From the NCBI RefSeq assembly GCF_000717185.1, contig NZ_JNYE01000022.1:1-64000 (forward strand): a DNA stretch of 64,000 nucleotides, in the 5' to 3' direction. The notes beneath the pieces were generated by a model, which saw nothing but the letters and a program-made list of their open reading frames with translations, was not told where the DNA came from and did no database searches. This DNA is from Kitasatospora phosalacinea. GTDB lineage: Bacteria > Actinomycetota > Actinomycetes > Streptomycetales > Streptomycetaceae. Of the stretch, positions 1 through 64,000 are shown piece after piece. Within the stretch, counting starts at the first letter, position 1, and every line of letters begins with the position of its first letter. The position numbers and the translations under genes are program-made.

Positions 1-1
1 C

Positions 2-55
2 AACCTCGGACTCGACCACAACGGCACCACCTGGCACATCCAGACCACCACCTGA
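2..55 (+). CDS. C-terminal tail of a truncated upstream gene
   Basis: An open frame runs in from the window edge and stops with TGA at 53-55; only the last 17 residues are visible. They contain NGTTWHIQTT, which resembles the W-x-G-T-T-W-x-I-Q-x-T units repeated in some large secreted Streptomyces proteins. That resemblance is from memory, and the fragment is too short to name a function. It points toward the convergent thiE gene, whose stop lies about 40 bases away. Confidence 0.35.
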   Translation, partial: NLGLDHNGTTWHIQTTT

Positions 56-95
56 CGGCGGCAGCCCAGACCACGCCAAGATCTTCATCAGTCTT

Positions 96-743
96 CTAGC
101 GGAGGCGGGCGGCCAGGGCGGCGGCGGCCGCGGCCGGGTCCTCGGCGGCGGTGAGGGCGCGGACGACGACGATGCGGGTGGCGCCCGCGTCCAGGACCTG
201 CTGGAGGTTGTCGTGGTCGATGCCGCCGATGGCGAACCAGGGGCGTTCGGGGCGCTGCGCGGCGGCGTAGCGGACCAGGTCGAGGCCGGGGGCGTGGCGG
301 CCGGGCTTGGTGGGGGTGGGCCAGACCGGGCCGGTGCAGAAGTAGTCGACGCCGGGTTCGGCGAGGGCGGTGTCGACCTCGCCCTCGGCGTGGCAGGAGC
401 GGCCGATCAGCACGTCCTCGCCGAGGATGCGGCGGGCGACGGCGACCGGCAGGTCGTCCTGGCCGAGGTGCAGCACGTCGGGGCGGGCGCCGTGCGCGAC
501 GTCGGCGCGGTCGTTGACGGCGAGCAGCTTGCCGTGGCGGCGGGCCGCGTCGGCGAAGACCTCCAGGTGCTCCAGTTCCTGCTTGGCCTCCAGGGCCTTG
601 TCGCGGAGCTGGACGACGTCGACGCCGCCCGCGAGCACCGCGTCCAGGAACTCGGGCAGGTCGCCCTGCTCGCGGCGGGCGTCGGTGCAGAGGTAGAGCC
701 GGGCGTCGGCCAGGCGTTGCCGGGCGGTGGGCGCGGCCGTCAC
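96..743 (-). CDS. thiE: Thiamine-phosphate synthase ThiE
   Basis: ThiE joins the pyrimidine (HMP-PP) and thiazole phosphate halves to give thiamine phosphate in the cytosol. The 215-residue product is the usual family length and a TIM barrel. Visible signature segments are QLRDK at residues 46-50, ND at 77-78, the phosphate-loop stretch GPVWPTPTK at 138-146, and the C-terminal AIGGI at 171-175. I chose the GTG at 743 because its TG overlaps the TGA stop of the upstream gene in a GTGA arrangement, implying translational coupling. The longer in-frame extension upstream reads through the neighbour's coding sequence and is not real. The other thi genes lie divergently a kilobase away. Confidence 0.96.
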
Positions 744-1105
744 AGGGCCATGGCCTGGGCGCGGCGCTTGACCTCGGTGCCGCGGTTCTCGCGCAGGGCC
801 TGGATCGGGCTGCCGGGGAGGGAGTCGTCCTCGGTGAACATCCACTCCAGGATCTCCTGGTCGGAGAAGCCGCAGTCGCGCAGCACGGTGAGGGTGCCGA
901 CCAGGTGCTTGACCGGGCCGTCGTCCTCGATGAAGTCGGCGGGGACCTGCAGGGACTTGTTGGGGCCACGGCGGACCGCGAGCAGGGTGCGGTTGCGCAC
1001 CATGTCGCGGACCTCGGTGATCACCACGCCCCACCGCTCCGAGATGTCGGGCAGGTACAGCCACGCGGGGACCAGGGCGTCAATCTTGGGATCAATCTCG
1101 CTCAC
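740..1105 (-). CDS. Rv2175c-type winged-helix DNA-binding protein
   Basis: This 121-residue protein resembles the actinobacterial Rv2175c family, small DNA-binding proteins; the mycobacterial member is a known substrate of a Ser/Thr kinase. An N-terminal helix-turn-helix region spans roughly residues 12-60, including the segment [18 protein letters not shown], and is followed by a compact C-terminal helical part ([10 protein letters not shown]). It overlaps thiE by four bases, so the two are probably co-translated. Its regulatory target cannot be read from the sequence. A PASTA kinase gene lies 4 kb away, which is suggestive but is not evidence of a link. Confidence 0.85.
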
Positions 1106-1126
1106 GGTCCCCAGCCTACCGAGCCG

Positions 1127-2332
1127 CTACCGGGTCGCCGCCTTCAGCTGGACGGCGGGGTCGGCGGCCAGGGCCGGGTCGAGCGCGCCGCCGCGCTCGA
1201 TCAGGCGGCGGCCCTGGGCCAGGTCGCGCGGCCGGCCGACGGCGAGCAGCGCGACCAGGGCACCGTCGCGCAGCCACAGCACCGTCCAGTCGGGGTCGGA
1301 CGGGGAGCCGCGCCACAGCAGGTGGTCGGCCCCGGCGTGCCGCCCGGCGTACTGGACCATGCGGTCGAACTGCTCGGACCAGAAGTACGGGACGGGGTCG
1401 TAGGGGGCGTCGAGGGTGCCGAGCAGGGAGGCCGCGGCGGCGGCGCCGGAGTGCAGGGCGTGGTCCCAGTGCTGGACGGCGAGGCGGGCGCCGGAGCGGG
1501 CGGAGGGGTAGGAGGTGCAGTCGCCGGCCGCCCAGACGCCGGGCAGGGCGGTGCGCAGCCGGTCGTCGACCGGGACGGTGCCGTCGGGGGCGAGGGCGAG
1601 CGGGCCGCCGGCCAGCCAGTCGGTGGCGGGGCGGCCGCCGATGCCGACCACGACCTCGTCGGCGGGCAGGTGAGTGCCGTCGGCGAGCAGCACGCCGCCG
1701 TCGGCGGCGCCGGAGACGGCGGTGCCGCAGCGCAGGTCGACGCCCGCGGCGGCGTACCAGTCGGCCATCAGGGCGCCGAGTTCGGCGGGCAGGGCTCCGG
1801 CGAGCGGGGCGGCGGCGGCCTCCACGACCGTGACCTCGCAGCCGAGCCGGCGGGCGACGGTGGCGGTCTCGGCGCCGATCCAGCCCGCGCCGACCAGGAC
1901 GATCCGGCGGCCGGGGGTGAGCGCGGCGCGCAGCGCGTGGGCGTCGTCGACGGTGCGCAGGGTGCGGGCGCCGGGCAGGTGGGGCAGGGTGCGCGGTTCG
2001 GCGCCGGTGGCGATCACCAGGGCGTCGTACGGGAGTTCGCCGCGGTCGGTGCGCAGCAGGCCGGGCTCCAGGCCGGTGGCGCGGCGGCCGGTGAGCAGGT
2101 CGACGTCGAGCTCGTGCCAGTCGATCTCGAAGGCGGTGGCGTCGGCCTTGCCGAGCAGGACGTCCTTGGAGAGCGGGGGGCGGTCGTACGGGAGGTGGAG
2201 TTCCGCGCCGACCAGCGCGAGCGGGCCCCGCCAGCCGCCCTGGCGCAGGTTCAGGGCGGTCTGGGCGCCCGCCATGCCCGCTCCGACCACGACGACCCGG
2301 TCCGTTGCCCTCAGCTCAGCCACGCCGCCCAC
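1127..2332 (-). CDS. FAD/NAD(P)-dependent ferredoxin-reductase-like oxidoreductase
   Basis: The 401-residue protein has the fold of the rubredoxin/ferredoxin reductase group. An N-terminal FAD-binding Rossmann motif VVVGAGMAGAQTAL lies near residue 14, and a second dinucleotide motif VLVGAGWIGAET, for NAD(P)H, is in the middle. GVWAAGDC closes the FAD site, and a C-terminal dimerisation domain follows. It should pass electrons from NAD(P)H to a small redox partner, but no such partner is adjacent. It precedes the small DNA-binding gene and thiE on the same strand with 21 bases between, so a three-gene operon is plausible. It diverges from the TPP-riboswitch-controlled thiO. A role in thiamine metabolism is only inferred from position. 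Confidence 0.85.
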   Translation of the reverse strand: MGGVAELRATDRVVVVGAGMAGAQTALNLRQGGWRGPLALVGAELHLPYDRPPLSKDVLLGKADATAFEIDWHELDVDLLTGRRATGLEPGLLRTDRGELPYDALVIATGAEPRTLPHLPGARTLRTVDDAHALRAALTPGRRIVLVGAGWIGAETATVARRLGCEVTVVEAAAAPLAGALPAELGALMADWYAAAGVDLRCGTAVSGAADGGVLLADGTHLPADEVVVGIGGRPATDWLAGGPLALAPDGTVPVDDRLRTALPGVWAAGDCTSYPSARSGARLAVQHWDHALHSGAAAAASLLGTLDAPYDPVPYFWSEQFDRMVQYAGRHAGADHLLWRGSPSDPDWTVLWLRDGALVALLAVGRPRDLAQGRRLIERGGALDPALAADPAVQLKAATR

Positions 2333-2423
2333 CCTATCCCCGGCCGGGCGGGGCCGCGGTGTCCGTGCTGCGTACGCGCCTTCTGGCCCGGGACGGCCCG
2401 GCGTTATGGTGGGGGTACTTCAT

Positions 2424-2511
2424 CACGGGAGCCCGGTGCACCGGGCTGAGAGGCGGGCTGCGGCGGCCCGCGACCGTCCGAACCTGATCCGGGTCATGCC
2501 GGCGAAGGGAG
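2424..2511 (+). promoter_or_regulatory. TPP riboswitch (THI box)
   Basis: The conserved THI-box elements are directly readable. GGGCTGAGAG is at 2443-2452, and the CCTGATCCGGGTCATGCCGG stretch at 2483-2502 is followed by CGAAGGGAG. The purine-rich 3' end (GAAGGGAGA) lies about 12 bases before the thiO GTG and can serve as its ribosome binding site. Ligand binding would therefore most simply block translation. No U-tract terminator is visible. The target operon thiO-thiS-thiG fits TPP feedback. Confidence 0.95.
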
Positions 2512-2522
2512 AATCAGCGGCT

Positions 2523-3677
2523 GTGGCACCTTCCCACGCGCCCGACGTGCTGGTGGTCGGCGGGGGCATCATCGGTCTGGGCGTCGCCTGGCGCACCGCG
2601 CAGCGCGGCCTGTCGGTCGCGGTGGTCGACCCGCGGCCGGGCGGCGGCGCGGCGCAGGTCGCCGCGGGCATGCTCGCCCCCGTCACCGAACTGCAGTACG
2701 GCGAGGAGCCGTTGCTGCGCCTGGGCATGGCGTCGAACGAGCGGTACGCCGCGTTCGCCGCCGAACTGACCGAGGCCACCGGGCTGGACACCGGCTACCG
2801 GCGCACCGGCACGCTGGCCGTCGCGCTGGACTCCGACGACCGGGCGGAGCTGCGCGAACTGCACGCCTTCCACGGCCGCCTGGGCCTGGCGTCCGAGTGG
2901 CTGACCGGCCGCGAGTGCCGCCGCCTGGAGCCGATGCTGGCCCCGGGCGTGCGCGGCGGACTGCACGTCGCCGAGGACCACCAGGTGGACGGCCGCCGGC
3001 TGGCCGCCGCGCTGGTCGCCGCCTGCGAGCGGGCGGGCGTGGTGCTGCACCGGGCGGAGGCCGCCGAACTGCTGGTCGAGGACGGGCGGGCGGCGGGCGT
3101 GCGGCTGTCGACCGGCGAGCGGCTGGCGGCGGGGCGCACGGTGCTGGCCGCCGGTTCGCGCAGCCACCTGCTGCCGGGGCTGCCGGACGGGGTGCTGCCC
3201 GCGGTCCGTCCGGTCAAGGGCCAGGTGCTGCGGCTGCGGATGCCCACCGCGCACGGGCCGTTCCTGTCCCGCAACGTGCGGGCGGTGGTGCGCGGGCAGC
3301 ACCTGTACCTGGTGCCGCGGGCCGACGGCGAGCTGGTGATCGGCGCGACCACCGAGGAGCTCGGCCACGACACCACCGTCACCGCGGGCGGCGTCTACGA
3401 GCTGCTCCGGGACGCGCACGAACTCGTGCCCGGCATCACCGAGTTGCCGCTGGTGGAGACCGGCGCGGGCCTGCGCCCGGGCTCCCCCGACAACGCGCCG
3501 CTGCTCGGCCCGACCGCGCTGGACGGCCTGGTCGCCGCCACCGGCCACTACCGCAACGGCGTGCTGCTCACCCCGGTCACCGCCGACCTGCTCGCCGACT
3601 ACCTGGCCGACGGCGAACTCCCGCCGCTGGCGAGCGACTTCACCCCCGACCGCTTCACCCCGAGAGCCGCCGCATGA
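2523..3677 (+). CDS. thiO: Glycine oxidase ThiO
   Basis: ThiO oxidises glycine to dehydroglycine (iminoacetate), the substrate used by thiazole synthase. The product is 384 residues. The FAD-binding motif VLVVGGGIIGLGVAWRTA sits near the N-terminus and the DAO-type C-terminus contains ETGAGLRPGSPDN. The GTG at 2523 was chosen because it directly follows the TPP riboswitch and its purine-rich 3' end; the frame is open much further upstream, but that part is antisense to the FAD reductase gene. The stop overlaps the start of thiS as ATGA. Aerobic, oxygen-dependent thiazole synthesis is implied. Confidence 0.95.
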   Translation: MAPSHAPDVLVVGGGIIGLGVAWRTAQRGLSVAVVDPRPGGGAAQVAAGMLAPVTELQYGEEPLLRLGMASNERYAAFAAELTEATGLDTGYRRTGTLAVALDSDDRAELRELHAFHGRLGLASEWLTGRECRRLEPMLAPGVRGGLHVAEDHQVDGRRLAAALVAACERAGVVLHRAEAAELLVEDGRAAGVRLSTGERLAAGRTVLAAGSRSHLLPGLPDGVLPAVRPVKGQVLRLRMPTAHGPFLSRNVRAVVRGQHLYLVPRADGELVIGATTEELGHDTTVTAGGVYELLRDAHELVPGITELPLVETGAGLRPGSPDNAPLLGPTALDGLVAATGHYRNGVLLTPVTADLLADYLADGELPPLASDFTPDRFTPRAAA

Positions 3678-3883
3678 ACACCATCGCCCTGACCGTCAAC
3701 GGCGAGCCGCGCACCCTGCCCGCCGCCACCACGCTGGACGTGCTGGTGGCCGAGGTGTCGGCCGCCAACACCGGCGTCGCCGCCGCCGTCAACGAGGCCG
3801 TGGTGCCCCGCAGTTCGTGGCCCGCCACCCCGCTCGGCGCGGGCGACCGGGTCGAGATCCTCACCGCCGTCCAGGGAGGCTGA
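3674..3883 (+). CDS. thiS: Sulfur carrier protein ThiS
   Basis: This 69-residue ubiquitin-like protein carries sulfur as a thiocarboxylate on its C-terminal glycine for thiazole ring formation. The sequence opens MNTIALTVNGE, a typical beta-strand start, and ends VQGG, the essential Gly-Gly tail. Its ATG overlaps the thiO TGA by four bases, and thiG follows three bases after its stop, so the three genes are translated as one unit. No adenylating ThiF partner is seen in the window. Confidence 0.95.
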   Translation: MNTIALTVNGEPRTLPAATTLDVLVAEVSAANTGVAAAVNEAVVPRSSWPATPLGAGDRVEILTAVQGG

Positions 3884-4713
<830 letters not shown>

Positions 4714-4826
4714 ACGCTGCACCCCCGGCCCGCGTGTCCCGGTTCGGGAACGGTTCGCCCCGCGGCCGTGCCCGGACCGCGGGCGGGCTGCCAGCATGGC
4801 AGCACTGTGCGGACGGGGGGATCCGA

Positions 4827-5153
4827 GTGGTGCGGGAGAACGACCGCGGGGCCGGGGCCACGGGCGCGGGCGCGGTACTGACCTGCGGCCCGGTGGTGCT
4901 GCTCGACGGCTGGGCGCTGTCCCACGCCCTGGGCACCCGGGCGGCCGGGCTGGTCCTGCTGCTGATGGTCCCGGTGCTGCTCGGCGCCGGGATCGGTGCG
5001 GGCACCGCGCCGTCGGGCTCGCCGCCCTCGGCGCGGCTGCTGCGGGCCGGCACCGGCGCCCTGGTCGCGCACCTGCTGCTGGCCGCCCTGCTGCTGGTGC
5101 TGTTCGCGCTGCACCGCCCCGCCGACGGGCCCGTCCCGATGCCGAACCCCTAG
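4827..5153 (+). CDS. Small membrane protein, unknown function
   Basis: The reading frame encodes about 108 residues that I do not recognise as a named family. Hydrophobic stretches are seen at roughly residues 15-30 (VLTCGPVVLLDGW), 37-56 (AGLVLLLMVPVLLGAG) and 74-94 (GALVAHLLLAALLLVLFAL), suggesting two or three membrane passes. Two adjacent GTG codons (4827, 4830) follow a GGGGGG run at a good spacing, so either could start it; upstream in-frame codons are less convincing. Its stop codon is also part of the putative -10 hexamer of the kinase gene that follows, so the two genes are tightly packed and may share a function. Confidence 0.6.
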   Translation: MVRENDRGAGATGAGAVLTCGPVVLLDGWALSHALGTRAAGLVLLLMVPVLLGAGIGAGTAPSGSPPSARLLRAGTGALVAHLLLAALLLVLFALHRPADGPVPMPNP

Positions 5154-5156
5154 ACT
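5151..5156 (+). promoter_or_regulatory. Putative -10 hexamer, leaderless kinase transcript
   Basis: TAGACT fits the actinobacterial -10 pattern TANNNT and lies exactly six bases before the kinase GTG at 5163. Transcription would then begin at or next to the start codon. No convincing -35 element is seen and there is no purine-rich ribosome binding site before the GTG. The hexamer overlaps the stop codon of the preceding gene. Confidence 0.45.
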
Positions 5157-5162
5157 CCTCAG

Positions 5163-6905
5163 GTGGACATGACCCTCGACGACCCCCTGCACGGCGTGCT
5201 GCTCGACGGCCGCTACCGGGTCGAGCAGCGGATCGCGGTCGGCGGCATGTCGACCGTCTACCGGGGCACCGACACCCGGCTGGACCGGACCGTGGCGCTG
5301 AAGGTGATGCACCCCTCGCTGGCCGGGGACGCCGACTTCTCGGCGCGCTTCATCCGCGAGGCCAAGGCGGTGGCCCGGCTCGCGCACCCCAACGTGGTCA
5401 ACGTGCTGGACCAGGGCGCCGATCCGCGGGCCGTGTTCATGGCGATGGAGTACGTGCCCGGCCGCAACCTGCGCGACGTGCTGCGCGACCGCGGGGCGCT
5501 GTCGGTGCGGGCCGCGCTGGACGTGCTGGAGCCGGTGCTGGCGGCGCTCGGCGCGGCGCACCGGGCCGGTCTGGTGCACCGGGACGTCAAGCCGGAGAAC
5601 GTGCTGATCACCGACAACGGCATGGTGAAGGTCGCCGACTTCGGCCTGGTCCGGATCCTGCCGACCGGCGACGCCACCTCCGCGTCCACCACCGAGACCG
5701 GCCAACTGATGGGCACCGTCTCGTACCTGGCGCCGGAGCAGATCCGCCAGGAGCCCACCGACCAGCGGGTGGACGTCTACGCGGCGGGCATCCTGCTGTA
5801 CGAGATGCTGACCGGCGCCAAGCCGCACACCGGGGAGAACGCCGCCCAGGTGATGTACCGGCACCTGCACGAGGACGTCCCGCCGCCGTCGTCGGCCGCC
5901 CCCGCGGTGGGCCCGGAGCTGGACGCGATAGTGGCGGCGGCGACCGCCCGGGACCCGCGGGCCCGGCCGTGGGACGCGGTGGAGCTGCTGGCCTCGGTGC
6001 AGCGGGCCCGCCGCTCGCTGCCCGCCGCGCAGCTGGACGCCGAGCCGCCCGCCTCGACCCGGCCCACCCCGCAGTACGGGCCGGGCGAGGCCACCGCGGT
6101 GATCGAGAGGGTCCCGGCGCTGGACCGCACCAGCGTGCTGGAGGTTCCGCCGGAGCTGCTGCCGCCGGTGCGCCCGGTGGTGAACGACGACCCGCCGCGC
6201 GGCCTGCCCGGCCGGGCCCTGCGCTCGGGCTTCGGCCGCCGCCCGCTGGTCTGGTCGGCGGTGCTGGCGGTGGTGCTGCTGCTGGTCGGCGGGATCACGT
6301 ACGCGCTGTCCAACGCGGTGTACGCGACGGTGCCGAGCGTGCTGGGGCAGGACCGGGAGCAGGCGGTGGCGACGCTGGACCACGCGGGCCTGCACGGGAC
6401 GTTCAGCGAGCAGTTCAGCGAGTCGGTGCAGTCCGGGCAGGTGATCTCCACCGACCCGGGCGTGGGCACCCGGGTCCGCAAGAGCGACGCGGTCAAGGTG
6501 GTGCTCTCGCGCGGCCCGGAGCGGGTGCAGGTGCCGGACGTGACGGGCCGGCCGCAGGCGGACGCCGCCAAGGCGCTGGGCGAGGCCCGGCTGACGGCGG
6601 GCACCAGCAACGAGGAGTTCAGCGACACCGTGCCGAAGGGCTCGGTGATCTCCACCGCCCCGTCGGCCGGCAGCCGGCTGGCGCCCGACTCGCCGGTGGC
6701 GCTGACCGTCTCCAAGGGCATGCACCTGGTGCCGGACGTCAAGGACCTGAGCAAGGAGGAGGCCTCGCAGGCCCTCCAGGACGCCGGGTTCGTGCCGGAG
6801 GTCGCCGGGCTGTTCCCGATCGGCAAGGTCACCGGCCAGTCGCCCGCGGCGGGCACCCCCGCCAAGCAGGGCAGCACCGTGACGATCACCGTCAGCCTGT
6901 TCTAG
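5163..6905 (+). CDS. Ser/Thr protein kinase with PASTA domains (PknB type)
   Basis: This 580-residue membrane kinase probably senses cell-wall fragments outside the cell and phosphorylates cytosolic targets. The kinase domain covers about residues 17-280: the glycine loop IAVGGMSTV, the ATP lysine K47, catalytic HRDVKPEN (D141) and the DFG aspartate D159. A proline-rich juxtamembrane stretch follows, then one membrane helix at about 363-383. Three PASTA repeats occupy 388-580, each with a P-[SD]-V-x-G/D-type start. The last ends at VTITVSLF. I kept the GTG at 5163, with ATG 5169 as an alternative. The small membrane gene upstream abuts it; a convergent oxidoreductase follows. Confidence 0.93.
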   Translation: MDMTLDDPLHGVLLDGRYRVEQRIAVGGMSTVYRGTDTRLDRTVALKVMHPSLAGDADFSARFIREAKAVARLAHPNVVNVLDQGADPRAVFMAMEYVPGRNLRDVLRDRGALSVRAALDVLEPVLAALGAAHRAGLVHRDVKPENVLITDNGMVKVADFGLVRILPTGDATSASTTETGQLMGTVSYLAPEQIRQEPTDQRVDVYAAGILLYEMLTGAKPHTGENAAQVMYRHLHEDVPPPSSAAPAVGPELDAIVAAATARDPRARPWDAVELLASVQRARRSLPAAQLDAEPPASTRPTPQYGPGEATAVIERVPALDRTSVLEVPPELLPPVRPVVNDDPPRGLPGRALRSGFGRRPLVWSAVLAVVLLLVGGITYALSNAVYATVPSVLGQDREQAVATLDHAGLHGTFSEQFSESVQSGQVISTDPGVGTRVRKSDAVKVVLSRGPERVQVPDVTGRPQADAAKALGEARLTAGTSNEEFSDTVPKGSVISTAPSAGSRLAPDSPVALTVSKGMHLVPDVKDLSKEEASQALQDAGFVPEVAGLFPIGKVTGQSPAAGTPAKQGSTVTITVSLF

Positions 6906-6930
6906 GCCCTCCCGCCCCGGGCCCGCCGCC

Positions 6931-7560
6931 TCAGCGCAGCGGGCCGTCCCCGGGCTGCTCCTGGTAGGAGTAGCGCTGCTCGCGCCACGGGTCGGCGAGG
7001 TTGTGGTAGCCGCGCTCCTCCCAGAAGCCGCGCCGGTCGGCCCGCATGTACTCGACGGCGCGCACCCACTTGGGGCCCTTCCAGGCGTACAGGTGGGGCA
7101 CCACCAGGCGGACCGGGAAGCCGTGCTCCAGGGTGAGCGGGCGGCCGTCGTGGTGGGTGGCGAAGACGGTGGCCGGGTCGGCGAAGTCGGCGAGCCGCAG
7201 GTTGGCGCTGTAGCCGTACTCGGCCCAGACCATCACGTGGGTGACCGACGGGTCGGGCGGGACGAGGTCCAGGACCGTCCCCGCGGCGACGCCGGTCCAC
7301 TCGTTGCCGAGCATCGAGAACTTGGTGACGCAGTGGAAGTCGCCGCGGACGGTGGTCTTGGGCAGGGCGTGGAAGGCGGCGAAGTCCCAACTGGCCTTCT
7401 CCGCGTCGGCGGTGGCCCCGAACACCTGGAAGTCCCAGCCCTGCGGCTTGAACCGGGGCACCGGCCCGTAGTGCAGGACGGGCCAGCCGCGCTGCGGCCG
7501 CTGCCCCGGGGGGAGCCTCGGGTCAGTCGGCGGCGGCTGTTCCGGTTCGTGCTGACCCAT
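6931..7560 (-). CDS. Sulfite-oxidase-like molybdopterin oxidoreductase
   Basis: The 209-residue product matches the catalytic domain of the sulfite oxidase/YedY family, which binds a molybdopterin cofactor through one cysteine. That cysteine lies in DFHCVTKFS at about residue 77. The following VVPHLYAWKGPKWV is the typical substrate-loop region. There is no signal peptide and no twin-arginine motif, so unlike YedY it is probably cytosolic. The substrate cannot be read from the sequence. It faces the kinase gene end to end with a 25-base gap and diverges from bacterioferritin. A GGAGG immediately before the ATG is closer than usual for a ribosome binding site. Confidence 0.88.
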   Translation of the reverse strand: MGQHEPEQPPPTDPRLPPGQRPQRGWPVLHYGPVPRFKPQGWDFQVFGATADAEKASWDFAAFHALPKTTVRGDFHCVTKFSMLGNEWTGVAAGTVLDLVPPDPSVTHVMVWAEYGYSANLRLADFADPATVFATHHDGRPLTLEHGFPVRLVVPHLYAWKGPKWVRAVEYMRADRRGFWEERGYHNLADPWREQRYSYQEQPGDGPLR

Positions 7561-7858
7561 GCCTCCATGGTGACAGACGGCGGGCGCCGAACCGCACGCG
7601 CCCCCGCCGCGCGCCCCCCGCGGAATCCGCCGCGGCGGTGGGGGGAAACGCGGGGGGAATCCGCGCAGCCGTTCGGGTGAGATACCCCCGATCGGCCCAA
7701 TCCGTTCGGCATCACCGCAGGTCAGAGCCTTGAACGGCGGACAGGAATATCGTTTCCGGCGGCGGCTGTGAGCGTGAACTTACTGGAAGTGCACCCGTTC
7801 AGCTGCCACGATTCGGGGCAGCCGGACACCGACCGGAATGCGCACAGGAAGGCAGGCC
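7561..7858. other. Divergent intergenic region before bfr
   Basis: This 298-base stretch separates the minus-strand oxidoreductase from bfr. It holds TTGAAC at 7730-7735, a possible -35 for bfr, but no hexamer at the right spacing. A GGAA/TTCC dyad lies around 7743-7757. I see no iron box and no open frame with coding character. Confidence 0.5.
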
Positions 7859-8341
7859 ATGCAGGGCGACCCCGAGGTCATCGAGTTCCTCAACGAGCAG
7901 CTGACCGCCGAACTCACCGCCATCAACCAGTACTTCCTGCACGCGAAGATGCAGGAGAACTTCGGCTGGACCAAGCTCGCCAAGTACACCCGGCACGAGT
8001 CCTTCGACGAGATGAAGCACGCCGAGGTGCTGACCGACCGGATCCTCTTCCTGGACGGCCTGCCGAACTACCAGCGGCTGTTCCACGTCCGGATCGGGCA
8101 GACGGTCAAGGAGATGTTCGAGGCCGACCGGCAGGTCGAGGTCGAGGCGATCGACCGGCTGCGCCGCGGGATCGTGGTGATGCGCGCCAAGAACGACGTC
8201 ACCTCGGCGAACATCTTCGAGTCCATCCTCGCCGACGAGGAGCACCACATCGACTACCTGGACACCCAGCTGGAGCTGCTGGACAAGCTCGGCGAGGCGC
8301 TCTACATCGCGCAGCTGATCGAGCAGCCCGAGAGCAGCTGA
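7859..8341 (+). CDS. bfr: Bacterioferritin
   Basis: Bacterioferritin oxidises and stores iron in a 24-subunit haem-containing shell. The 160 residues match the family length. Expected ferroxidase ligands are visible in AELTAINQYFLH (Glu18), HESFDEMKHAE (Glu51, His54) and LADEEHHIDYL. The methionine inside DEMKH (Met52) is the expected haem ligand. I moved the start from an in-frame upstream ATG (7838) to 7859 because AGGAAGG at 7846-7852 sits at ideal spacing and homologues begin MQGDPEVI. Its release partner, Bfd, is encoded convergently just downstream. Confidence 0.96.
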   Translation: MQGDPEVIEFLNEQLTAELTAINQYFLHAKMQENFGWTKLAKYTRHESFDEMKHAEVLTDRILFLDGLPNYQRLFHVRIGQTVKEMFEADRQVEVEAIDRLRRGIVVMRAKNDVTSANIFESILADEEHHIDYLDTQLELLDKLGEALYIAQLIEQPESS

Positions 8342-8358
8342 CCCGGGCGGGAGCGACC

Positions 8359-8607
8359 TCAGGCGGCCTTCGGCACCACGGCGGGCGCGGCGGCCGGGTC
8401 GGCCAGGCCGAGGCGCTCGGCCAGCCGGGCGGTCGGGCAGGGGCGGGCGCCGTGCTCGCCGAGCAGCGCCTGGATGCGCCGCACGCAGGAGCCGCAGTCG
8501 GTGCCGGCCTTGCAGCCCTGGGCTATCTGGCGGGGGGTGTTGGCCCCCTCGTCGATCTTCTGCTTGACCTGGGCCTCAGTGACCGCGTGGCACATGCACA
8601 CGTACAT
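8359..8607 (-). CDS. bfd: Bacterioferritin-associated [2Fe-2S] ferredoxin
   Basis: This 82-residue protein carries the BFD-type [2Fe-2S] arrangement. Cys4 and Cys6 (CMC) plus Cys38 and Cys41 (CGSC) are the expected cluster ligands, and Cys32 is extra. Bfd binds bacterioferritin and supplies electrons to release stored iron, which fits the convergent bfr gene. A GGAAGGGG ribosome binding site precedes the ATG. An iron-box-like sequence lies 26 bases upstream of the start, so expression is likely induced on iron shortage by a DtxR-family repressor. The alanine-rich C-terminal 25 residues look disordered. Confidence 0.92.
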   Translation of the reverse strand: MYVCMCHAVTEAQVKQKIDEGANTPRQIAQGCKAGTDCGSCVRRIQALLGEHGARPCPTARLAERLGLADPAAAPAVVPKAA

Positions 8608-8632
8608 GTGCGGCCCCTTCCGGTTGGTGCGG

Positions 8633-8651
8633 TTTACTGAGCCTTACCTTA
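8633..8651 (-). promoter_or_regulatory. Iron box (DtxR/IdeR-type operator) of bfd
   Basis: Read on the minus strand, the 19-mer TAAGGTAAGGCTCAGTAAA matches the DtxR-family consensus TTAGGTTAGGCTAACCTAA at 13 of 19 positions by eye, with the left half the stronger. It lies 26 bases before the bfd start, where bound repressor would block transcription. Iron-dependent repression of bfd is established in several bacteria. Confidence 0.65.
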
Positions 8652-8672
8652 CCTGGTGCTCCGGGTACGAAA

Positions 8673-8714
8673 AAGGCCCCTCCGTCCCGGATCACCCGAA
8701 AGCGGAGGGGCCTT
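8673..8714. terminator. Intrinsic-type terminator hairpin
   Basis: AAGGCCCCTCCG at 8673-8684 pairs perfectly with CGGAGGGGCCTT at 8703-8714 (12 bp). It lies 29 bases past the DAHP synthase stop on the minus strand, on the upstream side of bfd. Flanking A and T residues are limited, as usual in this genus. Confidence 0.75.
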
Positions 8715-8743
8715 CGTCACATCTGCCCCGGGGGGCTCAGGAC

Positions 8744-10084
<1,341 letters not shown>

Positions 10085-10181
10085 CTACGGGGTGGGACAG
10101 GCGATCCGGGGATGCCGCCCGCTGGGTGAGACGGCTCGTGGACATCCCGCCGATCCCTCCCCGCACCGTCCGCCGGTGGGC

Positions 10182-10187
10182 TAAGGT
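10182..10187 (+). promoter_or_regulatory. Putative -10 hexamer of the trp leader
   Basis: TAAGGT fits TANNNT and ends seven bases before the GTG of the trp leader peptide. No ribosome binding site is present between them. The leader peptide is therefore probably translated from a leaderless transcript. A -35 element is not obvious. Confidence 0.45.
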
Positions 10188-10194
10188 CTGCTCC

Positions 10195-10266
10195 GTGACC
10201 GCGCCGCACACCTTCTCCTGGTGGTGGGCCAGCCCGTTGGGCGGCCCACGGATCGCGCGTCCCTAG
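10195..10266 (+). CDS. trpL: trp operon leader peptide
   Basis: A 23-residue open frame starts with GTG and reads MTAPHTFSWWWASPLGGPRI and three more residues before TAG. The three consecutive tryptophan codons at 10219-10227 sense charged tRNA-Trp: ribosomes stalling there alter RNA folding downstream. A comparable leader with tandem Trp codons has been described before trpE(G) in Streptomyces venezuelae. It is too short for ordinary gene callers. Confidence 0.9.
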   Translation: MTAPHTFSWWWASPLGGPRIARP

Positions 10267-10301
10267 CGACGAACGACGGCCGCCCTCCGGGGCGGCCGTC
10301 G
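10225..10301 (+). promoter_or_regulatory. Trp attenuator (alternative RNA hairpins)
   Basis: All four attenuation segments can be read. Segment 1 (TGGGCC, 10225-10230) overlaps the Trp codons and pairs with segment 2 (GGCCCA, 10243-10248). Segment 2's GGGCGGCC (10239-10246) can instead pair perfectly with GGCCGCCC (10278-10285). That blocks the 12-bp terminator stem 10274-10285/10290-10301. Stalling at Trp codons frees segment 2 and favours readthrough into trpEG; ample tryptophan favours termination. The terminator lacks a long T-run. Confidence 0.88.
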
Positions 10302-10380
10302 ACGCGTGTGTGCAGCGTCACGGCCTCCCGGAGGCGGCGGAACCCCCGCAGCGCAACCTCCCGGAAGGAACACCGCAGTC

Positions 10381-12318
10381 GTGACCACCACCGCCGCCGA
10401 CCTGCTCGCCCGGCTCACCGCCCCCGACGCCCCGGCCTTCGCCCTGCTGCACCGCCGCGCCCCCCGGCTCGCCCCCGACACCGTCGAACTGCTGGTCGGC
10501 GAGGTCTCCGACCACGAGGCGCTGGCCGACCTGCCCGTCCCGGCCGGCACCCCCGACGGCGGCCCCCGGCACGACCTGCTGGCCCTCGTCCCGTACGCGC
10601 AGATCCGCGAACGCGGCTTCGCCGCCCGGCAGGACGGCACCCCGCTGCGGGCGCTGTCCGTCACCGAGCAGTACGCGCTGCCGCTGGCCGGGGTGCTGGC
10701 CGCGCTGCCGGACGCGCCGGTGGAGCTGCGCGGCGGGGAGTTCGACATCGACGACGAGGAGTACGCGGAGATCGTCCGCCGGGTGATCCGGGACGAGATC
10801 GGGCGCGGCGAGGGCGCCAACTTCGTGATCCGGCGCGACTTCCGGGCCGAACTGGCCGGGTACTCCACCGCGACCGCGCTGACCCTGTTCCGGCGGCTGC
10901 TGGAGCACGAGCGCGGCGCGTACTGGACCTTCCTGGTGCACACCGGCGACCGGGTGCTGGTCGGCGCCTCCCCCGAGGTCCACGTCCGGCAGTCCGGCGG
11001 CACCGTGGTGATGAACCCGATCTCCGGCACCTACCGCTACCCGGCGGGCGGCCCGACCGCCGGGTCGCTGCTGGAGTTCCTGCGCGACCCCAAGGAGCTG
11101 GAGGAGCTCACCATGGTGGTCGACGAGGAACTGAAGATGATGTGCGCGGTCGGCGACCTCGGCGGGCAGGTGCTCGGCCCGCGCCTGAAGGAGATGTCGC
11201 ACCTCGCGCACACCGAGTACGAACTGCGCGGCCGCACCTCGCTGGACGTCCGCGAGGTGCTGCGGGAGACCATGTTCGCCGCCACCGTCACCGGCAGCCC
11301 GGTGCAGAACGCCACCCGGGTGATCGACCGGTACGAGCGCGGCGGGCGCGGCTACTACTCCGGCGCGCTCGCCCTGATCGGCCGTTCCGCCAGCGGCGGC
11401 CAGCAGTTGGACTCGCCGATCTGCATCCGGGCCGCCGACATCGACCCCGCCGACGGCTCGCTGGTCGTCCGGGTCGGCGCCACCCTCGTCCGGCACTCCG
11501 ACCCGCACTCCGAGGTCGCCGAGACGCACGCCAAGGCCGCCGGGGTGCTCTCCGCGATCGGCGCCCGCCCGGCCCGCTCCGCCAAGGAGGCCGCCGCCCG
11601 GCCCCGGCTCGGCGAGGACCACCGGGTGCAGGCCGCCCTCGACTCCCGGCGGGCCGGGCTGGCCCCGTTCTGGCTGCGGATGCAGCAGCCCGCCGCGCCG
11701 CTGCCCGGCGCCGACGCCCTGGTGGTGGACGGCGAGGACACCTTCACCGCGATGCTCGCCCACCTGCTGCGCTCGCTCGGCCACACCGTCTCCGTCGTCC
11801 GCTACGACGCCCCCGGGCTGCGCGAGCGGGCCGCCGCGCACCGCGGCCCGCTGGTGCTCGGCCCCGGCCCCGGCGACCCGGCCGACCCCGCCGACCCGAA
11901 GATGGCCCTGCTGCGCCCGGTCGTCGCCGACGCGCTGGCCGCCGTCCGCTCCGGGGCGCGCACCGCGCCGCTGCTCGCGGTCTGCCTCAGCCACCAGCTG
12001 CTCTCCGCGCAGCTCGGGCTGGAGCTGGCCCGCAAGGCGGTGCCGTACCAGGGCGCCCAGGAGGCGATCGACCTGTTCGGCACCCGCCGCACCGTCGGCT
12101 TCTACAACACCTTCACCGCCCGCTGCGACGCGGCGACCGCCGCGCGGCTGGCCGCCGAGGGCGTCGAACTCGCCCGGGACGCCCGCACCGGCGACGTGCA
12201 CGCCCTGCGCGGGCCGGGCTTCGCCGGGGTGCAGTTCCACCCCGAGTCGGTGCTCACCCGGGAGGGGGTGGAGATCGTCGCCGGGCTGCTGCGCACCGCC
12301 GCGGCCGTGCGCGGCTGA
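10381..12318 (+). CDS. trpEG: Fused anthranilate synthase TrpE-TrpG
   Basis: The 645-residue protein makes anthranilate from chorismate and glutamine. The N-terminal 420 or so residues form the chorismate-binding TrpE domain, with conserved GASPE, PISGTYRYP and IRAA motifs. The C-terminal part, after about residue 440, is a class I glutamine amidotransferase with Cys535 in AVCLSHQL and the His-x-Glu pair in FHPESVLT. The CLSH rather than CxGH form around the nucleophile is seen in this fused family. The GTG at 10381 follows GGAAGGA. It is controlled by the attenuator immediately upstream. A GC-rich hairpin follows the stop. TrpD is encoded 28 kb away. Confidence 0.95.
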   Translation: MTTTAADLLARLTAPDAPAFALLHRRAPRLAPDTVELLVGEVSDHEALADLPVPAGTPDGGPRHDLLALVPYAQIRERGFAARQDGTPLRALSVTEQYALPLAGVLAALPDAPVELRGGEFDIDDEEYAEIVRRVIRDEIGRGEGANFVIRRDFRAELAGYSTATALTLFRRLLEHERGAYWTFLVHTGDRVLVGASPEVHVRQSGGTVVMNPISGTYRYPAGGPTAGSLLEFLRDPKELEELTMVVDEELKMMCAVGDLGGQVLGPRLKEMSHLAHTEYELRGRTSLDVREVLRETMFAATVTGSPVQNATRVIDRYERGGRGYYSGALALIGRSASGGQQLDSPICIRAADIDPADGSLVVRVGATLVRHSDPHSEVAETHAKAAGVLSAIGARPARSAKEAAARPRLGEDHRVQAALDSRRAGLAPFWLRMQQPAAPLPGADALVVDGEDTFTAMLAHLLRSLGHTVSVVRYDAPGLRERAAAHRGPLVLGPGPGDPADPADPKMALLRPVVADALAAVRSGARTAPLLAVCLSHQLLSAQLGLELARKAVPYQGAQEAIDLFGTRRTVGFYNTFTARCDAATAARLAAEGVELARDARTGDVHALRGPGFAGVQFHPESVLTREGVEIVAGLLRTAAAVRG

Positions 12319-12332
12319 ATCCCGCCGGGGCC

Positions 12333-12360
12333 GGCCGCCCGGCCCCGCCGCCGGGCGGCC
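12333..12360 (+). terminator. GC-rich terminator hairpin after trpEG
   Basis: GGCCGCCCGGC (12333-12343) pairs perfectly with GCCGGGCGGCC (12350-12360) around a six-base loop, 15 bases past the trpEG stop. No T-run follows. It separates trpEG from the accessory cassette that starts at 12436. Confidence 0.65.
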
Positions 12361-12435
12361 GACGGAAAGGTCTGGATCTCCCCCGAGGCTGACTGGTATT
12401 CATATCCTGCCCGTCGGTCATGAATTGGGGGATGC

Positions 12436-12786
12436 ATGACGAACGCACCCGAGTCCGGAAGCGTCGAGATCGCCCTCGACGACGGCACCGTCCTGCACGC
12501 CGCCCTCCGCCACGGCCCCGGCCGCCGGGCGGGGGACGCGGGGGCGGTCTCCGCGGCGGTCACCCACAGCCTCGGCGAAGTCCGGCGCACGGTGCGCGCG
12601 GTCGGGCGGTGGGCGCGCGAGACGGCGCTGGAGGCGGGCGACCCGGACGAGTTCGAGGTGGAGTTCGGCCTCGACCTGGAGGTGAAGTCCGGCCGCCTGG
12701 TCGGCGTCCTCGCGGAGGCCTCCGCCCGGGCCGGCCTGGTCGTCCGGCTGAGTTGGCGGCGGCCGGACGACCGCGGCGCCGAGTGA
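12436..12786 (+). CDS. Trypco1-like (CU044_2847 family) protein
   Basis: The 116-residue protein resembles the CU044_2847/Trypco1 family, small proteins known mainly for co-occurring with trypsin-like proteases in predicted conflict systems of actinobacteria and other multicellular prokaryotes. Visible features are an N-terminal beta-rich SVEIALDDGTVLHA, a central helical segment, and EFEVEFGLDLEVKSGRLVGV, the family-typical acidic strand followed by a short C-terminal strand (GLVVRLSWRR). There is no signal peptide. GGGGGA precedes the ATG. Its TGA overlaps the GTG of the protease gene, so the pair are coupled, as expected for a protease and its regulator or adaptor. The molecular function is unknown. 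Confidence 0.8.
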   Translation: MTNAPESGSVEIALDDGTVLHAALRHGPGRRAGDAGAVSAAVTHSLGEVRRTVRAVGRWARETALEAGDPDEFEVEFGLDLEVKSGRLVGVLAEASARAGLVVRLSWRRPDDRGAE

Positions 12787-13673
12787 GCCCGGACAGCGCG
12801 GCGGTCCTGCTCGCCGACCCGGCCGGGAACTTCCGCGGCAGCGGCTTCCACCTCGGCGCGGGCCTGCTGGTCAGCTGCGCGCACGTGGTGCACGGCCGCC
12901 CGGGGCTCACCGCGGCCACCGGGCCCGGCGCGGACGCCCACCCGGTGCGCACCGCGCGGCTGTTCCCGCCGGGCCCGGTGCCCGGCGCCGCCGCCTACCC
13001 GCGGCCGGACCTCGCCCTGCTCACCGCGCCCGGCCTGGCCGACGCCCCCGCCGTCCCGCTCGCCGGGCGCGACCCGGCGAGCGGCGCGGTCGTCCTGGTG
13101 CGCGGCTTCGCGAGGAACCCGGTCACCGGCGAGGTCGGCCCGGAGTCGGCCCGGCTGACCGTCGCGGGCCCCTCCGGTCTCGGGATACGCGTCCAAGGAG
13201 GCTGGATCCAGCCCGGGTTGAGCGGCGGCATGGCGGTCGACGGGCAGGGCCGGGTGGTCGGCGTGGTCAAGGCCACCGCGGACGGCGACGACCCGGTCGG
13301 CGGCTGGCTGACCCCGCTGTCCGAGCTGCTGCCGCTGCTGCCGCCGGCCGCCCCGCCCCCGGCGCCCCGTCCGGCGGTGACGGCGGGCGAGGTCGCCCGG
13401 CTGCTCGCCGCGCCGGCCCCGCTGCAGGACCCGGCGGTGCGGCTGGAGCTGGTGCAGGCGGTCAACGAGCGGCTCGGCCCCGGCGAGGAGGTCCGGGTCG
13501 CGTACCACGCGCTCGCCGCCCTGCACCTGCGCGCCCTCGCCGCCTGCTGCCTGCAGCACCGCCGTCCGGGCGCCGCGCTGCGCGCCCTGCTGGCCGGGGC
13601 CCGCGAACTGTGCGGCCCGCACCGGGCGCTGGACGAACTGGACGCCCTGCTGGGCTCCGAACCGGAGGAGTGA
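12783..13673 (+). CDS. Cytosolic trypsin-like serine protease with helical C-terminal domain
   Basis: The 296-residue protein has a trypsin-like fold at residues 1-185 with the full catalytic triad: His34 in SCAHVV, Asp76 in RPDLALL, and Ser147 in PGLSGGM. There is no signal peptide, so it should act in the cytosol. A proline-rich linker (187-198) leads to an all-helical domain at about 200-292 resembling the effector-associated domains that couple effectors to regulators in predicted conflict systems; this assignment is by pattern only. The GTG overlaps the preceding gene's TGA. The next gene starts one base after its stop. The physiological substrate is unknown. Confidence 0.82.
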   Translation: MSPDSAAVLLADPAGNFRGSGFHLGAGLLVSCAHVVHGRPGLTAATGPGADAHPVRTARLFPPGPVPGAAAYPRPDLALLTAPGLADAPAVPLAGRDPASGAVVLVRGFARNPVTGEVGPESARLTVAGPSGLGIRVQGGWIQPGLSGGMAVDGQGRVVGVVKATADGDDPVGGWLTPLSELLPLLPPAAPPPAPRPAVTAGEVARLLAAPAPLQDPAVRLELVQAVNERLGPGEEVRVAYHALAALHLRALAACCLQHRRPGAALRALLAGARELCGPHRALDELDALLGSEPEE

Positions 13674-13674
13674 G

Positions 13675-14652
13675 ATGGACCGCTGCACCTGGGAGACCCG
13701 GCAGATGCTGCAGCGCATCCTCGCCGGATGGTTCGAACTGGCTCCGGTGCTGCCGGAGTTGGAGCAGCACCTGGCCGAGACCACGGGCTACCCCGTCCAG
13801 GTGCAGCCCCGCCCGCTGTCGGTGTCCGCCACCCGGATCGCCAAGTTCCTGGCCGAGGACCACCGGCAGCCCGCCGCCGCGATCGGCCACCTGCACGACT
13901 GGCTGGTCAACGTCCACGGCAACCAGCTGCGCGGCGACTGGGTGTCCTTCCTCGCCCTGGTGCAGAACGCGCCCGGGCTGGCCGTCGACCAGCGGGCCGA
14001 GCTCGTCGCCATCGCCGACGTGCTGTGCTTCCCGCCGGTGGCCCCGCTGCGCACCGACGGCCGCCGCCTGGTCGAGATGGCCACCCACGCCCGGGTGATC
14101 GGCAGCCCCGGCCTGCTGCTGGAGGAGCTCGCCCTCAAGGAGCCGCAGCTGGCGCAGCACGCCCGCGAGGCCGCGGAACGCGTCCGCACCGGCCCGCCCC
14201 CGCTCGACCGGCAGGAGGAGCTGCCCCGGCACGGGCGCCCCCTGGTGCGGGCCGCCGCCGGCCTGGCCGTGCTCGCCGTCGTCGCCCTGGCCGCCGTCCT
14301 GGCCTGGTCGGGCGGCCCGTCGCCGCTGCCCGCGCGGAGCGCCGTCTGGAGCGACCCCACCGTCGGCCCCGGCGGCACCAGCACCGCGGAGGTCGACGTC
14401 CCCGCGGGCGCCGCCCGGCTGAAGGCCCGCCTGCTGCTGTCCGACGTCAACCCGGACAGCGGCAGCTGCACCGAGCTGACCGCCCGGCTCGGCATCGACC
14501 AGCACGACAGCAGCGACTGGCGGCCCCCGGGCGCCGAGGTCTCGCTCCCGGTGCCCGCCGGCCTCACCCGCCTGCACCTGACCCTGGAGCTGAGCGAGAC
14601 GCCGGGCTGCACCCAGAAGGTCGACATCCAACGCGTCGAATTCACCCGCTAG
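13675..14652 (+). CDS. One-pass membrane protein with cytosolic helical and outer beta domain
   Basis: I do not recognise a named family. The 325 residues divide into a predicted helical cytosolic domain (1-170), a charged linker, one membrane helix at about 191-212 (flanked by HGRPLVR on the inside), and an extracellular beta-rich domain (213-325). That domain has only two cysteines, Cys265 and Cys312, which could form a disulfide. Positive residues precede the helix, supporting N-in/C-out. The gene starts one base after the protease stop and is followed nine bases later by the lipoprotein gene. It is therefore placed to connect an outside signal to the cytosolic protease. That role is an inference. 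Confidence 0.7.
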   Translation: MDRCTWETRQMLQRILAGWFELAPVLPELEQHLAETTGYPVQVQPRPLSVSATRIAKFLAEDHRQPAAAIGHLHDWLVNVHGNQLRGDWVSFLALVQNAPGLAVDQRAELVAIADVLCFPPVAPLRTDGRRLVEMATHARVIGSPGLLLEELALKEPQLAQHAREAAERVRTGPPPLDRQEELPRHGRPLVRAAAGLAVLAVVALAAVLAWSGGPSPLPARSAVWSDPTVGPGGTSTAEVDVPAGAARLKARLLLSDVNPDSGSCTELTARLGIDQHDSSDWRPPGAEVSLPVPAGLTRLHLTLELSETPGCTQKVDIQRVEFTR

Positions 14653-14661
14653 GAGTCCCCC

Positions 14662-15537
14662 GTGCCCACCCCGCGCTCCGCCCGCCTGGCCGTCGGCCTG
14701 CTGCTGTTCGCCACCGCCGCGTCCGGCTGCTCCGGCGACGAGCCGAAGCCGTTCGACAACCTGCCGGTCAAGGTCGGCTTCAAGACCGACCGCCCCGGCA
14801 TGTCCGAGTTCACCGACAAGGGCGTGTACGACGGCTTCGAACCGCACCTGACCATGAAGGTGCTCGGCTCCCGCAAGATCGACTACACCTCGCTGACGGT
14901 GACCACCGCCAACTGGGAGGACGCCCTCACCGACGGCAAGGCCAACCACAACAAGGTCGACCTGGTGGTCGCCGACATCTCCGAGCGCGACAGCCTCAAG
15001 CAGGACTACAACCTGGCCGGGCCCTACCTGCAGACCCCGCTGGGTGTCCTGCTGAAGGCCGGGGACACCAGGACGGTCGCCAAGTCCGACGACCTCAGGC
15101 CGCTGCGGGTCTGCGTCTCCCCCGGCACCACCGCCGAGGCCCAGCTCCGGGACATCGGCCCCCGGGTCACCGTCACCGGCACCAACCTCAAGGAGTGCCT
15201 GGCCCGGGTCGACGACGACACCGCCGACGCCGTGCTCTCCGACTACCTGGTCCTGCAGGGCGTCGCCGCCAACTCCGGCAGCGGCGGCACCCGCGCCTAC
15301 CGGGTCGCCCGGGACGCCCACATCGGCAAGACCCAGTTCCTGATGATGGTGCTGCCCAAGGGCCACCGGAAGGCCTGCGAGCTGCTCCGCGAGGCCATCA
15401 ACGACTACCTGCAGGACCCGGACTGGATGAACGCCCTGCGCAGCTCCTTCGCCTTCGGCCCCGACTTCACCGACAAGGAGCTGCGCGACACCTTCAAGCC
15501 CGTCACCACCTCCGCGGGCGACCGCTGCTCGGCCTGA
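14662..15537 (+). CDS. Solute-binding-protein-like lipoprotein
   Basis: The 291-residue product has a lipoprotein signal with lipobox ATAASGC and acylated Cys23. The mature part resembles type 3 periplasmic amino-acid-binding proteins: KVGFKTDRPG at the start, DLVVADISER in the ligand-cleft region, and DAVLSDYLVLQG in lobe 2. No ABC permease or ATPase is encoded nearby, so it is more likely a sensor or adaptor than a transporter component. AGGAGT at 14651-14656 gives a good ribosome binding site for the GTG. It is the last gene of the protease cassette and meets the convergent response-regulator gene 13 bases later. Confidence 0.78.
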   Translation: MPTPRSARLAVGLLLFATAASGCSGDEPKPFDNLPVKVGFKTDRPGMSEFTDKGVYDGFEPHLTMKVLGSRKIDYTSLTVTTANWEDALTDGKANHNKVDLVVADISERDSLKQDYNLAGPYLQTPLGVLLKAGDTRTVAKSDDLRPLRVCVSPGTTAEAQLRDIGPRVTVTGTNLKECLARVDDDTADAVLSDYLVLQGVAANSGSGGTRAYRVARDAHIGKTQFLMMVLPKGHRKACELLREAINDYLQDPDWMNALRSSFAFGPDFTDKELRDTFKPVTTSAGDRCSA

Positions 15538-15550
15538 ACCCCCGCGCGGG

Positions 15551-16222
15551 TCAGCCCAGTTCCTCGTCCAGGCCCTGCTCGATCGCGTACCGGACCAGCT
15601 CCACCCGGTTGTGCAGCTGGAGCTTGCCCAGGGTGTTCTGGACGTGGTTCTGCACGGTGCGGTGCGAGAGCACCAGGCGGTCGGCGATCTGCCGGTAGGA
15701 CAGGCCCTTGGCGACCAGCCGCAGCACCTCGGTCTCCCGCGGGGTCAGCTGCGGGGCGGCCGGCTCGGCGGAGGTGCCGGGCTCGGCGGCCAGCCGGCGG
15801 AACTCGCCGAGCACCAGGCCCGCCAGGCCCGGGGTGAACACCGGGTCGCCGACCGCGGTGCGGCGCACCGCGTCGAGCAGCTCCTCGCGGCCCGCCGACT
15901 TCACCAGGTAGCCGGTCGCCCCGGACTTCACCGCCTCCAGCACGTCCGCGTGCTCGCCGCTCGCCGACAGCACCAGCACCCGCACCGCCGGGTCGGCCGC
16001 CACCACCAGGCGGCACACCTCCGCGCCGGACAGCGACGGCAGGTTGAGGTCCAGCACCACCACCTGCGGGGTGCTGGCCCGGGCCCGGCGGACCGCCTCC
16101 TCGCCGTCCCCCGCGGTGGCGACCACCGCGAACCCGGCCTCCGCCAGGTCCCGGGCCACCCCCTCGCGCCACATCGGGTGGTCGTCCACCACCATCACGC
16201 GCACCGGCTGCTCAGTCGTCAT
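15551..16222 (-). CDS. NarL/LuxR-family response regulator
   Basis: The 223-residue regulator has a receiver domain (residues 7-125) with the acidic pocket VVDD, phosphoacceptor Asp58 in VVLDLNLPS, and the conserved Lys108 in GYLVKSA. A LuxR-type DNA-binding domain covers about 155-215 (LTPRETEVLRLVAKGLSYRQ, then TVQNHV). It overlaps the sensor kinase gene by 11 bases, so it forms a standard two-component pair. Target genes are not evident; the convergent protease cassette ends 13 bases from its stop, but convergence gives no reason to link them. Confidence 0.94.
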   Translation of the reverse strand: MTTEQPVRVMVVDDHPMWREGVARDLAEAGFAVVATAGDGEEAVRRARASTPQVVVLDLNLPSLSGAEVCRLVVAADPAVRVLVLSASGEHADVLEAVKSGATGYLVKSAGREELLDAVRRTAVGDPVFTPGLAGLVLGEFRRLAAEPGTSAEPAAPQLTPRETEVLRLVAKGLSYRQIADRLVLSHRTVQNHVQNTLGKLQLHNRVELVRYAIEQGLDEELG

Positions 16223-17507
16223 GCCCGCTCCTCGGCCACCGCAGTTCCACCTCGACGCCCTCCCCGGGCACCGAGTACAGCTCGGCGCTGCCGCCGAGGT
16301 CCAGCATCCGGCCGCGGATCGACTGCGCGACCCCGAGCCGTCCGTCGCGCTGCGCCTCGGCCAGCCGCCCCGCCGGGAAGCCCGGGCCGTCGTCGCGCAC
16401 CGACACCGTCACCGCGTCCGGCTCGTCCTCGACCAGGATCCACGCCCGGGCCGACTCCCCCGCGTGCCGCCGGACGTTGTCCAGCGCCGCCGCCACCGCG
16501 GCCGCCAGCTCGGACGCCGCCGGGGCGGGCATCAGGACGGGCGTGGCGGGCGCGGCGACGGTGATCCGCTCGTCCGCGTGCCGGGAGACCAGCGGACGCA
16601 GGTCCCGCTCGCCGCCCGCGGGCTCCTCCTCGGACGGCCGCCCGCCGGTCATCAGGGCCCGCAGCGCGCGCTCCTGCTCGCCGGCCAGCCGCCCCAGCTC
16701 GGCGGCGTCGCCCTGCTGGCGGTGCACCAGGGCGAGCACCTGCAGCACCCCGTCGTGGATGTCCCGGGAGAGCCGCTCGCGCTCCCGGGTCGCGGCCTCC
16801 ACCTGCAGCGCCCGGGTGAGCACCGCCTCGCTGGCCCGGGCCAGTTCGATCACGTAGCCGATGGCGCAGCCCGCGAGCAGCAGCAGCACGATGTTGTGCA
16901 GGTTGTCGGGACTGACCCCGCCGTGCCCGAGGATGTTCGCCGCGCCGATCACCGCCCCCGCGAACGCGGCGGCCCGCCAGCCGCCCTTGCCCGCGAAGCC
17001 CAGCACCGTCCCGGCCGCCCAGATCGTCGGCAGGGTCGGCGCGCCGCCGTGGATCCGCGCCGGGGTGTCGATGACCCCGCTCATCACGATGCCGGTCACC
17101 GCCGCCGCCAGGTCCGTCCCCAGCACCGGCCAGGTGCACCGCTGCGGCCCGGCGAACGCCCGGGTCGAGGCCAGCGTCCACAGGCTCAGCGCGCCCAGGT
17201 AGATCCAGCCGGAGACCGGGTGCAGAAAGTGGTGGTACGAGGTGAGGTACCGCAGCACCGCGTACGCCAGGGCGAGCACCCGGAAGTACCCCATGGCGCG
17301 CCACAGCGGCAGCTCCACCGACATCCCGCCGGCCACCACCGCCGCCGCCACCCCGGCGGGCGCCGGGCCGGCCGGTGCCGCGGCCGGTGCGGCCGCGGTC
17401 GGTGCGGCCGCGGTCGGTGCGGCCGCGGTCGGTGCGGCCGCGGTCGGTGCGGCCGCGGTCGGTGCGGCCGCGGTCGGTGCGACGACGGGTCTGTGGTCCT
17501 CCATCAC
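16212..17507 (-). CDS. Sensor histidine kinase (NarL-partner type) with PTAAA repeat
   Basis: The 431-residue kinase has an unusual N-terminus: six PTAAA units at residues 11-40. A membrane region of about five helices spans 70-225 and resembles the MacS-type sensor domain. The HisKA_3 box is RERERLSRDIHDGVLQV, with His251 as the phosphorylation site. The ATPase domain contains ALDNVRRHA (N-box) and DDGPGF (G1 box). Its partner regulator overlaps its 3' end. The low-complexity tract is encoded by exact 15-base repeats, so its length may vary between strains. A start inside or after the repeat (for example the Met at residue 62) cannot be excluded. Confidence 0.9.
   Translation of the reverse strand: MMEDHRPVVAPTAAAPTAAAPTAAAPTAAAPTAAAPTAAAPAAAPAGPAPAGVAAAVVAGGMSVELPLWRAMGYFRVLALAYAVLRYLTSYHHFLHPVSGWIYLGALSLWTLASTRAFAGPQRCTWPVLGTDLAAAVTGIVMSGVIDTPARIHGGAPTLPTIWAAGTVLGFAGKGGWRAAAFAGAVIGAANILGHGGVSPDNLHNIVLLLLAGCAIGYVIELARASEAVLTRALQVEAATRERERLSRDIHDGVLQVLALVHRQQGDAAELGRLAGEQERALRALMTGGRPSEEEPAGGERDLRPLVSRHADERITVAAPATPVLMPAPAASELAAAVAAALDNVRRHAGESARAWILVEDEPDAVTVSVRDDGPGFPAGRLAEAQRDGRLGVAQSIRGRMLDLGGSAELYSVPGEGVEVELRWPRSGHDD
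17386..17475. repeat. 15-bp tandem repeat, six exact copies
   Basis: Plus-strand unit GGTGCGGCCGCGGTC repeats exactly six times from 17386 to 17475, with degenerate partial units on both sides. Each unit contains GCGGCCGC. On the minus strand it encodes PTAAA in the sensor kinase N-terminus. Because the unit is a multiple of three, copy-number change keeps the frame. Confidence 0.95.
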
Positions 17508-17531
17508 CCTGCGCTCCCCCGTGACGGCCCG

Positions 17532-18362
17532 TCAGGCCCCGGCGTCCTTCTCGACGTCCCCGGCCTGCCCGGCCTGTTCCGCCTGCCCGGCCCGTTCCGC
17601 CTGCCCGGCCTTCTCCGCGCCCTCGGCCTTCTCGGCCTTCTGCTGCGCCTTGCGGTCGGCGTCCGCGGCCTTCTTCTCCTCGGCGAGCTGCCGCTTGGCG
17701 GCGGTCGCGTAGACGTCCACGTACTCCTGGCCGGACAGCCGCATGATCTCGTACATCACCTCGTCGGTGACCGAGCGCAGGATGAACCGGTCGTTCTCCA
17801 TGCCCTGGTAGCGGGAGAAGTCCAGCGGGCGGCCGATCCGGATGCCGGGCCGGACGCCGAAGTTGGGCATCACCTGGCCGGGCGGCTGCACCTTCTCGGT
17901 GTCGATCATCGCGACCGGGATCACCGGCGCGCCGGTGGCCAGCGCGACCCGGGCCAGGCCGCCGACCTTTCCGCGGTACAGCTTGCCGTCGGGCGAACGG
18001 GTGCCCTCCGGGTAGACGCCGAAGATCTCGCCCCGCTCGACCACCGCGATGCCGCTGCGGATCGCCGCCTCACCGGCCCCGCGGGCGCCCGAGCGGTCCA
18101 CCGGCAGCTGGCCGACGCCCTTGAAGAACGCGGCGGTCAGCCGGCCCTTGATGCCGGGCGTGGTGAAGTACTCGGCCTTCGCGATGAAGGTCACCCGGCG
18201 CTTGAGCAGCGCGGGCAGGAAGAACGAGTCGGAGAACGAGAGGTGGTTGCTGGCGAGGATCGCCGGACCCTCGTCCGGAATGTTCTCCTCGCCCTCCATC
18301 CACGGCCGGAAGAAGATCCGCAGCAGCGGGGCGACGATCATCTTCATCAGTCGGTAGAACAA
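17532..18362 (-). CDS. 1-acylglycerol-3-phosphate acyltransferase (PlsC family)
   Basis: This membrane-associated enzyme should acylate lysophosphatidic acid in phospholipid synthesis. Starting at the TTG gives 276 residues, with the acyltransferase motifs NHLSFSD (39-45), YPEGTRSPDG (118-127) and a later VIPVAMID. I chose the TTG at 18362 because AGGAGG lies six bases before it; in-frame ATG codons follow at residues 6 and 8. The C-terminal 50 residues are a charged, alanine-rich tail with repeated EKA and AGQAE elements, absent from minimal PlsC proteins and likely disordered or coiled coil. It diverges from the hydrolase gene. Confidence 0.9.
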   Translation of the reverse strand: MFYRLMKMIVAPLLRIFFRPWMEGEENIPDEGPAILASNHLSFSDSFFLPALLKRRVTFIAKAEYFTTPGIKGRLTAAFFKGVGQLPVDRSGARGAGEAAIRSGIAVVERGEIFGVYPEGTRSPDGKLYRGKVGGLARVALATGAPVIPVAMIDTEKVQPPGQVMPNFGVRPGIRIGRPLDFSRYQGMENDRFILRSVTDEVMYEIMRLSGQEYVDVYATAAKRQLAEEKKAADADRKAQQKAEKAEGAEKAGQAERAGQAEQAGQAGDVEKDAGA

Positions 18363-18524
18363 CCGGGGCCTCCTGTGGTGCGGACCGGACGATCCTAATG
18401 CCCCCGCCTCCCGCCCGGTGCACCGGCGAACCCTCCGTCCGCGCACCGGGCCCCTGTACGGGGCATCCCGCCCGTGGGACGATCGAGCCACCCTCACCCC
18501 TGCCCGCCCTTCCAGGAGTCCTGC

Positions 18525-19304
18525 ATGCCGCTGCTGCCGGGAGCCGAGCCGTACCGCCGAGCGGGCGGTCCGGTCGGTGTGCTGCTGGTCCACGGTTTCA
18601 CCGGTTCCCCGCAGTCCATGCGCCCGTGGGCCGAACACCTCGCCGACGCCGGACTGACCGTCTCCGTCCCCCTGCTGCCCGGCCACGGCACCCGCTGGCA
18701 GGACCTCCAGCACACCCGCTGGGAGGACTGGTACGCCACCGTCGAGGCCGCCTTCGCGGAACTCGCCGCCGACTGCGAGCAGGTCTTCGTCTGCGCGCTC
18801 TCGATGGGCGGCTCGCTCGCCCTGAGGCTCGCCGCGCAGCACGGCGACCGGGTCTCCGGACTGGTGCTCGTCAACCCCTCGGTGCGTTCCGACAACCCCG
18901 CGACGGTACTCCTTCCGCTGCTGCGCCACCTGCTCCCCTCCCTCCCCGGCGTGGCCGGCGACATCGCCCTCCCCGGCGCCGCCGAGGTCGGCTACGACCG
19001 CGTCCCGCTGCACGCCGCCTGGTCACTGGCCCGGCTGTGGGACGCCGCCCGGGCGGGAATGCCGTCGGTGACCCAACCCGTTCTGCTGATGCACAGTCCG
19101 CAGGACCACGTGGTCTCGCCGCGCAACTCGGCCCTGGTCCTCGCCCGGATATCCTCGACCGATGTGACGGAGCTGCTGCTGAGCCGCAGCTTCCACGTGG
19201 CCACGCTGGACCACGACGCCGGCCGGATCTTCGGCGCGAGCCTCGACTTCGTCCGGCGACTGGCCCCGGCAGCGGCGGTCGATGCCGGGAACCACTCGGG
19301 CTGA
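18525..19304 (+). CDS. Alpha/beta hydrolase (carboxylesterase-like)
   Basis: The 259-residue protein resembles the Est30/monoacylglycerol-lipase-like carboxylesterases. The oxyanion segment LLVHGFTGSPQSM lies at about 20-32, the nucleophile Ser93 in CALSMGGS, the acid in SPQDHVV, and the histidine in SRSFHVATLDHD. AGGAG at 18514-18518 supports the ATG at 18525; the longer in-frame start upstream has no such site. The natural ester substrate is unknown, though its neighbour makes phospholipids. The next gene may overlap its end if its upstream ATG is used. Confidence 0.9.
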   Translation: MPLLPGAEPYRRAGGPVGVLLVHGFTGSPQSMRPWAEHLADAGLTVSVPLLPGHGTRWQDLQHTRWEDWYATVEAAFAELAADCEQVFVCALSMGGSLALRLAAQHGDRVSGLVLVNPSVRSDNPATVLLPLLRHLLPSLPGVAGDIALPGAAEVGYDRVPLHAAWSLARLWDAARAGMPSVTQPVLLMHSPQDHVVSPRNSALVLARISSTDVTELLLSRSFHVATLDHDAGRIFGASLDFVRRLAPAAAVDAGNHSG

Positions 19305-19314
19305 AAGGCCGAAC

Positions 19315-19986
19315 GTGAACGAGACCAGCAAGGCGAACGACGACGAGGACCTGCCCCGCGAGGACGCCGGGACGGCCGAGCCCGCCGGGGCAGCCGGGGC
19401 GGAGACCGCCGCGCCCGCTCCCGCCCCCGGGCCCGCTCCCTCGCCCGCCGCGAAGGAGCGGCGTCCGGCCGCGGGCAGCCAGGCCGAACAGGACGCGATC
19501 TTCGCCGCGCTGGTGGCCCAGTTCGACGACCCGGTGGACCTCACCGACCCGGCCTGGCCCGAGGTGGAGAACCTGCGGGCGCAGAACGAGCGGCAGCGGG
19601 AGCGCGGGCAGCGGGGGCCGACCGCGCCCACCACGGGCAACGGGGGGCTCGGGGGGCTGGGCGACTTCACCCCGCGGCCCGTTCCCCGGCCGGGCGACGG
19701 GCCGCGCGACTACACCCCGGCCGAGGACCCGGACGAGGGCCACTTCGTGCCGCCGGAGCCGCCGCCGCTGCCCGAGGCCGAGGTGACCACCAAGTTCGCC
19801 TGGCTGGCCGTCCTCGGCGGCCCCGCGCTGCTGCTGTTCGACGCCGTGGTGTGGCACGAGGTCTCCGGCTGGCCCGCCTGGGTCGGCCTGCTGTCCTTCC
19901 TCGGCGGCTTCGGCACCCTGGTCGCCCGGATGAAGGACCGCGACGAGGACGAGCCGGAGGACCCGCACGGCGGCGCCGTCGTCTGA
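19315..19986 (+). CDS. Hypothetical membrane-anchored protein
   Basis: I do not recognise a functional family. The 223 residues have a long acidic, proline-rich and probably disordered N-terminal region (1-155), with a short conserved-looking FAALVAQFDDPVDL. Two C-terminal membrane helices follow at about 163-180 and 186-205 (FAWLAVLGGPALLLFDAVVW, AWVGLLSFLGGFGTLVARM), then a short acidic tail. The GTG at 19315 follows GAAAGG; an in-frame ATG at 19282 would overlap the hydrolase gene. It likely belongs to the same operon as the hydrolase. Confidence 0.72.
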   Translation: MNETSKANDDEDLPREDAGTAEPAGAAGAETAAPAPAPGPAPSPAAKERRPAAGSQAEQDAIFAALVAQFDDPVDLTDPAWPEVENLRAQNERQRERGQRGPTAPTTGNGGLGGLGDFTPRPVPRPGDGPRDYTPAEDPDEGHFVPPEPPPLPEAEVTTKFAWLAVLGGPALLLFDAVVWHEVSGWPAWVGLLSFLGGFGTLVARMKDRDEDEPEDPHGGAVV

Positions 19987-20051
19987 ACGGCCGTGCCGGG
20001 CCCGGGGGTTGACGACCGCTCAGCCACCGGCCCGGGCGGCCGGGCGGCCGG

Positions 20052-20813
20052 TCACTCCGGCGCGGGGATCCGCAGCGTCGCGAGCACCGGCAGGTGGTCG
20101 GTGGCCGCCCGCAGGTCCGCCTCCGAGACGCCCGGCAGCGGGTACGGCACCCCGCAGCCCAGCACCTCGACGTCCGGCGTGGCGAACACCCCGTCGATCC
20201 GCTGGTAGGGCTCCTTCGGCACCGAGGTGTACGTCCCGCCCCAGGGGGCCGCGGCGTGCGCGTCGGTCAGTTCCGCCGCGAGCGCGCGCCAACCCGGGCC
20301 GTCCGGGGGCTCGTTGAAGTCTCCGGCGACCACCCCCGGCTCCCCCGGCCGCAGTTGGCCCCGCAGCAGGGCGAACTGCCGCAGCCGCTCGGCCGGTTCG
20401 AGGCTGAGGTGGCAGCTGGTCACCGAGAACGGGCGGCTCCCGCCGATCCGCAGCAGTGCGCTCGCGAAGCCGCGCGCGTGCAGCCCCCGGGTCTTCGGCA
20501 GCAGCGCGTCCCGCAGCTCCAGCAGGTCCACCCGCAGGTTGCCCAGCAGCAGCGGCCCGGCCGCCACCCGGCCGCCCCCGGCCAGGATGACCGTCCCGGT
20601 CCGGCGCGCCAGCCAGGCGGCGGCCTTCTCGGTCTTCCAGTACCGCGGCGACTCCTGCACGCACACCACGTCCGGTTCGCAGGCCCGGATCACCCGGGCC
20701 ACCGCGGCCCGGTCGTCCCGCAGCGACCGCACGTTGTACGTCAGCACCCGTACCCGCCGCGCCCCGTCCGGCTCCGCCCCGGACGGCGCCAACGCAACAT
20801 CAGTGTCCGTCAT
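20052..20813 (-). CDS. Endonuclease/exonuclease/phosphatase family protein
   Basis: The 253-residue protein belongs to the metal-dependent EEP superfamily (DNase I, AP endonuclease, sphingomyelinase, inositol phosphatase). Visible motifs are VLTYNVRSLRDD near residue 24, VCVQES (the metal-binding Glu), TSCHLSLEP, VVAGDFNEPP, and the C-terminal ATDHLPV with the catalytic Asp-His. No signal peptide is present. Substrate cannot be decided from sequence. The ATG may be leaderless: TACTGT on the minus strand lies seven bases upstream (20821-20826) and there is no ribosome binding site. Confidence 0.85.
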   Translation of the reverse strand: MTDTDVALAPSGAEPDGARRVRVLTYNVRSLRDDRAAVARVIRACEPDVVCVQESPRYWKTEKAAAWLARRTGTVILAGGGRVAAGPLLLGNLRVDLLELRDALLPKTRGLHARGFASALLRIGGSRPFSVTSCHLSLEPAERLRQFALLRGQLRPGEPGVVAGDFNEPPDGPGWRALAAELTDAHAAAPWGGTYTSVPKEPYQRIDGVFATPDVEVLGCGVPYPLPGVSEADLRAATDHLPVLATLRIPAPE

Positions 20814-20924
20814 TTGACCGACAGTAACAGCCCCCGCCCGCCCGGGGTGCGACCCCGGGAGGTGCGCCCGGGAGGCGCGTCCGGGAGGGCGGGGCGCCGC
20901 GCGGCCCGGGCCGTGAACGCCGAC

Positions 20925-20967
20925 AAGGCCGCGACGGGAGCGGTGACTTGCCCTCCGTCGCGGCCTT
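20925..20967 (-). terminator. Terminator hairpin after glkA
   Basis: AAGGCCGCGACGG (20925-20937) pairs perfectly with CCGTCGCGGCCTT (20955-20967), 13 bp. The outer GTGAACGC and GCGTTCAC sequences extend the structure. It lies 24 bases beyond the glkA stop. Confidence 0.78.
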
Positions 20968-20990
20968 GCGGTGCGTTCACCCGGGGTGGG

Positions 20991-21932
20991 TCAGGTGCGT
21001 GCCAGGTCCGCCGCGCCCGCGATGCCCGCGGCCGAACCCATCGACGCCAGCACCACGTTGGCGCGGGGCCGGGCCGGGCCGCCGGTCAGGTACTTCTCGA
21101 AGGCGGCGGCGACCGGGTCGAGCAGCAGGCTGCCGGAGTCGGAGACGCCGCCGCCCAGGACGAAGACGCCCGGGTCGAACAGCGCGGCCAGGTCGGCCAT
21201 GCCGCGGCCGAGCCAGTCGGCGAGCTCCGCGTAGCAGGAGAGCGCCAGCGCGTCGCCCTCCGCGGCGGCCTCGGTGATGTGGATGCCGCGGATGGTCTCG
21301 GCGACGCCGTCGTTGAGTTCGAGCATCCGCTTGCCCGCGATCGGGTCGGCGGCGGCGCGCTCGCGGCCGTAGCGGCGCAGGGAGCGCCCGGAGCCGTACT
21401 GCTCCCAGCAGCCGTGGCCGCCGCAGCCGCACTCCAGGCCGTCGGGGACCATGTTGAGGTGGCCGATCTCGCCCGCCACGCCGAACCGGCCGCGGTGCAG
21501 GCGGCCGTCGAGGACGATGCCGCCGCCGATGCCGGTGCCGACGGTGATCAGGACCATGTCCTCGTACGCGGCGGCGGCGCCGAACCGGAACTCGGCCCAG
21601 GCGGCGCAGTTGGCGTCGTTCTCGACGACGGTCTCCAGGCCGGTGAGTTCCTCGACGCGCTGCTTGAGGGGCTCGTTCTCCCAGGCGATGTTGGGCGCCA
21701 TCAGGACGGTGGAGCGGTCCCGGCTGACGAAGCCGGGGGCACCCACGCCGACCGCGGCGACGTCCGGGTACTGCTCCTTCAACTCCCGTACGCCCTGGGC
21801 GATGGCATCGACCGCCCACTGGGGGTCGGCCGGGGTCGGCACCCGGGTCTTGGCCAGAATCTCGCCGGACTCGTCGACCACGCCTGCTGCGATCTTGGTA
21901 CCGCCGACGTCCACGCCGATGGTCAGAGCCAT
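20991..21932 (-). CDS. glkA: Glucokinase, ROK family
   Basis: GlkA phosphorylates glucose with ATP and, in Streptomyces, is also required for glucose repression. The 313-residue protein has the N-terminal ATP motif GVDVGGTKIA, the sugar-binding VENDANCAAWAE, GTGIGGGI, and the ROK zinc signature CGCGGHGCWEQYGSG. There is no N-terminal DNA-binding domain, so it is an enzyme and not a ROK repressor. Its leader contains a hairpin (21961-21984) and, further up, a perfect 12-base palindrome. The gene order with the small DUF5304-like gene upstream matches my memory of the S. coelicolor glkA locus. Confidence 0.96.
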   Translation of the reverse strand: MALTIGVDVGGTKIAAGVVDESGEILAKTRVPTPADPQWAVDAIAQGVRELKEQYPDVAAVGVGAPGFVSRDRSTVLMAPNIAWENEPLKQRVEELTGLETVVENDANCAAWAEFRFGAAAAYEDMVLITVGTGIGGGIVLDGRLHRGRFGVAGEIGHLNMVPDGLECGCGGHGCWEQYGSGRSLRRYGRERAAADPIAGKRMLELNDGVAETIRGIHITEAAAEGDALALSCYAELADWLGRGMADLAALFDPGVFVLGGGVSDSGSLLLDPVAAAFEKYLTGGPARPRANVVLASMGSAAGIAGAADLART

Positions 21933-21960
21933 GTGTCCCTCAGCTATTCACTCGTTCCCG

Positions 21961-21984
21961 CTCAGCGGAACCGTACCCGCTGAG
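21961..21984 (-). promoter_or_regulatory. Hairpin in the glkA 5' leader
   Basis: CTCAGCGG (21961-21968) and CCGCTGAG (21977-21984) form a perfect 8-bp inverted repeat with an 8-base loop, 29 bases before the glkA ATG. It could be an operator or an RNA structure; nothing in the sequence decides which. Confidence 0.5.
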
Positions 21985-22067
21985 GGGTCCCCACGTATAC
22001 AGCCTGGCGTACATTATTCGAAGGCAATTCCAGACCCATTGGTCATGGTGCCTTCAGAAGTCATACC

Positions 22068-22079
22068 AACGGTACCGTT
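22068..22079. promoter_or_regulatory. Perfect palindrome upstream of glkA
   Basis: AACGGTACCGTT is a perfect 12-base palindrome, 136 bases upstream of the glkA start and 50 bases past the end of the preceding gene. It sits in an AT-richer stretch, which makes it a reasonable operator candidate. No regulator is identified. Confidence 0.4.
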
Positions 22080-22128
22080 CAGTAATGGATCGTGGCCGTA
22101 GTGTGACGTCGCCGCCGGGCCGGATTAA

Positions 22129-22467
22129 CTACTTGTCGGACGCCTCCGCGGGCCCGTCCAGGTCCACCCGTTCGGTCTCGGCGTGTTGGGCCGCCGACCA
22201 GCGCCGTTCGTGGCCGGCCACCGCGGCCCGGTAGGCGGCCAGCAGCTCGCCGCCCGCGGCGGCGAGGTGGCCGTACACCTCGGGGTTGGACTCGCGCAGC
22301 CGGCCGCCGACCTCCACGGCCTTGCCGCCCAGCGCGGCGGCGAACTTCCGCACCTCCTCGACCAGCGGCGCGAACTCCCCCGCCCCGCCCGGCCGTTCCC
22401 GCCCCTGCTCCTGCTCCTGCTGCCGCTGGTCCTGCCGCCCCTGCTCCTGCTGCTGCTCGGTGCTCAC
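22129..22467 (-). CDS. DUF5304-like small protein
   Basis: The product is about 112 residues, glutamine- and glutamate-rich at the N-terminus, followed by an amphipathic helical region (FAPLVEEVRKFAAALGGKAVE) and LRESNPEVYGHLAAAGGELL. It appears to match the actinobacterial DUF5304 family; no function is known to me. The GTG at 22467 is preferred because GAGAGGAG precedes it at good spacing; an ATG six codons upstream lies within that site. It is followed by glkA after a 196-base gap and preceded closely by the ArsA-like gene. Confidence 0.75.
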   Translation of the reverse strand: MSTEQQQEQGRQDQRQQEQEQGRERPGGAGEFAPLVEEVRKFAAALGGKAVEVGGRLRESNPEVYGHLAAAGGELLAAYRAAVAGHERRWSAAQHAETERVDLDGPAEASDK

Positions 22468-22494
22468 CGCGCCACTCCTCTCCATCGGTACGGG

Positions 22495-23661
22495 CTACCC
22501 GCGCGGCCAGAGCGCCGGGTCGGGCGTGAACCGCACCGACAGCACCCCGTCCGCCAGTCCGGCCCCGCTGACCGTGCAACGGCGCAGCGCGGACGGGAGT
22601 GCCAGGACCCGCCGGTAACCTCCGACGCCGAGCACGAGCTCGTCGCCGCGGCGCAGCAGTTCGAGCTCGCCGCGGTCGGCGCCGGGCAGCGGCAGGTGCC
22701 AGAGCAGGAGGTTCTCGGCGGCGAGCCGGTCCTCGGTGCGGGGGTCGGCGGGGGCGGGCGGGCGCGGGGCGCCCGCGGCGTAGAGCCGTTCGGCGAGTTC
22801 TTCCAGGCCGCCGTCCGGCTGCCGGGCGACCAGCACCGGGACTTCCCCCAACTCCTCGGCGACGGCGGCGAGTTGCTCGTCCTGCCGGGCGGCCGCGGCG
22901 GCCAGCCAGGGGTCGGGCGAGCCGACCGCGGCGGCGGGCAGCGCGCCGTGCGCGACGACGGCGTCCAGCGGGAGGCCGTGCAGGGCGAGTCCGGCCCGGA
23001 TCCGGGCCAGGGCGCGGGGGGCGGGCCGGGCGGCGTCCAGGACGAGGCGGACGGTGGTGCCGGGGGCGGTGATCGCGGCGGCGGCCCCGGCGAGCGCGGC
23101 GGAGGCGGCGGCCCGGGCCTCGAACAGCCGGTCGGTGGGCATCGGGACGCCCGCCAGGTTGGCCAGCAGCGGGCGCAGCGCGCGGGCGGCCTGGCGCTGC
23201 TCGGGCAGCAACCGGGCGAGGTAGCGCTCCAGTTGGGCGGGCAGGGCGAGGGTGGCGACCAGTTCGGCGGGCGGCGGGGCGGCGACCACCAGCACCTCGG
23301 CCTTGGCCCGGGGCAGGGCGCGCAGCAGGGCGAGGGCGCGGGTGCCGGGCAGCGGGGCGAGCTCCTCGGGGTCGAGCGGCTGGGCGCCGATCAGGTCGAG
23401 GGCGGGGGCGAGCCGGTCGCGGCAGCCGTCGAGGGCGGCGCGGAAGGCGGCCTGCTCGTCGATCCGGGCGGCGGCCAGGTGCCGCTCCAGCTCGACGGGC
23501 TCGGGGCCGAGCCGGACGCCGAGCAGGTCGTCGACGGCGCGGTGCGGGTCGTCGGCGGCGAGCAGCAGGGTGTCGCTGCCCCGCCGGGCGTGGTGCAGGG
23601 CGGTGGCGGCGGCGATCCGGCCGGACTCCGGGCCGCTGACCAGTACGGTGCGGGTGGCCAC
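22495..23661 (-). CDS. ArsA/GET3-like ATPase with degenerate P-loop
   Basis: The 388-residue protein has the overall layout of ArsA-family ATPases as found next to SRPBCC proteins in actinobacteria. Its N-terminal Walker A position reads VSGPESGRIAAATA: the conserved lysine and Ser/Thr of GKT/S are absent, so ATP hydrolysis is doubtful. A later VRLVLDAARPA resembles the switch/target segment. The C-terminal part (LLWHLPLPGADRGELELLR, DELVLGVGGYRRVL) matches the beta-rich ArsA HSP20-like domain. It starts at GTG 23661, eight bases after the SRPBCC stop, and is likely co-transcribed with it. Function unknown. Confidence 0.72.
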   Translation of the reverse strand: MATRTVLVSGPESGRIAAATALHHARRGSDTLLLAADDPHRAVDDLLGVRLGPEPVELERHLAAARIDEQAAFRAALDGCRDRLAPALDLIGAQPLDPEELAPLPGTRALALLRALPRAKAEVLVVAAPPPAELVATLALPAQLERYLARLLPEQRQAARALRPLLANLAGVPMPTDRLFEARAAASAALAGAAAAITAPGTTVRLVLDAARPAPRALARIRAGLALHGLPLDAVVAHGALPAAAVGSPDPWLAAAAARQDEQLAAVAEELGEVPVLVARQPDGGLEELAERLYAAGAPRPPAPADPRTEDRLAAENLLLWHLPLPGADRGELELLRRGDELVLGVGGYRRVLALPSALRRCTVSGAGLADGVLSVRFTPDPALWPRG

Positions 23662-23669
23662 GGGCCCGG

Positions 23670-24101
23670 TCAGCCCTCGACGCGCTTCTTCAACCCGGCC
23701 AGCGCCCGGTCGATGATGACCTTCTCGGCCTTGCGCTTGATCATGCCGAGCATCGGGATCTTGACGTCCACGGCCAGCTGGTAGGTGACCTCGGTGCCCT
23801 TCCCGGCGGGGGCGAGCGCGTACGAGCCGTCCAGGGCGCGCAGCATCTGGCTGCTGACCAGGGTCCAGCTGACCTCGCGGTCGCCGTCCCAGGTGTAGGC
23901 GAGGGTGTGCTCGTCGCGGATGGCCCCGGCGTCCAGCAGCAGGCGCACCTTGGCGGCGCGGCCGTCGGGGCCGGCCTCCAGGACGTCGATCTCCTTGACC
24001 TCGCCGGTCCACTGCGGGTAGGCGGCGAAGTCGGCGATCACCGCCATGACCTCGGCCGGGGTGGCGTCGATGACAATGCTCGACCTGGTGTGCTCCGCCA
24101 T
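23670..24101 (-). CDS. SRPBCC (START/Bet v1-like) family protein
   Basis: This 143-residue protein is a START-superfamily ligand-binding fold of the polyketide cyclase/dehydrase type. Typical features are SSIVIDATPAEVMAVIADFA at the start (beta1-helix), YPQWTGEVKEIDVL, and a long C-terminal helix (KAEKVIIDRALAGLKKRVEG). The bound ligand is unknown, and nothing nearby suggests polyketide synthesis. GGAGG precedes the ATG. It heads an operon with the ArsA-like gene. Confidence 0.88.
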   Translation of the reverse strand: MAEHTRSSIVIDATPAEVMAVIADFAAYPQWTGEVKEIDVLEAGPDGRAAKVRLLLDAGAIRDEHTLAYTWDGDREVSWTLVSSQMLRALDGSYALAPAGKGTEVTYQLAVDVKIPMLGMIKRKAEKVIIDRALAGLKKRVEG

Positions 24102-24349
24102 TGCGGCCTCCGCGATCTCCCTGTGCTGCTGTGCGCCCAGCAGAGGCTATCGCGGGCGGGGCGGCGCGCTTCCCGCGCGGGCACCTACCGGCGGGTCACC
24201 TGCGGGCTGTCGTAGGGTTCGAACCGGTCCACCCGCACGCCCGACCTGCGGTGTGACGATCGGAACACCGGGGCCGACCCCTCTGGTCGAACGCACCTAC
24301 CCGGCAGTAACGTCCAGTCGTCCCGCAGCGTCGCAGACGAGGAGCAGTC

Positions 24350-26146
24350 TTGCTCGACGAGTTCAGCCTTCCGGCCCGCTACCAGGTTCCGAGCGGCGGC
24401 AACCTCGCCGACCTGGTCCACCAGAACGCGGAGCGGCACCCGGGCGTCGCTGTGCTCAGCCGCAAGACCGCCGGGCAGTGGCAGGACCTCACCGCCGCCC
24501 AGTTCCTCGCCGAGGTGCACGCCGTCGCCAAGGGCCTGGTCGCCACCGGCATCGGCCCCGGCGACCGGGTCGCCGTGATGTCCCGCACCCGCTACGAGTG
24601 GACGCTGCTCGACTTCGCGATCTGGACGGCGGGCGCGATCACCGTCCCCGTGTACGAGACCTCCTCCGCCGAGCAGGTCCGCTGGATCCTCGGCGACTCC
24701 GGCGCGCTCGCCGTCGTCACCGAGACCGACCAGCACGCCGCCGTGGTCGAGGAGGTCCGCGGCGACCTGCCCGGGCTCCAGCACACCTGGCAGATCGAGC
24801 GGGACGGCGTCGCCGCCCTCACCGCGGCCGGCACCGGCGTGGACGACGCGGTGATCGCCGAGCGCCGCGCCCTGGCCGGGCCGGACTCGATCGCCACCGT
24901 CGTCTACACCTCCGGCACCACCGGCCGCCCCAAGGGCTGCCAGCTCACCCACGGCAACTTCCTCGCCGAGCTGGGCAACGTCACCGCCCGGATGCCCGAG
25001 CTGTTCCGCACCGGCGAGTCCTCCGTCCTGCTGTTCCTGCCGCTGGCCCACGTGCTCGGCCGGATCGCCGAGATCGCCGCCGCCATCGCGCCGGTCAAGC
25101 TCGGTCACGTCTCCGACGTCAAGAACGTCACCGAGGAGCTCGGCTCCTTCAAGCCGACCCTGATCCTCGGCGTCCCCCGGGTCTTCGAGAAGGTCTACAA
25201 CACCGCCCGCGCCAAGGCCCAGGCCGACGGCAAGGGCGGCGTCTTCGACCGCGCCGCCGACACCGCCGTCGCCTACAGCCGCGCCCTCGACGCCGGACGC
25301 CCCGGGCTCGGCCTGCGGATCCGCCACGCGCTCTTCGACCGGCTCGTCTACCGCAAGCTCCGGGCCGCCCTCGGCGGCCGCTGCCGCTACGCCATCTCCG
25401 GCGGCGCCCCGCTCGGCGAGCGCCTGGGCCACTTCTACCGCGGCATCGGCTTCGTCGTCCTGGAGGGCTACGGCCTCACCGAGTCCTGCGCCGCCACCGC
25501 CTTCAACCCCCACGACAAGCCCAAGATCGGCACCGTCGGCCAGCCGCTGCCCGGCTCGGCGATCCGGATCGCCGCGGACGGCGAGGTCCTGCTCAAGGGC
25601 CCGCAGGTCTTCACCGGCTACTGGAACAACCCCGCCGCCACCGCCGAGGCCCTCCAGGACGGCTGGTTCGCCACCGGCGACCTCGGCACCCTCGACGACG
25701 AGGGCTACCTGACCCTCACCGGCCGCAAGAAGGAGATCATCGTCACCGCGGGCGGCAAGAACGTCGCCCCCGCCGTGATCGAGGACCGCATCCGCGCCCA
25801 CGCGATCATCGGCGAGGTCATGGTGGTCGGCGACCGCAAGCCCTTCATCGCCTGCCTGGTCACCGTCGACGACGAGTTCTTCCCCCGCTGGAAGGCCCTC
25901 AACGGCAAGCCCGCCGACGCGACCCTCGACCAGCTCCGCGAGGACCCCGACCTGCTCGCCGCCGTCCAGGCCGCGATCGACGACGGCAACCAGGCCGTCT
26001 CGCACGCCGAGGCGGTCAAGAAGTTCCACCTCCTCACCACCACCTTCACCGAGGCCGGCGGCCACCTCACCCCCTCCCTCAAGCTCAAGCGCAACGTCGT
26101 CCTCAAGGACTTCGCCGCCGAGATCGAGGGCCTCTACACCAAGTAG
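24350..26146 (+). CDS. Long-chain fatty-acid CoA ligase (FadD15-like)
   Basis: The enzyme activates fatty acids as acyl-adenylates and then acyl-CoA. The 598-residue length and motifs match long-chain acyl-CoA synthetases: the P-loop YTSGTTGRPKGCQLTHGN near residue 187, GYGLTESCA, and TGDLGTLDDEGYLTLTGRKK with the hinge and the catalytic lysine region near the end. The TTG start at 24350 follows GAGGAG at 24339-24344 at good spacing. A hairpin follows within four bases of the stop. It diverges from the SRPBCC gene and converges on a glycosyltransferase. Confidence 0.93.
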   Translation: MLDEFSLPARYQVPSGGNLADLVHQNAERHPGVAVLSRKTAGQWQDLTAAQFLAEVHAVAKGLVATGIGPGDRVAVMSRTRYEWTLLDFAIWTAGAITVPVYETSSAEQVRWILGDSGALAVVTETDQHAAVVEEVRGDLPGLQHTWQIERDGVAALTAAGTGVDDAVIAERRALAGPDSIATVVYTSGTTGRPKGCQLTHGNFLAELGNVTARMPELFRTGESSVLLFLPLAHVLGRIAEIAAAIAPVKLGHVSDVKNVTEELGSFKPTLILGVPRVFEKVYNTARAKAQADGKGGVFDRAADTAVAYSRALDAGRPGLGLRIRHALFDRLVYRKLRAALGGRCRYAISGGAPLGERLGHFYRGIGFVVLEGYGLTESCAATAFNPHDKPKIGTVGQPLPGSAIRIAADGEVLLKGPQVFTGYWNNPAATAEALQDGWFATGDLGTLDDEGYLTLTGRKKEIIVTAGGKNVAPAVIEDRIRAHAIIGEVMVVGDRKPFIACLVTVDDEFFPRWKALNGKPADATLDQLREDPDLLAAVQAAIDDGNQAVSHAEAVKKFHLLTTTFTEAGGHLTPSLKLKRNVVLKDFAAEIEGLYTK

Positions 26147-26149
26147 TCG

Positions 26150-26285
26150 CGCGCCCCGACAGGGGCGCGGGGAACTGCGCGGCCGACCCGGCACCCGCAG
26201 CCGGATCGCGACGCAGGACGACCACCTGCACCGTCCCGCGATCTCGCTGACGTGCTCCTCAGCTGCGCGCAGTTCCCCGCGCCCC
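26150..26285. repeat. Intergenic inverted repeat / terminator element
   Basis: Between two convergent genes lie a local hairpin (CGCGCCCC 26150-26157 with GGGGCGCG 26162-26169) and a larger inverted repeat. The 20-mer at 26162-26181 (GGGGCGCGGGGAACTGCGCG) is perfectly complementary to 26266-26285. The GGGGCGCGGGGAACTGCGC word is one I recall as a widespread intergenic element in Streptomyces genomes. A related element occurs at 40191-40349. It probably terminates transcription from both sides. Confidence 0.85.
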
Positions 26286-26307
26286 CGGTTCCGCCTCCCG
26301 CGCGGAC

Positions 26308-27450
26308 CTACCGCTCCTGCAGCAGCCCCGTCAGCCGCTCCGCGAGCATGTCCCACCGCCAGGCCTCGTGCACCCACCTGCGCCCGGCCTCGCCCATCTC
26401 GCGCCGCAGCCCCTCGTCGCCGAGCAGTCGCACCAGCCGCTCCGCGAGCACCTCCTCACCGCCGACCCCCGGCACCACGTACCCGGTCTCGCCCTCGCGG
26501 ACGGCGTCCGGCGCCCCGCCGGAGTCCCCGGCCACGACGGGCAGTCCGGTGGCGGAGGCCTCCAGGTAGACGATGCCGAGGCCCTCGACGTCCAGGCCGC
26601 CGCGGCGGGTGCGGCAGGGCATCGCGAAGACGTCCCCGGCCCCGTAGTGGGCGGGGAGCTCCTCCCAGGGGACGGGGCCGGTGAAGACGACCGAGGAGCG
26701 CACGCCGACCGTGTCGACGAGCTTCTCCAGTTCGGCCCGGTAGGGGCCGCCGCCGACGACGAGCAGCACCGCGTCGGGGTGGGCGGCCAGCACCCGCGGC
26801 AGGGCCCGGACCAGGGTGTCCTGGCCCTTGCGCGGCACCAGCCGCGACACGCACACCACCACCGGCCGCTCGCTGAGCCCGAGCCGGGCCCGCACCGCGT
26901 CGCCGCCGGAGTCCGGCCGGAAGGTGGACTCGTCGACGCCGGGCGGCAGTTGGACCATCCGCCGGGCGGCGTCCGGTCCGACCGCGCGGGCGATCCGGGC
27001 GCGGGTGTACTCGCCGAGGTAGGTGAGCACGTCCGTGCCGGCCCCGATCCGGCGCAGCAGCCGGGCGGAGACCGGCAGTTGGGCCCAGGCGGCCTCGTGG
27101 CCGTGGGTCATGCCGAGCAGCCGCTCGGCCCCGGCCCGGCGCAGCGCGGGGGCCATCAGCCCGAGCGGGGCGGCGGCGCCGAACCAGACCGAGGTGCAGC
27201 CCTCGGCGCGGAGGATCTCGGCGGCCCGGCGGGTGACCCGCGGGGTCGGCAGCATCATCCGCGTCCGGTCGCGGACCACCTGGAAGGGCTGCCGGGCGTC
27301 GAACTCGGCGACCTCCCGGCCGTCCTTCCAGGTGGAGGCGTACACCACGACCGAGTCGGCGGGCTGGCGGACGGCCATGTTGTGGACGAACGCCTGGATG
27401 CCGCCGGGCCTGGGCGGGAAGTCGTTGGTGACGATGAGTGTCTTGTGCAT
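26308..27450 (-). CDS. GT4 glycosyltransferase (PimB-like mannosyltransferase)
   Basis: The 380-residue product is a GT-B-fold family 4 glycosyltransferase. The N-terminus reads TLIVTNDFPPRPGGIQAFVH, typical of the actinobacterial PimB/mannosyltransferase subgroup. Later motifs are VSRLVPRKGQDTLVRALP, GGGPYRAELEKL, and EGLGIVYLEASATGLPVV with the nucleotide-sugar EX7E pair. It may mannosylate phosphatidylinositol lipids or another polyprenyl-linked acceptor. The ATG at 27450 fits homologue starts. A membrane glycosyltransferase gene is divergent to it, which supports cell-envelope glycan work. Confidence 0.9.
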   Translation of the reverse strand: MHKTLIVTNDFPPRPGGIQAFVHNMAVRQPADSVVVYASTWKDGREVAEFDARQPFQVVRDRTRMMLPTPRVTRRAAEILRAEGCTSVWFGAAAPLGLMAPALRRAGAERLLGMTHGHEAAWAQLPVSARLLRRIGAGTDVLTYLGEYTRARIARAVGPDAARRMVQLPPGVDESTFRPDSGGDAVRARLGLSERPVVVCVSRLVPRKGQDTLVRALPRVLAAHPDAVLLVVGGGPYRAELEKLVDTVGVRSSVVFTGPVPWEELPAHYGAGDVFAMPCRTRRGGLDVEGLGIVYLEASATGLPVVAGDSGGAPDAVREGETGYVVPGVGGEEVLAERLVRLLGDEGLRREMGEAGRRWVHEAWRWDMLAERLTGLLQER

Positions 27451-27707
27451 GCCGCGGCTCGCTCGGTCGGGGGGTGCTCGGACTACCTGTGAGTGGTCCG
27501 TACGATAGGTCACCGTGCCCGTTCGCCGGGAACGCGGCCGGTCCGCCGACCGGGCCGGGCGGCGGCCCCGCGGGGCCGCCCCGGACACGGTTCGGTGAAG
27601 GTTGGGGGCGCCGTCGCAACCTTCGGGGCGGGGCGGTGGTCCTTAACCGGTGAGGCCCCGACGTGCCCGGCTGTTCCGGCGTGCACGCGACGACCCGAAG
27701 GAGCGCA

Positions 27708-29078
27708 GTGGAGTCAGCCCAGGCCGAGAAGGCCGGTGGCGCGGAGCCGTCGGCTCCGTCGCCCCAGGCCGGTGCCGGTGCCGTGCCGAGCCGTCGTCCG
27801 CTGTGGGCGCTGGCCGCCGGCTGGGTGGCGACCCGGACGCTGATCGTCCTGATGGTCGCCGGCGTGCTGCGGATCGCCGACACCGACGTGACCACCGACA
27901 TCTCGGTGATCTACCACAGCTGGTACGAGGTGCTGCGCACCGGCACGTTCCCGCTGGACGACGTGACCTGGCAGTACCCGCCGGGCGCGGCGCTGGTGAT
28001 CCTGGCGCCGGGGCTGCTGCCCTGGTCGTACCTGGTGTCGTTCTTCGTGATCTGCGGCGTGGTGGACGCGGCCGCGATGGCGCTGCTGATGCGCGCGGGG
28101 GTCCGCAAGGGCCGCAGCTACCTGGGCGGTTGGTACTGGGTGGTGGGCGTGCCGCTGCTCGGGCCGACGGTGTACTGCCGGTACGACATCATCGTGACGG
28201 CGCTGGCGGTGGCGGGCCTGCTGGTGATGCTGCGGCGTCCGGCGGTCAGCGGGCTGCTGCTGGGCCTGGGCGGGATGGTGAAGGTGTGGCCGCTGCTGGC
28301 GCTGATCGGCTCGCCGCGCGGTCGGCGGACCAGGCGGGCGTGGACGTCGGCGGCGGCGTCCGCGGCGGCGCTGGGCTTCCTGCTGACGGCGGGGATGAAC
28401 GGGGCGTTCGAGTTCCTGAAGTTCCAGTCGGAGCGCGGCATCGAGATCGAGTCGGTGGGCGCGCTGCCGCTGCACTTCGCGAAGCTGGCGGGGTCGTGGG
28501 ACGGCACCGTGACGATGAACTACGGCTCGGTGGAGTTCCTGGGCCCGTGGGTGCCGGTGATCTCCAAGGTGATGGTGGGGCTGTCGGTGGCGGGCTTCGG
28601 CTGGCTGCTGGTGTGGCGGCTGCGGGCGGCCCGCTGGACGTCGGCGACCACCTTCGACGCGGCGCTGTGCGCGCTGCTGGTCTTCACCGCGACCAGCCGG
28701 GTGATCTCCCCGCAGTACATGATCTGGGTGGTCGGCCTGGCGGCGGTGTGCCTGACGGTGCGCGGCACCAGCCAGCGCCCGGTGGCGGTGCTGGTGCTGT
28801 TCACGGCGGTGCTGACCACCATGGAGTTCCCGATCATGTTCGGCGCGGTGAACCGCAGCGAGCTGGGCGGCGTGCTGGTGCTGACCGCCCGCAACCTGCT
28901 GCTGGTGGTGACCACGGTGGTCTCGGCGCACCGGCTGTGGCGCTCGACCCGGCGGCGGGAGGCGCTGACCACGGTGGTGCTGCCCGCCGAGCAGGTCGCC
29001 CCGCAGTACCCGGTGCGTCCGGGCATCGCCTACGAGCAGGACCTGCTGGACGACCTGACCCCGGCGGACCGCGCCTGA
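27708..29078 (+). CDS. GT87-like polytopic membrane glycosyltransferase
   Basis: The 456-residue protein has about ten hydrophobic helices and resembles the GT87/GT-C mannosyltransferases that use polyprenyl-phosphate sugar donors. An early outer loop contains DTDVTTDISVIYHSWYEVL, with the acidic residues expected at a GT-C active site, and then VTWQYPPGA. The C-terminal 45 residues are cytosolic and hydrophilic. AAGGA before the GTG at 27708 supports this start over the longer ATG frame. It is divergent from the PimB-like gene; both may act in the same lipoglycan pathway. Confidence 0.83.
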   Translation: MESAQAEKAGGAEPSAPSPQAGAGAVPSRRPLWALAAGWVATRTLIVLMVAGVLRIADTDVTTDISVIYHSWYEVLRTGTFPLDDVTWQYPPGAALVILAPGLLPWSYLVSFFVICGVVDAAAMALLMRAGVRKGRSYLGGWYWVVGVPLLGPTVYCRYDIIVTALAVAGLLVMLRRPAVSGLLLGLGGMVKVWPLLALIGSPRGRRTRRAWTSAAASAAALGFLLTAGMNGAFEFLKFQSERGIEIESVGALPLHFAKLAGSWDGTVTMNYGSVEFLGPWVPVISKVMVGLSVAGFGWLLVWRLRAARWTSATTFDAALCALLVFTATSRVISPQYMIWVVGLAAVCLTVRGTSQRPVAVLVLFTAVLTTMEFPIMFGAVNRSELGGVLVLTARNLLLVVTTVVSAHRLWRSTRRREALTTVVLPAEQVAPQYPVRPGIAYEQDLLDDLTPADRA

Positions 29079-29093
29079 CCCGGCCCCTCCACC

Positions 29094-29125
29094 GCTTTGC
29101 AAGTTTCTGAAAGACCTTGCAGAGC
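29094..29125. promoter_or_regulatory. Inverted repeat upstream of the PfkB kinase
   Basis: GCTTTGCAAG (29094-29103) and CTTGCAGAGC (29116-29125) form a 10-bp inverted repeat with 9 of 10 positions complementary. The 12-base spacer contains its own TTTC-T-GAAA dyad. It lies 28 bases before the kinase start. CTTGCA half-sites of this kind are typical of LacI-family operators of sugar genes in Streptomyces; no regulator gene is adjacent. Confidence 0.6.
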
Positions 29126-29152
29126 GGGGTTCCGGGCTGCCACCATCGCCGA

Positions 29153-30058
29153 ATGATCGACTACGACATCCTGATCGTCGGCGGCGTCGGCGTGGACACC
29201 ATCGTGCGGGTGGACCGGCTGGAGGTCCCGCCCGGCCGCGACTCGGTCGGCGTCCCCGCGGTGCTCGACTACCCGGCGCACACCGGCAACGGCGTGGCCC
29301 TGGCCTGCCTGGCGCTCGGCCTGCGCACCAAGTTCGCCGACTTCCTCGGCGACGACCCGCAGGGCGCCCTGGTGCTGGCCGAGTACGCCCGCCGCGGCCT
29401 CGACTTCAGCCACCTGCCCGCCCCCGCGGGCACCCCGCGCAGCGTCAACCTGGTCGACCGGGACGGCCTGCGGTTCTCCTTCTACGACGGCCGGCACCCG
29501 GCGGACGCCCGGCTGCCGCGCGAGTTCTGGCTGCCGCTGCTGGAGCGCTCGGCGCACGTCCACCTGTCGATCACCGGCGTCAACCGGGACATGTACCCGG
29601 ACATCGAGCGCCTGGGCCGCAGCAGCTCCACCGACCTGCACGCCTGGGACGGCGCCGACGCGCACCACCTGCACTACGCGCTCCGCTCGGACGTGGTGTT
29701 CCTCTCCGCCGCGGGCCTGGCGAACCGCCCGGAGGCGGCGATGCGCGCGGTGCTGACGCAGGGCCGGGCCGAGCTGGTGGTGGCCACCGCGGGCGCGGAC
29801 GGCGCCTTCCTGCTGACCCGCGACGACGACGCGCCCCGGCACTTCCCGACCGTCGACCCGGGCGCACCGGTGGTGGACAGCAACGGCGCGGGCGACGCCT
29901 TCGTCTCCGGCTTCCTGCACCGGCGGCTGGCGGGCCGCCCGGTGGAGGAGTGCATGCGGGCCGGCGCGGTCGCCGGGGCGTACACCTGCACCGTCGCAGG
30001 CACCCACACCGCGTTCCTGGACGCGGCGGGCCTGGAGCGGGCGCTGGGCGCCTCCTGA
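29153..30058 (+). CDS. PfkB-family carbohydrate kinase
   Basis: The 301-residue protein is a ribokinase-like sugar kinase. The N-terminus has GGVGVDTIVRVDRLEVPPG, and the C-terminal signature VVDSNGAGDAFVSGFLHRR contains the catalytic aspartate and anion hole. The substrate cannot be fixed. No transporter or sugar-specific enzyme is adjacent, but an operator-like inverted repeat sits just upstream. The ATG at 29153 is preferred to an upstream ATG that would start inside that repeat. The ribosome binding site is weak. Confidence 0.88.
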   Translation: MIDYDILIVGGVGVDTIVRVDRLEVPPGRDSVGVPAVLDYPAHTGNGVALACLALGLRTKFADFLGDDPQGALVLAEYARRGLDFSHLPAPAGTPRSVNLVDRDGLRFSFYDGRHPADARLPREFWLPLLERSAHVHLSITGVNRDMYPDIERLGRSSSTDLHAWDGADAHHLHYALRSDVVFLSAAGLANRPEAAMRAVLTQGRAELVVATAGADGAFLLTRDDDAPRHFPTVDPGAPVVDSNGAGDAFVSGFLHRRLAGRPVEECMRAGAVAGAYTCTVAGTHTAFLDAAGLERALGAS

Positions 30059-30095
30059 GCGCCCCGGGCCCCGGGCCAGCCCCGGCCTGCCCGGG

Positions 30096-31400
30096 TCAGT
30101 CCCGGAGCCCGGCCACCTCGGTGGTCCAGGTCTTGGTGAACTCCAGCAGGCCGACCCCGAGTTGGGCCCTCATCGCGCGCTCCAGCCCGCCCTCGCCGAA
30201 CGCCCCGACGGTGCGGTAGAACGCCACCAGCCGGTCCTGGCCGTGGCGGCGGGCGATCAGGTCGCAGGCCATCCAGGCCTGCTCGTACGCCTGGGCGATG
30301 CCCGCCGCCCCGGCCGTGAACGCGTCGTCGGCGGGCAGCGCGACGGGCACCCGCCCGGCCCGGACGTCCTCGGCGAGCTCGGGGGCGACCTGCCGGGCGG
30401 TGCGCCCGGTGCCCAGGTAGCCGGTGTAGTCGGCGACGCCCTCGGAGAGCCACAGCGGCGTCCAGGACCTGGTGTCGGCCCGGGTCGCGACGTGGGTGGC
30501 CTCGTGGGTGACGACCACCCGGCGGCCGAGCTCGCTGAGCTGCCGGTAGGCGTCGGGGTTGACCACGATCCGGTCGGCGGGGGTGTGCACGGGGGCGCCG
30601 CCGACCGCCAGGGTGACCGCGGCTATGCCCTGGTAGGCGTCCGCGGAGACGTCCATCCGGCGGGCGAACTGCTGCTCGGTGAGCGGCAGTTCGAGCAGCA
30701 ACCGGGCCGCGGACGGGCCCCAGACCGCCTCCACCGCGGGCACCGCGCGGTCGGCGAGCCCGGCCAGCGCGGTCAGCTCGGCGCCCTCGCCGAGGCCGAG
30801 CACCAGGCTGTGCTTCCCCTCCACCGCCCGGACGGTGCCCAGGTCCCAGGGCGCGGCGGCGCCGGTCGGCGTCTCCCGGGCCACCCGCCACCCGCCCGGC
30901 TCGCGCACCAGCTCGACCTGCCGCTCCAGCAGCGCCGGGTAGTCGTCCACGCCGCCGATCCGGTAGCCGAGCTCGGCGCCGACGGTGAACCGGTCCGCGT
31001 CGGCGGGCGGCTCGGCGAAACCGGTCAGCCGCAGCGCGTACTCGGTCAGGCGCAGCCCGGCGGTGCGGGTCAGCAGGTCGCGGTCGGCCTCCTCGGAGCC
31101 CGCCGCGGACAGCGCCAGCAGCCCGGCGGTGTCCCGCGCGGCGACGGCCCGGCCGCGCCGGGCCAGCAGCTGCTCGACGTCCTGCCGCAGCCCGGAGGAC
31201 GCCGGGCGGCCGCCGGGCGCGGGCCCGGCGGGGGCGGCGGGGGCGGGCCGGGGCGGCGCGGCCCGGGGCAGCGACAGCTGGGCGGCCCCGGCGGCGGCCA
31301 GCAGCAGGGCGGCGCGCCGGGACAGCGGAGCGCCGGCCCGCGGCGGCGGCCCGGCGTCCGGCGGCAGGTCGGTGACCAGGGGTTCGTCGACGAGGCTCAG
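30096..31400 (-). CDS. Secreted metalloprotease-like protein (HEATH motif)
   Basis: The protein is about 434 residues with an N-terminal Tat-like signal (SRRAALLLAAAGAAQLSL at about 30-47). The zinc-binding HExxH motif is present as HEATH within VVVTHEATHVATRAD, followed by WLSEGVADYTGYL, whose glutamate would be the third ligand of a gluzincin-type site. I place it as a peptidase MA-like protein of unknown substrate. No ATG or GTG lies at a sensible position: the frame entry is a CTG whose TG overlaps the TGA of the preceding NlpC/P60 gene (CTGA at 31400-31397). The start is therefore uncertain. It should be exported together with the cell-wall hydrolase. Confidence 0.78.
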   Translation of the reverse strand: MSLVDEPLVTDLPPDAGPPPRAGAPLSRRAALLLAAAGAAQLSLPRAAPPRPAPAAPAGPAPGGRPASSGLRQDVEQLLARRGRAVAARDTAGLLALSAAGSEEADRDLLTRTAGLRLTEYALRLTGFAEPPADADRFTVGAELGYRIGGVDDYPALLERQVELVREPGGWRVARETPTGAAAPWDLGTVRAVEGKHSLVLGLGEGAELTALAGLADRAVPAVEAVWGPSAARLLLELPLTEQQFARRMDVSADAYQGIAAVTLAVGGAPVHTPADRIVVNPDAYRQLSELGRRVVVTHEATHVATRADTRSWTPLWLSEGVADYTGYLGTGRTARQVAPELAEDVRAGRVPVALPADDAFTAGAAGIAQAYEQAWMACDLIARRHGQDRLVAFYRTVGAFGEGGLERAMRAQLGVGLLEFTKTWTTEVAGLRD

Positions 31401-32458
31401 ACCCGCACCACCGTGTTGACCGGCATCGCGCTGACGCTCTCGTAGCGGACCCGGGCGCCGGGGTAGGGCGCGTGCACGACGACGCCCCCGCCGGCGTACA
31501 TCCCGACGTGGTGCCTGTCGCTGTAGAAGATCACCAGGTCTCCGGGCCGGGCGTCGGCGAGGCTCACCCGCCGGCCGGCCGAAGCCTGCGCCTGCGAGGT
31601 CCGCGGCAGGGTCACTCCGGCCTGCCGCCACGACCAGTACATCAGACCGGAGCAGTCGAAGGTGCGGGGGCCGGTGGATCCGTAGACGTACGGGGAGCCG
31701 ATCTTGGAGATAGCGGCGGCCAGCGCGGCGGCGGCGCGGTCGGAGGAGGGCGGCTGGTCGCCCAGGTCGATCCGGTCGGTGCCGCGGGTGGCGCGCTGCC
31801 TGGCCTCCCGGGCGTCGTCGGCGACCATCCGGGCCCGCTCGGCGGGGGCGAGGCCGTTCAGCAGCTGCTGGGCCCGGGCGAGCCGCTGGTGGACGTCCTC
31901 CTTGGCGGCGGCCAGCTGCTGCCGGGCCTGCTCCAGTTCGGCGAGCTTGGCCCCGGCCTCGTACCGCCGCTCGTCGAGCCGCCGCTGCCGCTCGGCGAGC
32001 TCGCGCAGGCTGTCGCCCTGCCGGACGGTGGCCTGTTCGAGCGAGCGGGCGCCGGTCAGGTACCCGGCCGGGTCCTGGTCGAGCATCAGGCGGAGGGTGG
32101 GGTCCAGGCCCTGGCTGCGGTACTGGGCGGCGGCGACGGCGGCCAGGTCGCCGCGCATCCGGTTGAGCTCCTCCTGCCCGGCGGCGACCTGGTCCTGCAG
32201 GGAGCCGGCCTCGGACTGCAGCCGCTTCTGCTGCTCCTGGGCGGCGTTGTACTTCTCCGAGGCCCGCTCGGCCTCCTCGTAGAGCTGGTCGACCTGCTGC
32301 TTGACCTCGCTGCGGCTCGGCGGGTCGGCCGGGCTGAGCGGGGCGGCGGCGGCCCCGCCCACGGTCAGCCCGAGCGCGCTGGTGGCCGCGGCGGTGAGCG
32401 CCAGGGCGCGGGCGAGGCGCTGGACGCCGGGCAGTGGGGTGCGGCGGTGCACGGACAC
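31397..32458 (-). CDS. NlpC/P60 cell-wall hydrolase (C40 peptidase) 1
   Basis: This secreted DL-endopeptidase should cleave peptidoglycan stem peptides. The 353 residues comprise a signal peptide (about 15-42, ending AAAAP), a long coiled-coil region (50-215) of the FtsX/RipA-partner type, and an NlpC/P60 domain from about 240. The catalytic Cys is in TFDCSGLMY, with the histidines in RHHVGMY and VVVHAP. The GTG at 32458 begins VSVHRRTPLPG, parallel to its paralogues. It is the most diverged of three adjacent copies and is coupled to the metalloprotease-like gene. Confidence 0.92.
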   Translation of the reverse strand: MSVHRRTPLPGVQRLARALALTAAATSALGLTVGGAAAAPLSPADPPSRSEVKQQVDQLYEEAERASEKYNAAQEQQKRLQSEAGSLQDQVAAGQEELNRMRGDLAAVAAAQYRSQGLDPTLRLMLDQDPAGYLTGARSLEQATVRQGDSLRELAERQRRLDERRYEAGAKLAELEQARQQLAAAKEDVHQRLARAQQLLNGLAPAERARMVADDAREARQRATRGTDRIDLGDQPPSSDRAAAALAAAISKIGSPYVYGSTGPRTFDCSGLMYWSWRQAGVTLPRTSQAQASAGRRVSLADARPGDLVIFYSDRHHVGMYAGGGVVVHAPYPGARVRYESVSAMPVNTVVRV

Positions 32459-32666
32459 GTGCGACGGCTCCGTTCTGCGGCCGGCCTCCGCCGCCGTCCG
32501 CGGTCGGACGGCCGTCCTCGCGGGGGCCCGGGGGCAGAGGTTAGCGAGTCGGATCGATCCAGTCCAAACCCCGACAGTCACGAATATTTGACCGCGAATC
32601 GGACGCCCGAACGAGAACGGCCCGGCACCCCCGAGGGGGCACCGGGCCGAAGGCTCGGACGGGCCG

Positions 32667-33737
32667 TCAGATCCGGACGATCCGGTTGATCGGCATGGCC
32701 GTCGCCGACTCGTAGCGGACCTGCGCGCCGGTGTGCGGGGCGTGGATGATCTGCCCGTTGCCGACGTACATGCCGACGTGGTGCTGGTCGCCGTAGTAGA
32801 TGATCAGGTCGCCCGGGCGGGCGTTGGCGATGTTGGTGCCCAGGCTGGTGCCCGCCCCGGCCTGCGCCTGCGAGGTGCGCGGGATGGAGACCCCGGCCTG
32901 CTTGTAGGCCCACTGCATCAGGCCGGAGCAGTCGAAGGTGCTCGGACCGGCCGCGCCGTACGAGTACCAGCTGCCCAGCTTGGAGGCCGCCGCGCCGACC
33001 GCGTTGCCCGAGAAGCTGGAGGACGCCGGGGCGTTCAGCTCCACCCGGACGGTGTCGCGGGAGGCCCGCTGCGCGCCGTCGGCCTTCGCCTTGGCGTCCG
33101 CGGCGGCCTTGGCCTCGGCCGCGGCGAGCTGCTCGCGCTCCTGCTGGGTCAGCGTGTTGAGCAGGTCCTGGGCCTTGGCCAGCTTCGCCTTGACCTCCTC
33201 CTTGTCCGCCTGCAGGGACTTGGTGGTGGCGTCCAGCTCGGCGAGCTTGGACTCCGCCTCCTTGCGCTGGGCGTCGAGCTTGGCCTGCTCGCCCTTGAAG
33301 GTCTTCAGCAGGTCGGCCTGGGTGGAGCCGACCGCGTTCATGGTGCCGGCCTGGCCGAGGAAGGCGTCCGGGCTGCTGGAGAGCATCAGCTGCATGGTCT
33401 GCGGCATGCTCCCGGTGCGGTACTGCTCGGCGGCGATGCCGGCCAGGCCCTCCTGGGCGGTGGTCACCTGCTCCTGCTGCCGGGCGAGCTGGTCCTGGAG
33501 CTGGCCGACCTGCTTCTGCAGGTCCTGCTGCTTCTCGACCGAGGCGTTGAGCGCCTCCGTCTTGACCTCCGCCTCTTCGTTGAGCTGGTCGACCTGCTGC
33601 TTGACCTGGTCCTTGGTCGGCGCGGGGTCGGCGTGCGCGCCGCTCTGGGCGGACAGCGCCACGGCAGCGGCGGCGGTGGCAGTGAGAATCGAGACCCGGG
33701 CACGGCCGACGGGCTTGGGACGGCGATGGGACGCCAC
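32667..33737 (-). CDS. NlpC/P60 cell-wall hydrolase (C40 peptidase) 2
   Basis: The 356-residue paralogue has a signal peptide (SILTATAAAAVALSAQSGAHA), a coiled coil at about 40-210, an alanine/lysine-rich hinge, and the catalytic domain with TFDCSGLMQW, QHHVGMYVG and IIHAPHTG. I start it at the GTG at 33737 because AAGGAG lies nine bases upstream and the third copy starts at the same aligned residue (ASHRRPK). It is preceded by a c-di-AMP riboswitch, linking this hydrolase to second-messenger control of wall growth, and by a strong promoter. Confidence 0.94.
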   Translation of the reverse strand: MASHRRPKPVGRARVSILTATAAAAVALSAQSGAHADPAPTKDQVKQQVDQLNEEAEVKTEALNASVEKQQDLQKQVGQLQDQLARQQEQVTTAQEGLAGIAAEQYRTGSMPQTMQLMLSSSPDAFLGQAGTMNAVGSTQADLLKTFKGEQAKLDAQRKEAESKLAELDATTKSLQADKEEVKAKLAKAQDLLNTLTQQEREQLAAAEAKAAADAKAKADGAQRASRDTVRVELNAPASSSFSGNAVGAAASKLGSWYSYGAAGPSTFDCSGLMQWAYKQAGVSIPRTSQAQAGAGTSLGTNIANARPGDLIIYYGDQHHVGMYVGNGQIIHAPHTGAQVRYESATAMPINRIVRI

Positions 33738-33763
33738 GAAGGCGGACTCCTTCTTCCTCACAC

Positions 33764-33966
33764 CGCCTACCGGGTGAGCTGACGGGTTCGGGCTGGAAGA
33801 GATGCCCTACGGCGCCTCACCGACCGCGCGCGGCGGTCGACCTGGCGCCGATTCACCCCGGGGGAACGTGGTTCCCCGGCTCCGTTCGACAGCACCCCCG
33901 CAGGGGTATCCCCGTCAGCAGACCCGGTGGTGACGGTCTGCCCGCTGCGTCACGGACTCGGCGGCG
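33764..33966 (-). promoter_or_regulatory. c-di-AMP riboswitch (ydaO-yuaA)
   Basis: On the minus strand the conserved ydaO segments are all present in order: GGAGCCGGGGAACCACG then GGGGTGAATC (33850-33883), GTAGGGCATCTCTTCC (33795-33810) and CCCGAACCCGTCAGCTCACC (33774-33793). The 5' boundary is approximate because long local hairpins are inserted near 33900-33966. ydaO elements before NlpC/P60 and rpf genes are well known in actinobacteria, where c-di-AMP turns the gene off. Confidence 0.93.
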
Positions 33967-34018
33967 ACCCCCGCCGCCGCCCCCCTTGGGCGATCGACTC
34001 TGCGGTGGTCGAGGCACG

Positions 34019-34048
34019 ACCCTAGTAACCGATCCGTGATCCGTTCAA
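34019..34048 (-). promoter_or_regulatory. Housekeeping-type promoter of the riboswitch transcript
   Basis: On the minus strand TTGAAC (34043-34048) and TAGGGT (34019-34024) are separated by 18 bases, a good sigma-HrdB-type promoter. The start would fall near 34012, just upstream of the ydaO aptamer. The AT-rich sequence further upstream (34045-34140) is unusual for this window. Confidence 0.75.
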
Positions 34049-34231
34049 ATCCTTGTCGGAAAAAAATCTGATTCTGGATCAAATACCGCGGAGAATCTGA
34101 CCGAAAGTGATCACTTCATTACGCGGAGCGTAGTAATTCTCACCATGTGGTCGAGAAACGCCTCGCCCGGACGTGTCACAGATCACAGGGGGATCTCGAC
34201 CCGTCCGGGCGTGTCACGATGCGTCAGTTGT

Positions 34232-34264
34232 CGCCCCGTGGGGCGTTTGTCCGATTCGTCGGAC
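34232..34264 (-). terminator. Paired small hairpins after NlpC/P60 gene 3
   Basis: CGCCCCGTGGGGCG (34232-34245) and GTCCGATTCGTCGGAC (34249-34264) are two perfect short hairpins within 50 bases of the stop at 34281. Together they could terminate transcription before the next promoter. A third inverted pair, GCCCGGACG and CGTCCGGGC, lies further downstream. Confidence 0.55.
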
Positions 34265-34280
34265 CGTCAGACCGGCCCGG

Positions 34281-35318
34281 TCAGACCCGGCGGATGGTGG
34301 AGATCGGCAGGGTGTCGACCTTCATCGTCTTCACCACGTCACCGGTGCGCGGCGCGTGCACCACCAGGCCGTTGCCGATGTACATGCCGACGTGGTGCCG
34401 GTCGCTGTAGTAGACGACCAGGTCGCCCGGCTGCGCGTTGTGCCAGTCGGTGCCCACGTTCACGCCGTAGCTGCCCTGCGACTGCGAGGTGCGCGGCAGC
34501 GAGACGCCCGCCTGCTTGTACGCCCACACCATCAGGCCCGAGCAGTCGAAGGTGCTCGACCCGGTGGCGCCCCAGACGTACGGCGAGCCCTGCTTGCCGA
34601 GCGCCGCCGCCACCGCGGTCGCCGCGTAGCCGCTGGCCTTCGGCAGGGTGGCCGGGTCGACCCGGGAGGCGCTGCGCGAGGCGCTGCCGCCGCTGCCCCG
34701 CAGGATCGCGGCCCGGTCCGCGGCGTTCAGCTTGGAGAGCAGCTTCTGCGCCTCGGCGAGCTTGCTGTTCACGTCGTTCTTGGCGTCGTTGAGCGCCTGG
34801 GTCTGGCTGTCCAGCTCGCTGAGGACCTGCGCGGCCTCCTGCTTCTGCTGGTCCAGGCGGCGCTGCTGGTCCTTGAGCGACTTCAGCGTGTCGGCCTGGG
34901 TGGTGGCGGCCTGGTCGAAGGAGGACGCCTTGGTGAGGTACTGGTCCGGGTCGGAGGAGAGCATCAGCTGCATCGACGGGTCGACGCCGCCCTGCCGGTA
35001 CTGGTCGGCGGCCACCACCGAGAGCCCGGAGGCCAGCTCGGTCAGCTGCTCCTGGCCGCGGGCCACCTGGTCCTGGAGGTCGGCGGCCTGCTTGCGCAGC
35101 TGGTCGGCCCGCTCCTTGGCGCCGTTGTACTTCTCGGCCGCCTGCTCCTGCTCCTCCAGCAGCTTGTCGACCTGCGCCTTGACCTCGTCCTTGTTCGGCT
35201 GGGCCGGGGCGGCGTGCGCGCTGGCCTGGGCCGTCAGGGCGACCGCGGTCGCGGCGGCGGCGGTGAACACGGAGATCCGCGCACGGCTCGGCTGCTTGGG
35301 ACGGCGGTGGGAGGCCAA
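34281..35318 (-). CDS. NlpC/P60 cell-wall hydrolase (C40 peptidase) 3
   Basis: The 345-residue third copy is closest to copy 2, with the same ASHRRPKQ start, signal peptide (ISVFTAAAATAVALTAQASA), coiled coil and C-terminal NlpC/P60 domain (TFDCSGLMVW, RHHVGMYIG, VVHAPRTG). The start is a TTG at 35318 preceded by AAGGAG. Unlike copy 2, its leader is short and carries no riboswitch. A TAGGGT hexamer upstream (minus strand, 35388-35393) is a possible -10 element. The three genes look like tandem duplication followed by regulatory divergence. Confidence 0.93.
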   Translation of the reverse strand: MASHRRPKQPSRARISVFTAAAATAVALTAQASAHAAPAQPNKDEVKAQVDKLLEEQEQAAEKYNGAKERADQLRKQAADLQDQVARGQEQLTELASGLSVVAADQYRQGGVDPSMQLMLSSDPDQYLTKASSFDQAATTQADTLKSLKDQQRRLDQQKQEAAQVLSELDSQTQALNDAKNDVNSKLAEAQKLLSKLNAADRAAILRGSGGSASRSASRVDPATLPKASGYAATAVAAALGKQGSPYVWGATGSSTFDCSGLMVWAYKQAGVSLPRTSQSQGSYGVNVGTDWHNAQPGDLVVYYSDRHHVGMYIGNGLVVHAPRTGDVVKTMKVDTLPISTIRRV

Positions 35319-35504
35319 GGGGGTGCTCCTTCTTCCTGCTGGACTCACCCCAACGAGTGATAGTCCGGAATATAGGTTTGACGCCAGACCCTAGTGAAGT
35401 CCCCACCCCCGCGTCCACTCCCGGGGGGCTTCCGGTCCACCCCGCACGACGCCCTTCACCGGACCGTCACACGCCGGTCGCCCGTCCGCCCCCCTGACCG
35501 CACC

Positions 35505-36908
35505 TCAGCTGCGCGCCAGCCGGTTCAGCAGCAGCACCGAGGCCACCGGCCGGGCACCGGCCTTGCGCACCCCGTCCGCGACCTCCCGGTCCGCGGAGAC
35601 CACCACCACCGGCCGCCCCTGCGGCTCGGCCCGCACCAGTCGGCGGATCAGCTCGTCCGCGGTCTCCCCGGTGCGGCTGAACCGCACCCGCACCCCGCGC
35701 GGCGGCGCCATGATCACCGGGACGTCCAGGTCCTGGCCGTCGAACACGCAGGTCACCTCGGCCTGGGTCCGCTGGGCCAGCATCGCCAGGCCGCCCAGCA
35801 GCCTCATCCGCTGCTGCTCCAGCGGCAGTTGGGGGTAGCCGGTCTTGGTGACGTTGTAGCCGTCCACCACCAGGTGGACCTGCGGGAGGGCCAGCAGCTG
35901 GTCCAGCAGCGCCGGGTCGTCCTCGGCCAGGCCGCGCCGGGCCACGTCGTGCGGCGAGGCCGAAGCGGGCTCCACCGCCTCCACCAGGTCGGCCGGGCGC
36001 AGCGCCGTCACCGGCAGCGCCAGCTCCCGCTGCAGGCCCTGGGCCGACTGCAGCACGGTGTCCAGCAGCAGGCGCAGCCGCATGTCCTCCACGCTGCGGC
36101 CCTCGCGGGCGGTGCGCCGCCCGCTCTCCACCGTGGCCTCCAGCTCGGCGACCCGGTGCCGCAGCCGCCGGGCCTCGCCCTCGGCGGCGCTGCGCTCGGC
36201 GGCCGCGGTGGCCCGGGCCGCCTCCAGCTCCCCGAGCAGGCGGCGGCTCTCCGCCTGCGCCCGGCGGGTGTCCGCCTCCAGCGAGCGGACCTTCTTGCGC
36301 AGCGACTCCGCCTCCCGGCGGACGCCCTCGACCTCGGCCCGGTGCCGCTCCAGCTCGCCGCGGGCCGCGGCCCGGGCCTCCGCCAGCTCCTCCTGGAGCT
36401 TCCCGGCCAGCCGGGCGGCCTCGGCGGCGGCGCCCTCGGCGTCGACCCGCTCGGCCTCCTCCCCGGCCTCCTCCACCAGCCGGGCCCAGCCGGACGGGCG
36501 CACCAGGTAGGCGGCGGCCGCGACGTCCATCGGGTCGGCGGCGGCCGGAACGGTGCCCGCCTCCAGCGCCTGCACCAGGTCGGGCTGGCCCAGCCGCAGC
36601 CGCTCGGCTATCCGGACCCGGAACGCCGGGTCGGACTCCAGCGCGGCGGCCAGCGCGGTCCCCGCGTACTTGGCCCGCCGGGCGGGGGTGAACTTGGCGT
36701 ACGGGCGCAGCGAGGCGGGCAGCTCGCCCGGCGCGATGCCGCCGAGCGCGTCCGAGGCGATGCCGACCACCCGGCGGCGCACGCCCTCGGGCAGGGGGCG
36801 GCCGGTCGCCTCCGGGCCGTCCTGCGCCTCCGGGCCGTCCTGCGCGTCGGGGGCCGGGGCGGGCGCGGTCCCGTCCGTGCCCGCGGGCGCGTTCGCTGCC
36901 TCCGCCAC
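35505..36908 (-). CDS. NYN-domain putative RNase
   Basis: The 467-residue protein ends in a NYN/PIN-like nuclease domain (about 335-465). HLVVDGYNVTKTGYP holds the first catalytic aspartate, TCVFDGQDLDVP the second acid, and VVVVSADREVADGV the third. Upstream is a long alanine/glutamate/arginine-rich coiled coil (about 165-290), and residues 1-40 are low complexity with a duplicated AQDGPE segment. The domain is of the YacP type, linked to mRNA or ribosome-associated cleavage in other bacteria. The target here is not known. It starts at GTG 36908 after GAGGAC. Confidence 0.86.
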   Translation of the reverse strand: MAEAANAPAGTDGTAPAPAPDAQDGPEAQDGPEATGRPLPEGVRRRVVGIASDALGGIAPGELPASLRPYAKFTPARRAKYAGTALAAALESDPAFRVRIAERLRLGQPDLVQALEAGTVPAAADPMDVAAAAYLVRPSGWARLVEEAGEEAERVDAEGAAAEAARLAGKLQEELAEARAAARGELERHRAEVEGVRREAESLRKKVRSLEADTRRAQAESRRLLGELEAARATAAAERSAAEGEARRLRHRVAELEATVESGRRTAREGRSVEDMRLRLLLDTVLQSAQGLQRELALPVTALRPADLVEAVEPASASPHDVARRGLAEDDPALLDQLLALPQVHLVVDGYNVTKTGYPQLPLEQQRMRLLGGLAMLAQRTQAEVTCVFDGQDLDVPVIMAPPRGVRVRFSRTGETADELIRRLVRAEPQGRPVVVVSADREVADGVRKAGARPVASVLLLNRLARS

Positions 36909-37036
36909 TGTCCTCGGCTCCGATCCTGGTCCGGGCGGGGCCCTCCCGGCGGGTGCCGGGCGGGGCGCTGGGTCCGCCGCTGCTGCAATTGTCCCGTCTA
37001 CCGTGCCGCACCGACAGCACCCCGCCGACGAGTCCG

Positions 37037-37073
37037 CCCCGCGTCCCCGTCCGGGCCGGACGGGGACGCGGGG
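37037..37073 (-). terminator. 16-bp perfect terminator hairpin
   Basis: CCCCGCGTCCCCGTCC (37037-37052) pairs perfectly with 37058-37073 around a five-base loop. It lies 16 bases past the stop of the zinc-ribbon gene on the minus strand and precedes the NYN gene. It is one of the strongest hairpins in the window. Confidence 0.82.
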
Positions 37074-37088
37074 CGGTCGGGTGCTGCC

Positions 37089-37355
37089 TCAGCCCTGCGG
37101 GGCGTCGCCCTCCGCGGGCTCCTCGGCGCCCGGACGGGCCACCAGCTCGACCTGGTCGACGGCGTTGCACCAGCGGCAGCGCACCGACTCGATGGTCTCG
37201 GACAGCACCTGGGTCTCCTCGACCTTGGACTCGCCGGAGAGGTCGAAGTGCAGGAAGTCGGTCACCCGGGACGAACGGGTGACGTCGAACCGGGTCAGGT
37301 TGCCGCACAGGGTGCAGCGCCAGCGGGTCTCGGCGGTCGGCGCGGCAATGCTCAT
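37089..37355 (-). CDS. Small zinc-ribbon protein, unknown function
   Basis: The 88-residue protein has two CxxC pairs, WRCTLCGN near residue 14 and VRCRWCNA near residue 60, that should bind one zinc ion. Between them is an acidic segment with TDFLHFDLSGESKV. I believe it is a conserved actinobacterial hypothetical. It may bind nucleic acid or a protein partner, but nothing in the sequence decides. It ends before a strong terminator and diverges from the rhomboid gene, so it is a single-gene unit. Confidence 0.75.
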   Translation of the reverse strand: MSIAAPTAETRWRCTLCGNLTRFDVTRSSRVTDFLHFDLSGESKVEETQVLSETIESVRCRWCNAVDQVELVARPGAEEPAEGDAPQG

Positions 37356-37506
37356 CAGTGTGGTCCCTCTCGGCTGGTCCCGGTTCCGGGCCTCCAGCCT
37401 ATTGCCTGTCGGTGGACGGCCGGATCACCGGTCCACAGCCCGGACGCTCACCCGGCCGGAGCAGCGCCCGGTGTCGCGGGTGCGCCCCCGAGGAATGCTG
37501 ACCGGC

Positions 37507-38310
37507 ATGGTGCTCTCCGCCCCCGCCCGGGCCGGTTCGCCGGCGGCCGAGCGGGCCGCCGGCACCCCGGTCGCCACGTACCTGCTGATCGCCCTGGCCG
37601 CACTGGTCATGCTGACCGGCCCGGCCGGCCTGAACCCGCTGTACGGCAGCGGCGACGCCCGCGCCTGCGCCGAGCAGCGCTACGAGCACCGCTGGGGCGC
37701 CGTCCCGACCGAGCTGCTGGGCGGCCGCCCCCTGACGGCCGCCCAGCTGTCGGCGCTCCCCCCAGCGGCGCCCGGCTGCGTGCTTCCGGCCACTCCCGGC
37801 AAGATCCCCGAACTCTCGGTGCTGACCGCGCTGTTCGTCCACGCGGGCTGGCTGCACCTGATCGGCAACCTGCTGTTCCTGTTCGTCTTCGGCCCCGCCG
37901 TGGAGGCCCGGCTGGGCCGGGTCCGCTTCCTGGTCGGCTACCTGGCGATCGGCTGCCTGGCCACGTACGGCTACGCGCTGGCCGAGGCGGGCACCCCGGA
38001 CGCGGTGCGGGCGCTGGTCGGCGCGTCCGGTGCGATCGCCGGGGTGCTGGGCGCGTTCCTGCGGCTGCACCCGAGGGCCCGGGTGACCGCGCTGGTGCCG
38101 CTGCTGCTGTTCCTGCCGCTGCGCTTCCCGGCCTGGCTGGTGCTCGGCCTGTGGTTCGTCCTGCAGTTCTGGTCGGTCACCTCCGGGGGCGACGGGGTGG
38201 CCTACCTGGTGCACGTGATCGGCTTCGTGACGGGCTGGTTGTTCGCGTGGGCCGCCCGTCCGGCGGGCGATACCCTGGGCGCACCTTCTCGAACGGGAGT
38301 TGCCCAGTGA
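37507..38310 (+). CDS. Rhomboid intramembrane serine protease
   Basis: Rhomboids cleave membrane proteins inside the lipid bilayer. The 267-residue protein has about six membrane helices. The catalytic serine is Ser174 in GASGAIAGV and the histidine is His236 in HVIGFVTGW; the helix 2 histidines lie in HAGWLHLIGN (112-121). An inserted loop at 40-100 between helices 1 and 2 is longer than in minimal rhomboids and contains two cysteines (54, 91). Start choice is between ATG 37495 and 37507: GAGGA abuts the first and is 13 bases before the second. Its TGA overlaps the GTG of the next gene. Confidence 0.9.
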   Translation: MVLSAPARAGSPAAERAAGTPVATYLLIALAALVMLTGPAGLNPLYGSGDARACAEQRYEHRWGAVPTELLGGRPLTAAQLSALPPAAPGCVLPATPGKIPELSVLTALFVHAGWLHLIGNLLFLFVFGPAVEARLGRVRFLVGYLAIGCLATYGYALAEAGTPDAVRALVGASGAIAGVLGAFLRLHPRARVTALVPLLLFLPLRFPAWLVLGLWFVLQFWSVTSGGDGVAYLVHVIGFVTGWLFAWAARPAGDTLGAPSRTGVAQ

Positions 38311-38588
38311 TCACCGCGATCGTCCTCATCAGCACCGACGTCGACCGGATCCCCGAGATCGCCGAGGCGATCGCCGCCATCGAGGGCGTCAGCGAGGTCT
38401 ACTCCGTCACCGGCACCTACGACCTGGTCGCGATGGTCCGGGTCCGGAGCCACGAGGACCTGGCCGAGGTGATCCCCGGCCGCCTGAACAAGGTCCCGGG
38501 CGTCACCGACACCGAGACCCACATCGCCTTCCGCACCTACTCCCAGCACGACCTGGAGGCCGCGTTCTCGCTCGGCCTGGACGGCTGA
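38307..38588 (+). CDS. Stand-alone Lrp/AsnC ligand-binding (RAM) domain protein
   Basis: The 93-residue protein consists only of the RAM/Lrp-AsnC effector domain, with no helix-turn-helix. VITAIVLISTDVDRIPEIAE starts the ferredoxin-like fold, and GVSEVYSVTGTYDLVAMVRV covers the central strands that form the amino-acid-binding dimer interface. Such proteins may bind amino acids or modulate full-length Lrp regulators. The GTG overlaps the rhomboid TGA, so the pair are co-translated in an unusual combination; a functional link is unknown. Confidence 0.88.
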   Translation: MITAIVLISTDVDRIPEIAEAIAAIEGVSEVYSVTGTYDLVAMVRVRSHEDLAEVIPGRLNKVPGVTDTETHIAFRTYSQHDLEAAFSLGLDG

Positions 38589-38591
38589 GCC

Positions 38592-39956
38592 TCAGCGCTG
38601 CTGCTGGGTGTCGACGACGCAGCGGCCGCCCTCGTTGCGGTAGGTCCACTTCGCGCCGTCGCTGACCAGCTCGCCCACCGCGGTCAGGAACCGGTCCAGG
38701 TGCTCGACCGGGGTCCCGGCGCCGAAGCTGACCCGGATCGCGTTCAGGCTGCGCTCCCCCGGCAGCGACGGCTCCGGCGCCCCGCACTGGCTGGGAGCGG
38801 CCTCCTCGCCGCCGAGCAGGGTCCGCACCAGCGGGTGCGCGCAGAACAGCCCGTCCCGGACGCCGATGCCGTACTCGGCGGACAGCGCGGCCGAGAAGTG
38901 CGAGCTGTTCCAGCCGCGCACCACGAAGGACACCACGCCGACCCGGTCGGAACCCTCGCCGAACAGGCTCAGCACCCGCACCTCGGGGATCGCCGCCAGG
39001 CCCTCGGTCAGCTTCGCCACCAGCGCCCGCTCCCGGGCCTCCAGCGCCTCGAAGCCCGCCTCGTCCAACGCCCGGCAGGCCGAGGCGATCGCGTAGGCGC
39101 CGATCACGTTCGGCGAACCGGCCTCGTGCCGCGCCGGGCCGCTGTGCCACTCCACCGCCACCGAGCCGTCCAGCTCGCGGGCCACCGTCCGGCTCGCCCC
39201 GCCGCCGGCCAGGTACGGCTCCGCCGCGTCCAGCCAGTCCGAGCGGCCCGCCAGCACGCCCGCGCCGAACGGCGCGTACAGCTTGTGACCGGAGAAGGCC
39301 ACCCAGTCGACGCCCAACTCCCGCACCGAGACCCGGTGGTGCGGCGCCAGCTGGGCCGCGTCCAGCACCACCCGGGCGCCGTGGCGGTGCGCGACCGCGG
39401 TCAGCTCCTTGACCGGCCACAGCTCGCCGGTCACGTTCGACGCGCCGGTCACGCAGAACAGCTTCGGGCCCTCGGCCGCGCCCAGCAGCGCCTCCTCCAG
39501 CGCCGACACCGCCTCCGCGTGCGAACGCGGCGCCCGCAGGTAGCTGACCGTCAGGCCCTCGCGGCGCCACGGCAGCAGCGAGGCGTGGTGCTCGGTCTCG
39601 AACGCGAACACCTCGGTCCCGGCCGGGAGCGCCCCCGCCAGCAGGTTCAGCGAGTCGGTGGTCGCCCGGGTGAACACCACCTGGTCGCCGTCCCGCAGGT
39701 CCAGGAACTCGGCGACGGTCCGCCGGCTCTGCTCGAACAGGTCGGTCGACAGCTGCGACAGGTACCCGGCCCCGCGGTGCACCGACCCGTAGTACGGCGC
39801 GTACGCCGCGACGTCGTCCCACACCCGCTTCAGCGCCGGGGCGCTCGCCGCGTAGTCCAGCGCCGCGTACCCGACCTTCTCGCCGGACGCCAGCGGAACC
39901 TCGACGTCCCCGCCCAGCACCGCCAGCGGCTCGCAGATCTCGGTGTTCACGGACAT
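38592..39956 (-). CDS. Class V PLP-dependent aminotransferase (desulfurase-like), SAM-controlled
   Basis: The 454-residue protein belongs to the class V aminotransferase/cysteine desulfurase fold. The PLP lysine is Lys225 in FSGHKLYAP, Asp199 is in VVLDAAQ, and the cofactor-phosphate site is RATTDSLNLL. No flexible SSC cysteine loop like IscS is evident, so the exact reaction on a sulfur or amino compound is open. GGAGGAG precedes the ATG at 39956. The frame remains open upstream only because it passes through a SAM-IV riboswitch. That control strongly suggests a role in sulfur or methionine metabolism. Confidence 0.88.
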   Translation of the reverse strand: MSVNTEICEPLAVLGGDVEVPLASGEKVGYAALDYAASAPALKRVWDDVAAYAPYYGSVHRGAGYLSQLSTDLFEQSRRTVAEFLDLRDGDQVVFTRATTDSLNLLAGALPAGTEVFAFETEHHASLLPWRREGLTVSYLRAPRSHAEAVSALEEALLGAAEGPKLFCVTGASNVTGELWPVKELTAVAHRHGARVVLDAAQLAPHHRVSVRELGVDWVAFSGHKLYAPFGAGVLAGRSDWLDAAEPYLAGGGASRTVARELDGSVAVEWHSGPARHEAGSPNVIGAYAIASACRALDEAGFEALEARERALVAKLTEGLAAIPEVRVLSLFGEGSDRVGVVSFVVRGWNSSHFSAALSAEYGIGVRDGLFCAHPLVRTLLGGEEAAPSQCGAPEPSLPGERSLNAIRVSFGAGTPVEHLDRFLTAVGELVSDGAKWTYRNEGGRCVVDTQQQR

Positions 39957-40001
39957 GGGTGCACTCCTCCACGGGGTCAGGACCCCGGAGGCAGTACACC
40001 C

Positions 40002-40124
40002 GGAAGTCCGCGCTTGCCACGCGGACTTGTCGCCACGCAGCCCGGTCCTCACCCAGGGCACCCCGCCACGGACGGAGGGTTGCCGGACAGCGAGCTGGGG
40101 CTTCGCGCTGTCACTCATGACCTG
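40002..40124 (-). promoter_or_regulatory. SAM-IV riboswitch
   Basis: Read on the minus strand, the leader holds the SAM-IV core in order: GGTCATGAGTG, a stem-loop, CCGGCAACCCTCC, GGCGGGGTGCCCTGGGTGA, GGACC, and a 3' hairpin (AAGTCCGCG/CGCGGACTT, 40004-40012 and 40020-40028) that carries the GGCAAGC pseudoknot loop. This class is known from actinomycetes and senses S-adenosylmethionine. A further hairpin (39972-39987) just before the ribosome binding site could be the expression platform. Confidence 0.92.
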
Positions 40125-40130
40125 GCGAAG

Positions 40131-40158
40131 ACACTACACGAACCCCGCCCCGTCCCAA
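40131..40158 (-). promoter_or_regulatory. Promoter of the SAM-IV riboswitch transcript
   Basis: On the minus strand TTGGGA (40153-40158) and TAGTGT (40131-40136) are 16 bases apart. Transcription would start near 40124, right at the 5' edge of the aptamer, which supports both calls. Confidence 0.65.
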
Positions 40159-40190
40159 CACCCGTCCACATGCCGAGAGCGCCCAGCCCC

Positions 40191-40349
40191 GTCAGGGGCT
40201 CGGGGAACGGCGAGTCCGAGCTGCTGGCGGCCGGAGCCCACCGATGCGTCCGTGCTGCTTCGGGCCGTACTAACGGAACCCGAAGCCACCGCACGCACCG
40301 GCAGTGCACCGCCAGCAGCCCCGAGCCCGCCGTTCCCCGGGCCCCTGAC
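40191..40349. repeat. Long imperfect palindrome (about 72-base arms)
   Basis: The arms 40191-40264 and 40279-40349 are complementary over most of their length. The outer 22 bases match at 21 positions (GTCAGGGGCTCGGGGAACGG and following), a nested CTGCTGGCGG/CCGCCAGCAG pair matches fully, and the inner GCTTCGGG/CCCGAAGC pair closes a 14-base loop. It follows the trpD stop within seven bases. A 22-base exact copy of its outer arm occurs at 57087-57108. It may terminate transcription and is probably a dispersed repeat. Confidence 0.88.
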
Positions 40350-40355
40350 GTGCCC

Positions 40356-41429
40356 TCAGGCTTGCGTGGTCTCCGCCCAGCGCTTCAGCAGCTCCCCCGC
40401 CGCGCCGGAGTCGATCGCCGCCGCCGTCCGCACCATCGCGGCCGCGATCTGCCCGGTGAGCGGCGCGTCCGTCAGCTCCAGCGCGACCAGCGCGGCCGCG
40501 CTGTTGAGCAGGACGGCGTCCCGCACCGGCCCGCGCTCACCGCCCAGCACCCGGCGGGCGACCTCCGCGTTGTACTCGGGGTCGGCGCCGCGCAGCGCCT
40601 CGATGCCGACCAGGTCGATGCCGACCTCGCGCGGGTCGAACCGGGTCTCGGTGACCTCGCCGTCGCGGATGACCCACACGTGCGAGGTGGTGGTGACGGT
40701 CAGCTCGTCGAGCCCGTCGTCGCCGCGGAAGACCAGGCCCTGCGCGCCGCGCCGGGCCAGGACGCCGGCGATCAGCCCGGCGAGGCGGGTGTCGAAGCAG
40801 CCGATGGCGTGCGAGGTGACCTTGGCCGGGTTGGTGAGCGGGCCGAGGATGTTGAAGACCGTGGGGACGGCCAGCTCGGCGCGCGCCTGGGCGGTGTGGC
40901 GCATCGCGGGGTGGAACTTCGCGGCGAAGCAGAAGGTCAGGCCGACCTCCTCGGCCACCGCCGCGACCCGTTCCGCGGAGAGCTCCAGGTTGACCCCGAG
41001 CCGGCCGAGCACGTCCGAGGAGCCGGAGGCCGAGGAGGAGGCCCGGTTGCCGTGCTTGACGACCTTCGCCCCGGCCGCGGCGGCGACCACCGCAGACATG
41101 GTGGAGATGTTGACGGTCTTGGCCCGGTCGCCGCCGGTGCCGACGATGTCGACCGCCGGGCCGGGGATGTCCAGCGGCAGGGCGTGCGCGTACATCGTCT
41201 CGACCAGGCCGGCGATCTCCTCGACGGTCTCGCCCTTGCCGCGCATGGCGACCAGGAACCCGGCGACCTGGACGGGGCTGGCCTCGCCGCTCATGATCCG
41301 GTCCATCGCCCAGGCGGTGTCCGCCTGGGCGAGGTCGTTGCCCTGCAGCAGCGAGCTCAGCAGGTCCGGCCAGGTGCGGACCACCTGCGCGGGGTCGCTA
41401 CCGCCGTTCGCAGAGTGCGCGTTCACCAT
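40356..41429 (-). CDS. trpD: Anthranilate phosphoribosyltransferase TrpD
   Basis: TrpD transfers phosphoribose from PRPP to anthranilate, the second tryptophan-branch step. The 357-residue protein shows [17 protein letters not shown] (PRPP-binding glycine loop and KTVNIST), [17 protein letters not shown], and [11 protein letters not shown]. It lies apart from trpEG (28 kb upstream in this window) and shows no trp leader. It is followed by a long palindrome and lies next to the respiratory genes, as in S. coelicolor. The ATG at 41429 is followed closely by a GTG-poor N-terminus, typical of this family. Confidence 0.96.
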
Positions 41430-41549
41430 GGCCGACTCCAGCTCTCGTCTACGTCCCAGAGGAATGGACGTCAGCCTATCGAGCGAGCGGGGACGGCCGC
41501 CCGGGGTTGCCGTCCCCTTCTCTCCAGTTGAGACGCGGCGGTGGGACGG

Positions 41550-41975
41550 TCAGCGCCCCGCGGGCGCCCGCCGGGCCAGCCGGGCCCGCAGCAGCGCGGT
41601 CGCGGCGTCGGCGAGCGCGACCGGGTCGACGGGGTGCGAGATGGCGGCGTCGGCCCGGCTCCAGGCGGCGAGCCAGGAGTCCTGCGGGCGGCCGATCACG
41701 ACCAGGACCGGCGGGCAGCCGTAGATCTCGTCCTTCAGCTGCCGGGTCAGCCCGAGCCCGCCGACGGGGGCGGCCTCGCCGTCCAGCACGCACAGGTCGA
41801 TCCCGCCCTTCTCCAGGGCGCGCAGCACCGCGGGCGCGGTGGCGCACTCCAGGTAGTCGAGGGCGGGGACGTCCGCGGCGGGCCGCCTGCCGAGGGCGAG
41901 GGTCACCTGCTCACGGGTGTTGCGGTCGTCGCTGTAGACGAGAACGGTGAGCGTCTCGTCGGAGTGCTGCGCCAT
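41550..41975 (-). CDS. Degenerate receiver-domain (pseudo-response-regulator) protein
   Basis: The 141-residue protein is a lone CheY-like receiver. The beta1 segment is LTVLVYSDDRNTREQV, and IDLCVLDGEAAPVGG keeps an aspartate where phosphorylation normally occurs. The conserved lysine before the final cis-proline is replaced: the position reads AAISHPVDP instead of a KP motif. It therefore may not switch by ordinary phosphorylation. No histidine kinase or output domain is present. It is divergent from ctaE and may be tied to the respiratory cluster or to trpD on the same strand, but this is unproven. Confidence 0.8.
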   Translation of the reverse strand: MAQHSDETLTVLVYSDDRNTREQVTLALGRRPAADVPALDYLECATAPAVLRALEKGGIDLCVLDGEAAPVGGLGLTRQLKDEIYGCPPVLVVIGRPQDSWLAAWSRADAAISHPVDPVALADAATALLRARLARRAPAGR

Positions 41976-42279
41976 GGCCCCTGCTTCCTGGTGCTCGTCC
42001 TCTTATATGTGTGCCCACGCCGGGCGGCCCCGACCGAACGGCCCAGTGTGACCCGGGCCACGTCCTTGGACGGATGCTACTCCCGCGGGCCCGTCCTGCG
42101 GAGACCCCGACGCGATCTCGCTCAAGCCGCCGCGCCCTGGACTCACCCCGGCGGCCCAGCGCGCTCACCCGTCCGAACAACCGTCAGAAAACGGGCGGTG
42201 CGCGAGGCGGGCATACCTCACGCACCGGACACTCCGAGGGAGACCCCCCGGCGTGAAGACGGAATAAGGGACCGACATA
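41976..42279. other. Divergent region upstream of ctaE
   Basis: This 304-base interval separates the receiver protein and ctaE. It includes TATAAG on the minus strand near 42004 (possible -10 for the receiver gene) and an inverted repeat at 42197-42226 (GGTGCGCGAGG/CCTCACGCACC, one mismatch, 8-base spacer) ending 54 bases before the ctaE ATG. No convincing open frame is seen. Confidence 0.5.
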
Positions 42280-42900
42280 ATGTCCGTCGTGGCGACAGCA
42301 ACAGCAACAGAAACCGGACACGCGCACGGAGCGGTCAACAGGCCGAACCTGGTCAGCGTCGGAACCATTGTCTGGCTGAGCTCGGAGCTGATGTTCTTCG
42401 CGGCCCTGTTCGCGATGTACTTCACCCTCCGCTCGGTCAAGGGCGCCGAGTTCTGGCACGAGAAGGCCCATGCCCTCAACGTGCCGTTCTCCTCGGTCAA
42501 CACCACGATCCTGGTGCTCTCCTCGCTCACCTGCCAGCTCGGCGTGTTCGCCGCCGAGCGCGGTGACGTGAAGAAGCTGCGCTCGTGGTTCACGATCACC
42601 TTCGTGATGGGCGCCATCTTCATCGGCGGCCAGATCTTCGAGTACACCGAGCTGGTCAAGAAGGACGGCCTGTCGCTGTCCTCCGACCCGTACGGCACGG
42701 TGTTCTACCTGACCACCGGCTTCCACGGACTCCACGTGACGGGTGGTCTGATCGCCTTCCTGCTGGTCCTCGGTCGGACCTACGCGGCGCGGCGCTTCAC
42801 GCACGAGCAGGCCACCGCGGCGATCGTGGTGTCGTACTACTGGCACTTCGTCGACGTCGTGTGGATCGGCCTGTTCGCGACCATCTACCTGATCAAGTAA
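42280..42900 (+). CDS. ctaE: Cytochrome c oxidase subunit III (CtaE)
   Basis: Subunit III of the aa3-type oxidase, a five-helix protein in actinobacteria. The 206 residues carry [20 protein letters not shown] (helix 1 with the conserved Glu), FHGLHVTGG, and the C-terminal [20 protein letters not shown]. The other oxidase genes (ctaC, ctaD, ctaF) lie 6-9 kb away on the other strand. ctaE instead heads the bc complex operon, the usual actinobacterial order ctaE-qcrC-qcrA-qcrB. The leader contains an inverted repeat at 42197-42226. Confidence 0.95.
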
Positions 42901-42991
42901 CAGCCGCCCCGCCCCTGACCCGGCGTCACCTCGACGCCTGGGCGTCAGGGGCAGGCTGCTGCCGACCAGATCCTGACACCGGGGTTATTCC

Positions 42992-43813
42992 GTGAAAAAG
43001 CTCTCCGCACGACGGCGCCACCCACTGGCGGCGGTCGTCGTCCTACTTCTCGCCCTGGCGGCCACCGGGGGGCTGTACGCCGCTTTCGCGCCCGCCGAGA
43101 AGGCGCAGGCCGACAGCTCGGCGCAGTCGCTCGCCATCGACGAGGGCAAGAAGCTCTTCGCCGTCGGCTGCTCCTCCTGCCACGGCCTGAACGGCCAGGG
43201 CACCTCCGACGGCCCGTCGCTGGTCGGCGTCGGCTCGGCCGCGGTCGACTTCCAGGTCGGCACCGGTCGCATGCCGGCCCAGCAGCCGGGCGCCCAGGTC
43301 CCGCGCAAGAAGGTCATCTACTCCCAGACCGAGATCGACCAGCTGGCCGCCTTCGTGGCCTCGCTCGGCCCCGGCCCGGTGGCTCCCACCACCGAGCAGT
43401 ACGAGCCGTCCACGGACGCGAAGACCAACGCCGAGCAGGTCGCCAAGGGCGGCGAGCTGTTCCGCACCAACTGCGCCCAGTGCCACAACTTCGCCGGCAA
43501 GGGCGGCGCGCTGACCAACGGCAAGTACGCGCCGTCCCTGGAGGGCGTGGACGCGAAGCACATCTACGAGGCCATGCAGACCGGCCCGCAGAACATGCCG
43601 TCCTTCCCCGACACCACCATGCCGGAGGAGCAGAAGCGCGAGATCGTGGCGTTCGTCCGCCACACGAACGACGAGCCCAACCCGGGTGGTCTCGCCCTGG
43701 GCAGCCTCGGTCCGGTGACCGAGGGCCTGTTCGGCTGGATCTTCGGTCTCGGCACGCTGATCGCCATCGCGATCTGGGTCGCCGCCCACACCACCAAGGC
43801 CAAGAAGTCATGA
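42992..43813 (+). CDS. qcrC: Diheme cytochrome c subunit of the bcc complex (QcrC)
   Basis: QcrC carries electrons from the bc complex straight to the aa3 oxidase, replacing soluble cytochrome c. The 273-residue protein has an N-terminal membrane anchor (about 12-33). It has two haem-c motifs, Cys60-x-x-Cys-His64 (CSSCH) and Cys161-x-x-Cys-His165 (CAQCH), and a C-terminal membrane helix (FGWIFGLGTLIAIAIWVAA). Methionine ligands are available in RMPAQQPG and NMPSFPD. The GTG start lacks a strong ribosome binding site. Its TGA overlaps the qcrA ATG. Confidence 0.96.
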   Translation: MKKLSARRRHPLAAVVVLLLALAATGGLYAAFAPAEKAQADSSAQSLAIDEGKKLFAVGCSSCHGLNGQGTSDGPSLVGVGSAAVDFQVGTGRMPAQQPGAQVPRKKVIYSQTEIDQLAAFVASLGPGPVAPTTEQYEPSTDAKTNAEQVAKGGELFRTNCAQCHNFAGKGGALTNGKYAPSLEGVDAKHIYEAMQTGPQNMPSFPDTTMPEEQKREIVAFVRHTNDEPNPGGLALGSLGPVTEGLFGWIFGLGTLIAIAIWVAAHTTKAKKS

Positions 43814-44877
43814 GCCACGACATGTCAGAGAACCTGCCGGAGGCGCACGGCGCCTCCCACGGCACGGACGTCGTCTCCCACGACGACCCCTTCGCCGACC
43901 CGGGCCTGCCGGCCCACGAACCGCGTCGGACCGACATCGACGAGCGGGCCGCCAAGCGGGCCGAGCGCCAGGTGTCGCTGCTGTTCGTGGTCTCGATGCT
44001 GGCGACGATCGGCTTCATCGCGTCCTACGCGTCGATCGACGCCGACAAGCTGGTCTACATCTTCCCGCTGGGCAAGGTCAGCGCGCTCAACTTCGCCCTG
44101 GGCATGACCCTCGGCGTCGCGCTGTTCTGCATCGGCGCCGGCGCGGTCCACTGGGCCCGCACCCTGATGTCGGACCACGAGCTGCCGGCCGAGCGCCACC
44201 CGATCGAGGCCGACGACGACGTCCGCAACGACGTCATCGAGCAGTTCAAGACCGGTGCCGCGGAGTCCGGCTTCGGCCGCCGCAAGATGATCCGCAACAC
44301 CCTGATCGGCTCGATGGCCCTGGTGCCGCTGTCCGGCGTGGTGCTGCTGCGCGACCTCGGCCCGCTGCCGGAGCAGAAGCTGGCGCACACCGGCTGGGAC
44401 AAGGCGAAGCCGAGCCAGCCGATCCGCCTGGTCAACATGAACACCGACACGGCCATGAAGCCCGAGGACATCATCCAGGGCTCGCTGACCTTCGCGAAGC
44501 CCGAGGGCCTCGAGGAGTCGGCCGAGGACTTCCAGCAGCAGATCGCCAAGGACGCCCTGATGCTCATCCGGATCGCCCCGGAGAACATCAAGGACTCCGA
44601 GTCCCGGGACAAGGGCTTCGAGGGCATCCTCGCCTACTCGAAGATCTGCACCCACGTCGGCTGCCCGATCTCGCTGTACGAGCAGCAGACCCACCACGCG
44701 CTCTGCCCCTGCCACCAGTCGACCTTCGACCTGGCGGACGGCGCTCGCGTCATCTTCGGCCCGGCCGGCCACCCGCTGCCGCAGCTGAAGATCACCACCG
44801 ATGAGGAGGGCTTCCTGGTCGCCACCGGCGACTTCGACGAGCCCGTCGGCCCGAGCTACTGGGAGCGTCCGCGATGA
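43810..44877 (+). CDS. qcrA: Rieske iron-sulfur subunit of the bcc complex (QcrA)
   Basis: The 355-residue actinobacterial Rieske protein has a hydrophilic N-terminus, three membrane helices (about 57-75, 91-115, 163-183) and a C-terminal [2Fe-2S] domain. Cluster ligands are Cys280 and His282 (CTHVGC) and Cys299 and His302 (CPCH); Cys285 and Cys301 form the usual disulfide. The start ATG overlaps the qcrC stop (ATGA), and its own stop overlaps the qcrB ATG. An alternative ATG lies four codons in. The extra membrane helices compared with mitochondrial Rieske proteins are normal for this phylum. Confidence 0.96.
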   Translation: MSHDMSENLPEAHGASHGTDVVSHDDPFADPGLPAHEPRRTDIDERAAKRAERQVSLLFVVSMLATIGFIASYASIDADKLVYIFPLGKVSALNFALGMTLGVALFCIGAGAVHWARTLMSDHELPAERHPIEADDDVRNDVIEQFKTGAAESGFGRRKMIRNTLIGSMALVPLSGVVLLRDLGPLPEQKLAHTGWDKAKPSQPIRLVNMNTDTAMKPEDIIQGSLTFAKPEGLEESAEDFQQQIAKDALMLIRIAPENIKDSESRDKGFEGILAYSKICTHVGCPISLYEQQTHHALCPCHQSTFDLADGARVIFGPAGHPLPQLKITTDEEGFLVATGDFDEPVGPSYWERPR

Positions 44878-46535
44878 GTTCCGCAAGCGGCACCAAGAAC
44901 AGTGCCTCCAAGCCGGCCAGCACCCGCGCCAAGCCCGCCAACAAGGCCGAGGCGACCGCCGACTGGGTCGACGGCCGGCTGGGGATCTACTCCCTGGCCA
45001 AGGCCAACCTGCGCAAGATCTTCCCGGACCACTGGTCCTTCATGCTCGGTGAGATCTGCCTCTACAGCTTCATCATCATCATCCTCACGGGTGTGTACCT
45101 GACGCTGTTCTTCAAGCCGAGCATGGCGGAGACCGTCTACCACGGCACCTACCTGCCGCTGAACGGCATCCGGATGTCGGAGGCGTACGCCTCCACGGTG
45201 AACATCAGCTTCGAGGTCCGCGGCGGTCTGCTGATCCGCCAGATCCACCACTGGGCCGCGCTGGTCTTCGTGGCCGCGATGTTCGTCCACATGATGCGCG
45301 TCTTCTTCACCGGCGCGTTCCGCAAGCCGCGCGAGATCAACTGGCTGTTCGGCTTCCTGCTGCTCTGCCTGGGCTTCTTCGACGGCTTCTTCGGCTACTC
45401 GCTGCCGGACGACCTGCTGTCGGGCACCGGCATCCGCTTCATGGAGGGCGCGATCCTCGCGGTGCCGCTGGTCGGCACCTACATCCAGATGTTCCTGTTC
45501 GGCGGCCAGTTCCCGGGCACGGACATCATCCCGCGCTTCTTCACCATCCACGTGCTGCTCATCCCGGGCATCATGCTGGGCCTGCTGGTGGCGCACCTGA
45601 TCCTGGTCTTCTACCACAAGCACACCCAGTGGGCGGGCCCGGGCAAGACCGAGAAGAACGTCGTCGGCATGCCGCTGATGCCGGTCTACATGGCGAAGGC
45701 CGGTGGCTTCTTCTTCCTGGTCTTCGGCATCATCGCGGTGATGTCCGCGGTCGCCACGATCAACCCGGTGTGGGCGTACGGCCCGTACCGTCCGGACCAG
45801 GTGTCGACCGACGCCCAGCCCGACTGGTACATGGGCTTCGCCGAGGGCCTGATCCGCTTCATGCCGGGCTGGGAGGTCTCCGTCTGGGGCGGCCACACGC
45901 TGAACCTGGGCGTGTTCATCCCGCTGATGATCTTCCCGCTGGTCCTGGTCGCGATCGCGGTGTGGCCGTTCATCGAGTCCTGGGTCACCGGCGACAAGCG
46001 CGAGCACCACATCCTGGACCGCCCGCGCAACGCCCCGGTCCGCACCGCGTTCGGCGCGGCCTGGATCGCGCTGTACCTGGTCCTGCTGGTCGGCGGTGGC
46101 AACGACCTGTTCGCCACCCACCTGCACATGTCGATCAACACGATCACCTACGCGGTCCGCGTCGGCTTCTTCGTGGTGCCGGTCCTCACCTTCATCGTCA
46201 CCAAGCGCTGGTGCCTCGGCCTGCAGCGCCGCGACAAGGACAAGGTGCTGCACGGGCGCGAGTCCGGCATCATCAAGCGCCTGCCGCACGGTGAGTTCAT
46301 CGAGGTCCACACCCCGCTGGCGCAGAAGGACCTGCACACCCTCACCGCCCACGAGCAGCCCCAGCCGCTGGAGCTGCCCGCCGAGACGGACGAGAACGGT
46401 GTGGCCCGCAAGGCCGGCGTGATCGCCAAGACCCGGGTGAAGCTCTCCGAGGGCTTCTACGGCGAGGGCAACCAGATCGCCAAGCCCACCACCGAGGAGT
46501 ACCACGAGATCACCAGCGGCCACGGCCACCACTGA
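44874..46535 (+). CDS. qcrB: Cytochrome b subunit of the bcc complex (QcrB)
   Basis: QcrB holds the two b haems and oxidises menaquinol. The 553-residue protein has about nine helices. Haem-ligand histidines occur in IRQIHHWAALVFVAAMFVHM and in the later helix IHVLLIPGIMLGLLVAHLIL. The Qo site PDWYMGF stretch is present (actinobacterial form of PEWY). A hydrophilic C-terminal extension of over 100 residues is typical of actinobacteria. It ends the ctaE-qcrCAB operon, followed by a strong hairpin at 46561-46596. Confidence 0.96.
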   Translation: MSSASGTKNSASKPASTRAKPANKAEATADWVDGRLGIYSLAKANLRKIFPDHWSFMLGEICLYSFIIIILTGVYLTLFFKPSMAETVYHGTYLPLNGIRMSEAYASTVNISFEVRGGLLIRQIHHWAALVFVAAMFVHMMRVFFTGAFRKPREINWLFGFLLLCLGFFDGFFGYSLPDDLLSGTGIRFMEGAILAVPLVGTYIQMFLFGGQFPGTDIIPRFFTIHVLLIPGIMLGLLVAHLILVFYHKHTQWAGPGKTEKNVVGMPLMPVYMAKAGGFFFLVFGIIAVMSAVATINPVWAYGPYRPDQVSTDAQPDWYMGFAEGLIRFMPGWEVSVWGGHTLNLGVFIPLMIFPLVLVAIAVWPFIESWVTGDKREHHILDRPRNAPVRTAFGAAWIALYLVLLVGGGNDLFATHLHMSINTITYAVRVGFFVVPVLTFIVTKRWCLGLQRRDKDKVLHGRESGIIKRLPHGEFIEVHTPLAQKDLHTLTAHEQPQPLELPAETDENGVARKAGVIAKTRVKLSEGFYGEGNQIAKPTTEEYHEITSGHGHH

Positions 46536-46560
46536 TCCCGCGTAGCTGTCACGCCACGTC

Positions 46561-46596
46561 AGAACCCTCCACCGGCCCCGGCCGGTGGGGGGTTCT
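46561..46596 (+). terminator. Terminator of the ctaE-qcrCAB operon
   Basis: AGAACCCTCCACCGGC (46561-46576) pairs with 46581-46596 over 16 positions with one wobble pair and a four-base loop. It lies 25 bases past the qcrB stop. Confidence 0.85.
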
Positions 46597-46628
46597 GGCA
46601 TACCGGGGGCACCGCCGCGGCACCCTGT

Positions 46629-46634
46629 TATGTT
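46629..46634 (+). promoter_or_regulatory. Putative -10 hexamer, leaderless GntR transcript
   Basis: TATGTT (TANNNT pattern) ends six bases before the GTG at 46641 and no ribosome binding site is present. This predicts transcription starting at the start codon. The -35 region is not recognisable. Confidence 0.45.
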
Positions 46635-46640
46635 GACCGG

Positions 46641-47006
46641 GTGCACCTGGTGATCGACGCCCAGTCCCCCGTCCCGCCCTACGAGCAGGTCCGCGCGCAG
46701 ATCGCGGCCCTTGCCCGCGCCGGCGAGCTCCCGGTCGGCCTGAAGCTCCCCACCGTCCGCGCCCTCGCCGAGCAGCTCGGCCTGGCCGCGAACACGGTGG
46801 CCCGCGCCTACCGCGAGCTGGAGGCCGACGGCGTGGTCGAGACCCACGGCCGGGCCGGGACCACCGTCGCCCCGACCGGCGACACCGCCCACCGCCAGGC
46901 GGCGGCCGCCGCCGCCGAGTACGCGGCCCGCGCCGCCCGCCTCGGCCTCACCCACGACGAGGCCCTCGCCGCCGTCGCCACCGCCCTCGGCGTGGCCTAC
47001 CGCTGA
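46641..47006 (+). CDS. GntR-family regulator, YtrA subgroup
   Basis: The 121-residue regulator has the winged helix-turn-helix of GntR proteins at about 10-75: PPYEQVRAQIAALARAGELP, LPTVRALAEQLGLAANTVAR, AYRELEADGVVETHGRAGT. A short helical C-terminal tail (about 50 residues) serves as the dimerisation segment of the YtrA type and cannot hold a large ligand-binding domain. YtrA-type regulators usually control adjacent ABC transporters, but none is nearby. It probably forms a single-gene unit with a leaderless transcript. Confidence 0.9.
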   Translation: MHLVIDAQSPVPPYEQVRAQIAALARAGELPVGLKLPTVRALAEQLGLAANTVARAYRELEADGVVETHGRAGTTVAPTGDTAHRQAAAAAAEYAARAARLGLTHDEALAAVATALGVAYR

Positions 47007-47066
47007 CGACCCGCCGGACGGCAGAAACCCCGCACCCCCCGGTCAGGGGTGCGGGGTCCCGGCGCC

Positions 47067-48356
47067 TCACCGGCTCGCGCTCGGGCTCGGGCCCGTGTTC
47101 ACCGACGGGCTCGGCATCGCGTTCACCCCCGTGTCCGGGGCGGCCGTGCTGACCGGCTTGCCCAGCGCGCTGTGCTTCACGTACTCGTCGAAGGCGATGT
47201 TCCAGTCGCCGAAGCCGTTGCCGAACGGCTCCATCTCGTCGCCCTTGCTGTTGACCACCTGCACGATGTCGCCGACGCGGGTGTTGTCGAAGAACCACTT
47301 CGCCTCGTCGGTGCTCATCCCGGTGCAGCCGTGGCTGACGTTCTCCTTGCCCTGCGCCCACACCGACCAGGGCGCGGCGTGGACGTACTCGCCGCTCCAG
47401 GTGACCCGGGTGGCCCACTTCACGTCCAGGTCGTAGGACTCGCTGCTGCCCGCCGCGATGCCGATCGTCTCGCTGCTCATCCGGACGTCGGACTCCTGGC
47501 CGAGCACCACCTTGACGCCGTTGCGGGTGTCGAAGCCGGGCTTGCCGGTGGTGACCGGGATGGTCTTCACCACCTCGCCGTTGCGCTTGTACGTCAGCTG
47601 GTCGGTGCCCGCGTCGACCAGCGCCTCGATCCGGTCGCCGGTGCGCAGGGCCAGGCTCTGCTGCTCGCCGCCGTAGACGCCGTCGGATATCCGGATGCCG
47701 GGCAGGTCGTAGGCGAGCTCGACGGTGGTGTTGGCGGGCCAGTACTCCTGCGGCCGGAAGTGCAGGTTCTCGTCGTCGACCCAGTACCAGGCGCCGGTGA
47801 CGGCGGGCTGCGAGGTGACGGTGAGGCCGCGTTCGATCTGCTGCCGGGCCGCCGGGTCGGTGACCGCCTCGGAGAGCTTGACGGTGAGCGGCTGGCCGAC
47901 GCCGTAGACGCCGCTGCCCGAGCTGTCGGGGCCGAGTTCGGCGGTGACGACGTGCTGCGCGTCGGCGGTGGTGAAGGTGGAGTCGGTCTCGCCGTGGCCG
48001 CCCTTGCCGTCCTCGGCCGCGACCTTGACGGTGTACGCGGCTCCGGCCCGGAGCGGGTCGGTGGTCCGCCAGTGCTGCTGGTCGGCGGCGAGCTCACCGG
48101 CCACCGGTCGGCCGTCGGGTCCGGTGACGGTGACGGCGGCGAGCTTGCTGCTGCCGTCCGTGGTGACGCTGAACGCCTTCGCCGGGTCGGCCTTCTCCCC
48201 GGCGGCCGAGGTGTGGATCAGCGGGGCCACGTCGATCTGACGGGCCGTTTCCTGCTCCGGCGCGCCGCTGTCGGTCGAGCAGGCGGCGGCCGGGGCGAGC
48301 ACCAGCATCGCGGCCAGTGCGGTCCGGCTGGAGCCGGATATCCGAGAGCCCTTCAA
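47067..48356 (-). CDS. L,D-transpeptidase lipoprotein with Ig-like domains
   Basis: The enzyme should form 3-3 (or related) crosslinks in peptidoglycan. The 429-residue precursor has a lipobox LAPAAAC with Cys26. Two Ig-like domains follow (about 45-240, of the LdtMt2 type), then the YkuD catalytic domain with VSHGCTGMS, whose Cys is the nucleophile and His the base. The C-terminus is Ser/Pro-rich. A TTG at 48356 after GGGAGG is the likely start; the longer upstream frame has no site. It lies between the GntR gene and the ctaF end, independent of both. Confidence 0.92.
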   Translation of the reverse strand: MKGSRISGSSRTALAAMLVLAPAAACSTDSGAPEQETARQIDVAPLIHTSAAGEKADPAKAFSVTTDGSSKLAAVTVTGPDGRPVAGELAADQQHWRTTDPLRAGAAYTVKVAAEDGKGGHGETDSTFTTADAQHVVTAELGPDSSGSGVYGVGQPLTVKLSEAVTDPAARQQIERGLTVTSQPAVTGAWYWVDDENLHFRPQEYWPANTTVELAYDLPGIRISDGVYGGEQQSLALRTGDRIEALVDAGTDQLTYKRNGEVVKTIPVTTGKPGFDTRNGVKVVLGQESDVRMSSETIGIAAGSSESYDLDVKWATRVTWSGEYVHAAPWSVWAQGKENVSHGCTGMSTDEAKWFFDNTRVGDIVQVVNSKGDEMEPFGNGFGDWNIAFDEYVKHSALGKPVSTAAPDTGVNAMPSPSVNTGPSPSASR

Positions 48357-48469
48357 CGGAACCTCCCAGGGGTGTGAACCTGCCTCAGAGCGTAGGAAGG
48401 CGTCACCCGGTCGGCACTCCGGGTAACCCGGGCGGGGGACACCGCCCGGCCGCTCCCCGGGAACGACGG

Positions 48470-48503
48470 GGGCCGGGCACCCCCCGAGGGGGGTGCCCGG
48501 CCC
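48470..48503 (-). terminator. Terminator of the ctaC-ctaD-ctaF operon
   Basis: A perfect 15-bp stem (48470-48484 with 48489-48503) around CGAG lies 36 bases past the ctaF stop on the minus strand. The GC-rich stem without a T-run is normal here. Confidence 0.82.
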
Positions 48504-48538
48504 GCCGTGCGGCTCGCGCGGTCGGCGCGCTCCGGAAC

Positions 48539-48955
48539 CTACTGGTTCTGGTTCTCGCCGCGGTAGAACTCGAAGACCCAGCCGAACAGGCCGATCAGGA
48601 TGACCGGGATCGACCAGTACAGCAGCCACCAGCCGAAGATGACGCCCAGGAAGGCCAGCGCGCCACCGATCGCCAGGGAGAGCGGCTGCCAGCTGTGCGG
48701 GGCGAAGAAGCCCACCTCGCCGGCGTCGTCCGAGACCTGGGCCTCGGGGTTGTCGCCCGCGCCGGTGTCCACCCGCTTGGCGGTGAACGCCAGGTAGAAG
48801 CCGATGAAGGCGCACAGGCCGAAGGCCAGGAACAGCGCGGTGGTGCCGGCGGCCTCCAGGCCGTGGTCCGACTTACCGGTCCAGACCATGTAGGTGATGG
48901 CGATCGCCAGCACGAACACGGCCAGACCGGCGAAGATCTTTCCCTGCTCCTTCAT
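48539..48955 (-). CDS. ctaF: Cytochrome c oxidase subunit IV (CtaF)
   Basis: This small actinobacterial oxidase subunit has 138 residues and four hydrophobic helices (about 6-25, 38-58, 95-112, 113-130). Recognisable segments are [20 protein letters not shown] at the start and [20 protein letters not shown] near the end. Its ATG overlaps the ctaD TGA by four bases, so subunits I and IV are co-translated. A strong hairpin follows. Confidence 0.95.
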
Positions 48956-50730
48956 CGGGCGTCACCCTCATTCTTGCCCTTGCCCAGCGACGGACGGTCG
49001 TACTGCGCGGGGGTCACACCCTCGAAGTGCTTGGCCGGCTCACCGTGGTTCTCCAGGTAGTCCAGCGCGGCGATCTCCGGGTGGTGCAGGTCGAAGGCCG
49101 GGGACTCGGAGCGGATCCGCGGCAGGGTGGTGAAGTTGTGCCGCGGCGGCGGGCAGGAGGTCGCCCACTCCAGCGAGCGGCCGTAGCCCCACGGGTCGTC
49201 GACCTCGACCTTCTCGCCGTACTTGGCGGTCTTCCAGACGTTGTAGAGGAACGGCAGGATCGACAGGCCGAGCAGGAACGAGCTGATGGTCGAGACGGTG
49301 TTCAGCGTGGTGAAGCCGTCGCTCGCCAGGTAGTCGGCGTAGCGGCGCGGCATGCCCTCGGCGCCCAGCCAGTGCTGGACCAGGAAGGTGCCGTGGAAGC
49401 CGACGAACAGCGTCCAGAAGGTGATCTTGCCGAGGCGCTCGTCCAGCATCTTGCCGGTCATCTTCGGCCACCAGAAGTGGAAGCCGGCGAACATCGCGAA
49501 GACGACGGTGCCGAACACCACGTAGTGGAAGTGCGCGACGACGAAGTACGAGTCGGAGACGTGGAAGTCGATCGGCGGCGAGGCCAGCAGCACGCCGGTC
49601 AGACCGCCGAACAGGAAGGTGACCAGGAAGCCGACCGTCCAGAGCATCGGGGTCTCGAAGCTCAGCGAGCCCTTCCACATGGTGCCGACCCAGTTGAAGA
49701 ACTTCACACCGGTCGGGACGGCGATCAGGAAGGTCATGAACGAGAAGAACGGCAGGAGCACCTGTCCGGTCACGTACATGTGGTGCGCCCACACCGTCAC
49801 CGAGAGGCCGGCGATGGCGATGGTCGCGGCGATCAGGCCGGAGTAGCCGAACATCGGCTTGCGGCTGAAGACCGGGATGATCTCGGAGACGATGCCGAAG
49901 AACGGCAGCGCGATGATGTAGACCTCGGGGTGGCCGAAGAACCAGAACAGGTGCTGCCAGAGCAGCGCTCCGCCGTTCGTCGGGTCGAAGACGTGCGCCC
50001 CGAACTTGCGGTCCGCCTCCAGGGCGAACAGCGCGGCCGCGAGGACCGGGAAGGCCAGCAGGACCAGCACGGCGGTCAGCAGGACGTTCCAGACGAAGAT
50101 CGACATCCGGAACATCGTCATGCCGGGCGCGCGCATGCAGATGATCGTGGTGATGAAGTTGACCGCGCCGAGGATGGTGCCGAAGCCGGAGAACGCCAGG
50201 CCCATGATCCACATGTCGGCGCCGATGCCCGGCGAGCGGACCGCGTCCGACAGCGGCGAGTAGGCGAACCAGCCGAAGTCGGCGGCGCCCTGCGGGGTGA
50301 GGAAGCCGGCCACCGCGATGATCGAGCCGAACAGGTACAGCCAGTAGGCGAACATGTTCAGGCGCGGGAAGGCGACGTCGGGGGCGCCGATCTGGAGCGG
50401 CATGATCCAGTTGGCGAAGCCCGCGAACAGCGGCGTGGCGAACATCAGCAGCATGATCGTGCCATGCATGGTGAACGCCTGGTTGAACTGCTCGTTCGAC
50501 AGGATCTGGGTACCGGGGCGGGCCAGCTCGGCGCGCATGACCAGGGCGAGCACGCCACCGATCAGGAAGAAGGCGAACGAGGTCGCCAGGTACATCGTGC
50601 CGATCGTCTTGTGGTCAGTGGTGGTCAGCCACTTGATGATCGCGTTGCCCGGCTTGCGCACCCGCGGGGTCCCCGAGGTGACGGCCCCGGCTCCCCCACC
50701 GGCCGCGGCGGGCTCGTTGAGGATGGTCAC
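48952..50730 (-). CDS. ctaD: Cytochrome c oxidase subunit I (CtaD)
   Basis: This is the catalytic haem-copper subunit of the aa3 oxidase, 592 residues with twelve membrane helices. [16 protein letters not shown] carries a haem a ligand. [19 protein letters not shown] holds the CuB His and its crosslinked Tyr, and [10 protein letters not shown] the CuB His-His pair. [20 protein letters not shown] bears the haem a3 and a ligands. It overlaps ctaC upstream and ctaF downstream by four bases each. The C-terminal 70-residue extension is typical of actinobacteria. Confidence 0.97.
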
Positions 50731-51587
50731 TTCTCTTCACTACTTCCCGTGGTGGGGAGGATGCCTGCGGGAACCGCGCCGGCCTGGCCCTTGTCGCGGA
50801 GCTCCTTGAGGTGCTGCTCGTAGTCGGCGGCCGACACGACCTTCACGTTGAACAGCATCCGCGAGTGGTCGGTGCCGCAGAGCTCGGCGCACTTGCCGCG
50901 GTAGGTCCCGAGCGCGGTCGGGGTGACCTGGAACTCGTTCACCACGCCGGGCACGACGTCCATCTTCATCATGAAGTTGACGGGCCAGAAGTCGTGGATG
51001 ACGTCGTTGGAGGTCAGCCGGAACTTCACGGTCTCGTTGATCGGCAGGTAGAGCGTCGGGGCGTTCCCCGTGCTGCCGACCTCGTACGCGGCGGTGGTGC
51101 TCGCCGGGTCCGGGATCTCGGAGTTCTCGTAGTTGAACGCCCAACTCCACTGGAAGCCCACCACGTTGATGGTGTGCTGCGACTTGGCGTCGACCTTCGT
51201 CAGGGTGGCCTCGTCGCGGGCGACGAAGTAGAACAGCACCGAGACGATGACGAGGGGGACCGCGGTGTACAGCGCCTCGATGGGCACGTTGTACCGGGTC
51301 TGAGCGGGGACCTCCACCTTGGTGCGGCTGCGCCGGTGGAAGAACACGCTCCAGAGGATCAGACCCCACATCAATGCACCAACAACCAGGGCCGCGATCC
51401 ACGAGCCCTGCCACATGTGAAGGACCAGCGGGCCTTCCTTGGTGACGGGACTGGGGAGGCCAAGCCTGGGCAGGTCGTTGGCCGAGCAGCCGGTGGCGGT
51501 CGCGATGACGAGGCCCAGTGCCAGCGCCTGAGGCAGCTTCCGCCGCATCGTGCGCCGCGGCGAGCGGTCGGAGCCGTTGGGACTCAC
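50727..51587 (-). CDS. ctaC: Cytochrome c oxidase subunit II (CtaC)
   Basis: Subunit II accepts electrons at the CuA centre. The 286-residue precursor has a lipobox ATATGC with Cys34, two membrane helices (about 62-82 and 105-125), and a C-terminal cupredoxin domain. CuA ligands lie in [12 protein letters not shown] plus an upstream His in [10 protein letters not shown]. It heads ctaC-ctaD-ctaF, with a four-base overlap with ctaD. The GTG at 51587 is the usable start; a downstream Met at residue 14 is possible. The promoter region carries a repeated CTTATGCGG element. Confidence 0.96.
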
Positions 51588-51952
51588 GTAGCGCCTTCCC
51601 GAAGTCTCGCCCGCGAACGCACCACCGGGAGGAGCCTGTTGTCAGGGTCTCCTCGGCGGTCCGGCCACGGGCACGGTTTGAATGCTTATGCGGGCCAAAC
51701 GCTACTCCATCCTTATGCGGCACTCACGGGCAGCCCCTGGTAACGCGCCGCCCGGCTACCCGTTCGGCACCCCGTGGGGTGAACCACCCCCGCGGGACGG
51801 ATGGAGTCGCAGGTCATGGCGGACGTCCGAGCCTCTCACGACCGAACGGGCGACCGTACTACGACACGCGGGTGACGGACCGTCGGCCACCCCGCGGGGG
51901 TGGGAGGAATCACCCCGTAAGGGGCAGCCGCGGCGTCGTCTACGGTGGCCGG
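51588..51952. other. Divergent promoter region ctaC / desulfurase fusion
   Basis: This 365-base gap contains a direct repeat CTTATGCGG at 51685-51693 and 51712-51720 (27 bases apart), in the likely ctaC promoter zone. It also has TAGCGT on the minus strand between the repeats, and GC-rich hairpins (CCACCCC/GGGGTGG) near 51891-51907 on the side of the plus-strand gene. TACGGT at 51941-51946 is a -10 candidate six bases before the GTG at 51953. No coding frame of its own is evident. Confidence 0.5.
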
Positions 51953-53368
51953 GTGCCCTACTTCGACGCCGCCTCCACCGCCCCGCTGCACCCCGTCGCC
52001 CGGCAGGCCCTGCTCGCCGCCCTCGACGAGGGCTGGGCCGACCCGGCCCGGCTGCACCGCTCCGCCCGGCAGGCCCGGATGCTGCTGGACGCCGCCCGGG
52101 AGACCGTCGCCGAGGCGCTCGGCGCCCGGGCCGACGAGATCGCCTTCACCGCATCCGGCACCCAGGCCCTCCAGTTGGGCGTCCTCGGCGCCCTGCGCGG
52201 CCACCGCCGCCGCGGCGCCCACCTGGTGCACTCCGCGGTCGAGCACTCCGCCGTCCTGCACGCCGCCGAGCGCTGGGAGGCCGACGGCGGCGCCGCCACC
52301 TCCGTCCCGGTCGACCGCCACGGCCGGGTCGGCGCCGCGGAGTTCGCCGCCGCGGTGCGCCCCGACACCGCGCTCGCCGTGCTGCAGTCCGCCAACCACG
52401 AGGTCGGCACCCTGCAGCCGGTCACCGAGACCGCCGCGCTGCTCGGCGACGTCCCGCTGCTGGTCGACGCCGCGCAGAGCGCCGGGCGGCTGCCCGTCCC
52501 GGCGGGCTGGTCGGTGCTGGCCGCCAGCGCCCACAAGTGGGGCGGCCCGGCGGGCGTCGGGGTGCTCGCCGTCCGCAAGGGCGTCCGGTTCTCCTCCGCG
52601 CTGCCCGCCGACGACCGCGAGGGCGGCCGGGTGCCGGGCTTCCCCAACGTCCCGGCGATCGTCGCCGCCGCGGCCTCGCTGCGCGCCGTCCGGGCCGGGG
52701 CCGAGGCCGAGAACGCCCGGCTGCGGGAGCTCGTCGACCTGGTCCGCCACCGCGTCCCGCAGCTCGTCCCCGCCGTCGAGGTGGTCGGCCACCCCGAACT
52801 GCGGCTCCCCCACCTCGTGACCTTCTCCTGCCTGTACGTGGACGGCGAGGTGCTGCTCACCGAGCTCGACCGGGCGGGCTTCGCGGTCAGCTCCGGCTCC
52901 TCCTGCACCTCCAGCACCCTGACGCCCAGCCACGTGCTGGCCGCGATGGGCGTGCTCACCGAGGGCAACCTCCGGGTCTCGCTGCCCGCGGGCACCACCC
53001 GCGCCGAGGTGGACGCCTTCCTCGACGTGCTGCCCCGGGTGGTCGCCGAGGTCCGCGCCCCGCTCGGCCTCGACCTCCCGGCGCCCGGCCCGGCCGCGGC
53101 CGCGGAGCCGGCGGCGGGATCGGAGCCGGAGCCGGAGCTGGTCCTCGACACCCTGGGCAAGCGCTGCCCGATCCCGGTCATCGAGCTCGCCAAGCGCATC
53201 GGCGAGGTCGCCCCCGGCGGCCGCGTCGCCGTCCTGTCCGACGACGAGGCGGCCCGCCACGACATCCCCGCCTGGTGCGAGATGTGCGGCCACACCTACG
53301 CGGGCGAGGCCCCCGCCACGGAGTACGGGGGCGCCCGCGGCACGGCCTACCTGGTGCGGAGGGCGTGA
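51953..53368 (+). CDS. Cysteine desulfurase fused to a TusA-like domain
   Basis: The 471-residue protein joins an IscS/NifS-type desulfurase to a sulfur-carrier domain. PLP-binding Lys195 lies in SAHKWGG, and the catalytic Cys318 in SSGSSCTSSTLTPS, which removes sulfur from cysteine as persulfide. After a proline/alanine linker (about 370-392), the TusA-like domain has LDTLGKRCPIPVIELAK with acceptor Cys405, ready to take the persulfide. Two later cysteines (WCEMC) are extra. This would let one protein deliver sulfur to tRNA thiolation, cofactors or Fe-S clusters. GTG 51953 follows a possible leaderless -10. It is divergent from ctaC. Confidence 0.9.
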   Translation: MPYFDAASTAPLHPVARQALLAALDEGWADPARLHRSARQARMLLDAARETVAEALGARADEIAFTASGTQALQLGVLGALRGHRRRGAHLVHSAVEHSAVLHAAERWEADGGAATSVPVDRHGRVGAAEFAAAVRPDTALAVLQSANHEVGTLQPVTETAALLGDVPLLVDAAQSAGRLPVPAGWSVLAASAHKWGGPAGVGVLAVRKGVRFSSALPADDREGGRVPGFPNVPAIVAAAASLRAVRAGAEAENARLRELVDLVRHRVPQLVPAVEVVGHPELRLPHLVTFSCLYVDGEVLLTELDRAGFAVSSGSSCTSSTLTPSHVLAAMGVLTEGNLRVSLPAGTTRAEVDAFLDVLPRVVAEVRAPLGLDLPAPGPAAAAEPAAGSEPEPELVLDTLGKRCPIPVIELAKRIGEVAPGGRVAVLSDDEAARHDIPAWCEMCGHTYAGEAPATEYGGARGTAYLVRRA

Positions 53369-53414
53369 GACGCCAGGGGCCCGGGCTGCCGCCGGACCCC
53401 GGCGGGCCCTCCGC

Positions 53415-55540
<2,126 letters not shown>

Positions 55541-55577
55541 GCCGCGGTGACCGCGGTCACCGCGCCCGGAACGCCGC

Positions 55578-55611
55578 GAGGGCGGCTCCCCCGTGCTGGG
55601 GAGCCGCCCTC
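55578..55611. terminator. Bidirectional terminator hairpin
   Basis: GAGGGCGGCTCCCC (55578-55591) pairs perfectly with 55598-55611 (14 bp, six-base loop). It lies between two convergent genes, 38 bases past one stop and 25 bases past the other. Confidence 0.83.
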
Positions 55612-55635
55612 GGCGCGTGCCGAGCCTGCTGGGGC

Positions 55636-55989
55636 TTAGCTGAACGAGTCGCCGCAGGCGCAGGAGCCGGTGGCGTTCGGGTTGTCGATCGTGAAGCCCT
55701 GCTTCTCGATGGTGTCCACGAAGTCGACGGTGGCGCCGCCCAGGTAGGGGGCGCTCATCCGGTCGGTGACGACCTTGACACCGTTGAAGTCCTTGACGAC
55801 GTCGCCGTCCAGCGAACGCTCGTCGAAGAACAGCTGGTAGCGCAGGCCCGAGCAGCCGCCGGGCTGCACGGCGACGCGCAGCGAGAGGTCGTCGCGGCCT
55901 TCCTGCTCCAGCAGGCCCTTGACCTTGGCCGCGGCGGCATCGGTGAGGAGAATGCCACTCTCGACGGTGGTCTCGTCCTGGACGGTCAT
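55636..55989 (-). CDS. erpA: Fe-S cluster carrier/insertion protein (ErpA/IscA type)
   Basis: This A-type carrier passes iron-sulfur clusters to apoproteins. The 117 residues match the family, with the three cysteines at QPGGCSGLRY and the C-terminal GSCACGDSF. The ATG at 55989 begins MTVQDETTVESG; the frame is open upstream but only as antisense to other sequence. It is a single-gene unit ending at the shared terminator. In actinobacteria this gene usually lies near respiratory genes and nadA, both of which need Fe-S clusters. Confidence 0.93.
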   Translation of the reverse strand: MTVQDETTVESGILLTDAAAAKVKGLLEQEGRDDLSLRVAVQPGGCSGLRYQLFFDERSLDGDVVKDFNGVKVVTDRMSAPYLGGATVDFVDTIEKQGFTIDNPNATGSCACGDSFS

Positions 55990-56196
55990 GCTTACTCCCG
56001 GTCTGTGACGACGGTGATCCGCCAGTGCCAACCAGCGGCCCCCCGGATTCATTTCCGGGAGGTGGTGCGTTCGGGGGACATTTTTCGTCGCCCACTCCCC
56101 CACGTACCCCATGCTCGCACACCGGGAGCAGCGGGTCACCGCCCACTTCCGCGAACCGCTACCGCCCGCGCACCGGGCGGTAGCAGGATGTGAGGG

Positions 56197-57078
56197 GTGA
56201 TCATTCGTCAGCTCAGGGACACCGCGGACGACGCCGGGGCCGTGGACCGGATCGCCCGGACCGCCTTCCGCGATCTGGACGGCCGACCGCCGAACGACCC
56301 GGAGACCCCGGCGGACGTCCGGCGCGGGATCCGCGGCGCGGCCCGCGTCCGGCACCTGGCGGTCACCGACCCGCAGGGGTGCTGGATCGCCGAGCAGGAC
56401 GGCGAGGCCGTCGGGGCGGCGCTGTCGCTGCGCCGCGAGGGGGTGTGGGTGCTGCCGCTGTTCGTGGTGCTGCCCGCCGCGCAGGGGCAGGGCGTGGGCC
56501 GGCTGCTGCTGGAGCGGGCCACCGCGTACGGACGCGGCTGCCTGCGCGGCATGCTGTGCGCCTCGCCGTCCCCGGCGGCGGCCCGGCGCTACCGGCGGGC
56601 CGGGTTCACCCTGCACCCGACGATGCGGCTGACCGGGCAGGTCGACCGGGAGCGGCTGCTGGACCCGGGCGAGATCCCGGTGCACGCGGGCAACGCGACG
56701 CACCTGCACCTGCTCGACTCGGTCGACCGCCGCCTGCGGGGCGCGGCGCACGGGCCGGACCACGCGTTCATGCTGGCGCACTTCGAGGAGCTGCTGGTCG
56801 CGGACACCCTGGCCGGGACGGGCTACTGCTACCGGGACGGCGGCGAGGTGCAGCTGCTCGCCGCGACCTCCAAGCGGATCGCGGCCCGGCTGCTGCGCGA
56901 GGCGCTCTCCCGGGTGCCGGTCGGGACGGAGGCGAGCGTCTCCTTCCTGACCGCCGAGCAGGAGTGGGCGGTGGACGCGGGCCTCGACCTGGGCCTGTCG
57001 CTGTCCACCCGCGGCTACCTGGGCCTGCGCGGGATGCGGCCGCCTGCGCCGTACGTCCCCAACGGGGGCTACCTGTGA
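56197..57078 (+). CDS. GNAT-family N-acetyltransferase
   Basis: The 293-residue protein has an N-terminal GNAT domain (residues 1-130). LPLFVVLPAAQGQGVGRLLL supplies the acetyl-CoA pyrophosphate loop (Q-G-Q-G-V-G), and SPAAARRYRRAGF the later motif. The second half (about 150-290) is probably a second, degenerate GNAT-like fold, suggesting a tandem arrangement. The acceptor substrate is unknown. The GTG at 56197 is preceded by GAGGG at close range. A 22-base copy of a dispersed repeat begins nine bases beyond its stop. Confidence 0.85.
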   Translation: MIIRQLRDTADDAGAVDRIARTAFRDLDGRPPNDPETPADVRRGIRGAARVRHLAVTDPQGCWIAEQDGEAVGAALSLRREGVWVLPLFVVLPAAQGQGVGRLLLERATAYGRGCLRGMLCASPSPAAARRYRRAGFTLHPTMRLTGQVDRERLLDPGEIPVHAGNATHLHLLDSVDRRLRGAAHGPDHAFMLAHFEELLVADTLAGTGYCYRDGGEVQLLAATSKRIAARLLREALSRVPVGTEASVSFLTAEQEWAVDAGLDLGLSLSTRGYLGLRGMRPPAPYVPNGGYL

Positions 57079-57086
57079 GGCGGAAC

Positions 57087-57108
57087 CAGGGGCTCGGGGA
57101 ACGGCGAG
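57087..57108. repeat. Copy of the dispersed CAGGGGCTCGGGGAAC repeat
   Basis: This 22-mer is identical to 40193-40214, the outer arm of the long palindrome after trpD. Here it stands alone, between the convergent GNAT and decarboxylase genes, without its complementary arm nearby. Confidence 0.85.
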
Positions 57109-57115
57109 GCTCTTC

Positions 57116-58483
57116 TCACCGCATGGTGTCGAGGATCTCCCGGACCGTCTCCATCGTGGTCCCCGGGTGCAGGAAGGCGAAGCGGGCGACGGTCTCGCCG
57201 TCCCAGCCGGTGGGGGTGACGAAGCCGGTCTGGTCGGCGAGGAGCTGCCGGGACCAGCGGTAGTAGTCGTCGTGGGTCCAGCCCTTGCGGCGGAAGCAGA
57301 CGGCGGAGAGCTGCGGGTCGTGGAGGAGTTCGAGGTGGTCGGCGTCGCGGATCAGCTGCGCGGTGTCGCGGGCCAGGCGCAGGCCGGCCTCGATGGCGTC
57401 GGTGTAGGCCTGGACGCCGTGGACGGCGAGGGAGAACCAGAGCGGGAGGCCGCGGGCGCGGCGGGTGAGGTGGTAGGCGTAGTCGGTGGGGTTCCACTCG
57501 TCGCCCTCGGTGTGCAGGACGTCCAGGTAGGAGGCGTCCTGGGTGTGGACGGCGCGGGCCAGGCGCGGTTCGCGGTAGAGCAGGGCGGCGCAGTCGAACG
57601 GGGCGAACAGCCACTTGTGCGGGTCGACGACGAAGCTGTCGGCGTGCTCGATGCCGTCGTAGCGGTGGCGGACGGAGGGGGCGAAGAGCCCGGCGCCGCC
57701 GTACGCGCCGTCGACGTGGAACCAGAGGCCGTGCTCGCGGGCGACCTCGGCGATGCCGGCCAGGTCGTCGACGATGCCCTCGTTGGTGGTGCCCGCGGTG
57801 CCGACGACGGCGATCACGGTCTCGGGGTGGGGGTCGGCGGCGAGGGCGGCGCGCAGGGCGGCGCCGGTCAGGCGGCGGTCGACGGCGGGGACGGGGAAGG
57901 GTTCGACGCCGATGATGTTGAAGGTGTTCTTGACCGAGGAGTGGACCTGGTCGGCGACGGCGATCCGCAGCCGGGCCTCCGGTCCGACGCCCAGGCGGCG
58001 CCTCGCGGTGTCGCGGGCGACGACCAGCGCGGAGAGGTTGCCGGCCGAGCCGCCGGAGACGAAGGTGCCGCCGGCGCTCGCGGGCAGGCCGGCCCGGTCC
58101 GCTATCAGGCGCAGGACCTGGTTCTCGGCGGCGATCGCGCCGGCCGCCTCCAGCCAGGAGATGCCCTGCAGGGAGGCGCAGGAGACGACCATGTCGAAGA
58201 GCAGGGCGGCCTTGGTGGGGGCGCAGGGGATGAAGGAGAGGTAGCGCGGGCTGTCGGCGGAGATGACGGCGCGGGAGAGCTCGTGGTCGTAGAGCTTGAG
58301 GACGTCGGCGGGGTGGTTGCCGTGGTCGTTCAGCAGCCCGGCGAGGGCCTCGCGCAGGTGGGCGCCGTCGCCGGGGTGGTCGAGCGGGACGGGGTCGTAC
58401 TGCAGGCGTTCGCGCATGTAGTCGAAGACGAGGTCGACCAGCTCGTTGTCCGGCTTGTGCATGCGGTCGGGTGCTGCGTACAC
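57116..58483 (-). CDS. PLP-dependent group II decarboxylase (aromatic amino acid type)
   Basis: The 455-residue enzyme is of the DOPA/tryptophan/glutamate decarboxylase fold. Visible are FVSGGSAGNLSALVVARD (cofactor-phosphate loop), VGTAGTTNEGIVDDL, HVDGAYGGAGLF (Asp contacting the pyridine) and VDPHKWLFAPFDC with the PLP lysine. The length and the FDCAALLY segment suggest an aromatic-L-amino-acid or related decarboxylase, but the substrate is not proven. The GTG at 58483 or the ATG eight codons later could start it. An Lrp/AsnC regulator lies 145 bases upstream on the same strand and may control it in response to an amino acid. Confidence 0.9.
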   Translation of the reverse strand: MYAAPDRMHKPDNELVDLVFDYMRERLQYDPVPLDHPGDGAHLREALAGLLNDHGNHPADVLKLYDHELSRAVISADSPRYLSFIPCAPTKAALLFDMVVSCASLQGISWLEAAGAIAAENQVLRLIADRAGLPASAGGTFVSGGSAGNLSALVVARDTARRRLGVGPEARLRIAVADQVHSSVKNTFNIIGVEPFPVPAVDRRLTGAALRAALAADPHPETVIAVVGTAGTTNEGIVDDLAGIAEVAREHGLWFHVDGAYGGAGLFAPSVRHRYDGIEHADSFVVDPHKWLFAPFDCAALLYREPRLARAVHTQDASYLDVLHTEGDEWNPTDYAYHLTRRARGLPLWFSLAVHGVQAYTDAIEAGLRLARDTAQLIRDADHLELLHDPQLSAVCFRRKGWTHDDYYRWSRQLLADQTGFVTPTGWDGETVARFAFLHPGTTMETVREILDTMR

Positions 58484-58628
58484 GGGTGTCCTCTTCGCTG
58501 CGGGCGGTGCTGGGGTCGTGATCAGCGTAGGCAGCGGGGGTCGGCGGGCGCGCGTCGGAACGCGGCCCTCCGGGGCGGGTTTCCTGCGTGTTCGGGCGGG
58601 GGCGCGCAGGAAAGCTGCGCCGGGTGGG

Positions 58629-59090
58629 TCACAGGAGCCGGGAGAGGACCACGGAGGAGCGGCTGCGCTGGACGCCGGGCTCCTTGCGGATGCGTTCGAT
58701 GACGGCTTCCAGGTGGCGGGTGTCGGCGGCGCGCAGGTGGACGAGGGCGTCGGGGTCGCCGGTGACCGTCCAGGCGGCGGCGACCTCGGGGAACTGGCGC
58801 AGGGTGGCGAGCAGTTCCTCGGGCGAGGTGCGGGCGCGGCAGTAGACCTCGACGAAGGCCTCGGTGTGCCAGTCGAGCAGGTCGGGGTCGAGGACGACGG
58901 TGAAGCCGCGGACCACGCCGCGCGCCCGCAGCCGGTCGATCCGGCGGCGGACGGCGGTGGCGGAGAGGTTGGTGAGCAGCCCGATCTCGGCGTAGGAGGC
59001 GCGGCCGTCGCGGCCGAGGTGCTCGATCAGCAGGCGGTCGGTGTCGTCGAGCGCCGCCGGGCCGGGGCCGGGCGGCCGGTGGGTACTCAT
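58629..59090 (-). CDS. Lrp/AsnC-family regulator
   Basis: The 153-residue regulator has an N-terminal helix-turn-helix (about 15-60: LDDTDRLLIEHLGRDGRASY, then LLTNLSATAVRRRIDRL) and a C-terminal RAM effector domain (70-150), which should bind an amino acid. I start it at the ATG at 59090, since the upstream extension is proline-rich and lacks support. It lies just upstream of the PLP decarboxylase on the same strand, a common arrangement for control of amino-acid catabolism, and downstream of the quinone-reductase-like gene. Confidence 0.92.
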   Translation of the reverse strand: MSTHRPPGPGPAALDDTDRLLIEHLGRDGRASYAEIGLLTNLSATAVRRRIDRLRARGVVRGFTVVLDPDLLDWHTEAFVEVYCRARTSPEELLATLRQFPEVAAAWTVTGDPDALVHLRAADTRHLEAVIERIRKEPGVQRSRSSVVLSRLL

Positions 59091-59178
59091 GGCGGGGCTC
59101 CACGGGCGGTGCGGGTGAGGGCGGCGGGCCGGAGGGGACGGTTCCGCGGGCCCCATTCTCGCGGACGCCGCGGGCGGG

Positions 59179-60105
59179 TCAGTCCACCAGTAGGACGATC
59201 TTGCCGCGGGTGCGGCCCTCGGCGTTGAGGGCCTGGGCGGAGGCGGCCTGGCTGAGCGGGAAGGTGGAGGCGACGGGGACGGTGAGCAGGCCGTCCTCGG
59301 CGAGCCGGGCGACGGTGGCGAGGTCCTCGGGGTCGGGGCGGGTGAAGACGTAGCGGCCGCCGCGGGCGGTGACGGTGTAGTCGACCACGGAGGCGACCCG
59401 GGTGGGGTCCTTGAGCAGGCCGGTCGAGACCTCGACGGCGTCGCCGCCGATCAGGTCGAGGGCGGCGTCGACGCCGTCGGGGGCCAGGGCGCGGACGCGT
59501 TCGGCGAGGCCGGGGCCGTACTGGACGGGTTCGACGCCCAGGCCGCGCAGGAAGGTGTGGTTGTGCTCCCCGGCGGTGCCGATGACCCGGGCGCCGAGGG
59601 CGGTGGCGACCTGGCAGGCGATCGAGCCGACGCCGCCGGCCGCGGCGTGGATCAGCACGGTCTCGCCGCGGCGCAGTCCGAGCGCCCCGACCAGGGCCTG
59701 CTGGGCGGTGAGTCCGGCGGTGGGCAGCCCGCCGGCCTCGGCCCAGTCGAGGGCGGCGGGTTTGCGGGCCAGGGTGCGGACGGGGGCGGCGACGAGTTCG
59801 GCGTAGGTGCCGTGCTCGATGACGTCCTTGCGGACGTAGCCGATGACCTCGTCGCCGGGGGCGTACTCGGTGACGGCGCCGCCGACGGCCTGGACGGTGC
59901 CGGCCAGGTCGAAGCCCATGACCAGGGGGAAGTGCGCGTCGAGGACGCCGTCGAGGTGCCCCTCGCGGATCTTCCAGTCGACGGGGTTGACGCCGACCGC
60001 GCGGGTGCGGACGAGTACGGTGTCGGGGCCGACCTTCGGGTCGGGGAGCTCGGTGTACTCGACCACGTCGGGGCCGCCGTAGCGGTGGATCGCGATTGCC
60101 TTCAT
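59179..60105 (-). CDS. NADP-dependent quinone-oxidoreductase-like MDR protein
   Basis: The 308-residue medium-chain reductase opens MKAIAIHRYGGPDVVEYTEL, typical of the quinone oxidoreductase group. The GroES-like half has VDWKIREG, and the nucleotide-binding half AAAGGVGSIACQVATALGAR. No zinc-ligand cysteines are present, as usual for this subgroup. The substrate may be a quinone or other enone. Its ATG faces the nadA promoter region, where a perfect palindrome (60195-60209) lies 90 bases upstream, so the two genes could share a regulator. Confidence 0.88.
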   Translation of the reverse strand: MKAIAIHRYGGPDVVEYTELPDPKVGPDTVLVRTRAVGVNPVDWKIREGHLDGVLDAHFPLVMGFDLAGTVQAVGGAVTEYAPGDEVIGYVRKDVIEHGTYAELVAAPVRTLARKPAALDWAEAGGLPTAGLTAQQALVGALGLRRGETVLIHAAAGGVGSIACQVATALGARVIGTAGEHNHTFLRGLGVEPVQYGPGLAERVRALAPDGVDAALDLIGGDAVEVSTGLLKDPTRVASVVDYTVTARGGRYVFTRPDPEDLATVARLAEDGLLTVPVASTFPLSQAASAQALNAEGRTRGKIVLLVD

Positions 60106-60194
60106 GCCCCCAGCCAACCGGACGGCACGGCGGGTCCTCGCGTCGGAAGCATCCATCCTGGTGAGCGGTTCTCGTCACATCGACGAATCGGCCA

Positions 60195-60243
60195 TCGTCA
60201 GACTGACGACAACCGGTTATCATAGATAGCGTCAGATAGACGA
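60195..60243. promoter_or_regulatory. Two related palindromic operators before nadA
   Basis: TCGTCAGACTGACGA (60195-60209) is a perfect 15-base palindrome about a central A. A second site, GCGTCAGATAGACGA (60229-60243), matches it at 12 of 15 positions. Centres are 34 bases apart. Between them lie TATCAT (60218-60223) and TAGATA, possible -10 elements. The arrangement suggests a dimeric repressor of NAD synthesis; I cannot name it from sequence. Confidence 0.68.
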
Positions 60244-60286
60244 GAAGGCTGGTGTTGATCCGGCCGCACCAGGAGGGCAGCCGCCC

Positions 60287-61468
60287 GTGACCACCACGAC
60301 CGAGACCTACGGCACCGACCCCGCCCCCTCCCCGCTCGCCCTGCTGCTGCTCGGCCGGGAGGCCGACCCGAACAGCGAGCGCGGCGTGGAGTGCCCCGGC
60401 GACCTGCCCGCCGCCTCCGACCCCGACCTGGTGGCGCGCGCCCGCGCCGCGAAGGAGAAGCTCGGCGACCGGGTCTTCATCCTGGGCCACCACTACCAGC
60501 GCGACGAGGTCATCGAGTTCGCCGACGTCACCGGCGACTCGTTCAAGCTGGCCCGGGACGCGGCGGCCCGCCCGGAGGCCGAGTACATCGTGTTCTGCGG
60601 CGTGCACTTCATGGCCGAGTCCGCCGACATCCTCACCTCCGAGCGCCAGCAGGTCGTCCTGCCGGACCTCGCGGCGGGCTGCTCGATGGCCGACATGGCC
60701 ACCGCCGAGCAGGTCGCCGAGTGCTGGGACGTGCTGACCGAGGCGGGCGTCGCGGACGCCACCGTGCCGGTGTCGTACATGAACTCCTCGGCCGACATCA
60801 AGGCGTTCACCGGCAAGCACGGCGGCACCATCTGCACCTCCTCCAACGCGAAGCGCGCCCTGGAGTGGGCCTTCGAGCAGGGGCAGAAGGTGCTGTTCCT
60901 GCCGGACCAGCACCTGGGGCGCAACACCGCGGTGCTGGAGATGGGCATCTCCCTGGACGAGTGCGTGCTCTACAACCCGCACAAGCCGAACGGCGGCCTG
61001 ACCGCCGAGCAGCTGCGGGACGCGAAGATGATCCTGTGGCGCGGCCACTGCTCGGTGCACGGCCGCTTCAGCGTGGAGTCGGTGAACGAGGTCCGCGAGC
61101 GGATCCCGGGCGTGACCGTGCTGGTGCACCCGGAGTGCAGGCACGAGGTGGTCACCGCCGCCGACATGGTGGGCTCGACCGAGTACATCATCAAGGCGCT
61201 GGACGCCGCCGAGCCCGGCTCGAAGTGGGCGATCGGCACCGAGCTGAACCTGGTCCGCCGCCTGGCCAAGGCGCACCCGGACAAGGAGGTCGTCTTCCTC
61301 GACCGCACCGTGTGCTTCTGCTCGACCATGAACCGGATCGACCTGCCGCACCTGGTCTGGGCGCTGGAGTCGCTGGCCGAGGGCCGGGTGCCGAACGTGA
61401 TCACGGTGGACGCCGAGACCGAGAAGCACGCCAAGGCGGCGCTGGACCGGATGCTGGCCCTGCCGTAA
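60287..61468 (+). CDS. nadA: Quinolinate synthase NadA
   Basis: NadA condenses iminoaspartate with dihydroxyacetone phosphate to quinolinate for NAD synthesis, using a [4Fe-4S] cluster. The 393-residue product is the long actinobacterial form. Motifs include LGHHYQRDEVIEFAD, MAESADIL, SYMNSSADIKAFTG, LPDQHLGRNTA, VHPECRHEVV, and near the end TVCFCSTMNRI. Cluster cysteines are available in AAGCSMADM, HPECRHE and VCFCST. AGGAGGG precedes the GTG at 60287. nadB and nadC are not adjacent, which differs from many bacteria. Two palindromes upstream probably control it. Confidence 0.96.
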   Translation: MTTTTETYGTDPAPSPLALLLLGREADPNSERGVECPGDLPAASDPDLVARARAAKEKLGDRVFILGHHYQRDEVIEFADVTGDSFKLARDAAARPEAEYIVFCGVHFMAESADILTSERQQVVLPDLAAGCSMADMATAEQVAECWDVLTEAGVADATVPVSYMNSSADIKAFTGKHGGTICTSSNAKRALEWAFEQGQKVLFLPDQHLGRNTAVLEMGISLDECVLYNPHKPNGGLTAEQLRDAKMILWRGHCSVHGRFSVESVNEVRERIPGVTVLVHPECRHEVVTAADMVGSTEYIIKALDAAEPGSKWAIGTELNLVRRLAKAHPDKEVVFLDRTVCFCSTMNRIDLPHLVWALESLAEGRVPNVITVDAETEKHAKAALDRMLALP

Positions 61469-61567
61469 CGATCCGCCCCGCGGCCCGCCGCGGGCGTGCG
61501 GGAGGGCGAACAAGAGGGCGGGCACCCCACCGGGGTGCCCGCCCTCTCGTCACGTGTGGCGCCCGAA

Positions 61568-61861
61568 CTACTCCGGGAGTCCGGGGATCAGGCCGTCGCC
61601 CTCGTCGCGCAGCAGCTCGCGGACCTGCTCCAGGGACGCCTCGGCGTCCGGCAGGATCAGGTCCGACGGCTCCAGCGACTCCGCCGGGAGCGGCGTGCCG
61701 ACCTCGCGAACGGTCGCGAGCAGGCTGCCGAGCGCGGACCGGAAGGCCGCCTCGTCGCCCGTCTCGACGGCCTGGAGCAGCTCGTCGTCCAGCTGGTTCA
61801 GCCGGTTCAGGTCGGCCTCCGCGACCTCGAACTGCCCCTCACCCAAGACCCGCATGATCAT
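61568..61861 (-). CDS. pspAA: PspA-associated protein PspAA
   Basis: The 97-residue protein follows pspA and matches the small PspAA partner family. It opens IMRVLGEGQFEVAEADLNRL, a typical start, and is predominantly helical. It probably works with PspA in the envelope-stress response; the mechanism is not known. Two ATG codons lie six bases apart; I use the first. It lies 31 bases beyond the pspA stop and is co-transcribed. Confidence 0.85.
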   Translation of the reverse strand: MIMRVLGEGQFEVAEADLNRLNQLDDELLQAVETGDEAAFRSALGSLLATVREVGTPLPAESLEPSDLILPDAEASLEQVRELLRDEGDGLIPGLPE

Positions 61862-61892
61862 GCTGGTGCTTCTCCCCTTGTTGCTCGCGGGC

Positions 61893-62681
61893 TTACTTCT
61901 GGTAGTTGATGGTGGGCGGCGGGGTGTCGTTCTTCCCCTGCTCGATCGCCTGCGGCTGGGAGGCGGGGGTGCCACCGGTCAGCTCGGCCTTCATCCGGGC
62001 CAGCTCCAGCTCGACGTCGCCGGAGCCGGCCACCCGCTCCAGCTCGGCCTCGATGTCGTCCTTGCGGCCGAGGCCGCTGGCGTCGTCGAGCGCGCCGGAG
62101 GCCAGCAGCTCGTCGATCGCGCCCGCGCGGGCCTGCATCTGCGCGGTCTTGTCCTCCGCGCGCTGGATCGCCAGGCCGACGTCGCCCATCTCCTCGGAGA
62201 TGCCGGAGAAGGACTCGGCGATCCGGGTCTGCGCCTGGGCGGCGGTGTAGGTGGCCTTGATGGTCTCCTTCTTGGTGCGGAAGGCGTCCACCTTGGCCTG
62301 GAGGCGCTGGGAGGCGAGCGTGAGCTTCTCCTCCTCGCCCTGCAGGGCCTGGTACTGCGTCTCCAGGTCGGTGATCTGGGACTGCAGGTTGGCCTTGCGG
62401 CTGAGCGCCTCGCGGGCGAGGTCCTCGCGGCCGAGGGACAGCGCCTTGCGGCCCTGGTCCTCGTACTTGGCGGACTGCTGCTGGAGCTGGGTCAGCTGGA
62501 GTTCCAGGCGCTTGCGGGAGGTGGCCACGTCGGCGACGCCCCTGCGCACCTTCTGCAGCAGTTCCAGCTGCTTCTGGTAGGAGTAGTCGAGCGTTTCGCG
62601 CGGGTCCTCCGCCCGGTCCAAGGCCTTGTTCGCCTTGGAGCGGAAGATCAGCCCCATACGCTTCATGATTCCGTCGCTCAT
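61893..62681 (-). CDS. pspA: PspA/IM30 phage-shock protein
   Basis: PspA is a peripheral membrane protein that stabilises damaged membranes. The 262-residue protein is almost entirely coiled coil: FRSKANKALDRAEDPRETLD at the N-terminus, then a long helical hairpin with the alternating Glu/Arg pattern (about 30-220). The C-terminal tail is Pro/Gln-rich. The ATG at 62681 or the later Met (MKRMG) could start it. It heads pspA-pspAA and diverges from the DUF3043 gene. In Streptomyces a PspA homologue is induced by membrane stress. Confidence 0.94.
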   Translation of the reverse strand: MSDGIMKRMGLIFRSKANKALDRAEDPRETLDYSYQKQLELLQKVRRGVADVATSRKRLELQLTQLQQQSAKYEDQGRKALSLGREDLAREALSRKANLQSQITDLETQYQALQGEEEKLTLASQRLQAKVDAFRTKKETIKATYTAAQAQTRIAESFSGISEEMGDVGLAIQRAEDKTAQMQARAGAIDELLASGALDDASGLGRKDDIEAELERVAGSGDVELELARMKAELTGGTPASQPQAIEQGKNDTPPPTINYQK

Positions 62682-62873
62682 GGGCCTCGATAGCCCCCTT
62701 CTTCGGGCCTGGGTTTGCGTCTCGTGACAGGTCGAGTGTATGCGCGGTGAGGCCACCGGCGCAGTGCACCAGCCTGCAACAATGCTGCTACAGCGGGCGG
62801 CGGTTCGGCATCGTCCTCACGATCGATATCGGTTCGCGTCCGGGGTCGCGCCGGAAAGGCGCCGGTCAACCCG

Positions 62874-62879
62874 TACGCT
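62874..62879 (+). promoter_or_regulatory. Putative -10 hexamer, leaderless DUF3043 transcript
   Basis: TACGCT ends six bases before the GTG at 62886. GGGAG lies between but is too close to the GTG for a normal ribosome binding site. The spacing is the same as at 5151, 46629 and 51941. Confidence 0.4.
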
Positions 62880-62885
62880 GGGAGT

Positions 62886-63488
62886 GTGTTTCGACGCCGC
62901 TCTGATGAATCCGCCGCCTCCTCCTCCACCGTCACCATGACGAAGGAGGACGAGAAGTCGGCCCGTGACCCGCAGGCTCCCAAGGGTCGGCCCACGCCCA
63001 AGCGCAGTGAGGCCGAGGCCAACCGGAAGACCCGGGTGACCGTCCCCAAGGACCGCAAGGAGGCCGCCAAGCAGGCCCGCGAGCGGATGCGCGCGGAGCG
63101 CGAGAAGCAGCGCACCGCGCTGCTGGAGGGCGACGAGCGCGCCCTGCCGCCGCGCGACAAGGGCCCGGTGCGGCGCTACGTCCGCGACTTCATCGACTCC
63201 CGCTGGGCCGCGGCCGAGTTCTTCCTGCCGTACGCGGTCGTGGTGCTGGTGCTCAGCATCACCAAGATCGGCTACCTGCAGCTGCTCTCCACGCTGCTGT
63301 TCATGGTCTTCTTCGTGGTGGTCATCCTGGACTTCGTCCGGATCGGCTTCCAGCTGCGCAAGTCGCTGGCCCAGCGCTTCCCCGACCAGGACACCCGCGG
63401 CGCGGTCATGTACGGCCTGATGCGCACCCTGCAGATGCGCCGGCTGCGGCTGCCCAAGCCGGTGGTCAAGCGGGGCGAGCGGCCCTGA
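62886..63488 (+). CDS. DUF3043 family membrane protein
   Basis: The 200-residue protein has a highly charged, disordered N-terminal half with many Lys/Arg/Glu residues (EANRKTRVTVPKDRKEAAKQ), then RYVRDFIDSRWAAAEFFLPY. Two membrane helices follow (about 118-136 and 138-157), and a basic C-terminus. It matches the actinobacterial DUF3043 family; no biochemical role is known to me. Its TGA overlaps the CTG proposed for the methyltransferase gene, so the two would be co-translated. Confidence 0.88.
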   Translation: MFRRRSDESAASSSTVTMTKEDEKSARDPQAPKGRPTPKRSEAEANRKTRVTVPKDRKEAAKQARERMRAEREKQRTALLEGDERALPPRDKGPVRRYVRDFIDSRWAAAEFFLPYAVVVLVLSITKIGYLQLLSTLLFMVFFVVVILDFVRIGFQLRKSLAQRFPDQDTRGAVMYGLMRTLQMRRLRLPKPVVKRGERP

Positions 63489-64000
63489 CCGCGGAAGCCG
63501 TTCCGCCGTACTGGGCCCCGCCCGCGCAGCAGCCGGTCGGGGCCCTCGGCGCACCGGGCATCCCCCCGCAGCACGGCTACGGGTACGCGCCGCAGGGCCG
63601 GTACGGGCGGCTGCCGGCCCGCGGCGGGCCGTACCACAGCGGGGCCGGCGAGTGGCTGGAGCGGCACGGCGGGCTGCACAACCTGGTCCGCCAGGAGCTG
63701 GTCACCCGGCAGCTCGCCGAGCAGCTCACCCGCGGCGTCGCGCTGCGGGTGCTGGACGTCGGCTGCGCCGAGGGCACCCAGGCGCTGCGGCTGGCCCGGG
63801 CCGGGCACTTCGTCACCGGCATCGACCCCGACCAGGGCACCCTGGGCCTGGCCCACCAGGCGCTGTGCGCCGAGCCGCCGGAGGTCCGCGAACGCGTCCA
63901 GCTGCTGACCGGCGACGGCCACCAGGTCGGCCGCTGGTTCGGCCCGCGCAGCTTCGACCTGGTGCTCTGCCACGGCACCCTGATGTCCCTGCCGGACCCG
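63485..64000 (+). CDS. Class I SAM methyltransferase (partial at the window edge)
   Basis: The 172 visible codons include a proline-rich lead-in and a SAM-binding fold. LRVLDVGCAEGTQALRLARA is motif I, GIDPDQGTLGLAHQ holds the acidic residue after beta2, and FDLVLCHGTLMSLPDP motif IV, after which the window ends. No ATG, GTG or TTG is seen at a sensible position; the CTG at 63485 overlaps the DUF3043 TGA as CTGA and is the most likely start. The substrate is unknown. The gene continues beyond the window. Confidence 0.78.
   Translation, partial: MTAEAVPPYWAPPAQQPVGALGAPGIPPQHGYGYAPQGRYGRLPARGGPYHSGAGEWLERHGGLHNLVRQELVTRQLAEQLTRGVALRVLDVGCAEGTQALRLARAGHFVTGIDPDQGTLGLAHQALCAEPPEVRERVQLLTGDGHQVGRWFGPRSFDLVLCHGTLMSLPDP

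Follow-up and report, generated by a model that had tools for sequence, protein, structure and literature searches.

The roles of Trypco1 proteins and of trypsins that carry effector-associated domains (EADs) are so far predicted (Kaur et al. 2020, PMC7159879). In the parts of that survey drawn on here, EACC1 is described as a membrane-associated, two-gene, EAD-linked peptidase system (System 4), and some of its members have an extracellular periplasmic-binding domain in addition to a transmembrane (TM) helix. A second point of reference is GlnH-GlnX-PknG, in which, according to the portions of the reports considered (PMC6069109, PMC9769921), a solute-binding-type (SBP) lipoprotein, a membrane protein and a cytosolic enzyme serve in signalling and not in transport; GlnH Arg169 binds the alpha-carboxylate of the ligand (PMC6069109).

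The window analysed here, a stretch of 64,000 nucleotides from Kitasatospora phosalacinea, holds a four-gene operon bordered by chorismate-binding/GATase and response-regulator genes. As an earlier note had proposed, the four genes are tightly coupled: the open reading frame positions give a 4-base GTGA overlap between the Trypco1 and trypsin genes, 1 base between the trypsin gene and that of a membrane protein hereafter called P3, and 9 bases between P3 and the SBP gene. The features are as follows.

12436-12786, + strand: Trypco1, 116 aa, gene 1 of the four-gene cassette
12783-13673, + strand: trypsin-EAD2 protease, GTG start, 296 aa, gene 2 of the cassette
12783-13337, + strand: trypsin/HtrA-fold protease domain, residues 1-185 of the 296-aa protein, triad His34/Asp76/Ser147
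13383-13670, + strand: EAD2, C-terminal protease domain, residues 201-296
13675-14652, + strand: P3, one-pass membrane protein, 325 aa, gene 3 of the cassette
13675-14190, + strand: P3 cytosolic helical domain, residues 1-172, model pLDDT mostly above 90
14257-14316, + strand: P3 transmembrane helix, about residues 195-214, N-terminus predicted inside
14332-14649, + strand: P3 outer beta-sandwich domain, residues 220-325, fast-evolving, with invariant Cys265 and Cys312
14662-15537, + strand: SBP, solute-binding-type lipoprotein, GTG start, 291 aa, gene 4 of the cassette

The protein identities given in the earlier note were borne out by Pfam for Trypco1, the trypsin and the SBP, and by the structure model for the one-pass, helical-plus-beta architecture of P3. 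ABC permease or ATPase genes were not found among the seven neighbouring genes scanned with Pfam, which are the immediate neighbours of the SBP gene, in line with the earlier remark that the SBP has no ABC partners. None of the four proteins matched a PADLOC anti-phage family, save for a weak likeness of the protease domain to RT-Protease_XI (22 bits).

Full-length P3 was found in 10 of 70 Kitasatospora genomes, and the SBP has close orthologues (E<=1e-104) in these 10 genomes and no others, the next best match standing at E 4.7e-17 and 28% identity. All 10 carry the four cassette genes at a single site and in a fixed order. The first spacing is -4 in the 8/8 genomes where it can be measured, frame breaks affecting the trypsin gene of G042 and the Trypco1 gene of G012, while the second is 1-3 and the third 9-10 bases in 10/10. 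At this site, 20 further genomes were sampled, and none of the 20 gave a match to any of the four proteins; both flanking genes were seen in 19 of these cassette-free genomes, and in 10 of the 20 the matched flanking genes lie 13-131 bp apart. Moreover, the cassette is decayed or missing in two relatives within the clade, G027, which retains a scrambled remnant at the site, and G041. The cassette is thus dispensable, being absent from most of the genus and missing or decayed in these two. The cassette is inherited as a single unit, and in the 70 genomes close orthologues of P3 or of the SBP were seen nowhere apart from the protease pair. Neither of the two outcomes that the earlier note had named as refuting its reading was observed. 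The homologues of P3 that carry a source name are all from Kitasatospora, so that the Streptomycetaceae-wide scope envisaged in the earlier note was too wide.

Trypco1 matched PF19493 (56 bits against a Pfam cut-off of 24.6) and NCBIfam NF041216 (47.9 bits). The protease domain matched Trypsin_2 (PF13365, 41 bits against a cut-off of 27.6), and His34, Asp76 and Ser147, already singled out as the catalytic triad, are invariant in 20/20 aligned proteases, two of which lie outside the cassette. No strongly hydrophobic segment was seen in its 296 residues, and the protein is predicted to be a cytosolic trypsin of the HtrA fold. Its helical C-terminal tail is, on profile evidence, EAD2 (effector-associated domain 2). 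Although the window's own copy falls below detection by the Pfam model itself, 14 of the 18 full-length clusters of cassette proteases carry a precomputed PF19956 (EAD2) match, and the proteases of cassette genomes G008, G036 and G014 score above the cut-off of that model. Furthermore, an EAD2 HMM of our own, with the cassette rows excluded, recovered the window protease at E 4.8e-6, and hhalign of 20 protease tails (including the two non-cassette rows) against EAD2 gave a probability of 97.9% and E 4.9e-13.

Of 13 regions elsewhere in the genus that encode a trypsin-EAD2 protease, 10 continue with a second EAD2 protein and a MoxR ATPase, and 9 of these 10 have Trypco1 upstream; the second protein contained VMAP-C in the two cases checked. 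The cassette protease is related to these EAD2/MoxR-linked enzymes: in the protease tree, the 18 cassette proteases form one clade (99/99), nested in a 100/98 group with ten EAD2/MoxR-linked proteases and one trypsin-VMAP from the window's own genome. This kinship and the EAD2 tail strengthen the link to predicted conflict modules that the earlier note had drawn. In the cassette, P3 and the SBP fill the positions of the second EAD2 protein and MoxR. No MoxR AAA ATPase or vWA partner was found among the operon and bordering genes. Contig C22, which holds the window, gave no VMAP-C match; the genome has only two, on contigs C35 and C131.

P3 itself has no Pfam match at E<=1. Its model comprises helices over residues 3-172, one hydrophobic helix (195-210) and a beta sandwich (220-325). 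Confidence in the model is low at the hydrophobic helix; the 19-residue hydropathy reaches 2.47 at residue 193, and the 20 residues before the helix contain more Lys and Arg than the 20 after it in 9 of 10 orthologues, with equal numbers in the tenth. The linker (173-194) is disordered and Arg-rich, and the outer domain resembles carbohydrate-binding modules in a non-specific manner.

A relationship of the P3 helical domain to EAD2 is possible. In residues 1-97 the helices follow the order seen in the model of the protease EAD2, a HxxPxxA motif can be read by eye in both, and P3 occupies the slot held by EAD2-VMAP proteins in related loci. HMM searches detected no EAD2 in P3, the EAD2 profile search of its own genome did not return it among the matches, and hhalign gave no significant score (probability under 2%); shuffle nulls for three EAD2 profiles were mixed, reaching the observed score in 40/60, 7/60 and 0/60 cases. 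Since no other EAD2 in the genome is convincing (next E 0.41, with 150 of 385 first-look candidates scored), P3 would be the natural partner within the operon.

The SBP matched SBP_bac_3 (PF00497) at 32 bits against a Pfam cut-off of 26.4. By eye, Cys23 lies in a lipobox-like stretch, and it is invariant in 10/10 orthologues. The best PDB relatives include M. tuberculosis GlnH; Cys151 and Cys179 align to two of its cysteines, and the two proteins have RVCV..GTT..CL..DAV motifs in common. The pocket residues Asp194 and Ser107 and the TTA motif are kept in all 10 orthologues, as is Leu112. In all five PDB alignments printed, two of them to GlnH, Leu112 stands at the position of the ligand-carboxylate Arg, a residue that we take to be the carboxylate binder in the non-GlnH chains as well. 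Lacking this usual Arg, the SBP has an atypical pocket, which makes an ordinary amino acid doubtful as its ligand and ligand binding uncertain. The ligand sensor of the earlier note is therefore weakened as to an ordinary amino-acid ligand.

Among the folded parts, the outer domain of P3 evolves fastest. Its median all-pairs dN/dS is 1.40, with 36 of 45 pairs above 1, compared with 0.08-0.40 for six flanking genes. Set against the cytosolic part, it has the higher value in 44 of 45 pairs, and pooled pN/pS over five hand-picked, non-overlapping pairs was 1.13 versus 0.64 (Fisher p 0.0016); on the same five pairs, its excess over neutrality was not significant (binomial p 0.19). Trypco1 has the lowest median of the four genes, 0.32 (all-pairs dN/dS, nine genomes, leaving out G012). 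Distances of the SBP and of the P3 outer domain showed no special co-variation (partial r 0.38, below the 0.56 of the cytosolic part).

We propose that the cassette joins Trypco1 and trypsin-EAD2, which open a VMAP ternary conflict system, to a membrane receptor that would replace the EAD2-VMAP adaptor and the MoxR/vWA switch. The tethered lipoprotein and the beta domain of P3 would contact each other and jointly detect something at the cell surface, and the signal would pass through the single P3 helix to the cytosolic helical domain, which may recruit or cluster the protease via its EAD2 tail. Trypco1 could act as partner or restraint of the protease, which, once active, would cut cytosolic targets in a danger or conflict response. 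For such a receptor-coupled, outside-in protease switch of EAD type, which would work in the manner of GlnH-GlnX-PknG but with a protease where that system has its kinase, we judge the case to be evenly balanced. We hold a bolder form only tentatively, as rather unlikely: a death-receptor-like bacterial pathway in which surface lipoprotein and single-pass receptor read an extracellular cue and a diverged-EAD adaptor gathers the EAD protease, giving an NTPase-free, outside-in trigger of conflict or self-restriction whose rapidly evolving ectodomain possibly reflects an arms race or kin recognition.

The same wiring could instead serve nutrient or envelope-state signalling, the SBP reporting an external metabolite or cell-wall fragment via P3 and the protease removing a regulator. 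The cysteines and motifs in common with GlnH fit such a role, as does the adjustment of metabolism by the GlnH system in the accounts considered, but the invariant Leu in place of the carboxylate Arg, a sporadic spread (10/70) and fast outer domain unlike those of a housekeeping sensor, and a protease whose kin are of conflict type make it unlikely. P3 may also be the receptor itself, its beta domain recognising a surface partner that varies (kin, a competitor or a phage) and the SBP, with its atypical pocket, acting as a co-receptor or surface regulator that no longer binds a small ligand. The pace of the outer domain and its carbohydrate-binding-module likeness agree with this reading, which we rate somewhat lower still, given that Asp194, Ser107 and the TTA motif are conserved as if binding persists.

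Signalling might also run inside-out, with an internal trigger activating the protease to cut the P3 linker and thereby free or remodel the surface domain together with the lipoprotein. Over most of the linker pLDDT is below 50, and conservation of its sequence is poor (mean identity 0.34), as this would allow; no conserved cleavage motif was seen in it, however, and Pfam recognised no NTPase or other internal sensor among the operon genes, so that we regard this direction as improbable. That the four genes are chance neighbours without joint function is scarcely credible: three of the families do occur apart, as Trypco1 loci, trypsin-EAD2 and type-3 SBP genes, but the cassette genes occur together in a fixed order with matching spacing and are missing or decayed together, which contradicts assembly by chance at this site.

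The outside-in protease switch that we favour would make EADs interchangeable plugs between sensors, like Death-fold adaptors in animals, and the cassette offers a small, clean genetic system of four genes, with relatives that naturally lack them at this site and one copy that has decayed. As in the VMAP ternary systems outlined in the consulted parts of Kaur et al. (PMC7159879), Trypco1 stands beside a trypsin with EAD2 on the protease, in the order Trypco1, trypsin-EAD2, partner; the cassette differs in that VMAP-C is lacking from its contig and MoxR from its operon and that a second EAD2 was not detected, with a one-pass membrane protein in the partner slot and a lipoprotein SBP in the next. 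Within the same genome, another locus (L029) encodes a trypsin-nSTAND1-WD40 protein, its trypsin part placed by eye and by the protease tree, in which Trypco1 likewise adjoins the trypsin-like domain, whereas an NTPase and WD40 repeats are fused to the protease.

The novelty of the system is lower than the earlier note held: the sources, as far as drawn on, already contain membrane EAD peptidases (EACC1, PMC7159879) and the GlnH-GlnX-PknG wiring. EACC1 is likewise a membrane-sited peptidase conflict system with EAD links and a proposed membrane sensor (PMC7159879). In the same account, its peptidase is caspase-type and not trypsin-type, its membrane part is made up of a TM helix and short alpha+beta extensions, in contrast to the 172-residue helical domain and the beta sandwich of P3, and its periplasmic-binding domain lies in the variable region, read as effector-like, where the cassette has a separate lipoprotein. 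The operon wiring from SBP to membrane protein to cytosolic enzyme is that of GlnH-GlnX-PknG as reported in the portions considered, but the enzyme there, PknG, is a kinase, GlnX combines helical sensor domains with four TM segments against the one hydrophobic helix of P3, and GlnH has Arg169 where the cassette SBP has Leu112. EAD proteases have so far been predicted beside NTP-dependent intracellular switches; in this cassette, the same front end sits on a likely surface receptor.

The earlier note had described four tightly coupled genes, and the gene calls bear this out, with all four lying on the + strand:

12436-12786, + strand: Trypco1 (Pfam Trypco1 over cut-off)
12783-13673, + strand: protease of 296 residues, GTG start (Pfam Trypsin_2 over cut-off)
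13675-14652, + strand: P3, a one-pass protein of 325 residues (no family found in the Pfam scan)
14662-15537, + strand: SBP, a solute-binding-type lipoprotein of 291 residues (Pfam SBP_bac_3 over cut-off)

Pfam places a chorismate-binding/GATase gene upstream of the cassette and, downstream on the opposite strand, a LuxR-type response regulator and a DUF5931 histidine kinase. The flanking genes also include what we take to be DAHP synthase, PlsC and esterase genes.

The four genes are inherited as one unit. Searches of a 5.8-billion-protein set, with about 8,000 candidates scored in each, returned 25 P3 homologues by sequence and 27 by profile, the window's own included in both counts, and every homologue bearing a source name came from Kitasatospora. 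Among 70 Kitasatospora genomes, P3 was found in 11 and was full length in 10. The same ten genomes held the ten SBP matches at E<=1e-104, each adjoining P3, and the next best SBP match in the genus reached E 4.7e-17 with 28% identity. All four genes co-occur in order in ten genomes (the window's and nine further ones), at one site between the same flanking genes and with kept spacing: -4 between Trypco1 and protease in the 8/8 measurable cases (frame breaks in G042 and G012 reduce this count from 10), 1-3 from protease stop to P3 start in 10/10, and 9-10 between P3 and SBP in 10/10. A further sign of protease-P3 linkage is that the longest contig of 14 of the 19 cassette-type protease clusters (P0027-P0045) equals in size that of a P3 cluster; this was not so for the other five. 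The broken protease frame in G042 (L021) could reflect real loss or sequencing error; in G012 (L022), where the Trypco1 frame is broken, so is the upstream chorismate gene, judging by split matches, and the same two causes are possible.

In 20/20 sampled cassette-free genomes, tblastn (E<=1e-3) gave no match to any of the four proteins in the fetched stretch of the site. Of these, 19 showed the flanking gene on either side; in G002 the response regulator was met only at the edge of its stretch. The distance between the matched flanking genes was 13-131 bp in 10/20, and G041, where the flanking gene shares 90% identity with the window's, is one of these ten. At the same site, G027 carries a scrambled remnant (L028 8057-8700) with P3 and protease-tail pieces in an order unlike that of the intact operon. 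The simplest reading is that the clade once had the set, that it decayed as a whole in G027 and that it is missing as a whole elsewhere. In other Kitasatospora loci (L063, L068, L076, L078, L080 and L081), the interval from the chorismate-binding/GATase gene to the response regulator is filled by a varied assortment of unrelated genes, of IS110-type transposase, F420 oxidoreductase-like, condensation-domain, FG-GAP and transglycosylase-like types.

The protease's C-terminal effector-associated domain 2 (EAD2) points to the origin of the front end. An EAD2 match was found in 16 genus genomes, three of them cassette genomes, and regions were fetched for the remaining thirteen. Ten (L101-L109, L111) encode a trypsin-EAD2 protein followed by a second EAD2 protein and MoxR, and in nine of them Trypco1 was found upstream; L110, L112 and L113 lack this arrangement. 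The second protein carried EAD2 and VMAP-C in both regions checked by Pfam, its EAD2 match in L103 being slightly under cut-off, and MoxR was matched in 17/20 wider-family regions chosen by hand from a listing. From this gene order, P3 and SBP occupy in the cassette the places of the EAD2-VMAP protein and MoxR. In a midpoint-rooted protease tree, whose long branches make deeper forks unsafe, cassette proteases form a single clade (99/99) nested in a 100/98 group with the proteases of those ten loci and one trypsin-VMAP protease from the window's own genome. A compact operon in G069 (L102 5256-9332; Trypco1, trypsin-EAD2, EAD2-VMAP-C, MoxR) is a possible outgroup; its protease scored highest among EAD2 loci against the protease profile (201 bits), a rank partly built in, as the profile included two L102-like rows (P0047, P0048). 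The window's own genome has three other Trypco1 loci, two (L031, C35 from ~49.9 kb; L030, C131) pairing Trypco1 with a trypsin-VMAP-C protein and an AAA gene and one (L029, C16) with a trypsin-like/nSTAND1/WD40 protein, so that a single strain carries several systems of predicted conflict type.

P3 is predicted to have a helical domain of 172 residues, joined by a disordered linker to a single TM helix, beyond which lies a beta sandwich containing two invariant Cys. Lys/Arg residues are more numerous before than after the TM segment in 9/10 orthologues and equal in 1/10, so the helical domain is predicted inside and the beta domain outside. In the models, helices 1-5 match the protease EAD2 in order and roughly in length, and both share an HxxPxxA turn; sequence tests of this relation fell below significance. 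P3 may plausibly bear a diverged EAD2.

Median all-pairs dN/dS was 1.40 for the P3 outer domain, 0.59-0.69 for its cytosolic part, 0.84 for SBP, 0.56-0.64 for the protease, 0.32 for Trypco1 and 0.08-0.40 for six flanking genes. Over five hand-picked non-overlapping pairs, pooled pN/pS was 1.13 in the outer domain versus 0.64 in the cytosolic part (Fisher p 0.0016), and the outer-domain excess over neutral gave p 0.19. Rapid evolution of the outer domain is therefore solid, while positive selection on it is not.

PDB relatives of SBP include ArtJ and M. tuberculosis GlnH. Its aligned pocket residues are Ser107, Leu112 (invariant in 10/10 orthologues) and Asp194. The pocket is maintained, yet it probably does not bind the carboxylate of an amino acid in the usual manner; candidate partners would be an amine, a peptide or another protein. 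Apart from the lipobox Cys, four further Cys of SBP are invariant (151, 179, 239, 289), of which 151 and 179 align with GlnH Cys.

We favour outside-in control, in which P3 and SBP would govern the cytosolic protease, by analogy of wiring with GlnH-GlnX-PknG and because the protease carries an adaptor domain of a type predicted (PMC7159879) to work through homotypic contact. In PMC6069109 and PMC9769921, the SBP lipoprotein GlnH is proposed to pass its signal to a kinase in the cytosol by way of a membrane protein; in the cassette the enzyme is instead a protease with an adaptor domain. The analysis establishes the components, their belonging to one unit, the topology signals and the protease's kinship, whereas we infer all contacts of this pathway, together with its direction, activation and output.

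Any conflict role of the cassette is putative, and no NTPase core was seen within the operon. No description of the four-part combination was found among the literature matches listed. Kaur et al. (PMC7159879) had described Trypco1, the coupling through EAD2 and an EACC1-caspase system associated with the membrane, in which a PBP domain sometimes occurs. The cassette departs from what they described in its peptidase, its membrane protein and its lipoprotein.
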